Assembly (NCBI RefSeq): GCF_024138395.1
Contig: NZ_JAMYDU010000005.1
Coordinates: 248,001 to 312,000 of the forward strand
DNA length: 64,000 bases
From: Pseudomonas mandelii
GTDB taxonomy: Bacteria; Pseudomonadota; Gammaproteobacteria; Pseudomonadales; Pseudomonadaceae
Direction of reading: 5' to 3'
The notes under the pieces were generated by a model. That model searched no databases, had not been told where the DNA came from, and worked only from the letters and a program-made list of their open reading frames with translations. The first letter of the stretch is position 1; each line of letters opens with the position of its first letter. The position numbers and the translations under genes were made by a program. Shown piece after piece: positions 1 through 64,000 of this stretch.

Positions 1-315
1 GAAGGCGTGACCTGCTACCTGTCGCGCGCCAAGACCGGCGGCGTAAAGGGTGGGTTGGGTCTGGCCGAGGATCGCGCAGAGGCCTCTATCGCGTGCCGTC
101 AGGTCGGGCCGATCAACTTCAAGGGTGAGCTCAAGGATGGCGAGGAGGTGTTCAAGGAGCGCACGTCCTTGGTGTTCAAGACCATGCAGGTGGTGCGATT
201 CCTCGATGAGAAGCGCAATACCTTGGTGTATCTGGTTTATAGCGATCGTTTGATCGAAGGCAGTCCGCAGAATGCGGTGACGGCGATTCCGATCCTGCCG
301 TGGACTCAGCAGTGA
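1..315 (+). CDS. creA: CreA family protein, C-terminal part (cut by window edge)
   Basis: The reading frame is open from base 1 to the TGA at 313-315, so only the last 104 residues are present and the N-terminus with its expected signal peptide lies to the left. The block [17 protein letters not shown], the later [17 protein letters not shown] and the ending VTAIPILPW match the E. coli CreA family closely. CreA is a small exported protein whose biochemical role is not established. A paired REP element starts inside the last codons and no other gene follows it on this strand before murJ. The family call is secure; the function is unknown. Confidence 0.85.
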
Positions 316-403
316 TCTGAAGATCGCTTTCGCGGGCAAGCCTCGCTCCTACAGATTGTGTGGGGCCTGTAGGAGCGAGGCTTGCCCGCGAAGGCGTCAG
401 ATC
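314..403. repeat. REPIN (paired inverted REP), GTAGGAGCGAGG class
   Basis: Two inverted copies of a roughly 25-base palindromic unit (core GTAGGAGCGAGGCTTGCCC) face each other across a short loop. The outer bases GATCTGA and TCAGATC also pair. The element starts on the creA stop codon. It is a non-coding dispersed repeat of the Pseudomonas REPIN type; no RAYT transposase gene is in the window. Confidence 0.85.
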
Positions 404-445
404 TGGCGCAGCATCTCTCCGATGCAGACATAAACCGCAGGCAAT

Positions 446-473
446 AAAAAACCGACCCTGAGGTCGGTTTTTT
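446..473 (-). terminator. Rho-independent terminator of rpsT
   Basis: AACCGACC and GGTCGGTT pair across a four-base loop and are flanked by A and T runs. It sits 14 bases past the rpsT stop codon. The flanking runs on both sides could let it work in both directions. Confidence 0.85.
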
Positions 474-487
474 AATGAGCGTGTCGC

Positions 488-766
488 TTAGGCAGCAGCG
501 GCAACGTTCAGGGCCTTTACGTGGCCATTCAGGCGGCTCTTATGGCGAGCAGCTTTGTTCTTGTGGATGATGCCTTTATCGGCCATACGGTCGATAACTG
601 GCACAGCCAGAACGTAAGCAGCTTGAGCTTTTTCAGCGTCTTTTGCGTCGATGGCCTTAACTACATTCTTGATGTAGGTACGAACCATGGAACGCAGGCT
701 GGCGTTGTGGCTGCGACGCTTCTCAGCCTGTTTTGCACGTTTTTTGGCGGAAGGTGTGTTGGCCAC
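488..766 (-). CDS. rpsT: 30S ribosomal protein S20
   Basis: This 92-residue basic protein starts [18 protein letters not shown] and is rich in Lys, Arg and Ala, as expected for S20. S20 binds 16S rRNA early in 30S assembly. The start is a GTG at 766, preceded at good spacing by the ribosome site GAGGAG; a rare start codon is also known for rpsT in E. coli. The gene is monocistronic, with a sigma-70-like promoter at 820-848 and a terminator at 446-473. It is divergent from murJ, as in other pseudomonads. Confidence 0.97.
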
Positions 767-819
767 CGTCGAGCTCCTCGAAAGACTTTTTAGGAAATAG
801 CAAACAAAATAGGCCGCGA

Positions 820-848
820 ATCATGCCGATGAGTTGATGTCTTGTCAA
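820..848 (-). promoter_or_regulatory. Sigma-70 promoter of rpsT
   Basis: Read on the minus strand, a perfect -35 TTGACA (843-848) is followed by a 17-base spacer and the -10 CATGAT (820-825), then a GC-rich discriminator. It lies about 55 bases upstream of the rpsT GTG. The GC-rich discriminator is typical of promoters under growth-rate or stringent control. Confidence 0.7.
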
Positions 849-890
849 GGGCGGGAGAAACGTTCCGCTAAGTGGCCGGTTCCGGCCCCC

Positions 891-1013
891 ATGAAAACTA
901 CTGCGCTCGGCAATACAGCGTTGAAAGCAGACTCGAAATGCTCATTGACTAAAGTCAACTCCGCTTTCTCGCCTGCTTTCGCCTTGTCTTGCCTTCGCTC
1001 GCTACGTTTTCAA
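891..1013. repeat. Large imperfect inverted repeat between rpsT and murJ
   Basis: The two halves, each about 57 bases, pair imperfectly around a centre near 950 (GAC-TAAA-GTC). Shared blocks include TGAAAAC at the tips and GGCAANACA, GAAAGCAG and TTGAC inwards. It contains no convincing gene and fills most of the 388-base rpsT-murJ gap. It differs in sequence from the REPINs elsewhere in the window. It could be a dispersed repeat or a structured 5' leader of murJ. Confidence 0.6.
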
Positions 1014-1154
1014 GGGGGCGGTGAGCTGGATATTTCTTTCCGGCGTACGACCTGTAAACTCGCGAGCTTTGGCTCTGTGCTGTTGCGGCGCGGAGTATCG
1101 CATAAGTGGGCGCGTTGTTCGCCTGCTGTTTATCGACAGGCAAAAACTCTTTCA

Positions 1155-2693
1155 ATGAATCTGCTCAAATCGTTGGCCGCTGTCAGCTCTATCACGATGC
1201 TTTCCCGGGTGTTGGGGTTTGTTCGCGACACGCTTATCGCTCGTGCATTTGGTGCGGGAATGGCGACCGACGCCTTCTTTATCGCCTTCAAACTGCCCAA
1301 TCTGCTGCGGAGGATCTTCGCCGAGGGAGCTTTTTCCCAAGCCTTCGTGCCGATTCTCGCCGAATATAAAAGCCAGAAAGGCGAGGAGGCGACACGAACC
1401 TTCATTGCCTACGTCTCGGGCCTGCTGACGCTGGTGCTGGCGCTGGTCACCGCGCTGGGCATGCTCGCCGCGCCCTGGGTCATCTGGGCCACGGCACCGG
1501 GTTTTGTCACGACCCCGGAAAAATTCGAGCTGACCACCGATCTGCTGCGGGTCACTTTTCCTTATATATTGCTTATCTCCCTGTCTTCATTGGCCGGCGC
1601 GATCCTCAATACGTGGAACCGCTTCTCGGTCCCGGCCTTCGTGCCGACCCTGCTTAATGTCAGCATGATCATCTTTGCAGTATTCCTGACGCCGTATTTC
1701 GATCCGCCGGTAATGGCGCTGGGCTGGGCCGTTCTGGTGGGTGGTCTGGCGCAATTGCTGTTTCAGCTGCCGCACCTGAAAAAGATCGGCATGCTGGTGC
1801 TGCCACGCCTGAATCTGCGCGATAGCGGTGTCTGGCGGGTCATGAAACAGATGCTGCCAGCGATCATCGGCGTTTCGGTGAGCCAGATTTCGCTGATCAT
1901 CAACACCATATTTGCTTCGTTTCTGGTGGCGGGTTCCGTGTCCTGGATGTACTACGCCGATCGCCTGATGGAATTGCCATCCGGTGTGCTGGGTGTGGCG
2001 CTGGGCACGATTCTGCTGCCGACGCTGGCCAGGACCTATGCCAGCCAGGATCGCCACGAATACTCGCGGATCCTCGATTGGGGCCTGCGCCTGTGCTTCA
2101 TGCTGGTATTGCCGTGCGCCCTGGCGCTGGGGATTCTGGCTGAGCCGCTGACGGTTTCGCTGTTCCAGTACGGTCAGTTCAGCGCTTTCGATGCGGCGAT
2201 GACCCAGCGCGCGTTGGTTGCTTATTCCGTCGGCTTGCTGGGGATTATCGTGATCAAAGTGCTGGCGCCAGGCTTTTATGCGCAACAAAACATTCGGACT
2301 CCAGTGAAAATCGCGATTTTCACCCTGATCGTCACCCAGTTGTTCAACCTGGTGCTGATCGGTCCGCTGGCTCATGCCGGTCTGGCCTTGGCCATCAGCG
2401 CGGGTGCGTGCCTCAATGCCGGGCTGCTGTTCTACCAACTGCGCAAGCAGCAGATGTATCAGCCGCAGCCGGGCTGGGCGAAATTCGGGCTTAAATTGTT
2501 GGTGGCAGTGGCGGTGATGTCCGCGGTATTGCTGGGCGCAATGCACTTTATGCCGGATTGGGCGCAAGGGCATATGCTGGAGCGTTTACTTCGACTGGGC
2601 GCATTGGTGATCGCTGGCGTGTTGGTCTATTTCGGTATGTTGCTGTTGATGGGCTTCCGTTTGCGCGACTTCAATCGCAAGGCCTTGAGCTGA
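1155..2693 (+). CDS. murJ: Lipid II flippase MurJ (MviN)
   Basis: This 512-residue inner-membrane protein flips lipid II from the cytoplasmic to the periplasmic face for peptidoglycan synthesis. The N-terminus [35 protein letters not shown] is the family hallmark, and roughly 14 hydrophobic segments follow across the protein. I chose the ATG at 1155 because the family signature begins there; the open frame extends upstream to 834, but that stretch falls in the inverted-repeat leader and does not look like protein. The length fits the family. The next gene, ribF, starts 129 bases downstream. No damage is visible. Confidence 0.97.
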
Positions 2694-2760
2694 GGCTTTT
2701 GTCTCGATAAACACGGGCGGGCCGACGGTTTTGTCGGCTCGATCACTTTGGGTTACGGTG

Positions 2761-2794
2761 TTGCCTGTCGTCGGCCGCCGGGTGTGGTTATAAT
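2761..2794 (+). promoter_or_regulatory. Possible promoter of the ribF-ileS-lspA-fkpB operon
   Basis: A perfect -10 TATAAT lies at 2789-2794, 28 bases before the ribF ATG. The only recognisable -35-like hexamer, TTGCCT at 2761, is too far away (22-base spacer), so the -35 part is weak or differs from consensus. Confidence 0.35.
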
Positions 2795-2822
2795 CGACCA
2801 CTTTATGAGCAAGAAGCGCGTT

Positions 2823-3773
2823 ATGCAGCTGGTTCGAGGCCTCCACAACCTGCGCCCCCAGCATCGGGGCTGTGTCGCCACTATTGGCAACTTTGACGGT
2901 GTTCACCGTGGTCACCAGGCTATCCTGGCCCGGCTGCGTGAGCGTGCGCTCGAGTTGGGTGTACCCAGCTGCGTGGTGATTTTTGAGCCGCAGCCGCGAG
3001 AATTCTTCGCCCCGGACACCGCCCCAGCCCGTCTGGCCCGTCTGCGGGACAAACTGCAGCTGCTGGCTGAAGAAGGCGTCGACCGGGTGCTGTGCCTGGC
3101 GTTCAATCAGCGCCTGAGCAAACTCAGCGCCAGCGAATTCGTCGATACCATTCTGGTGGACGGCCTCGGCGTGCAGCATCTGGAGGTCGGTGACGATTTC
3201 CGTTTCGGCTGTGATCGGCTAGGGGATTTCGATTTCCTGCAACAGGCTGGTGTCCTTCAGGGGTTTACCGTCGAAGCGGCGCAGACCGTCGAGCTGGACG
3301 GCGTTCGTGTCAGCAGCACTCAGGTGCGTAATGCCCTGGCCGCTGCCGATTTTGCCTTGGCCGAACGGCTGCTCGGTCGCCCGTACCGGATTGCCGGGCG
3401 AGTCCTGCACGGCCAGAAGCTGGCGCGCCAGCTCGGTACGCCGACCGCCAACATACAGCTCAAGCGTCGTCGTGTGCCGTTGAGCGGGGTTTACCTGGTC
3501 AACGTCGACATCGACGGCAAGACCTGGCCAGGCGTCGCCAATATCGGCGTGCGGCCAACGGTCGAAGGGGATGGCAAAGCCCACCTCGAAGTACATCTTT
3601 TAGATTTTGCCGGCGATCTGTATGACCGGCGTTTGACGGTGGTTTTCCACCACAAGCTGCGTGAAGAGCAGCGTTTCGCCTCTCTGGAGGCGCTTAAGAC
3701 GGCGATCAATGCGGATGTCGCCGCCGCCCGTGCCCTGTCGCACCTAGCGCCAATCGCTAATGAAGAGCCTTAA
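2823..3773 (+). CDS. ribF: Bifunctional riboflavin kinase / FMN adenylyltransferase
   Basis: This 316-residue enzyme makes FMN and then FAD from riboflavin. The N-terminal adenylyltransferase half carries IGNFDGVHRGHQ (the HxGH nucleotide-binding motif) near residue 22. The C-terminal flavokinase half carries the TPTAN motif near residue 205. I chose the ATG at 2823 because conserved sequence begins there; an in-frame ATG lies 18 bases upstream at 2805. The TAA is directly followed by the ileS ATG with no gap, so the two are almost certainly co-transcribed and translationally coupled, as is usual in gamma-proteobacteria. Confidence 0.97.
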   Translation: MQLVRGLHNLRPQHRGCVATIGNFDGVHRGHQAILARLRERALELGVPSCVVIFEPQPREFFAPDTAPARLARLRDKLQLLAEEGVDRVLCLAFNQRLSKLSASEFVDTILVDGLGVQHLEVGDDFRFGCDRLGDFDFLQQAGVLQGFTVEAAQTVELDGVRVSSTQVRNALAAADFALAERLLGRPYRIAGRVLHGQKLARQLGTPTANIQLKRRRVPLSGVYLVNVDIDGKTWPGVANIGVRPTVEGDGKAHLEVHLLDFAGDLYDRRLTVVFHHKLREEQRFASLEALKTAINADVAAARALSHLAPIANEEP

Positions 3774-6605
3774 ATGACCGACTATAAAGCCACGCTAAAC
3801 CTTCCGGACACCGCCTTCCCAATGAAGGCCGGCCTGCCTCAGCGCGAACCGCAGATTCTGCAGCGCTGGGACAGCATTGGCCTGTACGGTAAGTTGCGCG
3901 AGATTGGCAAGGATCGTCCGAAGTTCGTACTTCACGACGGTCCTCCGTACGCCAACGGCACGATTCACATCGGTCATGCGCTGAACAAGATTCTCAAGGA
4001 CATGATCATCCGCTCGAAAACCCTGTCGGGTTTCGACGCGCCTTATGTTCCGGGCTGGGACTGCCACGGTCTGCCGATCGAGCACAAAGTCGAAGTGACC
4101 CACGGCAAAAACCTGGGCGCGGACAAGACCCGCGAACTGTGCCGTGCCTACGCCACCGAGCAGATCGAAGGCCAGAAGTCCGAGTTCATCCGTCTGGGCG
4201 TGCTGGGCGATTTCGCCAACCCGTACAAGACCATGGACTTCAAAAACGAGGCCGGTGAAATCCGCGCCCTGGCGGAAATCGTCAAGGGTGGCTTCGTGTT
4301 CAAGGGCCTGAAGCCTGTGAACTGGTGTTTTGACTGCGGTTCGGCCCTGGCTGAAGCGGAAGTCGAGTACGAGAACAAAAAATCCGCGACCATCGACGTG
4401 GCGTTTCCGATCGCTGATGAAGCCAAACTGGCTGCCGCGTTCGGTCTGCCATCGCTGGGCAAACCTGCCTCGATCGTGATCTGGACCACCACCCCGTGGA
4501 CCATCCCGGCCAACCAGGCGTTGAACGTTCACCCGGAATTCAACTACGCCCTGGTCGACGTCGGCGACAAACTGCTGGTGTTGGCTGAGGAGCTGGTCGA
4601 GTCGTGCCTTGCCCGTTACAGCCTGGAAGGTTCGGTCATTGCGACCACCACCGGTAAAGAACTGGAACTGATCAACTTCCGTCACCCGTTCTACGATCGT
4701 CTGTCGCCGGTTTACCTGGCCGAATACGTCGAACTGGGCGCGGGCACCGGTGTGGTTCACTCCTCGCCAGCCTATGGCGTAGACGACTTCGTGACCTGCA
4801 AAGCCTATGGCATGGTCAACGACGACATCCTCAATCCGGTGCAAAGCAACGGCGTGTACGCGACATCGCTGGAGTTCTTCGGCGGCCAGTTCATCTGGAA
4901 GGCCAACCCGGCCATCGTCGACAAACTGTCGGAAGTCGGCGCGCTGCTGCACACCGAAACCATTGAACACAGCTACATGCACTGCTGGCGTCACAAGACC
5001 CCGCTGATCTACCGCGCCACCGCGCAGTGGTTCATCGGTATGGACAAAGAGCCAGCGACCGGCGAAACCCTGCGCAAACGCGCAATCAAAGCCATCGATG
5101 AGACCAAATTCGTTCCGGCCTGGGGCCAGGCGCGTCTGCACTCGATGATCGCCAACCGTCCTGACTGGTGCATCTCCCGTCAGCGCAACTGGGGCGTGCC
5201 GATCCCGTTCTTCCTGAACAAGGAAAGCGGCGAACTGCATCCACGCACCGTTGAGCTGATGGAAGAAGTCGCCAAGCGCGTTGAAGTCGAAGGCATCGAA
5301 GCCTGGTTCAAGATGGACGCCGCCGAGTTGCTCGGTGAAGAAGCGCCGCTGTACGACAAGATCAGCGACACCCTGGACGTCTGGTTCGACTCGGGCACCA
5401 CGCACTGGCACGTCCTGCGCGGTTCGCACTCGATGGGCCATGAGACCGGTCCACGTGCCGACTTGTACCTGGAAGGTTCGGACCAACACCGCGGCTGGTT
5501 CCACTCGTCGTTGCTGACCGGTTGCGCCATCGACGACCACGCCCCGTACCGCGAGCTGCTGACCCACGGTTTCACCGTTGACGAGTCCGGTCGCAAAATG
5601 TCCAAGTCTTTGGGCAACGTGATCGCGCCGCAGAAGGTCAACGACACTCTGGGCGCCGATATCATGCGTCTGTGGGTCGCTTCTACCGACTACTCGGGTG
5701 AAATGGCGGTTTCCGAGCAAATCCTCCAACGCAGTGCGGACGCCTACCGGCGCATCCGTAACACCGCGCGCTTCCTGCTCTCCAACCTGACCGGCTTCAA
5801 CCCGGCCACCGACATCCTGCCGGCCGAAGAAATGCTGGCGCTGGACCGTTGGGCCGTGGATCGCACCCTGCTGCTGCAACGCGAGTTGCAAGAGCACTAC
5901 GGCGAATACCGCTTCTGGAACGTCTACTCCAAGATCCACAACTTCTGCGTGCAGGAGCTGGGCGGTTTCTACCTCGATATCATCAAGGACCGTCAGTACA
6001 CCACTGGCGCCAACAGCAAGGCCCGTCGTTCGGCGCAAACCGCGCTGTACCACATCAGCGAAGCGCTGGTGCGCTGGATCGCGCCGATCCTGGCGTTTAC
6101 CGCCGACGAGCTGTGGCAGTACCTGCCGGGCGAGCGTAACGAGTCTGTGATGCTCAACACCTGGTACGAAGGCCTGACCGAATTGCCTGAAGGCTTCGAA
6201 CTGGACCGCGCCTACTGGGAGCGGATCATGGCGGTGAAGGTGGCGGTCAACAAGGAAATGGAAATCCAGCGCGCGGCGAAGGCCGTCGGTGGCAACTTGC
6301 AAGCCGAAGTGACGCTGTTCGCCGAAGACGCGCTGAGCGCCGACCTGGCCAAGCTGAGCAACGAACTGCGCTTCGTACTGATCACCTCGACTGCCACTGT
6401 TGCGCCGTTCGTTCAGGCGCCGGGCGATGCCGTGGTCACCGAAGTCGGCGGTTTGAAACTGCAAGTGGTCAAGTCGAGCCATGCAAAGTGCGCCCGTTGC
6501 TGGCACTGCCGTGAAGACGTTGGGGTGAACCCGGAGCATCCGGAAATCTGCGGTCGTTGCGTCGACAACATCAGCGGCGCTGGCGAGGTTCGTCACTATG
6601 CCTAA
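3774..6605 (+). CDS. ileS: Isoleucyl-tRNA synthetase
   Basis: This 943-residue class I synthetase charges tRNA-Ile. The HIGH motif is at residues 65-68 and KMSKS at 608-612. The CP1 editing domain lies between them, including the threonine-rich WTTTPWTIP. The C-terminal zinc site appears as CARCWHC followed by CGRC. Length and motif order match the bacterial (E. coli-like, mupirocin-sensitive type) enzyme. The gene abuts ribF and overlaps lspA by 8 bases, so the order ribF-ileS-lspA-fkpB forms one operon. Confidence 0.98.
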
Positions 6606-7110
6606 CGCCGTTGGCCGTTTTGGACGGCTGAGCTGGCTCTGGTTGAGTTTGCTGGTCCTAGTCATCGACCAGGCCAGCAAGTTCTACTTCGAAGGCTCGC
6701 TGAGCATGTACCAGCAAATCGTGGTGATCCCCGATTACTTCAGCTGGACCCTGGCCTACAACACCGGCGCAGCGTTCAGTTTCCTGGCTGACAGCTCGGG
6801 CTGGCAGCGCTGGCTGTTCGCCCTGATCGCGGTGGTGGTCAGTGCGGTGCTGGTGGTCTGGCTCAAGCGCTTGGGGCGCAACGAAACCTGGCTGGCAGTC
6901 GCCTTGGCGCTGGTGCTGGGTGGCGCGCTGGGTAACCTGTACGACCGCATTGCCCTGGGCCATGTGATCGATTTCATTCTGGTGCATTGGCAGAACCGCT
7001 GGTATTTCCCGGCGTTCAACTTTGCCGACAGTGCAATCACTGTCGGTGCCGTGATGCTTGCACTGGATATGTTCAAAAGTAAAAAGACCGGAGAAACCGT
7101 TCATGACTGA
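6598..7110 (+). CDS. lspA: Lipoprotein signal peptidase (signal peptidase II)
   Basis: This 170-residue inner-membrane aspartyl protease removes signal peptides from diacylglyceryl-modified prolipoproteins. Four hydrophobic segments are visible. The catalytic aspartates are D116 in GNLYDR and D144 in NFADS; the conserved VIDQASK box is near residue 22. The start overlaps the ileS end by 8 bases and the stop overlaps fkpB by 8 bases, indicating translational coupling. One likely substrate in the window is the BamD lipoprotein. Confidence 0.97.
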
Positions 7111-7555
7111 ACAGGTATTGGCTGAGCAACGCATCGGCCAGAACACGGAAGTCACCTTGCACTTTGCATTGCGTCTTGAGAACGGCGACACCGTCGACAG
7201 CACCTTCGACAAAGCCCCGGCGACCTTCAAGGTTGGCGACGGCAGCCTGTTGCCAGGTTTCGAAGCAGCACTGTTTGGCTTCAAGGTCGGCGACAAGCGC
7301 ACCCTGACCATCGAGCCGGAAAACGCCTTTGGTCAGCCGAACCCGCAAAACGTACAGATCATCCCGCGCACGCAGTTCAAGGACATGGAACTGTCGCCAG
7401 GATTGCTGGTGATTTTCAACGATGCGGCCAATACTGAGCTGCCCGGTGTGGTGAAAGAATTCGATGACGTCCAAGTGACCATCGACTTCAACCACCCGCT
7501 GGCCGGTAAAACCTTGACCTTTGACGTCGAGATCATCAACGTCAAAGCAATCTAA
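7103..7555 (+). CDS. fkpB: FKBP-type peptidyl-prolyl isomerase (SlpA/FkpB)
   Basis: This 150-residue cytoplasmic prolyl isomerase has the SlyD/FkpB layout. FKBP segments flank an inserted chaperone flap: LENGDTVDSTFDKAP, then DGSLLPGFEAALFGFKVGDKR, with TIDFNHPLAGKTLTFDVEI at the C-terminus. There is no His-rich tail, which fits FkpB rather than SlyD. I chose the ATG at 7103, which sits inside the lspA end (8-base overlap) and begins MTEQVLAEQ. It is the last gene of the ribF-ileS-lspA operon here, with a REPIN separating it from ispH. Confidence 0.93.
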   Translation: MTEQVLAEQRIGQNTEVTLHFALRLENGDTVDSTFDKAPATFKVGDGSLLPGFEAALFGFKVGDKRTLTIEPENAFGQPNPQNVQIIPRTQFKDMELSPGLLVIFNDAANTELPGVVKEFDDVQVTIDFNHPLAGKTLTFDVEIINVKAI

Positions 7556-7588
7556 GGCATTGCAGGGCGGTACCTGCTGCCCCGCGAC

Positions 7589-7682
7589 CCTGTGGGAGCG
7601 AGCTTGCTCGCGATGAGGGCCTAACATTCAATATTGATGTTGGCTGACACTCAGCCATCGCGAGCAAGCTCGCTCCCACAGG
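7589..7682. repeat. REPIN, GTGGGAGCGAGCTTGCTCGCGA class
   Basis: Two inverted REP units (CCTGTGGGAGCGAGCTTGCT and its complement) flank a 45-base spacer with a small AACATT/AATGTT-like palindrome. The element sits between fkpB and ispH, where it could form a large hairpin in the mRNA. Confidence 0.85.
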
Positions 7683-7763
7683 AAGTCTCACTGTTCTCGA
7701 GCCTTGTGTTTGAGCAACAGGAAGGCATTACTATTTTCTTGCGCGCAAGACACGAGGCACAGC

Positions 7764-8711
7764 ATGCAAATCAAACTCGCCAACCCCCGTGGCTTCTGCG
7801 CCGGTGTGGACCGGGCGATCGAAATCGTCAACCGCGCCCTGGAAGTCTTCGGGCCGCCGATCTACGTGCGCCACGAAGTGGTCCATAACAAATTCGTCGT
7901 CGAAGACCTGCGCGCCCGCGGCGCGATCTTCGTCGAAGAGCTGGATCAGGTGCCGGACGACGTGATCGTGATCTTCAGCGCCCATGGCGTTTCCCAGGCC
8001 GTGCGCACTGAAGCCGCAGGCCGTGGCCTCAAGGTATTCGACGCTACCTGCCCGTTGGTGACCAAGGTGCACATCGAAGTTGCGCGTTACAGCCGCGACG
8101 GCCGTGAATGCATCCTCATCGGCCACGCTGGTCACCCGGAAGTCGAAGGCACCATGGGCCAATACGATGGCAGCAATGGTGGCGCGATCTATCTGGTCGA
8201 GGACGAGAAAGACGTCGCCGCGTTGCAGGTGCACAACCCTGAAAGACTGGCCTTCGTCACCCAGACCACCCTGTCCATGGACGACACCAGTCGCGTGATC
8301 GACGCCCTGCGTACTCGGTTCCCTGCGATCGGCGGTCCGCGCAAGGACGACATCTGCTACGCCACGCAAAACCGTCAGGACGCGGTCAAGCAACTGGCCG
8401 ACGAATGCGACGTGGTGTTAGTGGTTGGCAGCCCGAACAGTTCCAACTCCAATCGCCTGCGTGAACTGGCCGAACGCATGGCTACCCCGGCCTATCTGAT
8501 CGACGGCGCCGAAGACCTGCAAAAGAGCTGGTTCGACGGTGTCGAGCGGATTGGCATCACCGCCGGTGCCTCCGCTCCGGAAGTATTGGTGCGTGGCGTG
8601 ATCCAGCAATTGCAGGCTTGGGGCGCCACCGGGGCCGATGAACTGGCCGGTCGCGAGGAGAACATCACCTTCTCCATGCCTAAAGAGCTGCGCGTGCGTT
8701 CACTGCTGTAA
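7764..8711 (+). CDS. ispH: 4-hydroxy-3-methylbut-2-enyl diphosphate reductase
   Basis: This 315-residue iron-sulfur enzyme catalyses the last step of the MEP isoprenoid pathway, yielding IPP and DMAPP. The N-terminal [16 protein letters not shown] holds the first cluster cysteine; the others appear in DATCPLVTK and the later [11 protein letters not shown]. The [11 protein letters not shown] block is also typical. I chose the ATG at 7764 ([14 protein letters not shown]), since the frame upstream of it is not conserved-looking. The 3' end overlaps the convergent fimT-like gene by 32 bases. Confidence 0.97.
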
Positions 8712-9237
8712 CGTTTTTCGCCTTTCGACACAGCGCCTGCTCAGCCTTTTCGCTGGTCAGGCGCACTCGGCCGCTCGCCGCCAGCACCACTTGGAGCTGG
8801 CTAACCGGATCTCGAACCGAACAAATATGTAATGTCCCTGCCTGAAACGCCCTTCCGGGCATCAGCGGTTGGCCCAGACTGCTAAAGCGCACAAAACGCC
8901 TGACCCACCAATTGCCGACAATCGGCGTCTGCGCATCACTTGCGCGCTCCACCAGCAGTGGATTGCTGTTGTCCTCCGGCCCTTTGCCGCTGATGTCCAG
9001 AATGATCCGCCAGCCCTGGCTCCAATCGCCGTTGATGCCATGAATGACCACGCTCTGGTTGCGGGTGATGGCCAGGGTTCTGGCGTGCCGGATCCCGCTG
9101 ATCAGCGACTCGGCCGCCTGTTGCCGATGGTTCGATTCGGTGAGCGTGGCAAACGCCGGACTGACCAGCGACAGAACAATTGCGCCAATCGCCAGTCCCA
9201 TAAGCAGTTCGACCAGACTGAAACCCTGTTGCGGCAT
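8680..9237 (-). CDS. fimT: GspH/FimT family pseudopilin (FimT-like)
   Basis: This 185-residue protein starts [22 protein letters not shown], a type III prepilin signal. PilD should cut between Gly5 and Phe6, and Glu10 is the conserved position +5. A GspH-type C-terminal beta domain follows. I chose the ATG at 9237 because it places the prepilin motif at the N-terminus. The gene is divergent from the fimU-like gene and overlaps the 3' end of ispH by 32 bases. FimT proteins act as minor pilins, and some bind DNA during natural transformation. The exact assignment (FimT versus a generic GspH) is by position and family only. Confidence 0.8.
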
Positions 9238-9368
9238 GAGCACTCCCTCCCTGGAATGTGTGGGGCGACGCCATCCGTGCGTCTCTCGCGGCAAAATCAA
9301 CCGACAGGGGCCGGTCGAATGTTCTAGCGTGTAGAAGCAGGTATAGCCGACGGCAACGGAGGGCACCG

Positions 9369-9842
9369 ATGGATCATCGTACAAAAGGTTTCACGCTGAT
9401 CGAGCTGCTGATCACGCTCGCCGTGTTTCTGATCCTGATCAGCTTGGCCGTTCCGGCGTTTACCCGCTCGGTGCAAAGCACCAAGGCCGACACCGAGATC
9501 GGTGACCTGCAACGCGCGCTCAACTACGCCCGGCTTGAGGCGATCGACCGGGGCATTACCACCCGGGTTCGCCCGACAGCAGGCGGCAGTGTCTGGACCG
9601 GCGATCTGAGCGTTTATGACGGTACTGGCAATCCGGCCAATGTATTGCGGGTTGTTCCAGCGATGAGCAGTGGTGCAACTCTGACGCTAACCTCAGGAGT
9701 GACCGCCATTGATTTCAACAATCTGGGCGGTTTGTCGGCACCGTCCACGGCCGTCGTGATCAGTTATGCACTGGGGGCACAGAGCAGGACGCTGAATGTG
9801 TGTTTGAACGGACGAATTCTATTGGGTGGAAGCTGCGGATGA
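9369..9842 (+). CDS. fimU: GspH/FimT family minor pseudopilin (FimU-like)
   Basis: This 157-residue protein begins MDHRTKGFTLIELLITLAVFLIL, with the PilD cleavage site after Gly7 and Glu at +5. The rest fits the GspH domain seen in FimU, a minor pilin that helps prime pilus assembly. I chose the ATG at 9369 for the short leader peptide. It is the first gene of a tightly packed operon; pilV starts inside its stop codon (ATGA overlap). The two N-terminally similar genes at 8680-9237 and here face away from each other across 131 bases, which must hold both promoters. Confidence 0.82.
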   Translation: MDHRTKGFTLIELLITLAVFLILISLAVPAFTRSVQSTKADTEIGDLQRALNYARLEAIDRGITTRVRPTAGGSVWTGDLSVYDGTGNPANVLRVVPAMSSGATLTLTSGVTAIDFNNLGGLSAPSTAVVISYALGAQSRTLNVCLNGRILLGGSCG

Positions 9843-10285
9843 GGGGTTGGAGCAAGCGCGCACAGGAGGGCATGACGCTGATCGAGGTACTGGTCGCGTT
9901 GTTGGTTCTGGCCGTGGGGTTGTTGGGCGCGGCGGCGATTCAGCTCAATGCGCTGAAGTATACCGACAGCTCGCGGATGACCAGCCAGGCGAGTTTTATC
10001 GCCTACGACATGATGGACCGCATTCGCGCCAACTCCGGCGCCGATTACACCGTCACGCCACCGACCTCGGGCAACCTGGGCGTGGCTCGGGATCAGGACC
10101 TCTACGACTTCACCAGCAACATCGTCAATTTCGGCGGCGCCACCGCCACTGGCAGCATCACCCGCAATCAGCGGGTGTACACCATCACCATTACCTGGGA
10201 CGACTCGCGGGCCGCCAATACTGCCGAGCGCCGTAGTTTTGTCCTCACCAGCCGTGCCACCGTTGATCCGGCGACGACACCATGA
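9839..10285 (+). CDS. pilV: Type IV pilus minor pilin PilV
   Basis: This 148-residue protein has the motif EGMTLIEVLVALLVLAVGLLG near the N-terminus, a prepilin signal with Met rather than Phe at position +1. AAIQLNALKYTDSSR follows, which is characteristic of PilV. It should be processed by PilD (encoded at 44688-45560) and join the minor-pilin tip complex. The ATG at 9839 overlaps the fimU stop, and the 3' end overlaps pilW by four bases. Confidence 0.88.
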   Translation: MRGWSKRAQEGMTLIEVLVALLVLAVGLLGAAAIQLNALKYTDSSRMTSQASFIAYDMMDRIRANSGADYTVTPPTSGNLGVARDQDLYDFTSNIVNFGGATATGSITRNQRVYTITITWDDSRAANTAERRSFVLTSRATVDPATTP

Positions 10286-10995
10286 TCAGAGCCAGCAAAG
10301 GTTTCGGCCTGATCGAGTTACTGATCGCCCTGGCGTTGAGTCTGGTCGTGGTTCTTGGCGTGGCGCAGATCTTCATCGCCGCTAAAAACACCTACGTCAG
10401 TCAGAACACTGCCGCCGGCATGCAGGAGGATGCACGGTTCGTCCTGAGCAAAATGATTCAGGAAATCCGCATGGTTGGCATGTTCGGTTGCCTGGGCACG
10501 ATTACCGACGAAAGCTCGGCAGGGAGTTTCAATGCCAGCCAGATCACTCCGATCAGTTGGGACAATGCCAATCTAAAATTAACGCTTGTTACCGCCGATG
10601 TCGGCGGCAGTGGCGGTGCGCCGACCTGGACTGTAGTTTCGGACTGCCGCAACGACGCCACGGCCTACAACGGACTACGAACACCGACATCTGGGCAGTT
10701 GGCATTTCCGATCCGGCGACTGGTCTACAGCTTCAGCAACAACCAATTGCTGATGGGGTCGGGCATTGGCACAACGACGCAGCAGGTGCTGGTGAACAAT
10801 GTCAGTGCCTTCAATGTGAGCTTCGGCCTCGCCAGTTCGGCCACGGATACGGCCGCCTCCACTTACAGCAGCAACCCATCTGACCCTGCACGAATCCGCA
10901 GTGTGCGACTGACGCTGACGTTGAACGACCCGAACAACCGGGTGCGCGAACAAACCTTCAACGTGGTTGCCGCCTTGCGCAACCGGTTGCCATGA
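10282..10995 (+). CDS. pilW: Type IV pilus minor pilin PilW
   Basis: This 237-residue protein starts MIRASKGFGLIELLIALALSLVVVLGVAQIF, with cleavage after Gly7 and Glu at +5. The segment AAGMQEDARFVLSKMIQEIRMVGMFGC is typical of PilW. It is part of the PilVWX-PilY1 tip complex that initiates pilus assembly. ATGA overlap with pilV indicates coupled translation. Confidence 0.9.
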   Translation: MIRASKGFGLIELLIALALSLVVVLGVAQIFIAAKNTYVSQNTAAGMQEDARFVLSKMIQEIRMVGMFGCLGTITDESSAGSFNASQITPISWDNANLKLTLVTADVGGSGGAPTWTVVSDCRNDATAYNGLRTPTSGQLAFPIRRLVYSFSNNQLLMGSGIGTTTQQVLVNNVSAFNVSFGLASSATDTAASTYSSNPSDPARIRSVRLTLTLNDPNNRVREQTFNVVAALRNRLP

Positions 10996-11006
10996 GGGGA
11001 GGGCCG

Positions 11007-11486
11007 ATGAGTATTTCCCCCATGTCCCCTCAGGCCCAGCGTGGCATGGCGCTGTTGGTCAGTCTGGTGTTTCTCCTGGTGCTGACCTTGATCGGGCTTT
11101 CATCGATGCAGAGCGCGACGTTGCAGGAAAAAATGGCCGGCAGCGTGATCCTGCGTAATCAGTCATTCCAGGGTGCGGAAGCGGCGTTGCGCGTCGGCGA
11201 AAGCGCGGTGCAACTGGACACCTATTCATTGCCGGTTTGCAGCGGTACCAGCCAATGCGCGCCGCCGGCCGAGGCGTCGGTCATCACTGCTGCCGGGTTC
11301 AATTCCACTTCGGGGGTGACCTGGATTGCCGCCGGCAACAGTTTTTACGGGGTGCAGAACATCGGCACCACACTGACGGCCGTGAACGTGCCGAGCAATA
11401 CATCGGCAACGCTGTACCGGGTGACCGCCGTGGGCATCGCGGGCAATTCGCGCAGTGTGGTGGAGAGTATCTATGCGAAGTACTGA
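11007..11486 (+). CDS. pilX: Type IV pilus minor pilin PilX
   Basis: This 159-residue protein has the PilX pattern QRGMALLVSLVFLLVLTLIGLSSMQSATLQEKMAG. A membrane-spanning N-terminus lacks the usual Glu at +5, and QSFQGAEAALR follows. I chose the ATG at 11007 because GAGGGGAGGG lies just upstream; an alternative ATG at 10992 overlaps the pilW stop and would add five residues. The 3' end overlaps pilY1 by 14 bases. PilX links PilV/PilW with PilY1 in the tip complex. Confidence 0.88.
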   Translation: MSISPMSPQAQRGMALLVSLVFLLVLTLIGLSSMQSATLQEKMAGSVILRNQSFQGAEAALRVGESAVQLDTYSLPVCSGTSQCAPPAEASVITAAGFNSTSGVTWIAAGNSFYGVQNIGTTLTAVNVPSNTSATLYRVTAVGIAGNSRSVVESIYAKY

Positions 11487-14400
11487 GACCCGCACAGGCT
11501 GGCGCCATTGGTTGTTGCAGTTGTTCTGCGGCGCGGCGTTGAGCCTTTATCTGACAGCGCCGGCTTACGCCTTCACGCCCTCGGATTCGCCGCTGTTGAA
11601 CGCCGCCGCCGTGGCGCCCAATGTGATGCTGTTACTCGACGACTCGGGGAGTATGAACAACATTATCTGGGCGGTCGGCTTCGACCCGACGGTCCCACGC
11701 ACCCCGGTGACTATTTGTCTCTCGAATGGTTCGTGCTTGAAAGGCCGGGACCTTGATATGACCGATAACAATATTTCCTTGTCGAGTTTGACTCGAGGAA
11801 CATGTTCGAAAGGATGGTACGGATTTTATAACAACAGTTTTTTTGGTTGGGATTCGCTTTGCCTGAAACTTCCCGATCCGGTGGGAAGCGAGGACACCCG
11901 ATATACGGCGAAATACTTGTCGTATCTGATCAGCCTGGCCAACAATTCCGACCGGGATTTCACCGATGGCTCGATCCCCAATGATTACCGGATGAATGTG
12001 GCGCGCAACGTTTCAAAGGCATTGGTGACCGGCAATCGCTCGCTGCGTATCGGTCTGGCGACGTTCAACCTGGCGGTCGGCAACCATAAGAATGACGGCG
12101 GTTACATCGCCCGCTCGGTCAGCGATCTGTCGGCCGTCAGCGGCTCTGTGACTCAGGCTCAGGCTGATACCAATTACAACGCATTGATCGCCGGAATCGA
12201 CGAACTGAGCGCGGAAGCCAATACGCCCCTGGCTGAAGCCTATTACGAAATCACCCGCTATTTCCGTGGCATGGCGCCGTACAACAACTCGACGCCCACC
12301 ACCTACACCAGTCCGATCCAGTATCGCTGCCAGAGAAACTACGGGGTGGTGATCACCGATGGCCTGCCGACCTACGACAGAACCTTTCCGACCAACGATC
12401 CGCTGGGTGGCAGCCGCTTACCGAACTGGGACGGGATTAGCAGTAACGATGGCGCCAACGTCTCTGGCGACGACGAGGGGGACACTCTTTATCTGGATGA
12501 CATCGCCAAGTTTGCCTTCGATATCGACATGCGTTCCACCGGAACCGATGTTGCGGGCAAAAGCTGGGACGCCCCGGATTTTCCCAGGCAGAACATGCAT
12601 ACCTACACCGCGGGTTTTACCGTGGCAAACCAAATGCTGGCGGACGCCGCGACCTACGGGCAGGGCAAGTACTACCAGGCGACCGACGGCGCCGGACTCA
12701 ACAGCGCACTGTCTTCAGCCCTGAGCGACATCACCTCCAAGGCGGGCTCAGGTGGCAGTGGTGTGGCTAATGGCACGACCCTGACCAGCAATTCGAGTTA
12801 CTTCCAGACTAGCTACGACCCCAAGGACTGGCGCGGCACCATCAAGTCTTTTGGCTTCACATCGGCGGGGGCGGTGAACACGGCCGCGGTGCTGTGGACG
12901 ACGGATACCACCATCGTGCCCGGTGCTACAGCGCCGACCTACCAGTCCTGGAATACCCTGACCAACGCCGTCGTCACCCTGGCCTACAACAATTTCTCTC
13001 CGGTCCAACAGACTTCCCTCAACCAGAGCCTGCCCGTCGGTATCACCGGCAGCGATCTGGTGGAGTGGAGCAAAGGCACCAACAAGACCGGGTTGAGAAC
13101 GCGCAGTGTCTTGCTCGGTGATATCGTCAATTCGCCTCTCGTGTTGGCCGCGCCCACGGACCAAACCGCGTCCGATCTGGTGGGCGATACCAGCTACAGC
13201 ACCTACCTGACCACCAAAGCCGCCAACATGAATGCCAGTCTGGTGGTGAACGCAAACGATGGATTTGTAAATGTCATCAACTCGACCAACGGTGTCAGAC
13301 GCTACGGCTATATGCCTTCCAGTGTGCTGCCATCATTGCGCTACATTTCTGACCCCACTTACATCAATGGCGTGAGCCACAAATATCTGGTCGACGGTCA
13401 GGTGGGCGTGTTCGATGCCCAACTCAATAGCGCCTGGAAAACCCTGGCGATTGGTGGGACGGGTGCGGGCGGCAAAACTTTCTATGCGCTGCAACTGTTC
13501 GACGCCTCGGCCGGTAACGTGACTAATGCGTTATGGGAAATCAGTGCGCCGGCCACGGCCAGTACGGCAAACGTCTTCAATGATCTGGGTTATGCCTATG
13601 CGCGTCCCGAAGTGGCACGCTTGGCCGATGGTCGCTGGGCCGCGTTTATCTCCAACGGTTATGGCAGCAACTCCGGGGTGGCGGCGCTGTACGTGGTGGA
13701 TATCCGCGACGGCTCGCTGATCAAGAAAATCGTGGTCGACAGTACAGAAACCACCAACGGTCTGTCGTCGGTGAAGCTCAGGGTCAACTCGCAGAATGTG
13801 GTGCAGGCCGCCTATGGTGGCGACTTGAAAGGGCGGTTGTGGAAGTTCGATTTGAGTGGCACCACGACCGACACCTGGGGTGTGGCGTTCTCCGGCAAGC
13901 CGTTGTTCACCACTGCGGGTGGGGCGACCCAACCGATCACTGTTCAACCGGTGCTGGCCGATCACGCATTGGGCGGCAAGGAAGTGTTTTTCGGCACAGG
14001 CAAATTCAACGAGGCCGCCGACAAGACCAACAAGGATCTGCAGGCGTTCTACGCGGTATGGGATGCGGAGGGTGGCGCGGGGCAAATCACCGCTTCCAGC
14101 TTGGTGGCGCAGGCGGTGACCGGCGTTTTTTCGGGCAGCACGGGGCAATTCATCACCACCAGCCAGAACGAAGTGACCTACCCGGCAAAGAAAGGCTGGT
14201 ACTTGCCCTTGGTGTACAACACCGCGCTGACAGGGGAGCGGGTGATCAATCAGGCCAGTCTGGTGTCGGGGCGAATCGTATTTACCACGGCCAGTGTGGA
14301 TACCACGGACCCTTGCGCCAGCTTCGGCACCGGCAAACTGGTCGAGCTCGATGCATTCAGCGGTAAGATGCTCAATTACGCGGTGCTCGACACCAATGCC

Positions 14401-14592
14401 GACGGGACGGTCGACAGCACTGACACGATTTCCAGCGGGGTGATCTTCACCGGTGGTATCCCGACCCTGAACGCGGTCGTCAACGACGCAACCCGCAAGG
14501 TTGTAAACGACTCCGGTGGTGGCGTGACCACACTGGTGGAAAAATCCGGTGGCGGCAGTGGCCGTCGCATTATGTGGCGACAAATACAGTAA
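11473..14592 (+). CDS. pilY1: Type IV pilus tip adhesin / biogenesis factor PilY1
   Basis: This 1039-residue exported protein has a signal peptide ending near APAYA-FTPSD. A von Willebrand A region follows with the metal site DDSGSMN near residue 57. The C-terminal half is beta-propeller-like (PilY1/PilC-type), with repeated GG-rich and WKFDLSG segments. Near the end, DTNADGTVDSTD is an EF-hand-like calcium loop, as in PilY1 of P. aeruginosa where calcium controls extension and retraction. The start at 11473 (MRSTETRTGW) overlaps pilX. No pilY2 follows; pilE begins 14 bases downstream. Confidence 0.93.
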   Translation: MRSTETRTGWRHWLLQLFCGAALSLYLTAPAYAFTPSDSPLLNAAAVAPNVMLLLDDSGSMNNIIWAVGFDPTVPRTPVTICLSNGSCLKGRDLDMTDNNISLSSLTRGTCSKGWYGFYNNSFFGWDSLCLKLPDPVGSEDTRYTAKYLSYLISLANNSDRDFTDGSIPNDYRMNVARNVSKALVTGNRSLRIGLATFNLAVGNHKNDGGYIARSVSDLSAVSGSVTQAQADTNYNALIAGIDELSAEANTPLAEAYYEITRYFRGMAPYNNSTPTTYTSPIQYRCQRNYGVVITDGLPTYDRTFPTNDPLGGSRLPNWDGISSNDGANVSGDDEGDTLYLDDIAKFAFDIDMRSTGTDVAGKSWDAPDFPRQNMHTYTAGFTVANQMLADAATYGQGKYYQATDGAGLNSALSSALSDITSKAGSGGSGVANGTTLTSNSSYFQTSYDPKDWRGTIKSFGFTSAGAVNTAAVLWTTDTTIVPGATAPTYQSWNTLTNAVVTLAYNNFSPVQQTSLNQSLPVGITGSDLVEWSKGTNKTGLRTRSVLLGDIVNSPLVLAAPTDQTASDLVGDTSYSTYLTTKAANMNASLVVNANDGFVNVINSTNGVRRYGYMPSSVLPSLRYISDPTYINGVSHKYLVDGQVGVFDAQLNSAWKTLAIGGTGAGGKTFYALQLFDASAGNVTNALWEISAPATASTANVFNDLGYAYARPEVARLADGRWAAFISNGYGSNSGVAALYVVDIRDGSLIKKIVVDSTETTNGLSSVKLRVNSQNVVQAAYGGDLKGRLWKFDLSGTTTDTWGVAFSGKPLFTTAGGATQPITVQPVLADHALGGKEVFFGTGKFNEAADKTNKDLQAFYAVWDAEGGAGQITASSLVAQAVTGVFSGSTGQFITTSQNEVTYPAKKGWYLPLVYNTALTGERVINQASLVSGRIVFTTASVDTTDPCASFGTGKLVELDAFSGKMLNYAVLDTNADGTVDSTDTISSGVIFTGGIPTLNAVVNDATRKVVNDSGGGVTTLVEKSGGGSGRRIMWRQIQ

Positions 14593-14606
14593 GTGAGAGT
14601 TGAGGC

Positions 14607-15008
14607 ATGCGCAGATCCAACCGAGGTTTTACCCTGATCGAAATCATGATCGTGATAGCGATCATCGGGATCGTCATCACCATTGGCTATCCGAGCCTCA
14701 CCGAATATGTAAAAAAGGGCCACCGCACTGAAGTCGCCGGGTTACTTTCCGAGCAAGCGCAGATTCTGGAGCGTTTTTATACGAAGAGTAATGCCTACAC
14801 TGGCGCCACCGGTCTGAGTGCCGGCAATGATTTCTATACGATCACCCCGGCCCTGACCGATCAGGCCTTCCTGCTGACGGCCACACGCAAGGCCGGTTCG
14901 ACCATGGCGAGCGACAAGTGCGGTGATTTCACCCTCACCAATACCGGCATCAGAAGCATGGTCAATGCGACGTCTGGCCTGACCACCAAGGATTGCTGGG
15001 GTCGCTGA
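14607..15008 (+). CDS. pilE: Type IV pilus minor pilin PilE
   Basis: This 133-residue protein starts MRRSNRGFTLIEIMIVIAIIGIV, with PilD cleavage after Gly7 and Glu at +5. A C-terminal pair of cysteines (KCGDF and KDCWG) probably forms the disulfide loop. TEYVKKGHRTEVAGLLSEQAQILERFY is typical of PilE. It closes the fimU-pilVWXY1 operon. The 57 bases to thiO hold an imperfect GGGCG/CGCCC hairpin without a downstream T run, so I do not call a terminator. Confidence 0.9.
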   Translation: MRRSNRGFTLIEIMIVIAIIGIVITIGYPSLTEYVKKGHRTEVAGLLSEQAQILERFYTKSNAYTGATGLSAGNDFYTITPALTDQAFLLTATRKAGSTMASDKCGDFTLTNTGIRSMVNATSGLTTKDCWGR

Positions 15009-15065
15009 GTTTATTTTTCGGGCGCCCTTTACGCCCTCTGTCTAATTGAACGGTTGGATCAGAAC

Positions 15066-16166
15066 ATGAGCAGGCAACAGCAAGTGGTGATTGTCGGCGG
15101 CGGGGTGATTGGCCTGCTGACGGCTTTCAATCTCGCGTCCGAAGTGCAGAGCGTCGTACTGCTGGACCGCTCGAATGTCGGTCAGGAGTCGTCCTGGGCT
15201 GGTGGCGGGATCGTTTCGCCGCTCTACCCGTGGCGCTACAGCCCGGCGGTTACTGCGCTGGCTCATTGGTCCCAGGATTTTTATCCACAGCTGGCGGAAC
15301 GCTTGTTCGCTGCCACGGGTGTCGATCCTGAAGTGCACACCACCGGGTTGTACTGGCTGGACCTGGATGACGAGGCCGAAGCGCTCGCCTGGGCCAAACG
15401 GGAAAACCGCCCGCTGCGGGCTGTGGATATCTCAGCGGCACACGATGCGGTGCCGGTATTGGGCACCGGTTTTTCGCGGGCGATCTACATGGCCGACGTG
15501 GCCAATGTGCGAAATCCACGGCTGGTGAAATCCCTCAAGGCAGCCTTGCTGGCGCTGCCGAACGTGACGATTCACGAGCAGTGCGAGGTCAGCGGGTTTA
15601 TCCGTGAAGGCGCTGCGGTGGTCGGGGTACAAACCTCGATGGGGGCGATTGCGGGGGATCAGGTGGTTTTGACGGCCGGGGCCTGGAGCGGTGACTTGCT
15701 GAAAAGCCTGGGCCTGGAGCTGCCGGTCGAGCCGGTCAAAGGCCAGATGATTCTCTACAAGTGCGCGGCGGACTTCCTTCCAAGCATGGTCCTGGCCAAG
15801 GGACGTTATGCCATTCCTCGGCGTGACGGGCACATTCTGATCGGCAGTACGCTGGAGCATGAAGGCTTCGACAAGACGCCAACCGACACCGCGCTGGAAA
15901 GCCTGAAGGCCTCGGCGGTGGAGTTGATTCCGGCGCTGGCGGATGCCGAGGTGGTGGGGCATTGGGCCGGGTTGCGGCCGGGTTCGCCGGAAGGGATTCC
16001 CTATATCGGTCGGGTGCCGGGGTTTGACGGGCTCTGGCTCAACTGCGGGCACTACCGCAATGGATTGGTGCTGGCGCCGGCGTCGTGTCAGTTGTTTGCG
16101 GATGTGATGCTGGGGCGGGCACCGATCATTGATCCGGCACCGTATGCACCGGAGGGGCGGATCTGA
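15066..16166 (+). CDS. thiO: Glycine oxidase ThiO
   Basis: This 366-residue FAD enzyme oxidises glycine to iminoglycine for the thiazole ring of thiamine. The N-terminal QVVIVGGGVIGLLTAFNL is the dinucleotide-binding motif. WAGGGIVSPLYPWRY and the C-terminal GLRPGSPEGIPYIG and NCGHYRNGLVLAPAS are typical of ThiO. I chose the ATG at 15066; a TTG four codons upstream is possible but less likely. It reads away from pilR, with a REPIN between the convergent 3' ends. I see no TPP riboswitch in the short upstream gap. Confidence 0.93.
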   Translation: MSRQQQVVIVGGGVIGLLTAFNLASEVQSVVLLDRSNVGQESSWAGGGIVSPLYPWRYSPAVTALAHWSQDFYPQLAERLFAATGVDPEVHTTGLYWLDLDDEAEALAWAKRENRPLRAVDISAAHDAVPVLGTGFSRAIYMADVANVRNPRLVKSLKAALLALPNVTIHEQCEVSGFIREGAAVVGVQTSMGAIAGDQVVLTAGAWSGDLLKSLGLELPVEPVKGQMILYKCAADFLPSMVLAKGRYAIPRRDGHILIGSTLEHEGFDKTPTDTALESLKASAVELIPALADAEVVGHWAGLRPGSPEGIPYIGRVPGFDGLWLNCGHYRNGLVLAPASCQLFADVMLGRAPIIDPAPYAPEGRI

Positions 16167-16190
16167 CCGAACGATCTTTGTAGTTGGTCA

Positions 16191-16290
16191 GATCGCCTTC
16201 GCGGGCAAGCCTCGCTCCTACAGATTTGAGTCGATCAACACGTTTGCGAACGACATCAATCTGTAGGAGCGAGGCTTGCCCGCGAAGAGG
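16191..16290. repeat. REPIN between convergent thiO and pilR
   Basis: Inverted REP units (GCGGGCAAGCCTCGCTCCTA and its complement) are separated by about 50 bases. The right arm ends three bases before the pilR stop codon. Its location between convergent genes could let the hairpin act as a transcription barrier in both directions. Confidence 0.85.
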
Positions 16291-16293
16291 CCC

Positions 16294-17634
16294 TCAATCC
16301 AGCCCCAATTTCTTGAGCCTGTAACGCATCGACCGAAACGACAGATTCAACCGCTGAGCCGCTGCTGTGCGGTTCCAGCGGGTTTCTTCCAGGGCCTGGA
16401 GAATGAGTTTGCGTTCGACGTTTTCCAGATAGGCTTCCAGGTTGTCGATCTGCGTCAGGTCCGGCACATCGCCGTCCGGGTTGCAGTTACCTTCGGCCAG
16501 CCGCAGGTCGCTGGCTTCGATTTGTTTGTTTTCGCACAAGGTGTGCGCCCGCTCAAGCATGTTTTCCAATTCCCGCACGTTTCCTGGAAAACGATAGCTT
16601 TTCAGTGCGTCGAGGGCTTGCGGGTGGAGTTTTGCCGCGGGTTGGCCAGTGCCAGCCGCCAGTCGCTTGAGCATATTGTTGGCCAGAAGCTCAATGTCGT
16701 CGCGGCGTTCGCGCAAGGGCGGCACCCGCAGCTCGATCACGTTCAGGCGGTAGTACAAGTCCTGGCGAAAGCGTTCGGCGGCGACTTCGGCATCGAGGTC
16801 TTTATGGGTGGCGCAGAGAATGCGCACATCGACCACGGTTTCCTGCTGCCCACCGATGCTGCGCACGGCTTTCTCTTGGATGGCCCGCAAAAGCTTGACC
16901 TGCATCGCCAGCGGCAGATCTGCCACTTCATCGAGGAACAAAGTGCCACCCTGAGCGGCCTGGAACAGCCCGGGTTTATCTTCGATGGCGCCGCTGAAAC
17001 TGCCTTTGCGATGGCCGAAAAACTCGCTTTCCATTAATTCCGACGGAATCGCCCCACAGTTCACCGGAACGAACGGTCGGCTGGCGCGTGGGCCTTGGTC
17101 GTGGATCAGTCGGGCGACCAGTTCCTTGCCGCTGCCGGACTCGCCGCTGATGTACACAGGAGCCTGGCTGCGGGCCAGTTTGTCGATTTGTTTGCGCAGG
17201 CTACGCATCGGCAGGGAATCGCCCAGTAGCCGACGGTCGATGGCGCTGCTGGCACCGCCTGGTGCCGGCAGACTCAAGGCGCTGGTGACCAGTTCGCGCA
17301 GGCGGGTGAGGTCAACCGGTTTGGTCAGAAAATCAAAGGCGCCAGCCTTGAGGGCGTTGATCGCCGTTTCCAGGCTGCCATAGGCGGTGATCATCGCCAC
17401 TGGCACTTGCGCATAGCGCTGCTGGATGTGCTGCACCAGCGCCAGACCCGTGCCGTCGGGCAGGCGCATGTCGGTCAGGCACAGGTCGAACGTCTCCCGA
17501 GCCAGCAGCGCCTGTGCTTCTGCAAGGTTGCGGGCACTGAAGGTGTCGAGTTTCATCCGTCCCAGGGTTATTTCCAGGAGTTCGCGGATATCCGGCTCAT
17601 CGTCGACGATCAGGATTTTTTGCCGTGGGCTCAT
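16294..17634 (-). CDS. pilR: Sigma-54-dependent response regulator PilR
   Basis: This 446-residue activator of pilA has a receiver domain (DD at 11-12, phosphoacceptor D55, K105 in LTKPVD). The AAA+ domain follows with Walker A GESGSGKE at residues 164-171. A Fis-type helix-turn-helix closes the protein (WNRTAAAQRLNLSFRSMRYRLKKLG). The sigma-54 contact loop reads GSFSGA at 211-216 instead of GAFTGA; the Thr-to-Ser change is unusual. I chose the ATG at 17634, two bases after the pilS stop, so the pair is co-transcribed. Its expected target is the -24/-12 promoter at 48644-48661. Confidence 0.95.
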   Translation of the reverse strand: MSPRQKILIVDDEPDIRELLEITLGRMKLDTFSARNLAEAQALLARETFDLCLTDMRLPDGTGLALVQHIQQRYAQVPVAMITAYGSLETAINALKAGAFDFLTKPVDLTRLRELVTSALSLPAPGGASSAIDRRLLGDSLPMRSLRKQIDKLARSQAPVYISGESGSGKELVARLIHDQGPRASRPFVPVNCGAIPSELMESEFFGHRKGSFSGAIEDKPGLFQAAQGGTLFLDEVADLPLAMQVKLLRAIQEKAVRSIGGQQETVVDVRILCATHKDLDAEVAAERFRQDLYYRLNVIELRVPPLRERRDDIELLANNMLKRLAAGTGQPAAKLHPQALDALKSYRFPGNVRELENMLERAHTLCENKQIEASDLRLAEGNCNPDGDVPDLTQIDNLEAYLENVERKLILQALEETRWNRTAAAQRLNLSFRSMRYRLKKLGLD

Positions 17635-17636
17635 AT

Positions 17637-19247
17637 TCAACTTTGTTTCCGTCCGTGAGCAAAGGTGATGCGAAAGCAGCCGCCGCCTTGGCGTGGTTTG
17701 AAGTCTAGGCGGGCCTGATTGCTTTCGCACAGCTCACGGGACAGATAAAGCCCCAGGCCAGTGCCCTGGCTGCTGGTGGTGAAGAACGGTTCAAACAAGT
17801 GCGAGCGCTGGTCCGGCGTCACGCCGGGGCCATCGTCCAGGACTTCAAGGGTCGGCAACTGGCTGCCCGGGTCAATAAACAACTCGAGCCAGACCTGCGC
17901 TCGATCATGGTTCAGGGCGCTATGGCGCCAGGCATTGCGTAACAGATTGTCGAGAATCTGGGTCAGCTGATTCGGATCCATCAGGGTTTTGAAGTCCCCC
18001 GAGCCGATGTGCAGGTGAATCTGCTGATGCTCGGTCGCCCCTTCGCGGGTTTCGGCGACGAAGTGCTCCAGCCACGGCCGCAGATCCAGGCGTTGCGGCA
18101 CGGTTTGCTGGCGACGGGACAGTTGCAGAACATTTTCGATTACCCGATTCATTCGCTGAGAGTGGTCTTGAATAATCTGCGTCAGACGCCGATCCGCGCC
18201 GTTCAGTTCCTCGGATTCCTGCAGTAACTGCGCGGCATGACTAATGGCGCCTAGTGGATTGCGGATCTCATGGGCAATACCGGCAGTCAGGCGGCCGAGG
18301 GCGGCGAGTTTAAGTTGCTGGGCCTGTTGGGCGATTTGGGCGAGGTCTTCGAGAAAAACCAGCGTCTGGTGGTGCGGGCTATAGTCCAGGGCAATGAAGC
18401 TCGGTTGCAACTCCAGCCCATTGCTGGCGATTTTCAAGCTTTGCGGGCGCAAAGTCGGATTGTTGAACCACAGTTGAAGCCGCTCGACCAACGGCATCGA
18501 GTGGTCGTCGATCAACTGGCCATCGAGTTTTTCCTGCCCCAGCAAGGTCAAGGCGCTGTGATTGGCCAGTTGAACCCGCCGCTGGTCGTCGAGCACCAGA
18601 ATGCCCGTGCGCATGCGTTGCAGAATCAGCGCGTTGAGCGCTTCGAGGCCAAGCACTTCGCTGGCCCGCTGCTCGGCCAGGGTTTCGCTGACTTCCAGTC
18701 GTCGGGTCAAGCCTTGCACCAGCAATGCCGCGGTAAAACACAGGGCGCCGAGAGTACCCACTTGCAGGTAATCGCTGGCGCTGGCGGGGTGGCTGAAGCT
18801 AAGAAGGAAGCTCAAGCCGACGATGCCGAGGGCGCCGACTGCAGCGATCAGCAAGCCGATACGCCCGCGCAGGAGAGTGTTGCCAATGGCCACCGACACG
18901 ATCAGCAAATTGCCGATGGCGCTGGCCACGCCACCGGCTGCATAGAACAGCCCGCACAGCAGCAGGACATCGACCAGCGTCAGGCTGAATAACTGCGCCG
19001 GGCGCCGGGTGTTTCCCAGAAAGACCACCAGCAGGATATTCAGCACCAGGTACAACCAGCTGCCATTGCGCAGCAGGTCGTCATTGGCAAACGTCAGCAA
19101 CTGGTTGTCCATGTTGCTGGAAATCAGCAGCACCAGAGTGATGCCGACGCTTAAGCGGTAGAGGTGATAGAGGCGCAGCAGTCGCTGGGCCTGTTTGGTG
19201 CCGGGACTGGGCGTCTCAGCGATCACTGGAGCCCGGGCCTTGCTCAA
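17637..19247 (-). CDS. pilS: Sensor histidine kinase PilS
   Basis: This 536-residue kinase has six predicted membrane segments in the first 190 residues and a PAS-like region (GILVLDDQRRVQLANHSALTLLG). The H-box is AGIAHEIRNPLG, with phosphoacceptor His326. The ATPase domain shows LDNLLRNAWRH (N-box), DDGPGV and GTGLGLYLS. In P. aeruginosa PilS senses pilin in the membrane and controls PilR. It is followed by pilR after 2 bases. Its start overlaps the end of the PP0621-type gene by 32 bases. Confidence 0.95.
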   Translation of the reverse strand: MSKARAPVIAETPSPGTKQAQRLLRLYHLYRLSVGITLVLLISSNMDNQLLTFANDDLLRNGSWLYLVLNILLVVFLGNTRRPAQLFSLTLVDVLLLCGLFYAAGGVASAIGNLLIVSVAIGNTLLRGRIGLLIAAVGALGIVGLSFLLSFSHPASASDYLQVGTLGALCFTAALLVQGLTRRLEVSETLAEQRASEVLGLEALNALILQRMRTGILVLDDQRRVQLANHSALTLLGQEKLDGQLIDDHSMPLVERLQLWFNNPTLRPQSLKIASNGLELQPSFIALDYSPHHQTLVFLEDLAQIAQQAQQLKLAALGRLTAGIAHEIRNPLGAISHAAQLLQESEELNGADRRLTQIIQDHSQRMNRVIENVLQLSRRQQTVPQRLDLRPWLEHFVAETREGATEHQQIHLHIGSGDFKTLMDPNQLTQILDNLLRNAWRHSALNHDRAQVWLELFIDPGSQLPTLEVLDDGPGVTPDQRSHLFEPFFTTSSQGTGLGLYLSRELCESNQARLDFKPRQGGGCFRITFAHGRKQS

Positions 19248-19449
19248 GATGAGCCTGGCTGCAATACCACTGTTGTTCGAGTTTCAGCGCGCGGTCGCGG
19301 GGCAGGTGTACGCCGCAATGGGCGCAACGCACCATGGGCGGGGCATCCTGTTCGCGTGGCGTATGGGTGCCCGACGTAGGGGCTTTGAATTTGCGCCAGA
19401 GCCATACCGCAGCGGCAATCAGGGCGATCCAGAACAATAAACGAAGCAT
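19216..19449 (-). CDS. PP0621 family small zinc-ribbon-like membrane protein
   Basis: This 77-residue protein has one N-terminal membrane segment (MLRLLFWIALIAAAVWLW). A cysteine/histidine set follows, CAHCGVHLP and then WYCSQAH, spaced like a metal-binding knuckle. It resembles the conserved Pseudomonas PP0621 family, whose function is unknown. It lies directly upstream of pilS and overlaps it by 32 bases, so it is probably co-transcribed with pilSR. That association is positional only. Confidence 0.8.
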   Translation of the reverse strand: MLRLLFWIALIAAAVWLWRKFKAPTSGTHTPREQDAPPMVRCAHCGVHLPRDRALKLEQQWYCSQAHLEQGPGSSDR

Positions 19450-19540
19450 GGTGAGCTGCTTTTTGACTAATGAATTGGCAGTTTAGCCAAGGACGGGTCA
19501 GGCGCACAGCGCAATACGCCCCTCCCTGAAATCCGGTAAT

Positions 19541-19566
19541 AAAAAAGGCGCCTCGAAAGGCGCCTT
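19541..19566 (-). terminator. Rho-independent terminator of bamD
   Basis: Read on the minus strand, AAGGCGCC and GGCGCCTT form a perfect stem with a short TTCGA loop, followed by six T. It lies 19 bases past the bamD stop codon. Confidence 0.85.
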
Positions 19567-19584
19567 CTCGGCACAACCCCAGCG

Positions 19585-20607
19585 TCAGTCGAACACGCCG
19601 AAGGTCATGTAGCTGAACCATGAACGGTCGGTAGTGTTGGCTTCGGACTCGTGTTCCTCTTCTTCGATCACATCGCCGTCTTCATCTTTAGGCTTGAGCT
19701 CGTTAGGAATCGCGTCCTTGGCATCCTGGAATTGTTTCTGCACGTCCTGATTGGCGCGGGTTTCACCCGGCGGCAGCGGGGGACGGGATTCGATCAGGCC
19801 CAAAGTAGCCTTGCTCAACCACGAACGGTTGTCGGCTTCGTCCTTCGAGGGCACGAACTGACCGTCCACCAGGCTTGGGTGGTTCGGGTAGTTGAGCTTC
19901 AGGGTTTCGAGGCTGGTCGCGGCCAGTTCGTCCAGGTGCAGACGCTGGTAGGCTTCAGTCATCACCGCCAGGCCATCACCGACCGAAGGGGTTTCCTGGA
20001 AGTTTTCCACCACGTAACGACCACGGTTCGCGGCGGCGACATAGGCCTGACGGGTCAGGTAATAGTCGGCAACGTGAATCTCGTAGGAAGCCAGCAGGTT
20101 GCGCAGGTAGATCATGCGCTGCTTGGCATCCGGCGAGTAGCGGCTGTTCGGGAAGCGGCTGGTCAGCTGGGCGAACTCGTTATAGGAGTCGCGAGCGGCG
20201 CCCGGGTCACGCTTGGTCATGTCCAGCGGCAGGAAGCGCGCCAGCAGGCCGACGTCCTGGTCGAAAGAGGTCAGACCCTTGAGGTAGTAGGCGTAATCCA
20301 CGTTCGGATGCTGCGGGTGCAGACGAATGAAACGCTCGGCGGCGGACTTCGCAGCCTCAGGCTCGGTATTCTTGTAGTTGGCGTAGATGAGCTCGAGTTG
20401 AGCCTGATCGGCATAGCGACCGAACGGATAACGCGACTCCAGCGCCTTCAGCTTGGCTGTGGCGGCGGTGTAGCTATTATTGTCCAGGTCGGCCTGAGCC
20501 TGCTGGTACAGCTCGACTTCGCTCAGGTTTTCGTCTACGACTTCCTTCGATGAGCAAGCAGCGGTCAATGCGAGGATGGCGATCAGCAGCAGGTGTTTCA
20601 CTTGCAT
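19585..20607 (-). CDS. bamD: Outer-membrane protein assembly lipoprotein BamD
   Basis: This 340-residue lipoprotein belongs to the BAM complex, which inserts beta-barrel proteins. The signal peptide [20 protein letters not shown] has a lipobox with Cys18, so it needs LspA (encoded here). Tetratricopeptide-type repeats follow: [42 protein letters not shown], and [20 protein letters not shown]. The acidic C-terminal tail ([16 protein letters not shown]) extends past the E. coli protein, as in other pseudomonads. I chose the ATG at 20607 because it begins the signal peptide. It is divergent from rluD. Confidence 0.95.
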
Positions 20608-20758
20608 GGCGGCTTGCGTCCCTATGACGGCCGCTGTCTTGGGCGGGGCCGTCCTGTTATGATGAGCGCCCCGTTGAAAAGCCTCGGGGCAAAAGACGCC
20701 GTATTTAACCACAAGCGCGCAGCCGAAACCAAAGGCTGTGCCGACGCCTAGTCTGAGC

Positions 20759-21721
20759 ATGTCCGATAAAATTGAACTTCGCGCAGAGGTGCCGTCCGAA
20801 TTGGGCGGCCAACGCCTCGATCAAGTCGCCGCACAATTATTCGCTGAGCACTCGCGCTCGCGCCTTTCCGCCTGGATCAAAGACGGCCGCCTGACTGTGG
20901 ATGGGGCGGTTATCCGCCCGCGAGACATCGTTCACGGTGGCGCCATTCTTGAGCTGACTGCCGAGCAGGAAGCTCAGGGCGAATGGATCGCTCAAGACAT
21001 CGAGCTGGACATCGTCTATGAAGACGACGACATCCTGGTGATCAACAAGCCTGCGGGCCTGGTGGTGCATCCTGCTGCCGGTCACGCTGATGGCACCTTG
21101 CTCAACGCCTTGCTGCACCACGTGCCGGACATCATCAATGTGCCCCGCGCCGGTATCGTGCATCGCCTGGACAAGGACACCACTGGTCTGATGGTGGTGG
21201 CCAAGACCATTCAGGCGCAGACACAACTGGTCACGCAATTGCAGAGCCGCAGCGTAAGCCGCATCTACGAGTGCATCGTGATCGGTGTGGTGACAGCCGG
21301 CGGCAAGATCAACGCGCCGATCGGTCGTCATGGCCAGCAACGCCAGCGCATGGCCGTGATGGAAGGTGGCAAGCAAGCCGTCAGCCATTACCGCGTGCTC
21401 GAGCGTTTCCGCTCCCACACTCACGTGCGGGTAAAGCTGGAAACCGGTCGTACGCACCAGATTCGCGTGCACATGGCGCACATCAACTACCCGTTGGTCG
21501 GAGATCCTGCCTACGGCGGTCGTTTCCGCATTCCGCCGGCCGCCAGTGTGACCATGGTCGAATCCTTGAAGGCGTTCCCGCGTCAGGCCCTGCATGCGCG
21601 GTTCCTGGAGCTGGATCATCCGACCACCGGTAAACGCATGAGCTGGGAATCGCCACTGCCGGATGACTTTGTCTGGTTGCTGACGTTGCTCAAGCAAGAC
21701 CGTGAGGCGTTCATCGGATGA
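20759..21721 (+). CDS. rluD: 23S rRNA pseudouridine synthase RluD
   Basis: This 320-residue enzyme makes the pseudouridines of helix 69 (positions 1911/1915/1917 in E. coli numbering). The N-terminal S4-like RNA-binding domain contains [13 protein letters not shown]. The catalytic motif HRLDKDTTG has Asp138, and [13 protein letters not shown] follows. I chose the ATG at 20759, at the start of the conserved region. Its TGA overlaps the pgeF ATG, forming a two-gene operon divergent from bamD, as in other gamma-proteobacteria. Confidence 0.95.
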
Positions 21722-22443
21722 GTAACTGGCTGATTCCCGACTGGCCTGCGCCTGCCGGGGTGAAAGCCTGCGTTACCACTCGTGCGGGCGGCGTCAGTCT
21801 GGCGCCGTTCGACAGCCTCAATCTGGGCGATCATGTCGACGACAGCCCCGAAGCTGTCGCCGAGAACCGCCGTCGCCTCACTGATCACTTCTCTATTCAA
21901 CCAGCTTGGTTAAAGCAGGTTCACGGCATTGTCGTGGCCCAAGCGGATCCAAACCTGGTAGCCACTGCCGACGCCAGCTGGACGGCAACACCCGGTATCG
22001 CTTGCACCGCGATGACCGCCGACTGCCTTCCGGCGCTGTTTTGCGACCGTGCCGGCACCCGCGTCGCTGCCGCCCATGCCGGTTGGCGCGGGTTGGCGGC
22101 GGGTGTGCTGGAAGCGACCCTCGACAGTCTGGCCGTGCCACCTGAAGACGTGCTGGTCTGGCTTGGCCCGGCCATTGGCCCACAGGCCTTTGAAGTCGGC
22201 CCGGAAGTGCGTGAAACCTTCGTCGAGCAATTGCCCGAAGCCGATAAAGCATTTGTGCCGAGCCAGAATGCCGGCAAGTTCATGGCCGACATCTATGAGC
22301 TGGCGCGTTTACGTCTGGCCGCTCGGGGCGTTACCGCTGTTTATGGCGGTGGTTTCTGCACCGTGACCGATCCTCGCTTCTTTTCCTATCGCCGTAGTCC
22401 ACGCACCGGCCGGTTTGCCTCCCTGATCTGGCTCGATCACTAA
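21718..22443 (+). CDS. pgeF: Peptidoglycan editing factor PgeF (YfiH, laccase-domain)
   Basis: This 241-residue cytoplasmic protein belongs to the DUF152/YfiH family. The metal-binding signatures are LKQVHGIVV, MTADCLPALFCD and AAAHAGWRGLAAGVLE. In E. coli the protein corrects mis-incorporated L-Ser in peptidoglycan precursors. It overlaps rluD by four bases and is followed by the clpB heat-shock promoter, so it ends the rluD operon. Confidence 0.92.
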   Translation: MSNWLIPDWPAPAGVKACVTTRAGGVSLAPFDSLNLGDHVDDSPEAVAENRRRLTDHFSIQPAWLKQVHGIVVAQADPNLVATADASWTATPGIACTAMTADCLPALFCDRAGTRVAAAHAGWRGLAAGVLEATLDSLAVPPEDVLVWLGPAIGPQAFEVGPEVRETFVEQLPEADKAFVPSQNAGKFMADIYELARLRLAARGVTAVYGGGFCTVTDPRFFSYRRSPRTGRFASLIWLDH

Positions 22444-22473
22444 GCTTCGCTGATCTACATCAATTGTTTGACG

Positions 22474-22501
22474 CTTGAATCTTCCAGAATCGACCGCATC
22501 T
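22474..22501 (+). promoter_or_regulatory. Sigma-32 (heat-shock) promoter of clpB
   Basis: A -35 CTTGAAT and a -10 CCGCATCT are separated by 13 bases, matching the sigma-32 consensus CTTGAAA-N(13-14)-CCCCATNT with one mismatch in each element. It is placed 72 bases upstream of the clpB ATG, between pgeF and clpB. Confidence 0.75.
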
Positions 22502-22572
22502 ATAGCGGTATCTGGCAGGTTTCTTCATTCAGGATGTTTATAGGTCCGGCCTGCTCAAAAGGAAGGTGACCC

Positions 22573-25137
22573 ATGCGTATAGACCGTTTAACCAGCAAAT
22601 TGCAGTTAGCCTTGTCCGACGCCCAATCCCTGGCCGTCGGCCTTGATCATCCGGCCATTGAGCCGGCGCATTTGATGCAGGCCATGCTTGAACAGCAAGG
22701 TGGTTCGATCAAACCCCTGCTGATGCAAGTGGGTTTTGACGTCAACAGCTTGCGTAAAGAGTTGACCAAAGCCCTCGATCAGCTGCCGAAAATCCAGAAC
22801 CCCACCGGCGATGTGAACATGTCGCAGGATCTGGCGCGCCTGCTCAACCAGGCCGATCGTCTGGCCCAGCAGAAGGGCGACCAGTTCATCTCCAGCGAAC
22901 TGGTGCTGCTCGCCGCCATGGACGAGAACAGCAAGCTCGGCAAATTGTTGCTGGGCCAGGGCGTCAGCAAGAAAGCTCTGGAAAACGCGATCAATAACCT
23001 GCGTGGCGGTGAGGCAGTCAATGACGCCAACCACGAAGAATCGCGTCAGGCGCTCGACAAATACACCATCGACCTGACCAAGCGCGCCGAAGAAGGCAAG
23101 CTCGATCCAGTGATCGGTCGTGACGACGAAATTCGCCGCACCATTCAGGTCCTGCAACGCCGTACCAAGAACAATCCGGTGTTGATCGGTGAGCCTGGCG
23201 TGGGTAAAACCGCCATCGCCGAAGGCCTGGCCCAGCGCATCATCAACGGCGAAGTGCCGGATGGCCTGAGAGGCAAGCGTTTGTTGTCTCTGGACATGGG
23301 GGCGCTGATTGCCGGTGCCAAATACCGCGGCGAGTTCGAAGAACGCCTCAAATCCCTGCTTAACGAACTGTCGAAGCAGGAAGGGCAGATCATTCTGTTC
23401 ATCGACGAACTGCACACCATGGTTGGCGCCGGCAAAGGTGAGGGTTCGATGGATGCGGGCAATATGCTCAAGCCTGCGTTGGCTCGGGGTGAACTGCACT
23501 GCGTCGGCGCGACCACGCTCAACGAGTACCGCCAATATATAGAGAAGGATGCGGCCCTCGAACGGCGCTTCCAGAAAGTCTTGGTGGATGAGCCGAGCGA
23601 AGAAGACACCATCGCCATCCTGCGTGGCCTGAAAGAGCGTTACGAAGTTCACCACAAGGTGGCGATCACCGACGGCGCGATCATCGCAGCGGCCAAGCTC
23701 AGTCATCGTTACATCACCGACCGTCAGCTGCCGGACAAAGCCATCGACCTGATTGACGAAGCCGCCAGCCGCATCCGCATGGAGATCGACTCCAAGCCGG
23801 AAGTGCTGGACCGTCTGGAACGTCGCCTGATTCAGCTGAAGGTGGAATCCCAGGCGCTGAAGAAAGAAAGTGACGACGCGGCGAAGAAGCGTCTGGAAAA
23901 ACTGCAGGAAGAAATCGTTCGTCACGAGCGTGAATATTCGGACCTCGAAGAAATCTGGAACTCGGAAAAAGCCGAAGTCCAGGGTTCGGCGCAGATCCAG
24001 CAGAAGATCGAACAGTCCCGTCAGGAACTGGAAGCCGCGCGCCGTAAAGGCGACCTGAACCGCATGGCCGAGTTGCAATACGGGGTGATCCCGGACCTGG
24101 AGCGCAGCCTGCAAATGGTCGATCAGCACGGCAAAAGCGAAAACCAGTTGCTGCGCAGCAAGGTGACTGAAGAAGAGATCGCTGAAGTCGTGTCGAAGTG
24201 GACCGGCATTCCCGTGGCGAAAATGCTCGAGGGCGAGCGCGAAAAACTGATGAAGATGGAAAGCCTGTTGCACCAGCGTGTGATCGGTCAGGACGAAGCG
24301 GTGATCGCTGTCTCCAACGCGGTGCGGCGTTCCCGCGCCGGGTTGTCCGACCCGAATCGCCCGAGCGGCTCGTTCATGTTCCTCGGCCCGACCGGTGTCG
24401 GTAAAACCGAGCTGTGCAAGGCGCTGGCCGAGTTCCTGTTCGATACCGAAGAGGCGATGGTGCGGATCGACATGTCCGAGTTCATGGAGAAACATTCCGT
24501 GGCTCGACTGATCGGCGCGCCACCGGGCTATGTGGGCTATGAAGAGGGCGGTTACCTGACCGAGGCGGTGCGTCGCAAGCCTTATTCGGTAATCCTTCTG
24601 GACGAGGTCGAGAAGGCCCACCCGGACGTATTCAACATCTTGCTGCAAGTGCTTGAAGATGGCCGTTTGACCGACAGCCATGGCCGCACGGTGGATTTCA
24701 AAAATACTGTGATTGTCATGACCTCCAACCTTGGCTCGGTGCAGATTCAGGAGTTGGTAGGGGATCGCGAAGCACAGCGCGCGGCGGTGATGGATGCGAT
24801 TTCCACGCACTTCCGGCCGGAGTTCATCAACCGGGTCGACGAAGTGGTGATTTTCGAGCCGCTGGCTCGGGATCAGATCGCCGGCATTACCGAGATCCAG
24901 TTGGGACGCCTGCGTAGCCGCCTGACCGAGCGCGAGCTGAAGCTTGAGCTGAGTCCGGAAGCGATGGATAAGCTCATCGCCGTGGGTTACGACCCGGTCT
25001 ATGGCGCTCGGCCGCTCAAACGGGCGATCCAGCGCTGGATCGAGAACCCGCTGGCACAGCTGATTCTGTCGGGTCGATTCATGCCCGGCGATACCGCCAA
25101 GGGTGTCGTGGAAAACGACGAAATCGTTTTCGTCTGA
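22573..25137 (+). CDS. clpB: ATP-dependent disaggregase ClpB
   Basis: This 854-residue Hsp100 chaperone resolves protein aggregates together with DnaK. An N-terminal Clp domain is followed by AAA-1 with Walker A GEPGVGKT at 206-213. A long coiled-coil middle domain spans roughly residues 410-520. AAA-2 has Walker A GPTGVGKT at 605-612 and the C-terminal [15 protein letters not shown] box. A strong AAAAGGAAGG ribosome site precedes the ATG. It is a single-gene unit with a sigma-32-like promoter and a terminator at 25163-25189. Confidence 0.98.
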
Positions 25138-25162
25138 AGCTCAGTGGCAATGCCATAGAAGG

Positions 25163-25189
25163 AGGCCTCGCATCGCGAGGCCTTTTTTT
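25163..25189 (+). terminator. Rho-independent terminator of clpB
   Basis: AGGCCTCGC and GCGAGGCCT pair across an AT loop and are followed by seven T. It lies 26 bases after the clpB stop codon. Confidence 0.88.
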
Positions 25190-25199
25190 CGCCAGGCTG

Positions 25200-25228
25200 T
25201 TGAACTCAAAGGAAAAGGCTTGTAAAGT
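25200..25228 (+). promoter_or_regulatory. Possible upstream promoter of the tRNA cluster
   Basis: TTGAAC at 25200 and TAAAGT at 25223 are separated by 17 bases, followed by a GC-rich stretch (GCGCCCCGC) typical of stable-RNA discriminators. It is about 225 bases upstream of tRNA-Asn, so it may be an extra promoter or unused. Confidence 0.45.
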
Positions 25229-25322
25229 GCGCCCCGCAGTAAGTCACCCCAAGGGGTTTCTGCTCCCCAAGCAGGAATCTGAAATAAGTTGCAAATCATT
25301 AACTTGAAAGCAATTTAGGGGG

Positions 25323-25350
25323 TTGACAGAGGTGCTTAAGATTGTAGAAT
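25323..25350 (+). promoter_or_regulatory. Sigma-70 promoter of the tRNA cluster
   Basis: A perfect -35 TTGACA (25323) and -10 TAGAAT (25345) are separated by 16 bases and followed by the GC-rich discriminator GCGCGCC. It is the best match upstream of the tRNA genes, about 105 bases before tRNA-Asn. The discriminator suggests stringent control. Confidence 0.75.
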
Positions 25351-25454
25351 AGCGCGCCTCAGACACACGAACGCAGCGATGCGAACGGGTCGAAGAGGTG
25401 AAGCAAGCTTCAGAGTTGTAAATTGAAATACCAGTTGTAATTGAAATATGTAGT

Positions 25455-25530
25455 TCCGTGATAGCTCAGTCGGTAGAGCAAATGACTGTTAATCATTGGG
25501 TCCCAGGTTCGAGTCCTGGTCACGGAGCCA
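25455..25530 (+). tRNA. tRNA-Asn (anticodon GTT)
   Basis: The 76-base gene has the full cloverleaf: acceptor TCCGTGA/TCACGGA, D-arm AGCTCAGTCGGTAGAGC, anticodon arm with GTT, T-arm GGTTCGAGTCC, and an encoded CCA end. Confidence 0.97.
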
Positions 25531-25539
25531 ATTTCAAAC

Positions 25540-25616
25540 CGGGGTATAGCGCAGTCCGGTAGCGCGCCTGCTTTGGGAGCAGGATGTCAGGAGTTCGAAT
25601 CCCCTTACCCCGACCA
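25540..25616 (+). tRNA. tRNA-Pro (anticodon TGG), copy 1
   Basis: The 77-base gene has acceptor CGGGGTA/TACCCCG, anticodon stem CCTGC/GCAGG around TTTGGGA (TGG), T-loop GTTCGAATC and an encoded CCA. An identical copy lies at 25793-25869. Confidence 0.97.
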
Positions 25617-25621
25617 TTTTT

Positions 25622-25697
25622 GGGTCGTTAGCTCAGTTGGTAGAGCAGTTGGCTTTTAACCAATTGGTCGTAGGTTCGAATCCCACACGACCCACCA
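25622..25697 (+). tRNA. tRNA-Lys (anticodon TTT)
   Basis: The 76-base gene has acceptor GGGTCGT/ACGACCC, the anticodon arm TTGGCTTTTAACCAA (anticodon TTT), T-loop GTTCGAATC and an encoded CCA. It starts five bases after tRNA-Pro copy 1. Confidence 0.97.
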
Positions 25698-25760
25698 TTT
25701 TTGAAACCAGTTAGCGCTGGAATCGAATCTTAAGATCAGAGGCCAAAAGCGCTGATCGAA

Positions 25761-25790
25761 GAAGGCGCCTTTCAGAGGTGCCTTTTTTTT
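25761..25790 (+). terminator. Terminator after tRNA-Lys
   Basis: AAGGCGCCT pairs with AGGTGCCTT across a five-base loop and is followed by eight T. It separates the Asn-Pro-Lys unit from the second tRNA-Pro, which begins two bases after the T run, so expression of that copy would need readthrough or its own promoter. Confidence 0.8.
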
Positions 25791-25792
25791 AC

Positions 25793-25869
25793 CGGGGTAT
25801 AGCGCAGTCCGGTAGCGCGCCTGCTTTGGGAGCAGGATGTCAGGAGTTCGAATCCCCTTACCCCGACCA
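25793..25869 (+). tRNA. tRNA-Pro (anticodon TGG), copy 2
   Basis: All 77 bases equal copy 1 at 25540-25616, and even the base before and the sequence CCGGGG at its start match. It lies immediately after a T-rich terminator. No clear promoter is seen in the short gap, so the copy is probably expressed by readthrough. Confidence 0.96.
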
Positions 25870-25873
25870 TATT

Positions 25874-25910
25874 AAAAATCCTCGTATCGAAAGATACGGG
25901 GATTTTTTTT
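25874..25910 (+). terminator. Terminator after tRNA-Pro copy 2
   Basis: AAAAATCCTCGTATC pairs with GATACGGGGATTTTT across a GAAA loop and is followed by further T. It ends the tRNA cluster. Confidence 0.85.
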
Positions 25911-25925
25911 GCCTGCTGTAAATGC

Positions 25926-25961
25926 AAAAAAGCCCCGCTTCTCGATGGAGAAGCGGGGCTT
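25926..25961 (-). terminator. Terminator of the EGKCG/EF-hand gene
   Basis: Read on the minus strand, AAGCCCCGCTTCTC pairs with GAGAAGCGGGGCTT across a four-base loop and is followed by a T run. It starts 15 bases past the stop codon at 25976. It is a strong 14-base-pair stem. Confidence 0.88.
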
Positions 25962-25975
25962 GGGCCTTCAGAGGC

Positions 25976-26392
25976 TTAGCTATTGTCTTTCAGGTGCTCG
26001 AACAAGCCCTTCGGCATTTTTTTGCCGTTGGTTTCATAGTTGGCTTTCACGTTATCAAAAGCCTCTTGTTCGTCGATCTGGCCGTCATGGTTGGTGTCGA
26101 TCTTGTCGAAGTCAGCCTTGGGTGCCACTTTCAAAAATTCCGCGCGGGATACCTTGCCGTCATCATCGGTGTCGGTCTTGGCCATCGATGCATCGCCGCA
26201 CTTGCCTTCGCCACATTTACCTTCGCCACATTTGCCTTCAGGCGTCTTCACGACCTGTTCCGCCGAAGCCAGCAGGTAGCCTTGAGTCAGCGGCTGCGAA
26301 GCGAAGACAGAACCGGACAACATCATGCCTCCGGCCAGGACAGCGCCGAGCAGGCCAACGGTGTTTTTGCTGAGAGTAGTGGTACGGGACAT
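25976..26392 (-). CDS. Secreted EGKCG-repeat, EF-hand protein (HvfA-like RiPP metallophore precursor candidate)
   Basis: The 138-residue product has a signal peptide (residues 1-31, ending SVFA-S). A short GYLLASAEQ segment leads to three tandem EGKCG units at residues 52-66, the motif modified to oxazolone/thioamide by MNIO (DUF692) enzymes in HvfA-type precursors. Two canonical EF-hand loops follow: D74-E85 (DTDDDGKVSRAE) and D99-E110 (DTNHDGQIDEQE). I chose the ATG at 26392 because it begins the signal peptide. No DUF692 enzyme, partner protein (HvfC-like) or DoxX gene is adjacent, so modification would have to come from elsewhere. A plain secreted calcium- or copper-binding protein is the alternative. 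Confidence 0.8.
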   Translation of the reverse strand: MSRTTTLSKNTVGLLGAVLAGGMMLSGSVFASQPLTQGYLLASAEQVVKTPEGKCGEGKCGEGKCGDASMAKTDTDDDGKVSRAEFLKVAPKADFDKIDTNHDGQIDEQEAFDNVKANYETNGKKMPKGLFEHLKDNS

Positions 26393-26608
26393 TACAAATC
26401 TCCTGGGTTGCACGACACAACCGGTCGATAAAGGACGCCACATGAGCGCGGCGATGACCGAAGCAGGCGGTGCCTTGCTCGGGTGTGGCCATTTAGCGGG
26501 CGTGGTGTATCGCTACTGTGTCGTGCAAGGAGGGCTTTGTAAGCGAAGGGATGGAATCGGCGGGGCAGATACAGTGAGACACAGAAGTGTTCGCAGGTTG
26601 GACCGAGG

Positions 26609-26712
26609 CGCCTGCATCGCGGGCAAGCCACGCTCCCACAGGATATGTGTCGACCATGGAATCTGGATCCGACACATATCCTGTGGGAGCGAGGCTTGCC
26701 CGCGAAGAGGCC
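26609..26712. repeat. REPIN with extended perfect inner stem
   Basis: Outer REP units (GGGCAAGC and its complement) are continued inwards by 20 perfectly paired bases (CTCCCACAGGATATGTGTCG). It occupies most of the lower part of the 339-base gap between the EF-hand gene and ndh. The upper part of that gap holds a small GGTTG/CAACC inverted repeat (26405-26421) near the EF-hand gene start and nothing else I can name. Confidence 0.85.
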
Positions 26713-26731
26713 CTAAGCAACGCCGAAAATC

Positions 26732-28030
26732 TTAATGCAGCTTCAGCCGCGGCTCAGTCCCGCGCCCAATCTTGCTACCCAACATCAACATCGCCGTGCG
26801 GAACGCGCCATACAACGCCATCTGGTGCATGCGATACAACGACACGTAAAACATCCGCGCCAGCCAGCCCTCAAGCATCACGCTACCGGTGAGGTTACCC
26901 ATCAAGTTGCCCACAGCCGAAAAACGCGACAGCGAGATCAGCGAACCGTAATCGGTGTACTTGTATTCCGGCAGGGTCTTGCCTTCGATCCGCAGTTTCA
27001 GCGATTTGGCCAGCAACGAAGCTTGCTGGTGCGCGGCCTGGGCGCGCGGCGGCACATTGCGGTCGGTGCCCGGTTGTGGGCAGGCCGCGCAGTCACCGAA
27101 GGCGAAGATGTTCTCGTCGCGGGTGGTTTGCAGGGTCGGCAACACTTGCAGCTGATGGATGCGGTTGGTTTCCAGGCCATCGATGTCCTTGAGGAAACCC
27201 GGCGCACGAATCCCGGCGGCCCAGACTTTGAGGCTGGCGTTGATCACTTTGCCATCGGCGGTGATCAGACTGTCTGCCGTCACTTCGCTGACCGCGGCAT
27301 TGGTCATCACGTTGACCCCGAGTTTCTCCAGGGTTTTATGCACAGGCCCGCCGATTCGTTCCGGCAGGGCAGGGAGCACCCGTGGTCCGGCTTCGATCAG
27401 GGTGATGTGCATGTTTTCCGGTTTGATTCGGTCCAGGCCGTAGGCCGCGAGTTCATGGGCGGCGTTGTGCAGTTCCGCTGCCAGTTCGACCCCGGTGGCA
27501 CCGGCGCCGACGATCGCTACGCTGATCTGCTCGACTTTATCGGTTTGCCCGGCGTGGGCGCGCAGGTAGTGATTGAGCAACTGCTGATGGAAGCGCTCGG
27601 CCTGTTTGCGGGTGTCGAGGAACAGGCAATGCTGCGCTGCGCCCTGCGTGCCGAAATCGTTGGTGGTGCTGCCGACAGCAATCACCAGCGAGTCGTAAGG
27701 CACTTCGCGCGCCGGCACCAGTTCCAGACCGGCCTCGTCGTAGGTGGCGGCCAGCTGGATTCTCTTCTGTGCGCGATCGAGCCCGCTCATGCGCCCCAGC
27801 TGGAACTCGAAATGGTTCCATTTCGCCTGAGCGACATAGTTGAGTTCGTCTACGGTGGAGTTCAGAGAACCTGCCGCCACTTCGTGCAACAACGGTTTCC
27901 AGATGTGGGTCAGGTTCGCGTCGACCAGCATCACACTGGCCGTGCCGCGCTTGCCCAGAGTCTTACCCAGACGGGTAGCCAACTCCAGACCGCCGGCGCC
28001 GCCGCCAACGATGACAATACGATGAGTCAT
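26732..28030 (-). CDS. ndh: Type II NADH dehydrogenase
   Basis: This 432-residue peripheral membrane flavoprotein passes electrons from NADH to quinone without proton pumping. The FAD site is IVIVGGGAGGLELATRLG at the N-terminus. The NADH site is VAIVGAGATGVELAAELH near residue 170. FAFGDCAACPQP near residue 300 and a hydrophobic or amphipathic C-terminal region are typical. I chose the ATG at 28030, where the FAD motif begins. It is the last gene of a minus-strand block with DUF3094, MOSC and DUF1780 genes, an order conserved in pseudomonads. Confidence 0.95.
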   Translation of the reverse strand: MTHRIVIVGGGAGGLELATRLGKTLGKRGTASVMLVDANLTHIWKPLLHEVAAGSLNSTVDELNYVAQAKWNHFEFQLGRMSGLDRAQKRIQLAATYDEAGLELVPAREVPYDSLVIAVGSTTNDFGTQGAAQHCLFLDTRKQAERFHQQLLNHYLRAHAGQTDKVEQISVAIVGAGATGVELAAELHNAAHELAAYGLDRIKPENMHITLIEAGPRVLPALPERIGGPVHKTLEKLGVNVMTNAAVSEVTADSLITADGKVINASLKVWAAGIRAPGFLKDIDGLETNRIHQLQVLPTLQTTRDENIFAFGDCAACPQPGTDRNVPPRAQAAHQQASLLAKSLKLRIEGKTLPEYKYTDYGSLISLSRFSAVGNLMGNLTGSVMLEGWLARMFYVSLYRMHQMALYGAFRTAMLMLGSKIGRGTEPRLKLH

Positions 28031-28090
28031 GGGGATATCTCGCAAGGCTAAAAGAAATCGGTGCAATTACCCGAGCGAGCGCGATGCAGC

Positions 28091-28264
28091 TCATAGCGTC
28101 AGGTAACTGATAAAGCGGCTCAACAGGCCTAAACCAATGGTCACTGCCAACACCACCACCAGGAGCATCCACGGCCGGAAAGGCCGGCGCTCGACTTGGT
28201 GCTGGGAAAGGCGCAGGTACTCTTCGACATGCTTCTGGTCGTCCGGGTTCAGGCGGCTGGTCAT
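28091..28264 (-). CDS. DUF3094 family small membrane protein
   Basis: Translating the minus strand from the ATG at 28264 gives 57 residues beginning MTSRLNPDDQKHVEEYL, then a hydrophilic linker with ERRPFRPW. One membrane segment (MLLVVVLAVTIGLGLLS) and a short tail follow before TGA. It matches the DUF3094 family seen next to ndh in Pseudomonas; the function is unknown. It is 60 bases upstream of ndh and 51 bases downstream of the MOSC gene. Confidence 0.85.
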   Translation of the reverse strand: MTSRLNPDDQKHVEEYLRLSQHQVERRPFRPWMLLVVVLAVTIGLGLLSRFISYLTL

Positions 28265-28315
28265 ATTGGGCCTCGTCAGGTAGACGTTGCTGAATGTTTA
28301 GAAGCTACAGGGCTT

Positions 28316-28843
28316 TTATCCTGGGTTGAACGGAGCATAGCCGCTGTCCGGAATCGGCTCGACATTCACCCTGTCGTTCAGGCGAATGATGCCACTTTGT
28401 AACACTCGGGCAGTGATTCCGCCATGTCCGCGAACGGCCTGAAAGGTCCCGGGGCCGAGGTTGTTTTCGAGACGTGCGCAGGGCTGGCACCAGCCGGTGG
28501 TTTCGAAAATCGCCTGGCCGATCCTGAAACGCCGGCCCTTGAGGCTGAACAGGTTGATACCGCTGACGACGATATTGCGCCGCAGATCCTGAGGCCGTAC
28601 GGGCTGATCGTCCGAACGGTCCATCAGGGAATTGATTACAGCCAGGTGTTCCCACTGAATCAAAGTCACCTGCCGCGCATTGCGCACACCGGGACGGGCA
28701 TGATCACCGGTCAACCCGGCTTCAAGTCGTGCTTCTACAGCATCGAGTTCGATCATCGGCGAGTGGGATTGCGGCCGTACACCGATCCAGCGGACACGGC
28801 CTTGTTGCGGTACTTCGGCGATCAGTTCCTGCAACGGACTCAC
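28316..28843 (-). CDS. MOSC domain-containing protein
   Basis: This 175-residue protein has the MOSC fold found in molybdenum-cofactor sulfurases and YiiM-type enzymes. GLTGDHARPG lies near the N-terminus, and RRNIVVSGINLFSLKGRRFRIG plus the metal-binding cysteine stretch TGWCQPCARLE near residue 116 follow. There is no PLP domain, so the substrate is unknown. Its ATG overlaps the stop of the DUF1780 gene (ATGA), so the two are coupled. Confidence 0.9.
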   Translation of the reverse strand: MSPLQELIAEVPQQGRVRWIGVRPQSHSPMIELDAVEARLEAGLTGDHARPGVRNARQVTLIQWEHLAVINSLMDRSDDQPVRPQDLRRNIVVSGINLFSLKGRRFRIGQAIFETTGWCQPCARLENNLGPGTFQAVRGHGGITARVLQSGIIRLNDRVNVEPIPDSGYAPFNPG

Positions 28844-29466
28844 AGGCTGATCCCAACGTCGAAAACGATGCTGCGGCCCAGATTGCTACGCAGAAAATCC
28901 GGAGCCTCCGGATGGGCGAACAGCACTCGGGCGAAGGTTGGACCGACCAGCGACAACGAGCGCCAGCCCTGACGCAAATACTCGGTGGGTGGCGGAAAGT
29001 GGCTGTTGAGGTCCAGCACTTCGCGCTTGAGACTGGCGAAAGCGATGATGTCCAGCTCCCCCAGGTCCATGCCGCGCTCTTGGTAGTTATGGGCTTTTTT
29101 GCGCAAGGTCGGCGCCAGTCTCAGCAGAAATTCATTGGCCGGGATGCGCCGGGGCTTGGCCTCGCGGCGCACCAGCTGGCTCAGGGAAAACGCGCTGCGT
29201 CGACGTTGCAACTCATCACGCCATTCATCGTTGAGGCGCCGGCCCTCGTCGAGCACAAAAAACACTTCGAAGTTTGCGTCGCGGAACAACACGTCGGGCG
29301 GCTCCCCGGCAGGGGCAAACTCGTCGGCGCGATAGGGAATGTTCAGGCCCTGCAGCAGGCGCTGGCAAACCCAACGCTCACGCTCCCATTTGCGGGCATT
29401 GGAGAGGAACGTGTTGGCTTGCTCGGCCGCAATGGTCAGCAGGCGTAAATAATCTGAATCATCCAT
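28840..29466 (-). CDS. DUF1780 family protein
   Basis: This 208-residue soluble protein begins MDDSDYLRLLTIAAEQANTFLSNARKWERERWVCQRLL. Tracts such as PPDVLFRDANFEVFFVLDEGRRLNDEWR (residues ~60-90) follow. It matches the Pseudomonas DUF1780 family; the acidic core looks nuclease-like but I see no decisive catalytic motif. I chose the ATG at 29466 as the start of the conserved part; the frame stays open upstream to 29553. It is translationally coupled to the MOSC gene. Confidence 0.85.
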   Translation of the reverse strand: MDDSDYLRLLTIAAEQANTFLSNARKWERERWVCQRLLQGLNIPYRADEFAPAGEPPDVLFRDANFEVFFVLDEGRRLNDEWRDELQRRRSAFSLSQLVRREAKPRRIPANEFLLRLAPTLRKKAHNYQERGMDLGELDIIAFASLKREVLDLNSHFPPPTEYLRQGWRSLSLVGPTFARVLFAHPEAPDFLRSNLGRSIVFDVGISL

Positions 29467-29555
29467 AGGCCCAAGCTTAGCGTTCAAATGTGATCTGAAT
29501 AATAAGTCTGTCGTGATTTCTTCAGACAGAGTCTTACCCGTTTTTTCTGGCATGC

Positions 29556-29999
29556 CTATGGGTGTTCACGCTTTAGCCTATCCATGTTGTGCTTTATGAC
29601 ATCCATCACCGCAGCGGTCATCACCGCGGTGGAAACACCAAACATCAGGATTCCGTTGGCGGCCTCCAATGGGCCAAGCAGGCGCCAGCGTGCGGACATG
29701 ACGATGTCGCCATAGCCCAGCGTGGCGAAATTGACCGCCGAGTGATACAGCGCGGTGGCGAATTCGTCGAATTCGTCGAGCAGCATGAACAGCGTGGCCC
29801 AGATGGCCATCTGCACGAAATTACTCAACAGCATCAGCAGCATTACCATCGACAACAACAGGATATTCAGCCATTGCGATTCAGCGGGTTGGGCATGCCT
29901 GAAACGCACGTATTGACGCAGGCATACAGTCACGAAAATGGCTTGCAGTAACAGGCAGAACAACATCACGGGAAGGCCGGCCAATAGATTCAACAGCAT
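29556..29999 (-). CDS. Two-helix potassium channel-type protein
   Basis: This 147-residue membrane protein has about four hydrophobic segments and a pore loop containing the K+ selectivity filter TLGYGD at residues 93-98, in the context HSAVNFATLGYGDIVMS. There is no RCK or other cytoplasmic gating domain, so it is a minimal Ion_trans_2-type channel. Pore-forming function is inferred from the filter. It lies between the DUF1780 gene and an AI-2E-family permease, all on the minus strand. Confidence 0.85.
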   Translation of the reverse strand: MLLNLLAGLPVMLFCLLLQAIFVTVCLRQYVRFRHAQPAESQWLNILLLSMVMLLMLLSNFVQMAIWATLFMLLDEFDEFATALYHSAVNFATLGYGDIVMSARWRLLGPLEAANGILMFGVSTAVMTAAVMDVIKHNMDRLKREHP

Positions 30000-30021
30000 G
30001 GGAATATCCTCTGCCGCTGTG

Positions 30022-31122
30022 TCAGGTCTGCCCCTGGTTGTCTGGCCCGGGTTCTCGCGCTTGATCCACCCATTCCCAGAACAGCTGATAGCCGACCGCG
30101 AGTATTACAGGGCCGATAAACAGGCCGAGGATACCGCTCGTGACCATGCCGCCCAAGGCACCGATCAGCACCACAGGCATCGGGACATCGACACCACGAC
30201 CTAGCAACAGTGGTTTGAGGACGTTATCGACCAATCCCGCGATGAAGACATAGATGGCAAACACAATGGTCGCCGTACTGGCACCTTCGCTCATGAAAAC
30301 AAAGACGATGACCGGAAGGGTAATCAGGGTTGCCGGTAATTGCATGATGCCAAGAAGCAGCACCGCCAAGGCGAGAAGGCCGGCGCCGGGGACGCCCATG
30401 AACACAAAGCCGATGCCCACCAACAGCATTTGAATGAAGGCGATGCCGACCACCCCCAGCGCCACCGCCCGGATGGTGGCGGTGCACAGATTGGCAATTT
30501 TCGGCCCATTGATCGGACCACTGAAGCGCGAAACGATTTGCACCGCACTGCGGTGGCCGCTTTCTCCATACGCTAAAAAAATACCGGCAATAATCAGGGC
30601 GACGATGAACAAAAGGAGCCCCATGCTGACACCCGCAAGCTTGCTCAGCAGGGAAAGGCTGACACCTTTGATTTGCGGTATGAACTTCTGTGCCAGGTCG
30701 GGCAGGTCAGTGGCGGCTTGCGCCCATAAGTTATAAAGGGGTTCACCCACGAGTGGCCAGCTGGCTACCGTAGCCGACGGGGGCGGAATATGAAAACTGT
30801 CGGTTTTGACCAGGGTGATGACCCTCTCCACGGAATCCGCCAGCGAGGCTCCCATCAGATAAACAGGCACGATAAGAATACTGATGGCGATCAATACGAT
30901 CAGCGTCGCAGTGAGCCCGTCTTTGTTCCCCAGTTTGCCTTTGAACCTGACTTGCAAGGGGTAGAGGGTGATTGCCAGGATCACCGACCACAGCATCAGA
31001 TCGTGGAAGGGGCTGAAGATCTGAAAGCAGAAGATCACCAGAACGGCAATCACTCCGGCCCGAATCAGTACATCGAGCAGGTCTCGGGAAAAAATCCTTT
31101 CGAGAATGGGCGTGGGAACCAT
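30022..31122 (-). CDS. AI-2E family transporter
   Basis: This 366-residue permease-like protein has about eight hydrophobic segments. GAGLLALAVLLLGIMQLPATLI and the C-terminal VDNVLKPLLLGRGVDVPMPVVLIGALGG followed by GLFIGPVILAVGYQL are the family signatures. The family covers sodium/proton-type antiporters and a suggested autoinducer-2 exporter; the substrate here is unknown. I chose the ATG at 31122 because a strong GGAGGTGATC ribosome site precedes it; the frame is open further upstream but not conserved. Confidence 0.88.
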   Translation of the reverse strand: MVPTPILERIFSRDLLDVLIRAGVIAVLVIFCFQIFSPFHDLMLWSVILAITLYPLQVRFKGKLGNKDGLTATLIVLIAISILIVPVYLMGASLADSVERVITLVKTDSFHIPPPSATVASWPLVGEPLYNLWAQAATDLPDLAQKFIPQIKGVSLSLLSKLAGVSMGLLLFIVALIIAGIFLAYGESGHRSAVQIVSRFSGPINGPKIANLCTATIRAVALGVVGIAFIQMLLVGIGFVFMGVPGAGLLALAVLLLGIMQLPATLITLPVIVFVFMSEGASTATIVFAIYVFIAGLVDNVLKPLLLGRGVDVPMPVVLIGALGGMVTSGILGLFIGPVILAVGYQLFWEWVDQAREPGPDNQGQT

Positions 31123-31266
31123 GATCACCTCCAGTAGAAAGTGGCAAAGGCAGGCATTCGGTAGGGTCCAGCATAGACGTGCTGGAAATCTGCGCGCGGC
31201 CCGCGGGCGCGCCGGTAAACATGGATAACGTTGATAAAGACTGTCGCTGAGAGTCTCCGATGCCAC

Positions 31267-33042
31267 TTAGAGATCCTTGTCCCAATCCACCGGATGTACC
31301 TCGAGATAGCTGTCGACTGCTGCGCCAATTGTTGGAAAAAACGCCGCTTCGCCAAGCCGCGCGAAAAGCCCGAATCGCTTCAGCTTGTCCTTGACCGGGT
31401 CCTTCATCTCGGCCACGCATAACTTGATGCCCGCCGCGTGCAAGGTTTCGTCCAGTTCCGCCAACATGTCGGCGGAGGTCACGTCCACGCTGGTGACGGG
31501 TTCTGCCGCAATGACCAACCAGCGCACTGGCGTAGGCGATGCCGCCACGGCGTCCAGCACTCGGTCATGGAACAACTCGGCGTTGGCGAAAAACAACGGC
31601 GAATCCCAGCGAAACAGGACCACGCCGGGTATAAGGCGCGCGTCGGGGTAACGCTTGATGTCGTGATAACCCTTGATGCCTTTCGCGCGTCCCAGAACGG
31701 CAGAGTAAGGGCGCCAGCCATCCCACAGAAATTCGATGACGGCGATCACGATGGCCAGGCCGATGCCTTCAATCGCGCCCAGCACGGCCACGCCGATGGT
31801 GCAGACGATCGACAGCCAGAACTCCCAACGCTGGATGCGATAAATGCGTCGCAGGTCGGTGACCTCAATCAGGCCGATGGCGGAGGCGATCACCACTGCA
31901 GCCAGTGCGCTGGTGGGTAAATCCTTCAATAGGTCCGGCGCCACCAACAGCAGTAAGGCAACAGCCAGAGCGCCGATGACGCCGGTCAGCTGGGTTTTGG
32001 CGCCTGCGGCCTCGGCCACGGGCGTACGTGACGAACTGCTGCTGATTGCAAAGCCCTGAAAAAGTCCGGCGGCCAGGTTAGCGACGCCCAGGCCCACCAT
32101 TTCCTGGTTCGGGTCGACATAGGTACGGGTCCGCGCCGCATAGACACGCGAGAGCACGCTGGTATCGGCGAACGAAACCAGGGCAACAGCACAACCGCCG
32201 ATCAGGACGGGGACGATATCGGCGCGAGTGATCCAGGGGATGTCGAACGCAGGCAAGCCTTGTGGAAGAGAGCCGAGGACCGACACTCCAGCGCGCTCTG
32301 CAAGGTCCAGCATACCCACGGCAATGGTTGCTCCTGCCACGGCGATCAGAATGCCCGGTATGCGCTTGTTGCCCTTGAGCAGCAGAATCACGGCCAAGGT
32401 GCCTGCGCCGACCATGAACGCGGTCCAGTTGGTTTTCCCCTCCATTACCGCGGTAGCGATCGCCCACAGGTTTCTCAGCGGGCCGTCGGATTCAATCGAA
32501 AAACCGAAAAATTTGGGCAACTGACTGATCAATACCGTCAGCGCGATCCCGTTCATGTACCCGTAGCGGATCGGTTTGGAAAGCAGCTCCGTGATAAAGC
32601 CCAAGCGCGCTATGCCGGCCAGGATGCACACAATCCCCGAGACGATCGCCATCATGCTTGCGAGGGCGATTGCACGACGCGGGTCGCCGCCGGACAGTGG
32701 CAGGACGACGGCGAGAATGACGGCAGCCAGCGAGGAATCCGGCCCCAGCACCAGAATCCGGCTGGGTCCGAACAGCGCATACGCGAGCAGCGGAACGATG
32801 GTCGCGTAAAGGCCATAGATGCCGGGTACGCCCGATGCCACTGCGTAGGCGATGCCGACAGGTACCAGCATCGTGGTCAGCACCAGCCCGGCCACGAGAT
32901 CGTGCCGCAGCCAAGCTATTTTGTATCCACGTAGCGTGCGCAGTCCCGGCAACCAGCGGCTCCATCCGGCGTCGTCGCCGGTATCCCGATGAGCAATGCG
33001 GCCCGGTTCCGGGACGGGAGGCGAAGCATCCGAATGGCTCAT
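31267..33042 (-). CDS. SulP family anion transporter with STAS domain
   Basis: This 591-residue inner-membrane protein has the SulP transport core with about 12-14 hydrophobic segments. GIYGLYATIVPLLAYALFGPSRILVLGPDSSLAAVI is the signature. A cytoplasmic STAS domain spans roughly residues 450-570. The substrate could be sulfate, bicarbonate or another oxyanion; no carbonic anhydrase is fused or adjacent. PPK2 lies 49 bases upstream on the same strand and could be co-transcribed. Confidence 0.92.
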   Translation of the reverse strand: MSHSDASPPVPEPGRIAHRDTGDDAGWSRWLPGLRTLRGYKIAWLRHDLVAGLVLTTMLVPVGIAYAVASGVPGIYGLYATIVPLLAYALFGPSRILVLGPDSSLAAVILAVVLPLSGGDPRRAIALASMMAIVSGIVCILAGIARLGFITELLSKPIRYGYMNGIALTVLISQLPKFFGFSIESDGPLRNLWAIATAVMEGKTNWTAFMVGAGTLAVILLLKGNKRIPGILIAVAGATIAVGMLDLAERAGVSVLGSLPQGLPAFDIPWITRADIVPVLIGGCAVALVSFADTSVLSRVYAARTRTYVDPNQEMVGLGVANLAAGLFQGFAISSSSSRTPVAEAAGAKTQLTGVIGALAVALLLLVAPDLLKDLPTSALAAVVIASAIGLIEVTDLRRIYRIQRWEFWLSIVCTIGVAVLGAIEGIGLAIVIAVIEFLWDGWRPYSAVLGRAKGIKGYHDIKRYPDARLIPGVVLFRWDSPLFFANAELFHDRVLDAVAASPTPVRWLVIAAEPVTSVDVTSADMLAELDETLHAAGIKLCVAEMKDPVKDKLKRFGLFARLGEAAFFPTIGAAVDSYLEVHPVDWDKDL

Positions 33043-33091
33043 AGGACTGTGGCCCTTTGGTGTACAGCGCAGATCCGCTTAAACGAGCCGG

Positions 33092-33916
33092 TCAGAATTT
33101 TTCTGGAATTCGCCGCAGCGGATAATCCGGTTCACGATAGCCGCCTGATTTCTGCCGCTTGGGCAAAATCACCTTCTCGCGCGGTACATTCTTGTACGGA
33201 ATGCGGCTGAGCAAATCAGAGATGATGTTGAGGCGGGCCCGCTTCTTGTCGTTCGAGTTGGCCACAAGCCACGGAGCATGATCGGTGTCGGTCGCCTTGA
33301 ACATGTCGTCACGTGCGCGTGAGTAGTCATACCAGCGGCTGTAGGACTTGAGATCCATTGGCGTCAGTTTCCAGATTTTGCGGCCGTCCTTGATCCGCGC
33401 CTCGAGCCGGCGGGTTTGTTCCTCTTCACTGACTTCCAGCCAATACTTGAACAGGATGACGCCCGAGTCGACCATCATGCGTTCCATGAGGGGGGCCAGG
33501 GCCAGGAAACGGGCCACCTGCTCATCGGTACAAAATCCCATCACCCGCTCGACCCCTGCGCGGTTGTACCAACTGCGATCGAAGATCACCACTTCGCCAG
33601 CCGCTGGCATGTGCGCCAGGTAGCGCTGTATATACATCTGGCTCTTCTCGCGATCGGTCGGTGCAGGTAGTGCCACCACCCGAAAGACACGCGGGCTCAC
33701 CCTCTCGGTGAGCGCCTTGATCGTCCCGCCCTTGCCGGCACCGTCGCGCCCCTCGAAGACGATACAAATCTTGATGCCCTTTTGTTTCACCCATTCCTGC
33801 AACTTGACCATTTCGACATGCAGCCGGCGTAACTGCTCAAGATAGTCTTTGTTCGTCAGTTTCAAGGGTTCAGCGGCGTTACTTTTAACAGGGGTTTTCT
33901 TCTTGTCCTTTGCCAT
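33092..33916 (-). CDS. ppk2: Polyphosphate kinase 2
   Basis: This 274-residue single-domain kinase uses polyphosphate to phosphorylate nucleoside diphosphates or monophosphates. Walker A is GRDGAGKGG at residues 56-64, and the Walker B-like region is VIFDRSWYNRAGVERVMGF. The one-domain length fits class I PPK2. It is the first gene of the minus-strand run ending with the K+ channel-like gene. Nucleotide specificity cannot be read from the sequence. Confidence 0.93.
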   Translation of the reverse strand: MAKDKKKTPVKSNAAEPLKLTNKDYLEQLRRLHVEMVKLQEWVKQKGIKICIVFEGRDGAGKGGTIKALTERVSPRVFRVVALPAPTDREKSQMYIQRYLAHMPAAGEVVIFDRSWYNRAGVERVMGFCTDEQVARFLALAPLMERMMVDSGVILFKYWLEVSEEEQTRRLEARIKDGRKIWKLTPMDLKSYSRWYDYSRARDDMFKATDTDHAPWLVANSNDKKRARLNIISDLLSRIPYKNVPREKVILPKRQKSGGYREPDYPLRRIPEKF

Positions 33917-34253
33917 GACCCAAGCCTCACCTATGCCAGTCGCTGATTACCGATAGATAGCCCCTGCAGGTGCCACTATCCGCTTGCAGATCGCGCACTG
34001 CTTCGAGCAAGACTGGCCTTAGTCGTGGACGGCCCCTCTGCTCTTGACGTTCAACTCCATCACCAATCGCGTGAGTCTAGTCCATGAATCAACCCTCTAC
34101 AGGGTTGCTACAGGCTCTTGGAACACTCCCTCGCCCTACGCCCGATTCAGGGCATTGCACAAAACGGATAGCGATCTGCGCAAAGCGGCTATTGCCCCGT
34201 GCCCGGCGTCTCTACCCTCGGCTGTACGGACGTTAGCCGCGTTACCGACTCTT

Positions 34254-34276
34254 AAAAAAAACAACAACAAGAGATA
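34254..34276 (+). promoter_or_regulatory. Hfq/Crc (CA-motif) site at the MFS gene start
   Basis: An A-rich run including AAACAACAACAAGAG lies 11-30 bases before the ATG at 34283, covering the ribosome-binding position. It contains the AANAANAA pattern that Hfq with Crc binds to block translation under catabolite repression in Pseudomonas. The 366-base gap between ppk2 and this gene holds nothing else I can name. Confidence 0.7.
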
Positions 34277-34282
34277 GATGCC

Positions 34283-35623
34283 ATGCGCAAGATCAACGTA
34301 CATGAGGTTATCGACAACGCTCGATTCAACCGCTTTCACTGGATGGTGCTGTTCTGGTGCGCCCTGATCATCATCTTCGACGGATACGATTTGGTGATCT
34401 ACGGCGTGGTGTTGCCGATGCTGATGAAAGAGTGGGGCCTCAGTCCCCTGCAAGCCGGCGCACTGGGCAGTTATGCCTTGTTCGGGATGATGTTCGGCGC
34501 GCTGTTTTTCGGCCCGCTGTCGGACAAGATCGGCCGCAAAAAAGCCATCACGATCTGCGTGATGCTGTTCAGCGGTTTTACCGTGCTCAATGGTTTTGCC
34601 CGTAACCCCACCGAGTTTGGCCTCTGCCGGTTCATTGCCGGGCTGGGCATTGGCGGGGTGATGCCCAACGTCGTGGCGCTGATGAACGAATACGCGCCGA
34701 AGAAAATCCGCAGCACGCTGGTGGCGATCATGTTCAGCGGCTACTCGGTGGGCGGCATGCTCTCGGCGGGGCTCGGCATCGTGTTGATCCCGAGTTTCGG
34801 CTGGCAATCGGTGTTTTACGTGGCGGCGCTGCCGTTGCTGTTGTTGCCGCTGATCATGTACTTCCTGCCCGAATCGGTGGGTTTCATGCTGCGTCAGGGG
34901 CGCAATGAAGAAGCGCGCAACATCCTGGAACGGGTTGACCCGGCTTACGTCGCTCACGCCGACGATCAATTGCACATGAGCGAAGTGAAGGGTACCGGCA
35001 CCCCGGTGTTGCAGCTGTTTCGCGAGGGTCGCGCGCTGCGCACGCTGATGCTGTGGCTGGCGTTCTTCTGCTGCTTGCTGATGGTTTACGCCTTGAGTTC
35101 CTGGCTGCCGAAACTGATGGCCAACGCCGGTTACAGCCTGGGTTCGAGTCTGTCGTTCCTGCTGGTGCTTAACTTCGGCGCCATTTTCGGCGCGGTCGGT
35201 GGCGGCGTGCTGGGTGACAAGCTCAACCTGCCGCGCGTGTTGTCGGTGTTCTTCGTCGTAGCTGCGGTATCGATCAGTTTGCTGGGCTTCAACAGCCCGA
35301 TGCCGGTGTTGTACTTGCTGATTGCGCTAGCCGGTGCCACCACCATCGGTTCGCAGATTCTGTTGTACGCTTGCGCCGCGCAGTTCTACTCCATGACCAT
35401 TCGCTCCACCGGTTTGGGCTGGGCGTCGGGCATCGGCCGCAACGGCGCGATTGTCGGTCCGCTGTTGGGCGGTGCCTTGCTGGGGATCAGCCTGCCGCTG
35501 CAACTGAACTTCATGGCGTTTGCCTTGCCGGGTGCGGTGGCCGCTCTCGCCATGACGGTGTTCGCCATCAGCAGCCGGCGTAGCGCTGGTGTCAGCCGAG
35601 CGCTGTCACCGACGGGTGCTTGA
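34283..35623 (+). CDS. benK: Aromatic acid:H+ symporter, MFS (BenK/PcaK-like)
   Basis: This 446-residue MFS permease has 12 predicted membrane segments. DGYDLVIYGVVLPML in segment 1 and GPLSDKIGRKKAI in the first loop are hallmarks of the AAHS family, which imports benzoate, 4-hydroxybenzoate and similar acids. It is the first of three genes (MFS, BenE, OprD-type porin) that together cover inner- and outer-membrane uptake. The catabolic genes (benABCD, cat) are not in the window, so benzoate specificity is inferred from the BenE and porin neighbours. The symbol follows that context. Confidence 0.85.
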   Translation: MRKINVHEVIDNARFNRFHWMVLFWCALIIIFDGYDLVIYGVVLPMLMKEWGLSPLQAGALGSYALFGMMFGALFFGPLSDKIGRKKAITICVMLFSGFTVLNGFARNPTEFGLCRFIAGLGIGGVMPNVVALMNEYAPKKIRSTLVAIMFSGYSVGGMLSAGLGIVLIPSFGWQSVFYVAALPLLLLPLIMYFLPESVGFMLRQGRNEEARNILERVDPAYVAHADDQLHMSEVKGTGTPVLQLFREGRALRTLMLWLAFFCCLLMVYALSSWLPKLMANAGYSLGSSLSFLLVLNFGAIFGAVGGGVLGDKLNLPRVLSVFFVVAAVSISLLGFNSPMPVLYLLIALAGATTIGSQILLYACAAQFYSMTIRSTGLGWASGIGRNGAIVGPLLGGALLGISLPLQLNFMAFALPGAVAALAMTVFAISSRRSAGVSRALSPTGA

Positions 35624-35626
35624 GTC

Positions 35627-36847
35627 ATGAAAGCGCTATTCCAGGACTTTTCCCTGTCAGCGGCTGTCGCCGGATTTATCGCCACAGTGATTTCCTACGC
35701 TGGTCCCTTGGTGATCATCTTTCAGGCGGCCGAGGCGGCGCAGCTCTCGCGGGAAGTGTTGTCGTCCTGGGTCTGGGCGATTTCCATCGGCAGCGCCGTG
35801 CTCGGCATCGGTTTGAGCCTGCGTTACCGCGTCCCGGTGATCATCGCGTGGTCGGCGCCGGGTTCGGCGTTGCTGGTGGCGTTGTTGCCGGGAATCTCCA
35901 TGCCGGAGGCGGTGGGCGCCTATCTGGTCAGCAGCCTGATTATCTTCCTGGTCGGCGTGTCGGGGGCTTTTGACCGGATCATCGGCAAACTGCCCGCGGC
36001 GATTGCGGCGGCGATGCTGGCGGGGATTTTGTTCAGCTTCGGCACCGGATTGTTCGTCTCGCTGCAAGGCAAGCCGCTGCTGGTGCTGGCGATGTTTGCC
36101 ACGTACCTGATCTGCAAACGGGTGATGCCGCGCTATGCGGTGTTGATGGTGCTGCTGGTGGGTTGTTCCATCGCATTTCTCGCCGGTGATTTGCACCGCG
36201 AAGCGCTGGTAATCGGTTTGGCCACACCGGTGTGGATCACCCCCGCGTTCAGCCTGAGCGCGATCCTGAATGTCGCCTTGCCGCTGATGATGGTGGCATT
36301 GACCGGCCAGTTTGTTCCTGGCATGGCGGTGCTGCGTGCCAGCGGTTACTCAACGCCCGCCGGCCCGATCATCGCCAGCAGTGCGTTGGGCACTGCGCTA
36401 TTGGCACCGTTCGGTTGTCACGGGCTGAATCTGGCGGCGATTACCGCGGCCATTTGTACCGGTCGCGAGGCCCATGAAAATCCGCGCAAGCGCTATGTGG
36501 CCGGGGTCGTGGGCGGGCTGTGTTACCTGGTGCTGGGGATTTTCGGCGCCACGCTGGTTTCGTTGTTTTCGGCGTTCCCCAAGGAACTGATCGCAGCCCT
36601 GGCCGGGCTGGCGCTATTCGCGGCGATAGCCGGGGCGTTGGCCGGCGCAATGGCGGTGCCGAGTGATCGCGAAGCCGCGCTAGTGACCTTTCTCACCACC
36701 GCCTCGGGCATGTCGCTGTTTGGTTTGTCCGCCGCTTTCTGGGGACTGATTTTCGGCATGGTCACCCATTTGCTGCTAAGCGCCCGCCGTCCCGTCCCCC
36801 GCAGCGAAACCGCTGCGACTGAAGCACTTCAACCTGTCGATCAATAA
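35627..36847 (+). CDS. benE: Benzoate/H+ symporter BenE
   Basis: This 406-residue inner-membrane protein has about 12 hydrophobic segments, with the family blocks [25 protein letters not shown] near residue 70 and [15 protein letters not shown] near residue 225. BenE-family proteins import benzoate. It follows the MFS gene by three bases and shares an operon with it and the porin. Two different benzoate-type permeases next to each other are common in Pseudomonas. Confidence 0.9.
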
Positions 36848-36864
36848 AAATAAGAGAAAAAACG
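36844..36864 (+). promoter_or_regulatory. Hfq/Crc (CA-motif) site at the porin gene start
   Basis: An AATAAAAATAAGAG run followed by an A tract overlaps the end of benE and the ribosome site of the porin gene (ATG 36865). It fits the AANAANAA pattern of Crc/Hfq targets, so the porin may be repressed separately from benK. Confidence 0.6.
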
Positions 36865-38133
36865 ATGAAACAGATTCTTCCAGCAACCGGTTCAGTGTTG
36901 TCCCTGGCGTTCGCCTCGGGTTTTTCCAGTGGCGTGATGGCCGCCGAGGGCGGCTTCATCGAAGACACCACGGCCACATTGCAGGCGCGTAACTACTACT
37001 TCAGCCGGGACTTCTCGGACATCGTCGGGGCCAATCAACAATCGAAGGCCGAAGAGTGGGCACAAGGCTTTATCCTCAACGTCAAATCCGGTTATACCCA
37101 GGGCCCGGTTGGGTTTGGTGTGGATGTTATCGGCCTGCTGGGCCTCAAGCTCGACAGCAGCCCGGACCGGGTCAACACCGGTTTGCTGCCGGTGCACGGT
37201 GACGGACGTGCGGCGGATGATTACAGCCGTCTGGAAGGCGCGTTGAAGATGCGCTACTCCAAGACCGAGTTGAAAGTGGGTGAGTTGCAACCCAACCTGC
37301 CGGTGCTGGCCTTCAGCGATATCCGTCTGTTGCCGCCCAGCTATCAGGGCGCGAGCATCAGTTCCAATGAGATCAATGGCCTGACCTTGCAAGGCGGCCA
37401 CTTGAATTCGACCAGCCTGCGCAACGAGGCCGGCGATGAAAAGATGCAAGCCATGCTCGGTCATGTACCGCAGCGTCAGGTCAGCAGCGATAGTTTCAAC
37501 TTTGCCGGCGCCGATTACGCCTTCAATGACAAACGCAGTTCGGTCAGTGCCTGGTTCGGGCAACTGGAAGATATCTACAATCAGCGCTTCCTCGGCCTCA
37601 AGCACAGCCAGCCGATGGGCGACTGGACCCTGGGCGCCAACCTTGGCTATTACGATTCGCGCGAAGACGGCAAAAAGTTGCTGGGCAATATCGACAACCA
37701 GGCGTTTTTCTCCTTGTTGTCGGCCAAGCGCGGCGGCCACACGTTTTATGTCGGCTATCAGGGCATGTTCGGCGACAGCGCCTTCCCGCGCGTGTTTGCC
37801 AACATCTCACCCCTGGGCAACGAGGTGCCGACTTACGAGTTCGCCTACACCGATGAGCGTTCCTGGCAGGTACGCTACGACTACGATTTCGCGGCTCTGG
37901 GCGTGCCGGGGCTGACCAGTACCGTGCGTTACATCACCGGCAATAACGTCGATACCGGCAAGGGCTTTGAAGGCAAGGACCGCGAGCGCGATCTGGATAT
38001 CGGCTATGTGCTGCAGAGCGGTAGCCTCAAAGGCCTCGGCATCCGCGTGCGCAACGTCATGGCGCGCTCCAACTACCGCAGTGATATCGACGAAAACCGC
38101 CTGATCCTCAGTTACACGTGGAAGCTGTTATGA
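36865..38133 (+). CDS. benF: OprD family outer-membrane porin (BenF-like)
   Basis: This 422-residue protein has a signal peptide ending near GVMA-AEGGF, then the OprD-family start [21 protein letters not shown]. The body has alternating beta-strand sequence to a final YTWKLL strand. Its position after benKE suggests it passes benzoate, as BenF does in P. putida. BAM, whose BamD subunit is encoded here, would insert it. The A-rich leader at 36844-36864 suggests catabolite control. Substrate is inferred by context. Confidence 0.88.
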
Positions 38134-38249
38134 ACCTCGTTTTCTCGATGCCCAGGTCCGGACCTGGGTGGCCTTTCTCAAGGCCCGAACTGCCCAAACT
38201 GTTCGCCGAACATGACGCGGTGATGAACGATCCGCGGCATTGGGCCTGA
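38133..38249 (+). pseudogene. Remnant of a LysR-type regulator C-terminus (frameshifted)
   Basis: Bases 38135-38188 read PRFLDAQVRTWVAFLKAR in one frame. A change of frame then gives LPKLFAEHDAVMNDPRHWA and a TGA at 38247. Together these resemble the last ~37 residues of LysR regulators (LDARVRxFxDFL plus tail). No helix-turn-helix or effector domain is present, so it is a decayed tail. It lies directly after the porin and may be left from a lost regulator gene. Identification is by pattern only. Confidence 0.6.
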
Positions 38250-38257
38250 CGTCCCGG

Positions 38258-39541
38258 TTACCTCATCCCCAGCGAGTTCGGCAGAACCAGAGAAATCCAC
38301 GGTACATAGGTAATCAATATCAGGAACAGGAGCAGGATAATCAGCCAAGGCATTGCTGCACGGATGGTGGCGGTCAGTGACATGCCGGTCACCGCCGAGG
38401 TAACGAACAGGTTCAGGCCTACGGGCGGCGTAATCAGACCAATCTCCAGGTTCACCACCATGATGATCCCCAGGTGAATCGGGTCGATTCCCAACTTCAT
38501 GGCGATCGGGAACATGATCGGCGCCAGGATCAGGATGATTGCCGAGGGTTCCATGAACGCCCCAGCCACCAACAACACTATGTTCACCACGAGCAGGAAT
38601 GTCACCGGTGTCAGGCCCGCGCCGATGACCCAAGCGGTGATTTGTTGGGGTAATTGCTCGGTGGTCAGTACATGAGCGAAGAGCATGGCATTGGCGATGA
38701 TGAACATCAGCATGATGCTCAGCTTGGCGGACTCGAGCAGTACCTTCGGTATCTCGCGAAACGACATGTCCTTGTAGACGAACAGCGCAATAAATGCCGC
38801 GTAGACCGCCGCCACTGCTGCCGCCTCGGTCGGGGTGAACATCCCGGTGTAGATGCCGCCCAGGATGATGAACATGAGCAGCAAGCCCCAAACGGCCTTG
38901 CGTGCCGCACTCAACCATTCACGAACAGTCGCCCGCGGCATGGCGGGCAGGTTTTTCCTGACGGCGACGACGTAGATGGCCACCATCAATGCCGTACCCA
39001 GCAACAGACCGGGCACCACGCCGGCCATGAACAGCTTGCCGACCGAGGTTTCCGTCGCCGCCGCATACACCACCATCACGATGGAAGGCGGAATAAGAAT
39101 CCCCAGCGTGCCGGCGTTGCACACAATCCCGGCACCGAATGCCTGTGGATAACCGGAGCGGACCATCCCCGCGATGGCGATGGAACCCACGGCGGCTACC
39201 GTTGCGGGACTTGAGCCGGACAACGCGGCAAACAACATGCACGCCAGCACCGCCGCGATGGCCAGGCCGCCGCGAATATGCCCAACGCAAGCGTTGGCAA
39301 AGTCGATCAAGCGCCGCGCCACACCGCCCGTGGTCATGAATGCGCCGGCCAGCAAAAAGAATGGGATGGCCAGCAACGTGTAGTGCTCGGAGGTCTCGAA
39401 CAGCTTGATGGCCAGTGAGCGCACGGAGTCAGGGCTAAAAAAGATGATCGTCAGCGAACCGGCCAAGCCAAGGGAAATGGCGATCGGTACGCCGATAAAC
39501 ATCAGCGCGAACAGAGCAACAAAGAGGAAAAGAATAGTCAT
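38258..39541 (-). CDS. dctM: TRAP transporter large permease DctM
   Basis: This 427-residue inner-membrane subunit has about 11-12 hydrophobic segments. LLAIPFFLLAGAFMTTGGVARRLIDFA near residue 55 and PPVGLNLFVTSAVTGMSL near residue 370 are typical of DctM. It forms the transport channel with DctQ, driven by an ion gradient. Its ATG overlaps the dctQ stop (ATGA). The probable substrates are C4-dicarboxylates, by family only. Confidence 0.93.
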   Translation of the reverse strand: MTILFLFVALFALMFIGVPIAISLGLAGSLTIIFFSPDSVRSLAIKLFETSEHYTLLAIPFFLLAGAFMTTGGVARRLIDFANACVGHIRGGLAIAAVLACMLFAALSGSSPATVAAVGSIAIAGMVRSGYPQAFGAGIVCNAGTLGILIPPSIVMVVYAAATETSVGKLFMAGVVPGLLLGTALMVAIYVVAVRKNLPAMPRATVREWLSAARKAVWGLLLMFIILGGIYTGMFTPTEAAAVAAVYAAFIALFVYKDMSFREIPKVLLESAKLSIMLMFIIANAMLFAHVLTTEQLPQQITAWVIGAGLTPVTFLLVVNIVLLVAGAFMEPSAIILILAPIMFPIAMKLGIDPIHLGIIMVVNLEIGLITPPVGLNLFVTSAVTGMSLTATIRAAMPWLIILLLFLILITYVPWISLVLPNSLGMR

Positions 39542-40170
39542 TTCTTGTCATCCTCATGCTCGGTCAGTTTCAGCACCTCCGCGGCTTCGTCGACCAGGCC
39601 CAGGCCCGTTTGACGATTTTGCACAATGCGCACCAGGATCTCGGCAAAGCGGATGAACACCAAGGCAAAACCCACCGGCACAATCAGCCCGATGTGCCAT
39701 TGCATGATGCCGTAATGACCGAGGTCCTCGGCACCGATGCCAGCGATGAACAGCGTCTGAATCCATTCGAAACTGGCGACGCTGAGCAGGCCCGCATAGG
39801 CCAGGCTGCAGAGGCAGGCAATGATGCCAATGATTCGCTGAGCCGGTTTGCTGGCCAGTTTCACCAAGGCATCGACACCGATGTGTCCGGCCGTGCGCAC
39901 GCCATAGGACAAGCCGAAAAAGATCAACCAGGCGAACAAGGCTTTGGTCAGCGATATGCTCCACGTCATAGCCTGGGCCATCCCCATGACGCTATCGCCA
40001 ATAGCTAATAACGGTTCACCGGCGCTTGGCCAATAGTCGGCGAAGCTGTAGAAAACGCTATAGAGGTTATTGAGGATGACGTAAACGAACGTTACCAGCG
40101 TCATTGCCGCCAGCAGGAAGACGATAAAACCTTCTTCGAAATGATCCCAGATGCGCCGTAAGGCATTCAT
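39538..40170 (-). CDS. dctQ: TRAP transporter small permease DctQ
   Basis: This 210-residue protein has four hydrophobic segments of the DctQ family (WLIFFGLSYGVRTAGHIGVDALVKL near residue 85). I chose the ATG at 40170 because a GGGAG ribosome site lies nine bases before it; an in-frame ATG at 40179 is possible but too close to that site. It is coupled to dctM by overlap and lies 70 bases after dctP. Confidence 0.9.
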   Translation of the reverse strand: MNALRRIWDHFEEGFIVFLLAAMTLVTFVYVILNNLYSVFYSFADYWPSAGEPLLAIGDSVMGMAQAMTWSISLTKALFAWLIFFGLSYGVRTAGHIGVDALVKLASKPAQRIIGIIACLCSLAYAGLLSVASFEWIQTLFIAGIGAEDLGHYGIMQWHIGLIVPVGFALVFIRFAEILVRIVQNRQTGLGLVDEAAEVLKLTEHEDDKK

Positions 40171-40240
40171 GAGTGGCATCTCCCGATCGAGTGACGACTA
40201 TGAAACAGGGCCACCCTTTCGGGCGACGCCCGCCGGCAGA

Positions 40241-41236
<996 letters not shown>

Positions 41237-41242
41237 TTAGAG

Positions 41243-41262
41243 GTTCCTCTTGTTTTAGTTCT
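41243..41262 (-). promoter_or_regulatory. Hfq/Crc (CA-motif) site at the dctP start
   Basis: Read on the minus strand, AACTAAAACAAGAGGAACC overlaps the AGAGGAA ribosome site 7-26 bases before the dctP ATG. It resembles the A-rich Crc/Hfq target pattern but is less regular than the benK one. Confidence 0.5.
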
Positions 41263-41340
41263 CGTGCCGTTCATGTCTGAAACGCGTTTGCACGGTGGAC
41301 AAGAGGAGTCTAGGCAATAAATCACCATTGGTCGTTGCAA

Positions 41341-42795
41341 CTAGTATTTCCAGAAAACCGGGATGAACAACACCAGAACGGTGAGGATCTCCAATCTTCC
41401 CAGCAGCATGCCAACGGTCAGCAGCCATTTGGCGGCATCGGGCAGTGTCGAGAAGTTACCTGCCGGGCCAATGATCGAACCAACGCCAGGTCCCACGTTG
41501 CAGACGGCAGTGGCCGCGCCACTCAATGCCGTGGTCCAGTCCAGGCCAATGAGCGCCAACCCCAAGGCGATTGCCCCGATGGTGATGGTGAAAAAGAATG
41601 AAAACGTCAGAAGCGAACGGGCGATATCCTCGTCGATGGGGTGATTGTTGTATTTTTTCTGGATGACGGCTCGAGGGTGGATCAATTGTTTCAGGCTGCC
41701 CATGAGCAGGGCGCCCGCCACTTGAAAACGGAAGATTTTAAGACCGCCAGCGGTGGAGCCGGAGCAGCCACCGACAAAGGTCAGATAAAAAAACAGCAGC
41801 ACGGAGAAACTGCCCCATAACGTGTAATCCCCCAGCGCCACGCCGGTCGTTGTGACCACCGATGTCACGTTGACCGCCACGATCCGAACCGCCTCCCACC
41901 AGCCATACTGGCTGTGCAAGCACAACCAGGTGCCGACCAGCAGCGAGGTAATGAGCAAAAAGCCAATGAACCCGCGTACCTGGTGATCTTTGAACAAGGC
42001 CCGTTTATTCCCGCGCAATGTGCTCACATACAGCGTAAAAGGCAGACTGCCCAGAATCATGACAACCACCGCTACCCAATGAATGGCCGGTTGCGGCCAG
42101 TGGGCCAGAGAAGCATCGGAGGTGGAAAAACCTCCCGTGGAAATCAACGACATTGCATGGTTGACGGCTTCGAACGGCGTCATCCCTGCGATCCACAGGG
42201 CCAGCGTGGAAAGAGCGGTAAGCCCGATATACAACCCCAGAATATATTTGGCGGCGACGTGGGAGCGTGGTGTGACCTTCTCCGACCAGTCGGAGGATTC
42301 GGTCTGAAACAGCCGCATCCCCCCGACCCGCAATAGCGGCAGGATGGCCACGGCCATGCCGATGAAGCCGATCCCGCCCAGCCAATGCAGCATTGAACGC
42401 CAGACCAGCAAGCCGGGAGAGGCGGTGTCCAGACCGGTCAGGATGGTCGATCCGGTGGTGGTGATGCCGGACATCGTTTCAAAAAATGCGTCGGTGTAAC
42501 TGATGTGCTGGATAAAGACCATGGGCAATGCGGCGAACATGCAGACGACCACCCAACTGGCGGTCGTCAGCATGTACATATCGCGGGGACGCAACTCAGC
42601 GTTCTCAGGACGTCCCTTGTTAATCAGCAGCAGCCCGGACATCACCGTGATCAGGATTGACCACAGAAAGGCCGACATTTCATCGTTGCGTTCATAGATC
42701 ACCAGCGTGAGCAGCGGTATCGCCATGCTCACAGCAAGCGTGATCAAAAAGATACCCAGGATGAAACCGATAAGCCGCAGTACCGCAATGGACAT
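41341..42795 (-). CDS. trkH: TrkH family potassium uptake protein
   Basis: This 484-residue K+ transporter has four pore-helix repeats with filter-like segments: TTTGSTILTG near residue 112, ISTGGFSTSD near 220, TTTGVALGDY near 317 and CNVGPGVGSIIGPAG near 435. TrkH works with the TrkA NAD-binding subunit, which is not encoded nearby. It is a single minus-strand gene between dctPQM and an ECF permease. Confidence 0.92.
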   Translation of the reverse strand: MSIAVLRLIGFILGIFLITLAVSMAIPLLTLVIYERNDEMSAFLWSILITVMSGLLLINKGRPENAELRPRDMYMLTTASWVVVCMFAALPMVFIQHISYTDAFFETMSGITTTGSTILTGLDTASPGLLVWRSMLHWLGGIGFIGMAVAILPLLRVGGMRLFQTESSDWSEKVTPRSHVAAKYILGLYIGLTALSTLALWIAGMTPFEAVNHAMSLISTGGFSTSDASLAHWPQPAIHWVAVVVMILGSLPFTLYVSTLRGNKRALFKDHQVRGFIGFLLITSLLVGTWLCLHSQYGWWEAVRIVAVNVTSVVTTTGVALGDYTLWGSFSVLLFFYLTFVGGCSGSTAGGLKIFRFQVAGALLMGSLKQLIHPRAVIQKKYNNHPIDEDIARSLLTFSFFFTITIGAIALGLALIGLDWTTALSGAATAVCNVGPGVGSIIGPAGNFSTLPDAAKWLLTVGMLLGRLEILTVLVLFIPVFWKY

Positions 42796-42970
42796 AAATA
42801 ACGCCTGCCTTGTTAGCGTCGCGCAGTATCGACGGGCTTGTCGTTTTGTCTCGTAAAGTTTGCGTAACTTTTTTCGATCCCTCGGATTCTCGATTCACCA
42901 GGGTAGACGTGCAACACGGCCACTCAGAACCGCCGGTATAGACTGAGCACTATTACGATGGGAGAGACGC

Positions 42971-43045
42971 GTGAAATATAGAACAGCGTTGCTGCTCAGT
43001 CCTGCGCTTATGTGGGGCCAGTTGCCGAAGAAGGCACGCCCATGA
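42971..43045 (+). CDS. Short leader ORF upstream of the ECF permease
   Basis: A GTG at 42971, preceded by GGGAGAGA, opens a 24-codon frame (MKYRTALLLSPALMWGQL and six more) whose TGA overlaps the permease ATG at 43042. The N-terminus resembles a signal peptide. It could be a coupling leader, or the remains of a small exported protein that once preceded the permease. Confidence 0.35.
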   Translation: MKYRTALLLSPALMWGQLPKKARP

Positions 43046-43731
43046 TCGGCGCCGAACTGCTGTCACCGCAAAGCCTTACAGTAGGCTGGCTGATTTACGC
43101 GCCGGTGGTGATCTGGGCTGTCTGTCGAGCGCCTTGGGTGGAACTGTTCAGCGACAGCCGCCGTCAGCATCTATTGTTCGGCACGGTGTTCGCGCTGTTC
43201 ATGCTCTGGCTGGTGCGACGGGACTTCGACACCGGCGTGTCCTATCACTTCATCGGCATGACGGCGGTAACGTTACTACTGGATTGGCCGCTGGCGATTG
43301 TCGGCGGGTTGGTTGCGCAAGCGGGATTGGTGCTGCTCGGACGGCAGGACATGGCGGCCATGGGGGTCAATGGCGCGCTGCTGATTCTGCTGCCGGTGCT
43401 GGTCACCGAGTGCTGCGCAATCCTGGTCGAACGCGCGCAGCCGCGTAATCCCTTTGTGTACATCTTCTGTTCCGGTTTTTTTGCCGCTGCGTTGTCGGCC
43501 TTGTTGTGTTTGATTCTGACGCTCACATTGCTGTGGTACGACGAACGTTTCGCCATGCCCTATTGGCTGATAGATTTTGTCGGTTACCTGTGGCTACTGA
43601 TTTTTCCGGAAGCGTTTATCAACGGCATGGTGGTCAGCGCATTGGTGGTGTTCTGCCCCGAATGGCTGGAGACGTTCAATCGCACGCGCTACCTTTCGGC
43701 GCCCTGGAAAGACGATGACCCCAAGCCTTGA
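43042..43731 (+). CDS. Energy-coupling factor type ABC transporter permease (CbiM-like)
   Basis: This 229-residue membrane protein has about seven hydrophobic segments and a distant CbiM-like fold (FLWLIFPEAFINGM-type ending, seen here as LWLLIFPEAFINGMVVS near residue 195). I chose the ATG at 43042, which overlaps the end of the short upstream frame; a longer frame starts at 43012. No ATPase or substrate-binding partner is adjacent, so its partners must be elsewhere or it may act alone. The substrate is unknown. Confidence 0.75.
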   Translation: MIGAELLSPQSLTVGWLIYAPVVIWAVCRAPWVELFSDSRRQHLLFGTVFALFMLWLVRRDFDTGVSYHFIGMTAVTLLLDWPLAIVGGLVAQAGLVLLGRQDMAAMGVNGALLILLPVLVTECCAILVERAQPRNPFVYIFCSGFFAAALSALLCLILTLTLLWYDERFAMPYWLIDFVGYLWLLIFPEAFINGMVVSALVVFCPEWLETFNRTRYLSAPWKDDDPKP

Positions 43732-43756
43732 TCCTTCAGCTAAGCGTTGTCGGCCC

Positions 43757-43859
43757 CAAAAGATCGCAGCCTGCGGCAGCTCCTACGGATTGGTACATGA
43801 CTTCGACCTCAAGGGTGTACCCGGTCGGCGTAAGGAGCTGCCGCAGGCTGCGATCTTGG
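43757..43859. repeat. Inverted repeat, GATCGCAGCCTGCGGCAGCTCC class
   Basis: AAGATCGCAGCCTGCGGCAG and its complement flank a spacer. This class has a different core from the GTAGGAGC REPINs and appears again at 49973-50049. It lies between the ECF permease and yacG, which converge. Confidence 0.85.
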
Positions 43860-43870
43860 CGATCCAGGGA

Positions 43871-44071
43871 TCAGTGACGCGGGTCGAAGTCGCCGCTGAA
43901 CAACTCGTCCTCGGCATCGGGGGCCACCGGGATCTTGTGTTCTTCCGACGCCCAGGCGCCCAGGTCGATCAGTTTGCAACGGTCTGAACAGAATGGCCGG
44001 AACTTGTTCTCGGGGCTCCATTCGACAGGGGCGCCACAGGTTGGGCAATTGATGGTTGGGGTTTGGCTCAT
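43871..44071 (-). CDS. yacG: DNA gyrase inhibitor YacG
   Basis: This 66-residue zinc protein has the four-cysteine site CPTCG and [22 protein letters not shown], the YacG hallmark. In E. coli it binds GyrB and inhibits gyrase. It overlaps the coaE stop by four bases and ends the pilBCD-coaE-yacG run. Confidence 0.95.
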
Positions 44072-44691
44072 GACTGGCCTCCACGCAAAGTAAGGTAAAA
44101 GTGATGCAGACGTTCAACCTCGCTGTGCAGCCAGGCGAGGTCGCGGTCATTGACCACCACATCGTCGGCATGGCTCACGCGGTCCTGTCGGCTGGACTGG
44201 GCCTTGAGGATCGCCTGGACCTGTTGTTCGCTGGTCTGGTCGCGCTGCAGGGTGCGTTCGATCTGTAACTGTTCCGGGGCATCGATCACCAGGACCCGTT
44301 GGGTCATGGCGTACTGTCCGGACTCGATCAGCAGCGGCGAAACCAGAATCGCGTAAGACGATTGTGCCTTGGCCAGATGGTGGGTGATTTCTTCGGCGAT
44401 CAGCGGATGCAGCAGTGCTTCGAGCCAGCGGCGTTCATCCGGCACTTCGAAGATCAGCTTGCGCAGCGCCGCGCGATCCAGTTGGCCGTCGGCTTGCAGC
44501 ACGCCGGGGCCAAAGTGCTCGGCGATCTTCGCCAGTGCCGGGCGACCGGGTTCGACCACCCAGCGAGCCGCATGATCGGCGTCCACCACGTGCACGCCCA
44601 GATCGATGAAGTGCTGGGCGGCCGCGCTTTTGCCGCTGCCGATGCCGCCGGTCAGACCGAGAATCCAGGGTTTTTCCACAGGGGTATTCAT
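44068..44691 (-). CDS. coaE: Dephospho-CoA kinase
   Basis: This 207-residue kinase makes coenzyme A from dephospho-CoA. Walker A is [14 protein letters not shown] near residue 11, and [10 protein letters not shown] and [17 protein letters not shown] follow. I chose the ATG at 44691, just upstream of the P-loop; the frame opens further upstream within pilD. It overlaps pilD by four bases, so the pilBCD-coaE-yacG genes form one unit, an arrangement common in Pseudomonas. The pantothenate genes panBCD lie 15 kb away. Confidence 0.95.
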
Positions 44692-45560
44692 TTCAAACCG
44701 ACAAACTGCCAATAGAAGCCGGTTATTTGACCACCCCAGAGCAAGGCAATCCAGCCGGCAATCGCCAGATAGGGGCCAAAGGGCAGAGGGGTCGAGGTTT
44801 TCGCATCCCGCAGGCGCAGCAAAATCACCCCGAGGATGGCTCCTACCAGCGATGACAGCAGGATGGTCAGGGGCAGGATCTGCCAGCCGCCCCAGGCGCC
44901 GAGCATCGCCAAGAGCTTGAAGTCACCGTAGCCGATGCCGTCCTTGCCGGTGATCAGCTTGAACAGCCAGAACACCGTCCACAGCGCCATGTAGCCGGCC
45001 ACCGCGCCCCAAAGCGCGTCGTGCAGCGAGACGAAGAGCCCGAAGCTGTTGACGATCAATCCCAGCCATATCAACGGCAGCACCAGCACGTCCGGCAACA
45101 GCTGGTGTTCGGCGTCGATCAGGCTCATCGCCAACAGACCCCAGCTCAGGACCAGCACCATGCAGGCCTGCCAGCCGAAACCGAAATGCCAGGCGACGAA
45201 CGCCGACAGTACGCCGCAAGCCAGTTCGGTCAGCGGGTAACGTTTGCTGATCGGCGTCGCGCAGTTCGAGCATCGCCCCCGTAAAAACAGATAACTGAGC
45301 ACGGGAATGTTTTCCCATGCTCGAATCCGATGGCCACAGTCGGGGCACTCGGAGTGGGGCAGTATCAGGTTGTAAGCCGGGCCGGGGGCTTCGGGTGGCA
45401 AATCCAGGACGTCATGGGCCTGCAGGCGCCATTCACGCTCGAGCATTTTCGGCAGACGCCAGACCACCACATTGAGAAAACTGCCGATCAGCAAGCCGAT
45501 CACCCCTGCGGTGATCACGAAGGCCAGCGGGTTGAGACTCAGAAATTCGTTCAAGGACAT
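44688..45560 (-). CDS. pilD: Prepilin peptidase / N-methyltransferase PilD
   Basis: This 290-residue inner-membrane enzyme cleaves prepilin leaders and methylates the new N-terminus. The N-terminal zinc-binding cysteines are CPDCGHR and CSNCATP. The catalytic aspartates are in [12 protein letters not shown] and GYGDFKLLA (the GxGD motif). About eight membrane segments follow. It would process PilA, PilE, PilV, PilW, PilX and the FimT/FimU proteins encoded here. I chose the ATG at 45560. It is one base from the pilC stop codon. Confidence 0.96.
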
Positions 45561-45561
45561 A

Positions 45562-46779
45562 TCAGATCGCTGAGCCAAGTTGGAAGATGGGCAGGTACAT
45601 CGCAACCACCAGGCCGCCGACGATAACCCCCAGCACTACCATGATGAAAGGCTCCATCAGGCTGGTCAGGTTATCGACCATGTTATCCACCTCGTCCTCA
45701 TAGAAGCTCGCGACTTTGTCGAGCATGTCGTCCAGTGCGCCAGACTCTTCGCCGATGGCCGTCATCTGGATCGCCATGTTCGGAAAGATGCCGGAGGTGC
45801 GCATGGCAAAATTCAGCTGCATGCCGGTTGAAACATCCTGCTTGATGCGTAACACCGCTCGCTTGAACACGATGTTGCCGGTTGCGCCCGCGACTGAATC
45901 CAGGGCTTCGACCAGTGGCACCCCGGCGGCAAATGTCGTCGACAAGGTGCGGGCGTAACGGGCCACGGCGGACTTGTACATGAGCGCGCCAACCAACGGC
46001 AGTTTCAGCAGCCAAGTGTCCATCCGGTCCCGAAAGCCCGGGGACTTTTTAAAGGCATGGCGGACGCCGAAGACCAGCGCACCCAACATGCCGAGCACCA
46101 TCCACCACCAGGCCTGCAGGAACTCCGACAAGCCAATGACCATTACGGTGAACGCCGGCAGCTCGGCGCCAAACCCCGAGAACACCGATTCGAATTGCGG
46201 TACAACCTTGACCAGCAGAATCCCGGTCACAATGATTGCGACAAACACCACCGCCAGCGGGTAAGTCATGGCTTTCTTGATCTTGGCCTTGAGGCTTTCG
46301 CTCTTTTCCTTGTAGGTCGCCACCCGTTCCAGCAAGGTATCCAGAGCCCCGGCCTGTTCGCCGGCATCCACCAGATTGCAGTACAGCTCATCGAAATACT
46401 GGGGCTTTTTGCGCAGGGCCGCGGCGAAGCTGTTGCCGGCCGCGACTTCCTGTTTCACCTCGTCCACCAGCTTGCGCATGTTCGGGTTATCGAAGCCCTC
46501 GCCGATAATGTCGAACGATTGCAGCAACGGCACGCCGGCTTTCATCATGGTCGCCATCTGCCGGGTAAACAGGGCAATGTCCAGGGCCTTGATGCGTTTG
46601 CCGGCACTGAAAATGGACGCGGTTTTTTTCCGCACCTTGCCCGGGTTGATCCCTTGCTTGCGTAACTGAGCCTTGATCAGCGCAGGATTCTGGCCGGTCA
46701 ATTCGCCGGTCATTTTTGTGCCTTTTTTGTCTGTGCCTTCCCAGGCATATACGCTGATTTTCGCTGCTTTGACCGCCAT
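45562..46779 (-). CDS. pilC: Type IV pilus inner-membrane platform protein PilC
   Basis: This 405-residue platform protein anchors the pilus motor and is contacted by PilB. Two GspF domains are visible, with the pattern FTRQMATMMKAGVPLLQSFDIIGEG near residue 75 and a second copy near 280 (YARTLSTTFAAGVPLVEALDSVAG). Three membrane segments are expected. It sits two bases after the pilB stop and one base before pilD. Confidence 0.95.
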   Translation of the reverse strand: MAVKAAKISVYAWEGTDKKGTKMTGELTGQNPALIKAQLRKQGINPGKVRKKTASIFSAGKRIKALDIALFTRQMATMMKAGVPLLQSFDIIGEGFDNPNMRKLVDEVKQEVAAGNSFAAALRKKPQYFDELYCNLVDAGEQAGALDTLLERVATYKEKSESLKAKIKKAMTYPLAVVFVAIIVTGILLVKVVPQFESVFSGFGAELPAFTVMVIGLSEFLQAWWWMVLGMLGALVFGVRHAFKKSPGFRDRMDTWLLKLPLVGALMYKSAVARYARTLSTTFAAGVPLVEALDSVAGATGNIVFKRAVLRIKQDVSTGMQLNFAMRTSGIFPNMAIQMTAIGEESGALDDMLDKVASFYEDEVDNMVDNLTSLMEPFIMVVLGVIVGGLVVAMYLPIFQLGSAI

Positions 46780-46781
46780 GT

Positions 46782-48482
46782 TCAGTCCTTCGTGACCCGG
46801 TTGATTTCTTCAAGGCTGGTGATGCCTTGCATGGCCTTGAGCAGGCCCGAAGTACGCAGGTCGTTGAAGCCGTCCTTACGCATCTGGATGTCGATTTCCA
46901 GTGAATTGCCTTCGGCCATGATCAGCCGTTGCAGGTCTGGGGTGTTCTTGACCACTTCATAAATCCCTACTCGCCCTTTGTAACCGCTGTTGCACTGATC
47001 GCAACCGATCGGTTCATAGATCGTGAACGAGCCGATGCGTTCCTCGGGAAAGCCTTCTTTGAGTAACGCCTCGCGGGGAATCTCGATGGGTCTCTTGCAA
47101 TGGCTGCACAGTTTGCGCGCCAGGCGCTGGGCGATGATCAGGCTGACCGAGGTCGCGATGTTGAACCCCTGAATCCCCATATTGCGCAAGCGGGTCAGGG
47201 TTTGCGCGGCGCTGTTGGTGTGCAGGGTGGAAAGCACCATGTGCCCGGTCTGGGCGGCCTTGATGGCGATTTCGGCGGTTTCGAGGTCGCGGATTTCGCC
47301 GACCATGATGACGTCCGGGTCCTGACGCAGAAACGAGCGCAGCGCCTGGGCGAAATCCAGTCCCTGCCTCGGGTTCACGTTGACCTGGTTGATGCCTTCC
47401 ATGTTGATTTCCACCGGGTCTTCGGCGGTGGAAATATTGATGTCGACGGTGTTGAGGATGTTCAGCCCGGTATAGAGCGACACGGTCTTGCCTGAGCCGG
47501 TGGGGCCGGTCACCAGGATCATCCCCTGTGGCTGCTTGAGGGCGGCCATGTACAGGTCTTTCTGATCGGGTTCGTAGCCGAGGGCATCGATGCCCATTTG
47601 GGCACTGGACGGGTCGAGGATCCGGATCACCACTTTCTCGCCCCACAGGGTTGGCAGTGTGTTGACCCGGAAGTCGATGGACTTGCTTTTGGACAGGCGC
47701 ATCTTGATTCGCCCGTCCTGGGGTTTACGCCGCTCGGAGATGTCGAGACTGGCCATGACCTTCAGCCGGGACGCAATGCGATTGGCCAGTTGTGTCGGTG
47801 GCCTGGCGACCTCCCGCAGCATGCCATCGGTGCGCATCCGCACGCGGTAGATTTTTTCATAGGGCTCGAAATGCAGGTCGGAAGAACCGCTCTTGATCGC
47901 GTCGAGCAGCATCTTGTGGACGAAGCGCACCACGGGGGCGTCATCGGCATCTTGCCCTACGATTGAATCCTGTTGCTGGTCATCGACCGACTCGATGTCC
48001 AGCCCGTCGAGGTCGACATCGGCCATGTCCTCCAGGCCGGTGGAGTGGTTGTCGAAGAATTTTTCGATGGCATCGCTGAGCTTGTCTTCCTCCACCAGGA
48101 TGGCTTCGGTACTCAGCCCGGTGCTGAACTGGATGTCGTTGATGGCTTGATGATTGGTCGGGTCGGAAATCCCCACGAACAGCTTGTTACCACGCCGCCA
48201 GAGGGGCAGGGCGTGGTGCTGGCGAATCAGCTTCTCGCTGACCAGCCCTCGGGGTTGGGTGTCCTTGTCCAGGCAATTGAGGTCCAGCAGGGCCATGCCG
48301 AAATGCTCCGACGCCACCTCGGCGACCTGCCAGCTTTTCAGCAGTTTGTTTTGCACCAGATAGCTGACCAGCGAAATTCGATTGCGTTGGGCTTGCTGAT
48401 ACGCCTGTTGCGCACTTTGGTCAGTGATCATCTCGGCCAGTACCAATTGCTTGGCCAGACCGCTAAGGGCAATGTCATTCAT
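46782..48482 (-). CDS. pilB: Type IV pilus extension ATPase PilB
   Basis: This 566-residue motor ATPase drives pilus extension. An N-terminal MshEN-like domain is followed by the ATPase with Walker A GPTGSGKT at residues 326-333. The Walker B region includes RQDPDVIMVGEIRD. A zinc tetracysteine site (CSHCKRP, then CDQCNSGYKGRVG) lies near the end. It is divergent from pilA, with a 226-base gap holding the sigma-54 promoter. The retraction ATPases PilT/PilU are not in the window. Confidence 0.96.
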   Translation of the reverse strand: MNDIALSGLAKQLVLAEMITDQSAQQAYQQAQRNRISLVSYLVQNKLLKSWQVAEVASEHFGMALLDLNCLDKDTQPRGLVSEKLIRQHHALPLWRRGNKLFVGISDPTNHQAINDIQFSTGLSTEAILVEEDKLSDAIEKFFDNHSTGLEDMADVDLDGLDIESVDDQQQDSIVGQDADDAPVVRFVHKMLLDAIKSGSSDLHFEPYEKIYRVRMRTDGMLREVARPPTQLANRIASRLKVMASLDISERRKPQDGRIKMRLSKSKSIDFRVNTLPTLWGEKVVIRILDPSSAQMGIDALGYEPDQKDLYMAALKQPQGMILVTGPTGSGKTVSLYTGLNILNTVDINISTAEDPVEINMEGINQVNVNPRQGLDFAQALRSFLRQDPDVIMVGEIRDLETAEIAIKAAQTGHMVLSTLHTNSAAQTLTRLRNMGIQGFNIATSVSLIIAQRLARKLCSHCKRPIEIPREALLKEGFPEERIGSFTIYEPIGCDQCNSGYKGRVGIYEVVKNTPDLQRLIMAEGNSLEIDIQMRKDGFNDLRTSGLLKAMQGITSLEEINRVTKD

Positions 48483-48555
48483 CGGGATACCGGACGCAGA
48501 CAGTTAATGACTTATAGCCTAGTCAAGCAGTGGAACCAAACCAGCCGGGATGAGG

Positions 48556-48570
48556 TGACAAAAAGTGTCA
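48556..48570 (+). promoter_or_regulatory. Inverted repeat, candidate PilR binding site
   Basis: TGACA and TGTCA are separated by five bases, forming a perfect palindrome 75 bases upstream of the pilA -24 element. Its distance suits a sigma-54 enhancer, and TGTC repeats are known in PilR-bound regions. Binding is inferred. Confidence 0.45.
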
Positions 48571-48643
48571 GATTGTGCGGATCCGTGTAGTAGGAAAGGT
48601 CGTTGCCGCGATCTCCCGCCCCGCAGACAGGGGCGCGCGCGGC

Positions 48644-48661
48644 TTGGCATGACCTGTGCTG
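48644..48661 (+). promoter_or_regulatory. Sigma-54 (-24/-12) promoter of pilA
   Basis: TTGGCATGACCTGTGCTG has the invariant GG (48646-48647) and GC (48658-48659) ten bases apart, as sigma-54 requires. It lies 48 bases upstream of the pilA ATG. PilR, encoded at 16294-17634, is the expected activator. Confidence 0.8.
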
Positions 48662-48708
48662 CGCCTTGTTCAGATCATGAGATTTCGACTCATGCATGGA
48701 GCCTGTCT

Positions 48709-49131
48709 ATGAAAAATCAAAAAGGTTTTACCCTGATCGAACTGCTGATCGTGGTGGCGATCATCGGGATTCTGGCAACGTTTGCATTACCGCAGTATTC
48801 GAAGTATCAGGCGCGGGCGAAAGTTACCGCTGCGCTTGCAGAAATCTCGGCACTGAAAGTGCCTTTCGAAGACATCATCAACCAAGGCACTAACCCCACC
48901 CTCGCACTGATCGGCGGTACGGTGACCACCGGTAATTGCACGATTACGGCATCGGGTACCGCTGCTGACGGTGCAGGCACTATTGGCTGCACGATTCTCA
49001 ATGCTCCAGGGCCGGTGCTCAGCAAAACCATTACGCTTACACGCACGCTCGCCGGTGGCTGGACATGTGCCACCACGGCTGAACAGGAATACGCGCCTAA
49101 AGGCTGCACTGGCGCTGCCGCTGCTGGCTGA
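48709..49131 (+). CDS. pilA: Type IV major pilin PilA
   Basis: This 140-residue prepilin starts MKNQKGFTLIELLIVVAIIGIL, with PilD cleavage after Gly6, Phe7 at +1 and Glu11 at +5. Four cysteines appear in the C-terminal half: C84, C101, and WTC and KGC near the end. The last pair is likely to form the usual disulfide loop. I chose the ATG at 48709 because it gives the short charged leader. It is divergent from pilBCD and has its own sigma-54 promoter and terminator. Confidence 0.95.
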   Translation: MKNQKGFTLIELLIVVAIIGILATFALPQYSKYQARAKVTAALAEISALKVPFEDIINQGTNPTLALIGGTVTTGNCTITASGTAADGAGTIGCTILNAPGPVLSKTITLTRTLAGGWTCATTAEQEYAPKGCTGAAAAG

Positions 49132-49150
49132 TCTATCGTCATCCTGCCAA

Positions 49151-49183
49151 TGCCCCGCGTTTCACGACGCGGGGCATTTTTTT
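49151..49183 (+). terminator. Rho-independent terminator of pilA
   Basis: TGCCCCGCGT pairs with ACGCGGGGCA across a short loop (stem broken only near the loop) and is followed by seven T. It starts 20 bases after the pilA stop. Confidence 0.85.
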
Positions 49184-49263
49184 GTCCATCATTTGATGGC
49201 CGCGCCAATAATCAAGAAAACCCCGACAATTCATGGCCTTAGGCCTGCGTTAAAACCCGCATG

Positions 49264-49321
49264 TTGCATGTAGATAATTTCGCAGTCATGCAATTTGCAT
49301 GATTTCGAAAATCACTATAGT
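49264..49321 (+). promoter_or_regulatory. Palindromic operator and -10 element upstream of the BON gene
   Basis: A palindrome TCATGCAATTTGCATGA (49286-49302, 8-base arms) and a further TTGCATG at 49264 give three copies of one motif. A -10-like CTATAGT lies at 49315-49321 with no good -35, which fits an RpoS-type promoter. It is about 125 bases before the ATG at 49447; the rest of this 315-base gap has only the pilA terminator. Confidence 0.45.
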
Positions 49322-49446
49322 TGTTAAGTAGTTGATTTATAAGCATTTATTTTTTATCTGGCAGTTGGCACAGCGTTCGCACTCTCTCCAGTAACCCTGC
49401 TGACAAGACATGCAGCAGACTTTCCAGAAATACAGGAGTTACTCGT

Positions 49447-49803
49447 ATGAAGAAGTTCGCTATCGCTGCCGCTACTGCTACCGCGTTGACCCTGACCATG
49501 GCCAACGCCGCATTTGCACAGACCACCCAAGCGACTCAGGCACCTATGATGCTGGCCGCCGGTGAAGTTACTGAAGCGAAAGAGGATGTTTCCGATACCT
49601 GGATCACGACCAAAGTCAAAGCAGACCTGGTGACCGAAAAAGGCATCCCGGGCACTGACATCAAAGTCGAAACCAACAAAGGCGTTGTTTCCCTGTCTTC
49701 CACCACCGTTCTGACAGATGCTCAGAAAACCACCGCGGTGGCGATCGCCAAAAATATCAAAGGCGTCAAAGCGGTCTCCGCTGACGGCCTGAAAGCCGAT
49801 TAA
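49447..49803 (+). CDS. Periplasmic BON domain protein (OsmY-like)
   Basis: This 118-residue protein has a signal peptide ending AAFA-QTTQ. One BON domain spans residues ~48-115 (DTWITTKVKADLVTEKGIPGTDIKVETNKGVVSLSSTT, ending GVKAVSADGL). BON proteins such as OsmY act at the envelope under osmotic stress. GGAGT lies at good spacing before the ATG. It is a single-gene unit with a candidate stress-type promoter and operator upstream. Confidence 0.9.
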   Translation: MKKFAIAAATATALTLTMANAAFAQTTQATQAPMMLAAGEVTEAKEDVSDTWITTKVKADLVTEKGIPGTDIKVETNKGVVSLSSTTVLTDAQKTTAVAIAKNIKGVKAVSADGLKAD

Positions 49804-49910
49804 GGCAAGGCTTCTCGCCTGGACCGGGAGAAGGTGCGGTAGACGGGCCGAGTCATACGTTTGCCGCAACTTGAGCGTTCATGCGAAAGGCCACAAGGAT
49901 GTGGCCATTA

Positions 49911-49942
49911 CAGGCCCCGGCATTCGTGTCGGGGCCTGTTCT
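49911..49942 (+). terminator. Probable terminator of the BON gene
   Basis: CAGGCCCCGG-like and CCGGGGCCTG-like halves (CAGGCCCCG/CGGGGCCTG) pair across a loop and are followed by a short T-rich run. A second hairpin, GGCCAC/GTGGCC, precedes it at 49889-49906. Confidence 0.6.
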
Positions 49943-49972
49943 ATTGTGGGGAATAAAGATCAAAAGAAAGAT

Positions 49973-50049
49973 CAAAAGATCGCAGCCTTCGGCAGCTCCA
50001 CATGGGAATGAGTACACCTGTAGGAGCTGCCGAAGGCTGCGATCTTTTG
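49973..50049. repeat. Inverted repeat, GATCGCAGCC class (second copy)
   Basis: CAAAAGATCGCAGCCTTCGG and its complement form long perfect arms around a 25-base loop. It shares the AGATCGCAGCC and GGCAGCTCC cores with the element at 43757-43859. It ends eight bases before the DUF2845 stop codon, so it may fold within that transcript. Confidence 0.85.
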
Positions 50050-50056
50050 TTCTTCT

Positions 50057-50353
50057 TTAATTGCCGCGCTTGCTGGTGATTCGAACCAACCGGTTTCCTT
50101 CAAAGCGCAGGTACTGGTACATCCCGCTGTTGGGCCCGTAGGTCCATTCCTCGACCGGAAATTCTTCCCGTCGATTGGCGCTGCGCTTATAGCCCAGCAA
50201 GTCGCGGGCAACGGGCTCTCCGCATTTTTGCAGCACTTCGCCGGCCCTGTCCCCGACGCTGATCAATTGGCTGCCGCAGCGCAAGGTATCGGCCGCCGCT
50301 GCCTGGCCGGCAATCAGCATCAGCGCCAGGCTCAGAAGCCAGCGCGTGCCCAT
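50057..50353 (-). CDS. DUF2845 family exported protein
   Basis: This 98-residue protein has a signal peptide ending GQAAA-ADTL. The DUF2845 pattern follows: LRCGSQLISVGDRAGEVLQKCGEP, then EEWTYGPNSGMYQYLRFEGNRLVRI. Two cysteines could form a disulfide. I chose the ATG at 50353 rather than the GTG at 50356. Its ATG overlaps the DUF748 stop (TGATG), so the two are coupled. The function is unknown. Confidence 0.85.
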   Translation of the reverse strand: MGTRWLLSLALMLIAGQAAAADTLRCGSQLISVGDRAGEVLQKCGEPVARDLLGYKRSANRREEFPVEEWTYGPNSGMYQYLRFEGNRLVRITSKRGN

Positions 50354-53307
50354 CACTCGGCATCCAGATGCATGGGCGTGATAACGCGGCCATCGCTTTC
50401 TGCCTCACCGAGGCTGGCGTCGATGAAGTACACGCGGTCATCGGCCAACTGACCCTTGTCCACCAGATAATCCTTGATGCTACTGGCCCGTTCTTGCCCC
50501 AATTGACGCAACAGCACCTCGCTGGAACTCCAGAACGCGATCACACCTTCACGCATTTTTTTGCTGCGTTCTTCCTTGCCCAGATCCTTCCATTCGGCCG
50601 GCGGCTGGGTCTTGAGGCGTGTGCGGTAGATCCCTTCCAGCAGCGGCCCTTTTTCGTTGTCCGGCACTTCCAGCAACGAGGCCTGCGCCGGTACTTTGTC
50701 ACCGCGGCGCTGGAGCATTTTGTAGTAGTTGTACTGGTATTCCCGCTCCAGGCGTTGCTCGGCGATCAGCGGGCCATCGCTGCTCTTGGCGGCGGTGCCT
50801 TCGATTTCCAGGCGCAGGGCCGGACGTTCCTTGAGCGCTTGGGACAGTTTGACCAGCGCTGCTTCGGCCTCTTTGCTCAGGTCAGTTGAACCCGGTGCGA
50901 ACGCCACGGTGCCCAAATCTTCAGAGCCACCACCGCTGACCAGACCGCCAATCATTTTGAAGGGCGCTGCAGCTGCTTTCACGATCAGATTGCGCAAGGT
51001 CTGCCAGACAATAGGCATAACGCTGAATTGCGGGTTGTTCAGGTCGCCGCTCACCGGCAGCTCGATGGAAATCTTGCCATCGACATCCTTGAGCAAGGCA
51101 ATCGCTAACTTCAGCGGCAGGCTCACCGCGTCCGGGCTGTCGACCTTTTCACCCAGTTGCAACTGCTCGACCACCACTTTGTTTTCGGCCAGGAGCTGGC
51201 CGTTGGTGATTTTGTAATGCAGGTCGAGATTGAGCCGGCCCTTGCGGATACGATAACCGGCGAACTTGCCGGAGTAGGGCGTCAGGGTAGTCAGTTCCAC
51301 CCGCTTGAAACTGGTGGCGATGTCCAGGCTGGCCATCGGGTCGAACGGGTTGACCGAACCCTTGATAGTCACCGGCGCATAGCGGTCGACTTTGCCTTTG
51401 ATGTCGACACTGGCCGGTTTTGCCCGGCGGCTGTCGATGGTGCCGATCTTCCCGTTGAGCTGTTGAGCGGCCGTGGCGAAGTTCGGGGTCAGGCTGAAGT
51501 CGGCGAAATTAGCCGAACCATCATTGATGGCGATGCCGCCAATGTGGATGCCCAAGGGTTTTTCTTTCCCGGCAGCCGGTTTCGCCGCGGCGGTTGTGGC
51601 GCCGGAATCGGCCGGTTGCGGGATCAGCAGGTCATCGATGTTGGTGGTGCGATCATCGTTGATCATGAAGCGCGCATAGGGCTGGAACAGGTTGACCTTG
51701 TCGATCGACAGGCTGTCGCCATGCTGATAGTTCAGGCCTTCGAGCACCAACTGTTGCCACTTGAGGAAGTCGCGGGTTTTCAGAGTGTCGAGGGTATGCA
51801 GCTGATCGACCTGGGCGCGGCCGGTAACATTGAATGCCAGCGGTTCGGTGCTTTTCAGGTCGACCGCCAGATCACTGCCCAGCATGCCGCTGCGCAGTTC
51901 GAGACGAATGAACGGGTTGATGTAGGACTGGGCGACGCGCAGGTCGATGTCCTTGGTCTGCACGTTCAGTCTGGCGCTGATCGGGGCCAGATTGACCACG
52001 CCATCCGCGGTGATCTTGCCTTGCTTGCCCACGCCGGTGTCGAGCTTGAGGTTGAAAGGTGAGCCATTGAGACTGTCGAAATTTTGCAGGTCCAGGTTCA
52101 GTGGGCCCAGCTCCAGCGCCACCTCCGGTTGTGCCTTGCGGTCGGCCAGGTGCACTTGGTAATTGCGCAATTGCACGTCTTTGAGCAGCACCTGCCAAGG
52201 CTTGCTCGGCGCGGCCGGTTCAGGCTGCGGCGAATCGGCTGCTGCCGGCGCGGTGGCTGGCTCGGCATTGGCTTTGGCGGCCGCCTTGGACGGCTGACTG
52301 GCGAACAGTTTTTGCCAATCGAGTTGCCCATCGGCTTCGAGGGCGGCCCAGGTTTCCAGTTTCTGGCTGCGGATCTTGCCGACCACCACTTGCTGTTTGG
52401 CCAGGTCTACAGTGGTTTCGCTGATGTCCAGCCGTTCGAGCTTCGCCAGCGGTCGACCGTCCGCAGTCTTGATGGCGAATGGCGCGACGCTGACGGCAAC
52501 GTTGCTCAGCAGCAGTTCGGTTTCCTTGGCCAGATTGAGTTTGTAGTCGGTGCTGAGGCTGATGACGCCATCTTCGAGTGCGAGTGGCACAGCATCGCGT
52601 ACGTAGGGCCAAAAGGATTTCATCTTGCCGTCAGTGATTTTCAGCTTACCTTCGGAGGCAATCGGGATCAGGCTGAAGTTGCCGGTCCAGTCGATCTGTC
52701 CACCTGCCGGCCCGACGGCCACCAACGTCATGTCGGCGCTGTCTTCGGGCAGGGTGCTGAGGTTTTTCAGTTCGAAATCGAGTTTGTCGTAGAGAAATTC
52801 GATGGGTTCGCTGGGCCGTGCATCCTCGAGATGGACGGAGCCGCCGGCCAGTTTGATCCGCTCCACGCGCAGCGGGAATGGTTTGGCGTCCGGATCGACC
52901 GGAGTCGGTTCGCTGGCAGGGATTTTGAACAGGCCGAGCAGGTTGAGTTTGCCGTCCTTGCCGAAGAGGATTTCGGTCTTGGGTTTGTCCAGTTCGATAT
53001 CGGACAGGTGCAGCGCTTTGGTCCAGAGGCTATCGATCTGCAGGTTGGCGTACAGACGTTCGAAGCCCACTTGCTCTTTGCCCGGCTCGCCGATGACCAG
53101 GCCCCAAAGGGTGACTTCAAGGCTGAACGGGTTGAGTTCGATCCGCGAAATCGTGGCGGGCGTCGTGGCGTAGTTGGCCAATTGTTGATTGGCGATTCGC
53201 AACGCGATGCCCGGCAAAATCAGAAACCCCAGCAGGCTATAAAGAGCCAGGGCAGTCAACAAGGCGCCGATAGCGCGAATCAATCCTTTGGGCATGTGCG
53301 GCTTCAT
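50353..53307 (-). CDS. DUF748 family large envelope protein
   Basis: This ~984-residue protein has one N-terminal membrane segment (GALLTALALYSLLGFLILPGI). Long beta-rich repeats follow of the AsmA/DUF748 type, including NPFSLEVTLWGLVIGEPGK near the start. The C-terminus contains VAFAPGSTDLSKEAEAALVKL, an OmpA-like fragment. AsmA-like proteins are linked to lipid transfer between membranes; that role here is inferred. The start is uncertain: I use the ATG at 53307, but 53295, 53340 and an upstream TTG are possible. Confidence 0.8.
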   Translation of the reverse strand: MKPHMPKGLIRAIGALLTALALYSLLGFLILPGIALRIANQQLANYATTPATISRIELNPFSLEVTLWGLVIGEPGKEQVGFERLYANLQIDSLWTKALHLSDIELDKPKTEILFGKDGKLNLLGLFKIPASEPTPVDPDAKPFPLRVERIKLAGGSVHLEDARPSEPIEFLYDKLDFELKNLSTLPEDSADMTLVAVGPAGGQIDWTGNFSLIPIASEGKLKITDGKMKSFWPYVRDAVPLALEDGVISLSTDYKLNLAKETELLLSNVAVSVAPFAIKTADGRPLAKLERLDISETTVDLAKQQVVVGKIRSQKLETWAALEADGQLDWQKLFASQPSKAAAKANAEPATAPAAADSPQPEPAAPSKPWQVLLKDVQLRNYQVHLADRKAQPEVALELGPLNLDLQNFDSLNGSPFNLKLDTGVGKQGKITADGVVNLAPISARLNVQTKDIDLRVAQSYINPFIRLELRSGMLGSDLAVDLKSTEPLAFNVTGRAQVDQLHTLDTLKTRDFLKWQQLVLEGLNYQHGDSLSIDKVNLFQPYARFMINDDRTTNIDDLLIPQPADSGATTAAAKPAAGKEKPLGIHIGGIAINDGSANFADFSLTPNFATAAQQLNGKIGTIDSRRAKPASVDIKGKVDRYAPVTIKGSVNPFDPMASLDIATSFKRVELTTLTPYSGKFAGYRIRKGRLNLDLHYKITNGQLLAENKVVVEQLQLGEKVDSPDAVSLPLKLAIALLKDVDGKISIELPVSGDLNNPQFSVMPIVWQTLRNLIVKAAAAPFKMIGGLVSGGGSEDLGTVAFAPGSTDLSKEAEAALVKLSQALKERPALRLEIEGTAAKSSDGPLIAEQRLEREYQYNYYKMLQRRGDKVPAQASLLEVPDNEKGPLLEGIYRTRLKTQPPAEWKDLGKEERSKKMREGVIAFWSSSEVLLRQLGQERASSIKDYLVDKGQLADDRVYFIDASLGEAESDGRVITPMHLDAE

Positions 53308-53401
53308 TTGTCGGAATCGGAGTGCCTTGGAGTATGGCATGCGTTTGCGGTTCCGAAGCAACCACGCTTTATAGGATTTATCTGATTATCGGCGTGGACT
53401 T

Positions 53402-54418
53402 TCAGAGCTGCAGGATCAGCGTTTTCAGCGGCGGCTGTTGATCCATCGATGGGAAATCGCTGCCCGGCGTCAGCACGCTCCACTCACGCACCGGGCGCCC
53501 GGCCTTCTCTGCGCAGCGCAAAACCTGCTCGCGCCAATCATCCATGCTGACTTTCGCCAGGTTGTTGCAGCAGATCAGCACGCCATTGTCGGCGGTGGTC
53601 AGCAGTGCCGGTTTGAGCAGGCTTTGATAGTCGCGCAACAAGTCGACCGTGCCGAAAGCACTCTTGGCCCAGGCCGGAGGATCAAGCAGCACCAGATCGT
53701 ACTGACGCGGCTCCAGGCGTTGATAGCTCGGCAGTTTCTGCCCGCGACGCTGGCTGATCGGCAGACCGGCCAATTGACGAATCGCCGGGAAATAATCGGA
53801 CTGGATGAATTCCATCGTCGGCAATTGCGGGTTGAGCAGACCGTTCTCGCGGCCGACAGCCAGATTGCCTTCGGCAAAGTCCAGGTTGCACACCTCGCTC
53901 GCACCACCCGCCGCGGCGCTGAGGCCGACGCCACAGGTATAGGCAAACAGGTTCAGCACACTTTTGTTCTTGCTGTGCGCCTTGACCCAGCCGCGAGCGT
54001 TGCGCAGATCGAGGAACAGCAACGGGTCCTGGCCAGCGTGGCGCCCGCGAACCCGGTAGTTCAGTCCCCATTCGTGGCCGACCAGATCTTGCAGGGCGGC
54101 TTCGTCGGCGCGGTAGACGGTGTCTTCGCGGTCGATGCGCGAGTTGCCACGGGAACGGTCGTTGTAGACCAGCAGGGTGTCGAGGCCCAGCTGCTGATTG
54201 ACGAACTCGTGCAGTTGCAGCAGGGCGTCACGCTCCAGCGCCTGATGAAAACTCTGCACCAACAGTTGCGGACCATAGCGGTCGACGGTCAGGCCGCCAG
54301 CGCCTTCCTGGCTGCCGTGGAACAGGCGATAGCAATCGGTGCCTTGCTGATGCAGCTCGGCAAGCAGGTCCTGACGATGATCGAGGGCGGCGCGCAGCGC
54401 CTGATTCAAGGAAGACAT
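53402..54418 (-). CDS. RlmI-like class I SAM-dependent rRNA methyltransferase
   Basis: This 338-residue protein has a C-terminal Rossmann domain of the RlmI/RlmL type. LNLFAYTCGVGLSAAAGGASEV is the SAM motif near residue 156, and VLLDPPAWAKS near 258 resembles the substrate-base motif. It lacks the N-terminal PUA domain of RlmI. The N-terminal GTDCYRLFHGSQEGAGGLTVDRYG is shared by related methyltransferases. The target nucleotide is not determinable here. It is a single minus-strand gene. Confidence 0.85.
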   Translation of the reverse strand: MSSLNQALRAALDHRQDLLAELHQQGTDCYRLFHGSQEGAGGLTVDRYGPQLLVQSFHQALERDALLQLHEFVNQQLGLDTLLVYNDRSRGNSRIDREDTVYRADEAALQDLVGHEWGLNYRVRGRHAGQDPLLFLDLRNARGWVKAHSKNKSVLNLFAYTCGVGLSAAAGGASEVCNLDFAEGNLAVGRENGLLNPQLPTMEFIQSDYFPAIRQLAGLPISQRRGQKLPSYQRLEPRQYDLVLLDPPAWAKSAFGTVDLLRDYQSLLKPALLTTADNGVLICCNNLAKVSMDDWREQVLRCAEKAGRPVREWSVLTPGSDFPSMDQQPPLKTLILQL

Positions 54419-54486
54419 GCTGAGCGCCTTGCAGGAGGGAATTGGGGGCGCGGGAGTTTAACAGCTTGGACGATGAAGAACCTGTA

Positions 54487-54582
54487 CCTGTAGGAGCGAG
54501 GCTTGCCCGCGAAGACGGCGGCACAGTCAACATCAATGTCGCCTGACACGCCGCTTTCGCGGGTAAGCCTCGCTCCTACAGG
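54487..54582. repeat. REPIN between the methyltransferase and acs
   Basis: Inverted GTAGGAGCGAGG-class units flank a ~50-base spacer. It lies between the start of the methyltransferase gene and the acs stop codon. Confidence 0.85.
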
Positions 54583-54609
54583 AGGTGATGGCCAATGCAC
54601 AACATGGGC

Positions 54610-56547
54610 TCATTGGTTCAGGCGTTGATCGATCAGCCCCTGCACCACGCTCGGGTCGGCGAGGGTGGAGGTGTCGCCCAGGCTGTCCAGTTCGTTGCAG
54701 GCAATCTTGCGCAGAATTCGTCGCATGATCTTGCCCGAACGGGTTTTCGGCAGGGCCGGAGCCCATTGGATCAAGTCCGGTTTGGCGAAGCTGCCGATTT
54801 CCTTGCTGACGTAAGCCAAGAGTTCTTTCTTCAATTCGTCGTCAGGTTCGACACCGTTCATGGGCGTGACGAAGGCGTAGATGCCTTGGCCTTTGACGTC
54901 GTGGGGGTAGCCGACCACGGCGGCCTCGGCAATGCTGTCATGCAGCACCAGCGCGCTTTCCACTTCGGCCGTGCCGATGCGGTGCCCGGAGACGTTGATC
55001 ACATCATCGATGCGCCCGGTGATCCAGTAGTCGCCGTCCTCGTCGCGACGTGCGCCGTCGCCGGTGAAGTAATAGCCGGGGTAGGGCTTGAAGTAGGTTT
55101 CGATCATTCGTTTCGGATCGCCGTAGACGCTGCGGATCTGTGCCGGCCAGCTGGACTTGATGGCCAGTATGCCGCTGCCAGCGCCTTTGATTTCCTTGCC
55201 CTGTTCGTCGAGCAATACCGGTTGCACACCGAACATCGGTTGGGTGGCGCAACCGGGTTTGATCCGTTGAGTGCTGACCAGCGGGCTGAGCATGATGCCG
55301 CCAGTTTCGGTCTGCCACCAGGTATCGACAATCGGGCAGCGCTGCTCGCCGACCGTATTGAAATACCACTCCCAGGCTTCCGGGTTGATGGGTTCGCCGA
55401 CGGTGCCGAGTAATCGCAGGCTCTCGCGGGACGTTTCCTTCAACGGCTCGGGGCCTTCACGCATCAGCGCGCGCAGGGCGGTTGGAGCGGTGTAGAAGAT
55501 ATTCACATGATGCTTGTCGATCACCTGCCAGAAGCGCGAAGTGCTGGGGTAGCTCGGCACGCCTTCGAAGATCAGCGTGGTCGCCCCGTTGGCCAGCGGC
55601 CCGTAGACGATGTAGCTGTGGCCGGTGACCCAACCGACATCGGCGGTGCACCAGAAAACTTCACCGTCGCGATAATCGAGTACGTACTTGAACGTCATGG
55701 CTGCTTGCAGCAAGTAGCCGCCGGTGGTGTGCAGCACGCCTTTGGGTTTACCGGTGCTACCGGAGGTGTAGAGGATGAACAGCGGATCTTCGGCATCCAT
55801 CGGCTCCGCCGGGCAATCGTCATCGACATCGCGCAAAGCCTGGTGGTACCAGATGTCCCGATCATCGACCCAGTTGACCTGGTTTTGGGTGCGCTCAACC
55901 ACGATCACAGTGTTCACGTCAGGGCAGCTTTGCAGCGCCGTGTCGACGTTCTGTTTGAGCGGTACGAATTTACCGCCGCGCACGCCTTCGTCGGCTGTGA
56001 TCACGGTGCGGCAATCGGCGTCAAGGATCCGGTCACGCAGCGAGTCCGGGGAAAATCCACCGAACACCACCGAATGAATCGCGCCGATCCGCGCACAGGC
56101 GAGCATGGCGTAGGCGGCTTCGGGGATCATCGGCATGTAGATGCACACGCGGTCGCCTTTCTTCACGCCACGGCTTTTGAGCACGTTGGCCAGTCGACAG
56201 ACGTTGTGATGGAGTTTTTTGTAGGTGATCTGGGCGGATTCAGCGGGGTCATCGCCTTCCCAGATAATCGCGATTTGATCGCCGCGCTTTTCCAGGTGAC
56301 GGTCGATGCAGTTGTAACTGACGTTTAACTGTCCACCAGCGAACCAGCTTGCCTCACCGGTTTTCAGGTCGTAACGCTGGACGGTTTGCCACGGCGCGCT
56401 CCAGTCGAGAAAGCGTGTGGCCTGTTCGGCCCAGAAGGTGCTGGGATGCTCGATGGATTGGCGGTACAGGCGTTGGTAGTCGTCTTGACTTAACTGTGCA
56501 GCCCGGCGGACGGCATCGGCTTTGGGGAACGTGCTGATATCGAACAT
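54610..56547 (-). CDS. acs: Acetyl-CoA synthetase
   Basis: This 645-residue enzyme activates acetate to acetyl-CoA through acetyl-AMP. The AMP-binding motif is [12 protein letters not shown] near residue 265. [29 protein letters not shown] is at ~500-528. The C-terminal [15 protein letters not shown] carries the acetylation lysine (SGK). Translation is probably repressed by Hfq/Crc through the motif at 56551-56567. It is the last gene of the minus-strand run from pcnB; a REPIN separates it from pgi. Confidence 0.97.
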
Positions 56548-56550
56548 GAC

Positions 56551-56567
56551 GGTTCCTTATTCTTGTT
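56551..56567 (-). promoter_or_regulatory. Hfq/Crc (CA-motif) site overlapping the acs ribosome site
   Basis: Read on the minus strand, AACAAGAATAAGGAACC lies 4-20 bases before the acs ATG and contains both the AANAANAA motif and the AAGGA ribosome site. Hfq/Crc binding here would block ribosome loading. It is the clearest overlap of motif and ribosome site in the window. Confidence 0.7.
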
Positions 56568-56628
56568 ACGACAAGTAATAAAGATGCGCCGAGTGGGGAA
56601 AGGGTTCAATACCGAAAACACACACAAA

Positions 56629-56722
56629 CCTGTAGGAGCAGAGCTTGCTCGCGAAGCAGGCGCCTCGGTGTATCAAATACACCGAGTCATCGTTCTTCGC
56701 GAGCAAGCTTCGCTCCTACAGG
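56629..56722. repeat. REPIN between acs and pgi
   Basis: CCTGTAGGAGCAGAGCTTGC and its complement are imperfectly paired around a spacer containing GGTGTAT/ATACACC. It lies just past the pgi stop codon, 82 bases upstream of the acs start. Confidence 0.85.
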
Positions 56723-56734
56723 ACTGACGTCAGA

Positions 56735-58399
56735 TCATCCGCGATGACGACCGCGGAAGTAGTTGATCAAGCCTTGGGTGGAGGCATCGTCGGCCGGGGT
56801 TTCTTCGCTGCCGACCAGGCGGTTGTAGACGCCTTTGCCCAGCTCTTTACCCAGCTCCACGCCCCACTGGTCGAAGGCGTTGATGCCCCAGACCACGCTT
56901 TGCACGAAGACTTTGTGTTCGTACAGCGCCACCAGTGCGCCAAGACGACGCGGGCTGATGCGTTCGACCACCAGGGTGTTGCTCGGACGGTTGCCCGGGA
57001 TCACCTTGTGTGCCGCCAGCTTCTGCACTTCATCTTCGCTCATGCCCTTGTCACGCAACTCGGCCTCGGCCTCGGCGCGGGTCTTGCCCAGCATCAGTGC
57101 CTGGCTTTGCGACAGGCAGTTGGCGTACAGCCACTGGTGGTGGTCGGACACCGGGTTGAAGCTGACGATCGGCACGATAAAGTCGGCCGGAATCAGCTGG
57201 GTGCCTTGGTGCAGCAACTGGTGATAAGCATGCTGACCGTTGCAGCCGACGCCGCCCCAGATCACCGGGCCGGTATCGGTGGACACTGGCGTGCCGTCCT
57301 GGCGCACGCTCTTGCCGTTGGATTCCATGTCCAGCTGTTGCAAATGTTTGGTGATGTTGCGCAGGTAGTGGTCGTACGGCAGGATCGCGTGGCTTTGCGC
57401 GCCCCAGAAGTTGCCATACCAGACACCGAGCAACGCCAGCAGCACCGGCATGTTCTGGTCGAATGGCGCGCTCTGGAAGTGCTGGTCCATGGTGTAGGCA
57501 CCGGACAGCAGTTCCTTGAAGTTCGACATGCCGATGGCCAATGCAATCGGCAAACCGATAGCCGACCACAGCGAGTAACGCCCGCCAACCCAGTCCCACA
57601 TCGGGAAGATATTTTCTTCGCGAATACCGAACGCTACCGCTGCCGCATTGTTGCTGGAAACGGCGATGAAGTGACGGTACAGCTCGGCTTCCGAACCACC
57701 CTGAGCCAGGTACCAGGCACGTGCGGCCTGGGCGTTTTTCAGGGTTTCGAGGGTGTTGAAGGATTTCGACGAGACGATGAACAGCGTGGTCTCGGCGCGC
57801 AGCTTCATGGTCAGTTCGTGGAATTCACTGCCGTCGATGTTCGCCAGATAATGGCAGCGCACGCCTTTCTGGGCGTAGGACAGCAGCGCTTCGGACACCA
57901 GCTCAGGGCCGAGGAACGAGCCACCGATGCCGATGTTCACCACGTCAGTGATCGGCTTCTCGGTGTAACCGCGCCACAGACCATCGTGGATGCGGCCCAC
58001 GAGGTCGGTGATCTGGTTCAGCACCTTGTGCACATCGGGCATCACGTTGACGCCGTTGACCGACAGCTTGTCGCCCACCGGGCGGCGCAGTGCGGTGTGC
58101 AGGGCGGGACGGCCTTCGGAAGAGTTGACGATTTCGCCATCGAACAGCGCTTTGATCGCGCCCTGGAGGTCGACTTCGTTGGCCAGGCCCACCAGCAGGT
58201 TGCGGGTCTCGGCGTTGATCAGGTTTTTCGAGTAGTCGAGAAACAGGCCGCAGCTGCTGAGGGTGAATTGAGTAAAGCGCTGCGGATCGGCATTAAAGGC
58301 TTCGCGCATGCTGAAATCCTGCATGGCTTGGCGGTGGTCATTCAGCGCTTGCCAGGCGGGCAGAGCGGTAACGTCGTGGGGAGTGCGGTAGTACGCCAT
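56735..58399 (-). CDS. pgi: Glucose-6-phosphate isomerase
   Basis: This 554-residue enzyme interconverts glucose-6-phosphate and fructose-6-phosphate. Signatures are [16 protein letters not shown] near residue 150, [12 protein letters not shown] near 207 and [13 protein letters not shown] near 510. The start [19 protein letters not shown] is standard for Pseudomonas Pgi. It is 12 bases downstream (in transcript order) of nothing else; panD lies 231 bases upstream, so it may have its own promoter. Confidence 0.97.
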
Positions 58400-58629
58400 C
58401 GCTGCGGTTTTCCTTTTTACTTGAACGGCCTTTTGAACACTAAAAATCCCGGAGCGCTGTGGGTGGGCGTCCGGTCAACTGCGTCGACACGATTTCATGG
58501 CGCAGGGCGAATACAGTAAACCTCGCGCTGCAATCTGTCTTGACTTTGTCTGACCTGCTCCCGGTACTTTTTTAACATTTAAGCAGGGAGCGGTCCGACA
58601 AACGGAAGGTTGGCAGGGGGGCGGCTCGA

Positions 58630-59010
58630 TCAGGCGACCTGAACCGGAATGGCATTGCTGGTGTGGCTCAGCTCGTTACCCGGCGCCATGTAGAGCATGC
58701 GCGGCTTGAAGTTGAGTAGCTCGGCTTCGCTGTAATGAGCGTAAGCACAGATGATCACGCGGTCGCCGACCTTGGCCTTGTGCGCCGCGGCACCGTTGAC
58801 CGAAATCATGCGCGAACCTTCTTCGCCACGAATCGCGTAGGTGGTGAAGCGTTCGCCGTTGTCGATGTTGTAGATCTGGATCTGTTCGTACTCACGGATG
58901 CCGGACAGGTCCAGCCATTCGCCGTCGATGGCGCAGGAGCCTTCGTAATCGAGTACAGCATGGGTGACTTCGGCGCGATGCAGCTTGGCCTTGAGCATGA
59001 TGGCGTGCAT
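58630..59010 (-). CDS. panD: Aspartate 1-decarboxylase proenzyme
   Basis: This 126-residue proenzyme makes beta-alanine for pantothenate. The self-cleavage site is Gly24-Ser25 in YEGSCAIDG, which produces the pyruvoyl cofactor. I chose the ATG at 59010 ([18 protein letters not shown]) because it is the conserved start; the frame opens further upstream into a REPIN. It lies near panB and panC, but a REPIN separates it from panC. The product joins pantoate in the PanC reaction. Confidence 0.97.
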
Positions 59011-59100
59011 GAGTGTTTCCCCAGGTCGGAATCGAACGGCGGGCAGTTTGCCCGAAGGCATGAAGGGCGGCAATACGATGTGGAAATTGACGCAGGACCA

Positions 59101-59190
59101 CTGTGGGAGCGGGCTTGCCCGCGATGGCGTACTGACAGTCAACATCTCTGTCGAGCTAAATCGCTATCGCGGGCAAGCCCGCTCCCACAG
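59101..59190. repeat. REPIN between panD and panC
   Basis: CTGTGGGAGCGGGCTTGCCC and its complement pair around a 50-base spacer. This is the GTGGGAGCGGGC subclass, also seen at 61126-61239. Confidence 0.85.
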
Positions 59191-59203
59191 GGTTTGGTGG
59201 TGT

Positions 59204-60064
59204 TTATGCTGGCGCGTCGAGATTCAGATGCAGGTTGTCGATCAACCGAGTCGTGCCCAGGAACGCCGCCACCAGAATCACCAGATCCCGATCTTCCGCT
59301 GTCGCCGGACGCAAGGTCAGCGCATGGCGAATTTCCAGATAATCGGCACGCAGGCCAGCGGCTTCAAGCTGTTTGATCTGCTCATTGATCAAGGTCGGGT
59401 AATCCCGCTCGCCCTGTTTAATTGCATCGGCAATATGGGTCAGGGTGCGATAGACCACTGGCGCGACGGCCCGCTGTTCTTCGCTGAGGAAACCATTGCG
59501 CGACGACAGCGCCAGACCGTCGGCGGCACGTACGGTGGGTTCGCCGATGATCTGGATCGGCATGTTCAGGTCATGCACCAGGGCGCGAATCACTGCCAGT
59601 TGCTGGAAGTCTTTCTGGCCGAAGATCGCCAAGTCCGGCTGGACCATGTTGAACAGCTTGCTGACTACCGTCGCCACCCCTTCGAAATGCCCCGGACGGC
59701 TGGCGCCGCACAGGCCCTCGGACAGTTGCGGAACGCTGACGCGGGTCTGACCGGCCATGCCGTCGGGGTACATTTCTTCGACGCTCGGTGCGAACAACAG
59801 ATGGCAACCGGCCTGGAGCAGTTTCTCCTGATCGGCGGCCAGGGTCCGTGGGTACTTGTCGAGGTCTTCGCCGGCGCCGAACTGCAGCGGGTTGACGAAA
59901 ATGCTCGCGACCACGAAATCCACCCGTTGGGTGGCTTTGGTAATCAGCGCGATATGCCCGCTGTGCAGGTTGCCCATGGTCGGCACGAAGCCGATGCGCT
60001 TGCCTTCGCCACGGGCACGGGCCACGGCGGCCCGCAGTTCGCGTACGGTTTTTACGGTGTTCAT
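59204..60064 (-). CDS. panC: Pantothenate synthetase
   Basis: This 286-residue ligase joins pantoate and beta-alanine. The nucleotide-binding motif is [16 protein letters not shown] (the HxGH type) near residue 26, with [23 protein letters not shown] near 148 and [11 protein letters not shown] near 183. Its ATG overlaps the panB stop by four bases, so panB and panC are coupled. The panD product is its other substrate source. Confidence 0.97.
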
Positions 60065-60861
60065 GCAGAGAATCCGTGTTCGATGCCAGGGAAAGTCGCC
60101 GCTTTGACTTCAGCGACGTAAGCGCTCAAGGCGGTTTGAATGCTGGTTTGGCCAGTCATGAAGTTCTTCACGAATTTTGGCACGCGGCCGGTAATGGACA
60201 GGCCCAGCATGTCGTGCAGGACCAGCACCTGGCCGTCGGTGCCGCTGCCTGCGCCGATGCCGATCACCGGGATCTTCACCGCTTGGGTAATTTCTTCGGC
60301 CAGTTCGCTGGGCACGCATTCGAGCAGCAGCATGGCCGCGCCGGCCTGTTCCAGGGAGATGGCGTCGGCACGCATTTGCCGCGCCTGGTTCTCGTTGCGG
60401 CCCTGGACTTTATAGCCGCCGAGGATGTTGACCGATTGCGGTGTCAGCCCCATGTGCGCGCACACCGGGATGCCACGTTCGGCCAGCAGACGGATCGAGT
60501 CCGCGAGCCACAATGCGCCTTCAACCTTGACCATGTGCGCACCGGCCTGCATCAACAGGGCGCTGTTGATCATGGCTTGTTCGTTGGTGGCATAGGCCAT
60601 GAAGGGCAGGTCGGCGAGGATCAGGGCATCGGCGTTGCCGCGTTTGACGGCTGCCACGTGGTAGGCCATTTCAGCGGTGGTCACCGGCAGGGTGCTGTCG
60701 TGACCTTGCAAGACCATGCCGAGTGAGTCGCCCACCAGCAGCACTTCAACCCCGGCCTCATTACAGGCATGGGCGAAGGTCGCGTCATAGCAGGTCAGCA
60801 TGGTGATCTTTTCACCTTTCTGCTTGAGGCTCTGGAGCGTGGTCAGGGTGATGGCTGGCAT
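60061..60861 (-). CDS. panB: 3-methyl-2-oxobutanoate hydroxymethyltransferase
   Basis: This 266-residue enzyme makes ketopantoate, the first step of pantothenate synthesis. The start [30 protein letters not shown] is conserved. [19 protein letters not shown] near residue 42 and [20 protein letters not shown] near 205 are typical. I chose the ATG at 60861, since the five residues before it are not part of the family. It overlaps panC. The upstream 376-base gap to folK holds a REPIN (61126-61239) and no other feature I can name. Confidence 0.97.
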
Positions 60862-61125
60862 GAAAAAAATCCTCATTACAGGCGCTATGGAAACTACTGC
60901 GAGTAACGCGCGTGATTCGTCATTTATACAGGCGCACCTTCTTTCGTGGTGCTTGTAAGGCCTGGATTGCGCCCTTTAGCGCCGCGTTGGCGGCAGCGGG
61001 ACGCCTATAGTCGTGAGGAGAACCCGGGAAGTCAATTGTGTGTGTTACCGCATTGTTACGTGTGGGGTGTTACCGGGGTAACTGATGCGATTCAGCAGGT
61101 TTTTGCTGCTGCAAATCTTTGATAC

Positions 61126-61239
61126 GACAAAAACCCCTGTGGGAGCGGGCTTGCCCGCGATAGCGACTTTACATTCAACATCAATGTTGACTGATAGTCC
61201 GCCATCGCGGGCAAGCTCGCTCCCACAGGGGTTTTTGTC
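61126..61239. repeat. REPIN overlapping the folK stop codon
   Basis: GACAAAAACCCCTGTGGGAG and its complement form perfect outer arms, so the pairing extends about 10 bases past the usual REP unit. The right arm reaches into the folK stop codon (TGA at 61238-61240). Confidence 0.85.
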
Positions 61240-61723
61240 AATTCGGGGAGAGGCGTTCCAACCCGACGAACGGGCAGGCGGCGAGCAATGCTGGGAGGGT
61301 GCGGCCATCGGCCAGGCGCAAATCAGCCGGTGCCAACTCCGCCAGCGGATAGAGCACAAAGGCCCGTTCCTGCAGGTGATAGTGGGGGACTTTGAGACGA
61401 GGTTCATCAATCAGTCGATCGCCGAACAGCACAATGTCCAGATCCAGCGTGCGCGGGCCCCAGCGTTCAAGACGCTCGCGGCCTTGGCCGTTCTCGATGG
61501 CTTGCAGCGCATCAAGCAGGTTCAGCGGCGCGAGACTGCTGTCGAGCGCAGCGACCGCGTTGGTATAGCGTGGTTGGCCGGGCAGCAGCGAGTCGCTTTG
61601 ATAAAACCCGGAAACCCCGACCAGTTCGGTCTGCGGCAATTGCGCCAGCGCTTCGACAGCGCTGCGCAACTGTTCGGCGGGGTCAGCCAGATTGCTGCCC
61701 ATGCCGATGTAGATGCGTTCCAT
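61238..61723 (-). CDS. folK: 6-hydroxymethyl-7,8-dihydropterin pyrophosphokinase
   Basis: This 161-residue enzyme transfers pyrophosphate to the pterin in folate synthesis. GSNLADPAEQLRSAVEAL near residue 9 and RWGPRTLDLDIVLFGD near 89 are the family motifs. It follows pcnB by three bases, so it is co-transcribed with it. Its stop codon lies inside a REPIN arm. Confidence 0.96.
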   Translation of the reverse strand: MERIYIGMGSNLADPAEQLRSAVEALAQLPQTELVGVSGFYQSDSLLPGQPRYTNAVAALDSSLAPLNLLDALQAIENGQGRERLERWGPRTLDLDIVLFGDRLIDEPRLKVPHYHLQERAFVLYPLAELAPADLRLADGRTLPALLAACPFVGLERLSPN

Positions 61724-61726
61724 GGC

Positions 61727-63127
61727 TTATTCGCCTGTAGCGCTCGGTGCGCCGGCAGCGCGTTTGCGCTTGGCACCGCCGCTGCGGCGACGTTTGCGTG
61801 GAGCGCCAGTACCTTCGTCCTTCCCGCTGAGGTCGCGGATCATGTCCCGTCGTTCGCTGTCGTTGGCGTCCTGATAGTCGGTCCACCATTCGCCCAGGCC
61901 ATCGGTCTGCTCACCGGCGCTTTCGCGCAGCAACAGGAAATCGTAACCGGCGCGGAACCGCGGGTTGTCCAGCAACAGGTCGGCGCGTTTGCCGCTGCGC
62001 CGTGGCAGGCGCTCCTGCATGTCCCAGATCTCGCGGATCGGCATGGTGAAGCGTTTCGGAATGGCGATGCGCTGGCACTGTTCGGCGATCAACTCGTGAG
62101 CGGCTTCCTGCATCGCCGGAATCGGCGGCATGCCGCGTTCTTGCAGGCGCAACACACGGGCCGGCAGGGCAGGCCAGAGCAGGGCGGCAAACAGGAACGC
62201 CGGGGTGACCGGTTTGTTCTGCTTGATTCGCAGGTCCGTATTGATCAGCGCTTCACTGATCAGCGTGTGCGTGTAGGTCGGGTTGTATTCCAACGCTGTC
62301 GCACTGGCCGGGAACAGCGGATCAAACAGCTGCAGGTCGACCAGCATTTCGAAGGTGTCCGCGGCATGGCCGGAGAGGAACAGCTTGAGCACTTCTTCGA
62401 ACAGACGAGCCGACGGGATCTCGCGCAGCAACGGCGCCAGTTCGCGGATAGGCGTGGCGCTGTGTTTTTCGATGCCGAAATTCAGTTTGGCGGCGAAACG
62501 CACGGCCCGCAGCATCCGCACCGGGTCTTCCTGGTAGCGTTGCTTCGGATCGCCGATCAGGCGGATCAGATGATTGCGGATGTCGTGTACGCCGTTGGCG
62601 TAGTCGAGAATGCGTTCGCTGACCGGATCGTAATACAAGGCGTTGATGGTGAAGTCGCGGCGTTGCGCATCTTCTTCCAGGGTGCCGTAGACGTTGTCGC
62701 GCAGAATGCGCCCGCTTTCATTACGAGACGATTGGTTGCTGTCTTCGTCTTCGTCGTTTTGCGGGTGATTGGCGCGGAAGGTCGCGACTTCAATGATTTC
62801 GCGGCCAAAGTGAATATGCACCAGTTTGAAACGCCGACCGATGATCCGCGCGTTACGGAATTCGGCGCGTACCTGTTCAGGCGTGGCGCTGGTGGCGACG
62901 TCGAAATCTTTCGGCGTGATGCCGAGCAGCATGTCACGCACGCAGCCGCCGACCAGGTAAGCCTGGTAACCGGCGTTCTGCAGGCGTTCGACGATATTCA
63001 CCGCGTAACGGCTGAACTGTGCCTTTTGCAGCGAATGTTGGCCGCTGTTAAGCACTTCAGGCGTACTGCGAATGTGTTGCGTATGACGCTTGGGAGAACG
63101 GAATGACTGGAACAACTTCTTCAGCAT
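61727..63127 (-). CDS. pcnB: Poly(A) polymerase I
   Basis: This 466-residue polymerase adds poly(A) tails to RNAs that promote decay. The nucleotidyltransferase motif is YLVGGCVRDMLLGITPKDFDVAT near residue 57. RRDFTINALYYDP is near 158 and RFAAKLNFGIEKHSATPI near 210. The basic C-terminus (GAPRKRRRSGGAKRKR) is typical. I chose the ATG at 63127 (MLKKLFQSF); a GTG three codons upstream is possible. It is the first gene of the pcnB-folK unit, and crcZ lies upstream. Confidence 0.96.
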   Translation of the reverse strand: MLKKLFQSFRSPKRHTQHIRSTPEVLNSGQHSLQKAQFSRYAVNIVERLQNAGYQAYLVGGCVRDMLLGITPKDFDVATSATPEQVRAEFRNARIIGRRFKLVHIHFGREIIEVATFRANHPQNDEDEDSNQSSRNESGRILRDNVYGTLEEDAQRRDFTINALYYDPVSERILDYANGVHDIRNHLIRLIGDPKQRYQEDPVRMLRAVRFAAKLNFGIEKHSATPIRELAPLLREIPSARLFEEVLKLFLSGHAADTFEMLVDLQLFDPLFPASATALEYNPTYTHTLISEALINTDLRIKQNKPVTPAFLFAALLWPALPARVLRLQERGMPPIPAMQEAAHELIAEQCQRIAIPKRFTMPIREIWDMQERLPRRSGKRADLLLDNPRFRAGYDFLLLRESAGEQTDGLGEWWTDYQDANDSERRDMIRDLSGKDEGTGAPRKRRRSGGAKRKRAAGAPSATGE

Positions 63128-63261
63128 GGGATGCACTGTTTGAAGGAATGTTCGGCCATAACGAAGAATGACCGCATGATGGGCGGGGATTCTAGCATTT
63201 AGTCGGGGGATGGTGTAGGAAGCTGCGCAAGCGCTTGAAGGGGATGTCTGGCGGACGCGAT

Positions 63262-63413
63262 CTGTAGCAGCTGTCGAGCAGCGCGAGGCAGCGTTCGGCG
63301 GCGAAGCCGTCGTAAACCCAGAGACTACGGAGTGTCAGAAGAAAACTGCTTTTAGCATTTACGACTGCTTCGCAGCCGAACGCAGCCTCGCGCTGCTCGA
63401 CAGCTGCTACAAC
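63262..63413. repeat. Long inverted repeat, GTAGCAGCTGTCGAGCAGCG class
   Basis: Two arms of about 52 bases are nearly identical complements (63263-63316 and 63358-63411). It is a third repeat class, different from the REPINs and the GATCGCAGCC elements. It fills most of the gap between the pcnB start and the crcZ terminator, so it may be transcribed in the pcnB leader. Confidence 0.85.
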
Positions 63414-63451
63414 ACCGAACGCAGTAGCTGTTACAAAGGCTAAACGCCAGA

Positions 63452-63820
63452 AACCACAAGGGGAGCCGAAGCTCCCCAAGAAGTAGTTGCGTGCTCTATT
63501 TTTATTATTGGTTTCGGGCTTCTTGTTTTTGTTGAGCGCCCTCGCCATGAAGTTTTCCTTCATGACCCTCCCAATCGGGAGCCAAGAGCAAACGGATTGC
63601 TTTGGTCGCTGTGTTGCTGTGATCCTTCGATCCAACCAGTTCAGGCACTGTCTTGAGACAGTTTTTTATTGTTCTCGGCCTGGTCGTGGGGCAAGCCCCA
63701 AATGCAACGCCTCTCCAAAAGAATCAGTTAGCTACGCCTCTCGCCGTCTTGTTTTTATTGTGCGTGAGTCGATACGTCTTATTTTTATTGTCTTGTACAT
63801 TGCTTGTTATTGTTCTTGTA
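63452..63820 (-). ncRNA. crcZ: CrcZ, Hfq/Crc-sequestering small RNA
   Basis: The position between pcnB and (expected) cbrB, the sigma-54 promoter, and six A-rich CA motifs identify CrcZ. The motifs lie near 63811, 63785, 63755, 63667, 63528 and 63504, for example AAGACAATAAAAATAAG and CAACAAAAACAAG on the minus strand. The GGGGAGC/GCTCCCC hairpin at 63460-63477 probably ends the RNA, though the T run after it is weak. CrcZ binds Hfq and relieves catabolite repression when carbon is poor. Ends are estimated; the length of about 370 fits the ~400-base family. A plus-strand open frame across this region is not a gene. Confidence 0.85.
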
Positions 63821-63830
63821 CCAAACATAT

Positions 63831-63847
63831 AGCAGGGTGCGTGCCAA
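63831..63847 (-). promoter_or_regulatory. Sigma-54 (-24/-12) promoter of crcZ
   Basis: Read on the minus strand, TTGGCACGCACCCTGCT has the GG (63844-63845) and GC (63832-63833) ten bases apart. It predicts a start near 63820. CbrB is the known activator of this promoter in Pseudomonas. Confidence 0.85.
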
Positions 63848-63906
63848 CTTTTGTGAAGCCCAGTAAAACAAGGGGTTAGGCGGGCTAATGATGTTTTTCG
63901 GGGCCC

Positions 63907-63942
63907 AAAAAAACCGGGGCTTCGTTACCGTAAGCCCCGGCT
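63907..63942 (-). terminator. Terminator of the gene to the right (probably cbrB)
   Basis: Read on the minus strand, CCGGGGCTTACGG pairs with its partner ending in CCCCGG across a loop and is followed by seven T. It lies between the crcZ promoter and the window edge, where cbrB is expected. No cbrB coding sequence is recognisable in the last 50 bases. Confidence 0.75.
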
Positions 63943-63943
63943 T

Positions 63944-63971
63944 CTGTTACGTGAAAAAGCTGAGGTAACAG
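63944..63971. promoter_or_regulatory. Candidate CbrB binding site (CTGTTAC-N14-GTAACAG)
   Basis: A perfect seven-base inverted repeat with 14 bases between arms lies about 100 bases upstream of the crcZ -24 element. A third TGTTAC follows at 63990. The spacing and arms suit an enhancer-binding dimer site; CbrB is inferred from position and from the known regulation of crcZ. Confidence 0.5.
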
Positions 63972-64000
63972 TTTTTTCACAATCTCATGTGTTACCCGCA

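Follow-up and report, generated by a model that had tools for sequence, protein, structure and literature searches.

An EGKCG/EF-hand Protein of Pseudomonas mandelii and Its Probable, Unlinked HvfB–HvfC Enzyme Pair

The window, meaning the whole 64-kb stretch of DNA analyzed here, encodes a small protein that combines tandem EGKCG units with two EF-hands. By its sequence it is an EfhP-type protein and so belongs to a known family, of which it is an unlinked representative, and the HvfB–HvfC pair encoded on another contig of the same genome probably represents its enzymes. We consider it rather likely that the product is a calcium-binding periplasmic protein whose cysteines are converted in trans by HvfBC to 5-thiooxazoles, and which would bind both copper and calcium. 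The new elements include the location of an unlinked hvfB–hvfC pair lacking an adjacent precursor gene and the identification of a second, likewise unlinked EGKCG/EF-hand paralog.

Sequence features of the window protein

The open reading frame starts with an ATG at position 26392, preceded at a distance of 7 bases by AGGAG, and its stop codon ends at 25976 on the minus strand (Table 1). Its N-terminus displays a hydrophobic stretch followed by VFA and then S, read by eye as a putative export signal. The three EGKCG units occupy residues 52-66, account for all three cysteines of the protein, and are the sole EGKCG matches in the six reading frames of the window. When the mature sequence was shuffled 200,000 times, at least one EGKCG arose in 63 cases and two arose in none. 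The protein passes the HvfA motif model NF050137 (25.3 bits, cut-off 19.5) and fails the full-length HvfA equivalog model NF050188 (20.2 bits, cut-off 95). Four Pfam EF-hand models score over their cut-offs (PF13202, whose match covers two stretches, PF13499, PF00036, and PF13405), and PF13833 falls below. The preliminary description of a signal peptide, three EGKCG units, and two complete EF-hand loops within 138 residues is thus borne out by the open reading frame and the motifs, with the signal assigned by eye.

Table 1 Features of the window gene and its surroundings (window coordinates)
Feature	Position	Strand	Basis
EGKCG/EF-hand protein, 138 aa	25976..26392	-	ORF, NF050137 and Pfam EF-hand models
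Putative signal peptide, residues 1-31, candidate cleavage VFA/S	26300..26392	-	Sequence reading
LTQGY (LxQGY motif), shortly after putative cleavage site	26276..26290	-	62/62 orthologs
EGKCG unit 1	26225..26239	-	Motif search
EGKCG unit 2	26210..26224	-	Motif search
EGKCG unit 3	26195..26209	-	Motif search
EF-hand loop 1, residues 74-85 (DTDDDGKVSRAE)	26138..26173	-	Pfam models and sequence
EF-hand loop 2, residues 99-110 (DTNHDGQIDEQE)	26063..26098	-	Pfam models and sequence
Intrinsic terminator, 14-pair stem and T tail	25930..25961	-	Terminator scan
Upstream region, blocks conserved among 61 orthologs	26393..26580	-	Ortholog alignment
ndh-like pyridine nucleotide-disulphide oxidoreductase, upstream neighbor	26732..28066	-	Profile match
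DUF3094 neighbor, upstream	28091..28264	-	Profile match
DUF1780 neighbor, upstream	28840..29553	-	Profile match

Other family assignments were considered and rejected. The protein has no DUF2282 match in a Pfam search at E up to 1 and just three cysteines, which sets it apart from bufferins (DUF2282 or 6/12-Cys types); the lanmodulin equivalog model NF053806 gives 23.4 bits against a cut-off of 135, and the XopAW model scores below its cut-off. Two PDB matches, 8fns and 6mi5 (lanmodulin), span residues 62-111. The AlphaFold model is poor overall (mean pLDDT 52.5), with ten-residue means of 63-77 over residues 71-120.

Enzymes and a second EGKCG protein in the same genome

The genome assembly (6.3 Mb, 80 contigs, completeness 100) contains two MNIO genes, located on contigs C1 and C24, and the window lies on C45. 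As noted from the letters alone, no DUF692 enzyme is adjacent, and the genome search places none anywhere within the 64-kb window. The same search excludes a genome-wide absence of DUF692 genes, which had been named, together with unmodified cysteines, as an outcome that would speak against a modified precursor: one of the two MNIOs exceeds the HvfB cut-off and has an HvfC partner. HvfB is encoded at C1:519703-520485 (NF003818, 423 bits, cut-off 360) and HvfC next to it at C1:518949-519668 (NF050145, 258, cut-off 142). The approximately 4 kb flanking hvfB in each direction contain no EGKCG open reading frame. This 8.8-kb stretch (L123) holds a divergent methyltransferase gene and, as read from sequence, a putative two-component system. 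The window gene on C45 and hvfBC on C1 consequently depart from the HvfA-type arrangement, in which the precursor gene adjoins the MNIO gene. The MNIO on C24 passes the BufB cut-off and adjoins a DUF2282 precursor, constituting a bufferin cluster; the genes downstream of bufB match two models only weakly, HvfC with 52.8 bits (cut-off 142) and HvfX with 44.6 (cut-off 80).

A genome-wide search for further EGKCG proteins, as the preliminary description had proposed, found one besides the window protein (NF050137, E up to 1): a paralog of 152 residues at C1:476914-477372 (L004 1489-1947), with four EGKCG units arranged in two pairs and EF-hand matches over cut-off. It is likewise unlinked, about 42 kb from hvfBC. 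Pseudomonas sp. PICF141 (L269) encodes an unlinked protein similar to this four-unit paralog.

Orthologs and conservation

Close orthologs of the window gene, defined by a protein similarity of more than 220 bits, were found in 63 of 398 sampled Pseudomonas genomes, 60 of which also encode HvfB over the cut-off. In the scan of named genomes, the nearest ortholog belongs to Pseudomonas sp. PICF141 (96%), and close orthologs occur, among others, in P. mandelii, P. mucoides, P. frederiksbergensis, P. migulae, and P. fluorescens 28B5. The conservation analysis covered the 62 orthologs readable as protein (56 distinct; G259 was left out), and alignment A1 excludes L295. Each of the 62 contains two or three EGKCG units, and since two aligned units are invariant in 62/62, the motif is not a product of chance. 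Within matching units, from which the codon counts were taken (invariance being read from the alignment), codons vary synonymously, with Cys encoded by TGT 66 and TGC 62 times and Lys by AAA 94 and AAG 34 times.

The LxQGY motif follows just past the putative cleavage site in all 62 orthologs, and the longer string QPLxQGY is invariant across them. A relaxed pattern, [LM]x[QSHN]GY, is present in 56/65 distinct linked EF-hand precursors, 16/20 linked short precursors, 20/21 other unlinked EF-hand proteins, and 0/2 unlinked short ones. For four of the linked EF-hand misses (L299, L311, L315, and L317), the position examined lay behind EF-hand sequence rather than at the N-terminus; in the remaining five, an LxQGY-like motif is absent or variant. 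LxQGY is a possible HvfBC recognition element. It need not be the recognition site, because a single-alanine scan of FonA identified no strictly required pre-core residue (PMC12668002) and 9/65 and 4/20 of the linked precursors have no match.

Separation of the gene from its putative enzymes extends across these genomes. Sixty-one hvfB loci were examined, namely those of the 60 genomes and of G046, in which the ortholog runs over two reading frames; seven of the stretches are shortened by contig ends. An EGKCG gene stands beside hvfB in just three (G053, G136, and G364), hvfC is present in all 61, and the methyltransferase neighbor in 54. In these three genomes (L158, L165, and L156, respectively), the precursors adjoining hvfB are short and EF-hand-less, and the unlinked EF-hand protein is also present; one enzyme pair may possibly serve two substrates there.

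In 25 genomes a search at E up to 0.1 detected no EGKCG protein other than the ortholog; 24 of these are listed as 100% complete, G259 being 73% complete, and G305 has two matches that both fall in one protein. Barring an unrecognized substrate, HvfBC would act in trans in these genomes. The paralog in the P. mandelii genome raises an alternative, namely that HvfBC modifies only this four-unit protein, itself unlinked and about 42 kb away, the window gene being a former precursor now in decay. We regard this as very unlikely: across the 62 orthologs two EGKCG units and QPLxQGY do not vary, codons within the units change synonymously, and the 24 complete genomes yielded no other EGKCG protein.

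Co-distribution of HvfB and EGKCG proteins across the genus

In the genus sample of 398 Pseudomonas genomes, HvfB was scored by its curated cut-off and EGKCG by NF050137 at E up to 0.01. HvfB exceeds the cut-off in 173 genomes, and the EGKCG motif is found in 178 genomes, a count that includes matches near the threshold (e.g., G387 at 0.0093), and in 0/14 control genomes. EGKCG proteins are present in 173/173 genomes with HvfB and in 5/225 of the others; these are raw genome counts, which shared ancestry inflates. An earlier count by protein similarity gave 167/173, having missed six divergent precursors and counted G356, in which the motif search detects no EGKCG; it is superseded by the motif-model count. 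MNIO matches occur, yet always short of the HvfB cut-off, in 157 genomes; since just five of these are EGKCG-positive, the association concerns HvfB and not MNIOs in general.

The five EGKCG-positive genomes without HvfB over the cut-off are G352, G350, G219, G269, and G011. G352 is 78% complete, with hvfC present and only the end of hvfB on the contig, and in G350 the hvfB–hvfC junction is apparently missing. In G219 (L321), the first approximately 44 residues of hvfB run into hvfC, most of which is left, with the usual methyltransferase gene beside it. Neither HvfB nor HvfC exceeds its cut-off in G269 or in G011, which has kept its EGKCG protein. In both G219 and G269, an ortholog of 98% identity persists although hvfB is not intact, which counts against modification in trans, as does the EGKCG protein of G011. 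The loss of hvfB in G219 with the ortholog kept provides a natural loss for comparison.

The orthologs in G219 and G269 speak for a second explanation, in which the protein senses Ca2+ without being modified, its EGKCG cysteines act as free thiols that sense metal or redox state, and HvfBC serves other substrates. Work on the P. aeruginosa homolog EfhP is in line with it, as the protein produced in E. coli without its signal peptide binds Ca2+ with a Kd of 13.7 uM (PMC9132961) and its authors propose iron sensing by its cysteines (PMC11559002). The 173/173 co-occurrence argues against it, as does the lack, in the 24 complete genomes, of any other EGKCG substrate found for the retained hvfBC; the HvfB-like enzymes beside linked relatives (below) point the same way. 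On balance, an unmodified sensor seems unlikely to us, if by no means far-fetched.

Linked relatives and phylogeny of HvfB

From the named-genome scan, the best 80 of 211 relatives were taken as loci, and MNIOs were labeled HvfB or BufB, here and in the tree, by the better BLAST score to the two enzymes of the P. mandelii genome itself. Among these best 80 of 211, an MNIO lies in the examined flank of 51, and by this label all 51 are nearer to HvfB than to BufB. An HvfC match accompanies 50 of the 51, the exception (L307) ending inside the MNIO gene. Of the 29 loci with no MNIO in the flank, 14 are close orthologs of the window gene. In L267 and L283, the order is hvfB–hvfC–precursor, the EGKCG/EF-hand gene standing downstream rather than upstream.

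The absence of any BufB-like MNIO from the examined flanks of these best 80 of 211 EGKCG loci also bears on the possibility that the bufferin enzymes, and not HvfBC, modify the cysteines. Such a pair exists in the genome, in the C24 cluster with its DUF2282 precursor, its BufB over cut-off, and the weak HvfC- and HvfX-model matches, and MNIO matches that fall short of the HvfB cut-off are still present in G219 and G269. The flank result and the EGKCG motif in only 5/157 genomes with sub-cut-off MNIOs nevertheless render it highly improbable. The bufferin-1 (DUF2282) product is also an MNIO-made RiPP; its precursor family and MNIO clade differ from those of the window system, the bufferin MNIO falling in a different clade from HvfB in the tree.

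The HvfB tree comprises 142 rows and was built by a quick method with midpoint rooting, after rows of fewer than 230 residues and weak or identical rows had been dropped. The window genome's HvfB falls in a clade of 77 rows with an SH-aLRT of 100, containing 68 unlinked enzymes, 6 linked to an EGKCG/EF-hand gene, and 3 linked to a short precursor, where the label "unlinked" for loci L061-L096 is based on flanks no longer than about 1.5 kb. The fewest changes that account for the unlinked state on this tree number two. With unlinked and EGKCG/EF-hand-linked enzymes grouped in one clade, the simplest reading is that the enzyme lineage was once linked to an EGKCG/EF-hand gene and separated from it later.

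Proposed mechanism

In the favored reading of modification in trans, the gene product would be a RiPP precursor of the EfhP or HvfA–EF-hand type that is exported and binds Ca2+. Before export, HvfB–HvfC (contig C1, about 519-520 kb) would bind the N-terminal region, comprising the signal peptide and LxQGY, and would oxidize the three EGKCG cysteines to 5-thiooxazoles, with a predicted change of about -4 Da each and -12 Da in total; for the mature window protein, the calculated mass is 11582.6 without and 11570.5 with the modification. Sec would then carry the modified protein into the periplasm, where the modified segment may bind copper and the EF-hand pair calcium. Buffering or sensing of copper, or of a different soft metal, could in this way depend on calcium.

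Biochemical work on related enzymes provides the background. The cysteine product is now assigned as 5-thiooxazole, revising oxazolone/thioamide (PMC12668002, PMC13419390), and the oxazolone/thioamide chemistry initially suggested for the window protein is revised with it. FonBC modifies a two-unit peptide and not a single-unit one (PMC12668002), and HvfBC prefers the full-length precursor, with poor activity in the absence of the signal peptide (PMC13419390); both observations favor the proposed mechanism. The window system also ties EfhP, a studied calcium sensor, to a copper-binding modification that EfhP produced in the absence of its signal peptide and of HvfBC is not expected to carry.

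A broader version, which we offer as a tentative possibility, holds that Pseudomonas EfhP-type EF-hand proteins are generally RiPPs modified by HvfBC in trans, acting as dual sensors in which calcium gates copper or iron binding by 5-thiooxazoles. If true, the EfhP binding work on E. coli-made protein lacking the signal peptide (PMC9132961) examined the unmodified form.

Relation to known systems

EfhP (PA4107) of P. aeruginosa, studied since 2014, is predicted to be periplasmic and has two EF-hands (PMC4053335); its four EGKCG units were noted in 2024 (PMC11559002). The fusion of EGKCG repeats to EF-hands, at first taken for a possible new kind, was therefore already represented by this homolog. 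The phenotypes described for EfhP in the text cited from PMC11559002, PMC9132961, and PMC4053335 relate to calcium, to iron, and to virulence; copper does not figure among them, which counts against the proposed mechanism. EfhP resembles the window protein in its EGKCG repeats and two EF-hands. It has four units, whereas window-type orthologs have two or three, and the window genome encodes two such proteins. Moreover, efhP has been suggested to form an operon with PA4106 (DUF692) and PA4105 (DUF2063) (PMC4053335), in contrast to the window gene, whose putative enzyme pair is unlinked.

A 2025 survey names the fusion type 'Buf_EGKCG|EF-hand_5' as MNIO substrates and mentions EfhP (PMC12452194). 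Like the window protein, this type has a short EGKCG segment lacking 17-residue repeats and two C-terminal EF-hands. The survey also notes stand-alone precursor genes, whose products may be modified by enzymes encoded at a different locus or may stay unmodified. Of the preliminary interpretation, the unlinked HvfA-type segment joined to EF-hands stands; its status as a new variant does not, as both fusions and stand-alone precursors appear in that survey. We found no statement there on the unlinked hvfBC pairing or on the present conserved Pseudomonas locus, and literature searches on EGKCG, on MNIOs with EF-hands in Pseudomonas, on EfhP as an MNIO substrate or RiPP, and on stand-alone MNIO precursors yielded no paper that reports the pairing. 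The question raised by the survey becomes a clean test here, since in 24 complete genomes one EGKCG protein was found and the HvfB gene has no precursor beside it.

HvfA/oxazolin and fontiphorin (HvfABC and FonABC) share with the window system the EGKCG units, HvfB- and HvfC-type enzymes, and, for HvfA, a Sec signal. They differ in being encoded in one operon, and EF-hands go unmentioned in the text cited from PMC13419390 and PMC12668002. The word EGKCG also appears in PMC12636315 and PMC12538549.

Flanking regions of the window gene

Upstream of the window gene lie genes for an ndh-like oxidoreductase, DUF3094, and DUF1780 (Table 1). A Group III homolog in P. fluorescens Pf0-1 was described in 2014 beside DUF1780 and DUF3094 and without DUF692 or DUF2063 (PMC4053335); the shared DUF3094 and DUF1780 neighbors suggest that the present locus is of that type, and we infer that the Pf0-1 homolog is the same ortholog. 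The ndh-like gene was detected adjoining the ortholog in 59/63 loci and is not part of the system.

The strong terminator remarked on in the preliminary description is real and belongs to the window gene's own 3' end, because its stem is on the gene's own strand directly past the stop codon. The conserved upstream blocks probably represent a promoter and leader. No sigma-70-like site was found in a scan of 25700-26760. The window leader by itself folds strongly (-55 kcal/mol, a single-sequence value without a shuffle control), and the consensus fold of 58 distinct leaders from orthologs is weak, at -3.4 with a covariance term of 0.16; with almost no covariation and so weak a consensus, a structured RNA leader is not claimed. 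The leader contains a perfect 12-nt inverted repeat with arms at 26408-26419 and 26517-26528, one arm lying just 5' of the ribosome-binding site. Between the window gene and ndh, at 26617-26705, there is a further inverted repeat of 36 nt, 97% complementary, which we take to resemble a REP pair.

Four tRNA genes lie beyond the window gene's terminator. As tRNA genes are present in the examined flank of just 23/63 ortholog loci, they were rejected as a constant neighbor; two loci have ten tRNA genes. In the window, two tRNA-Pro(TGG) genes of equal length, at 25540-25616 and 25793-25869, enclose a tRNA-Lys gene.
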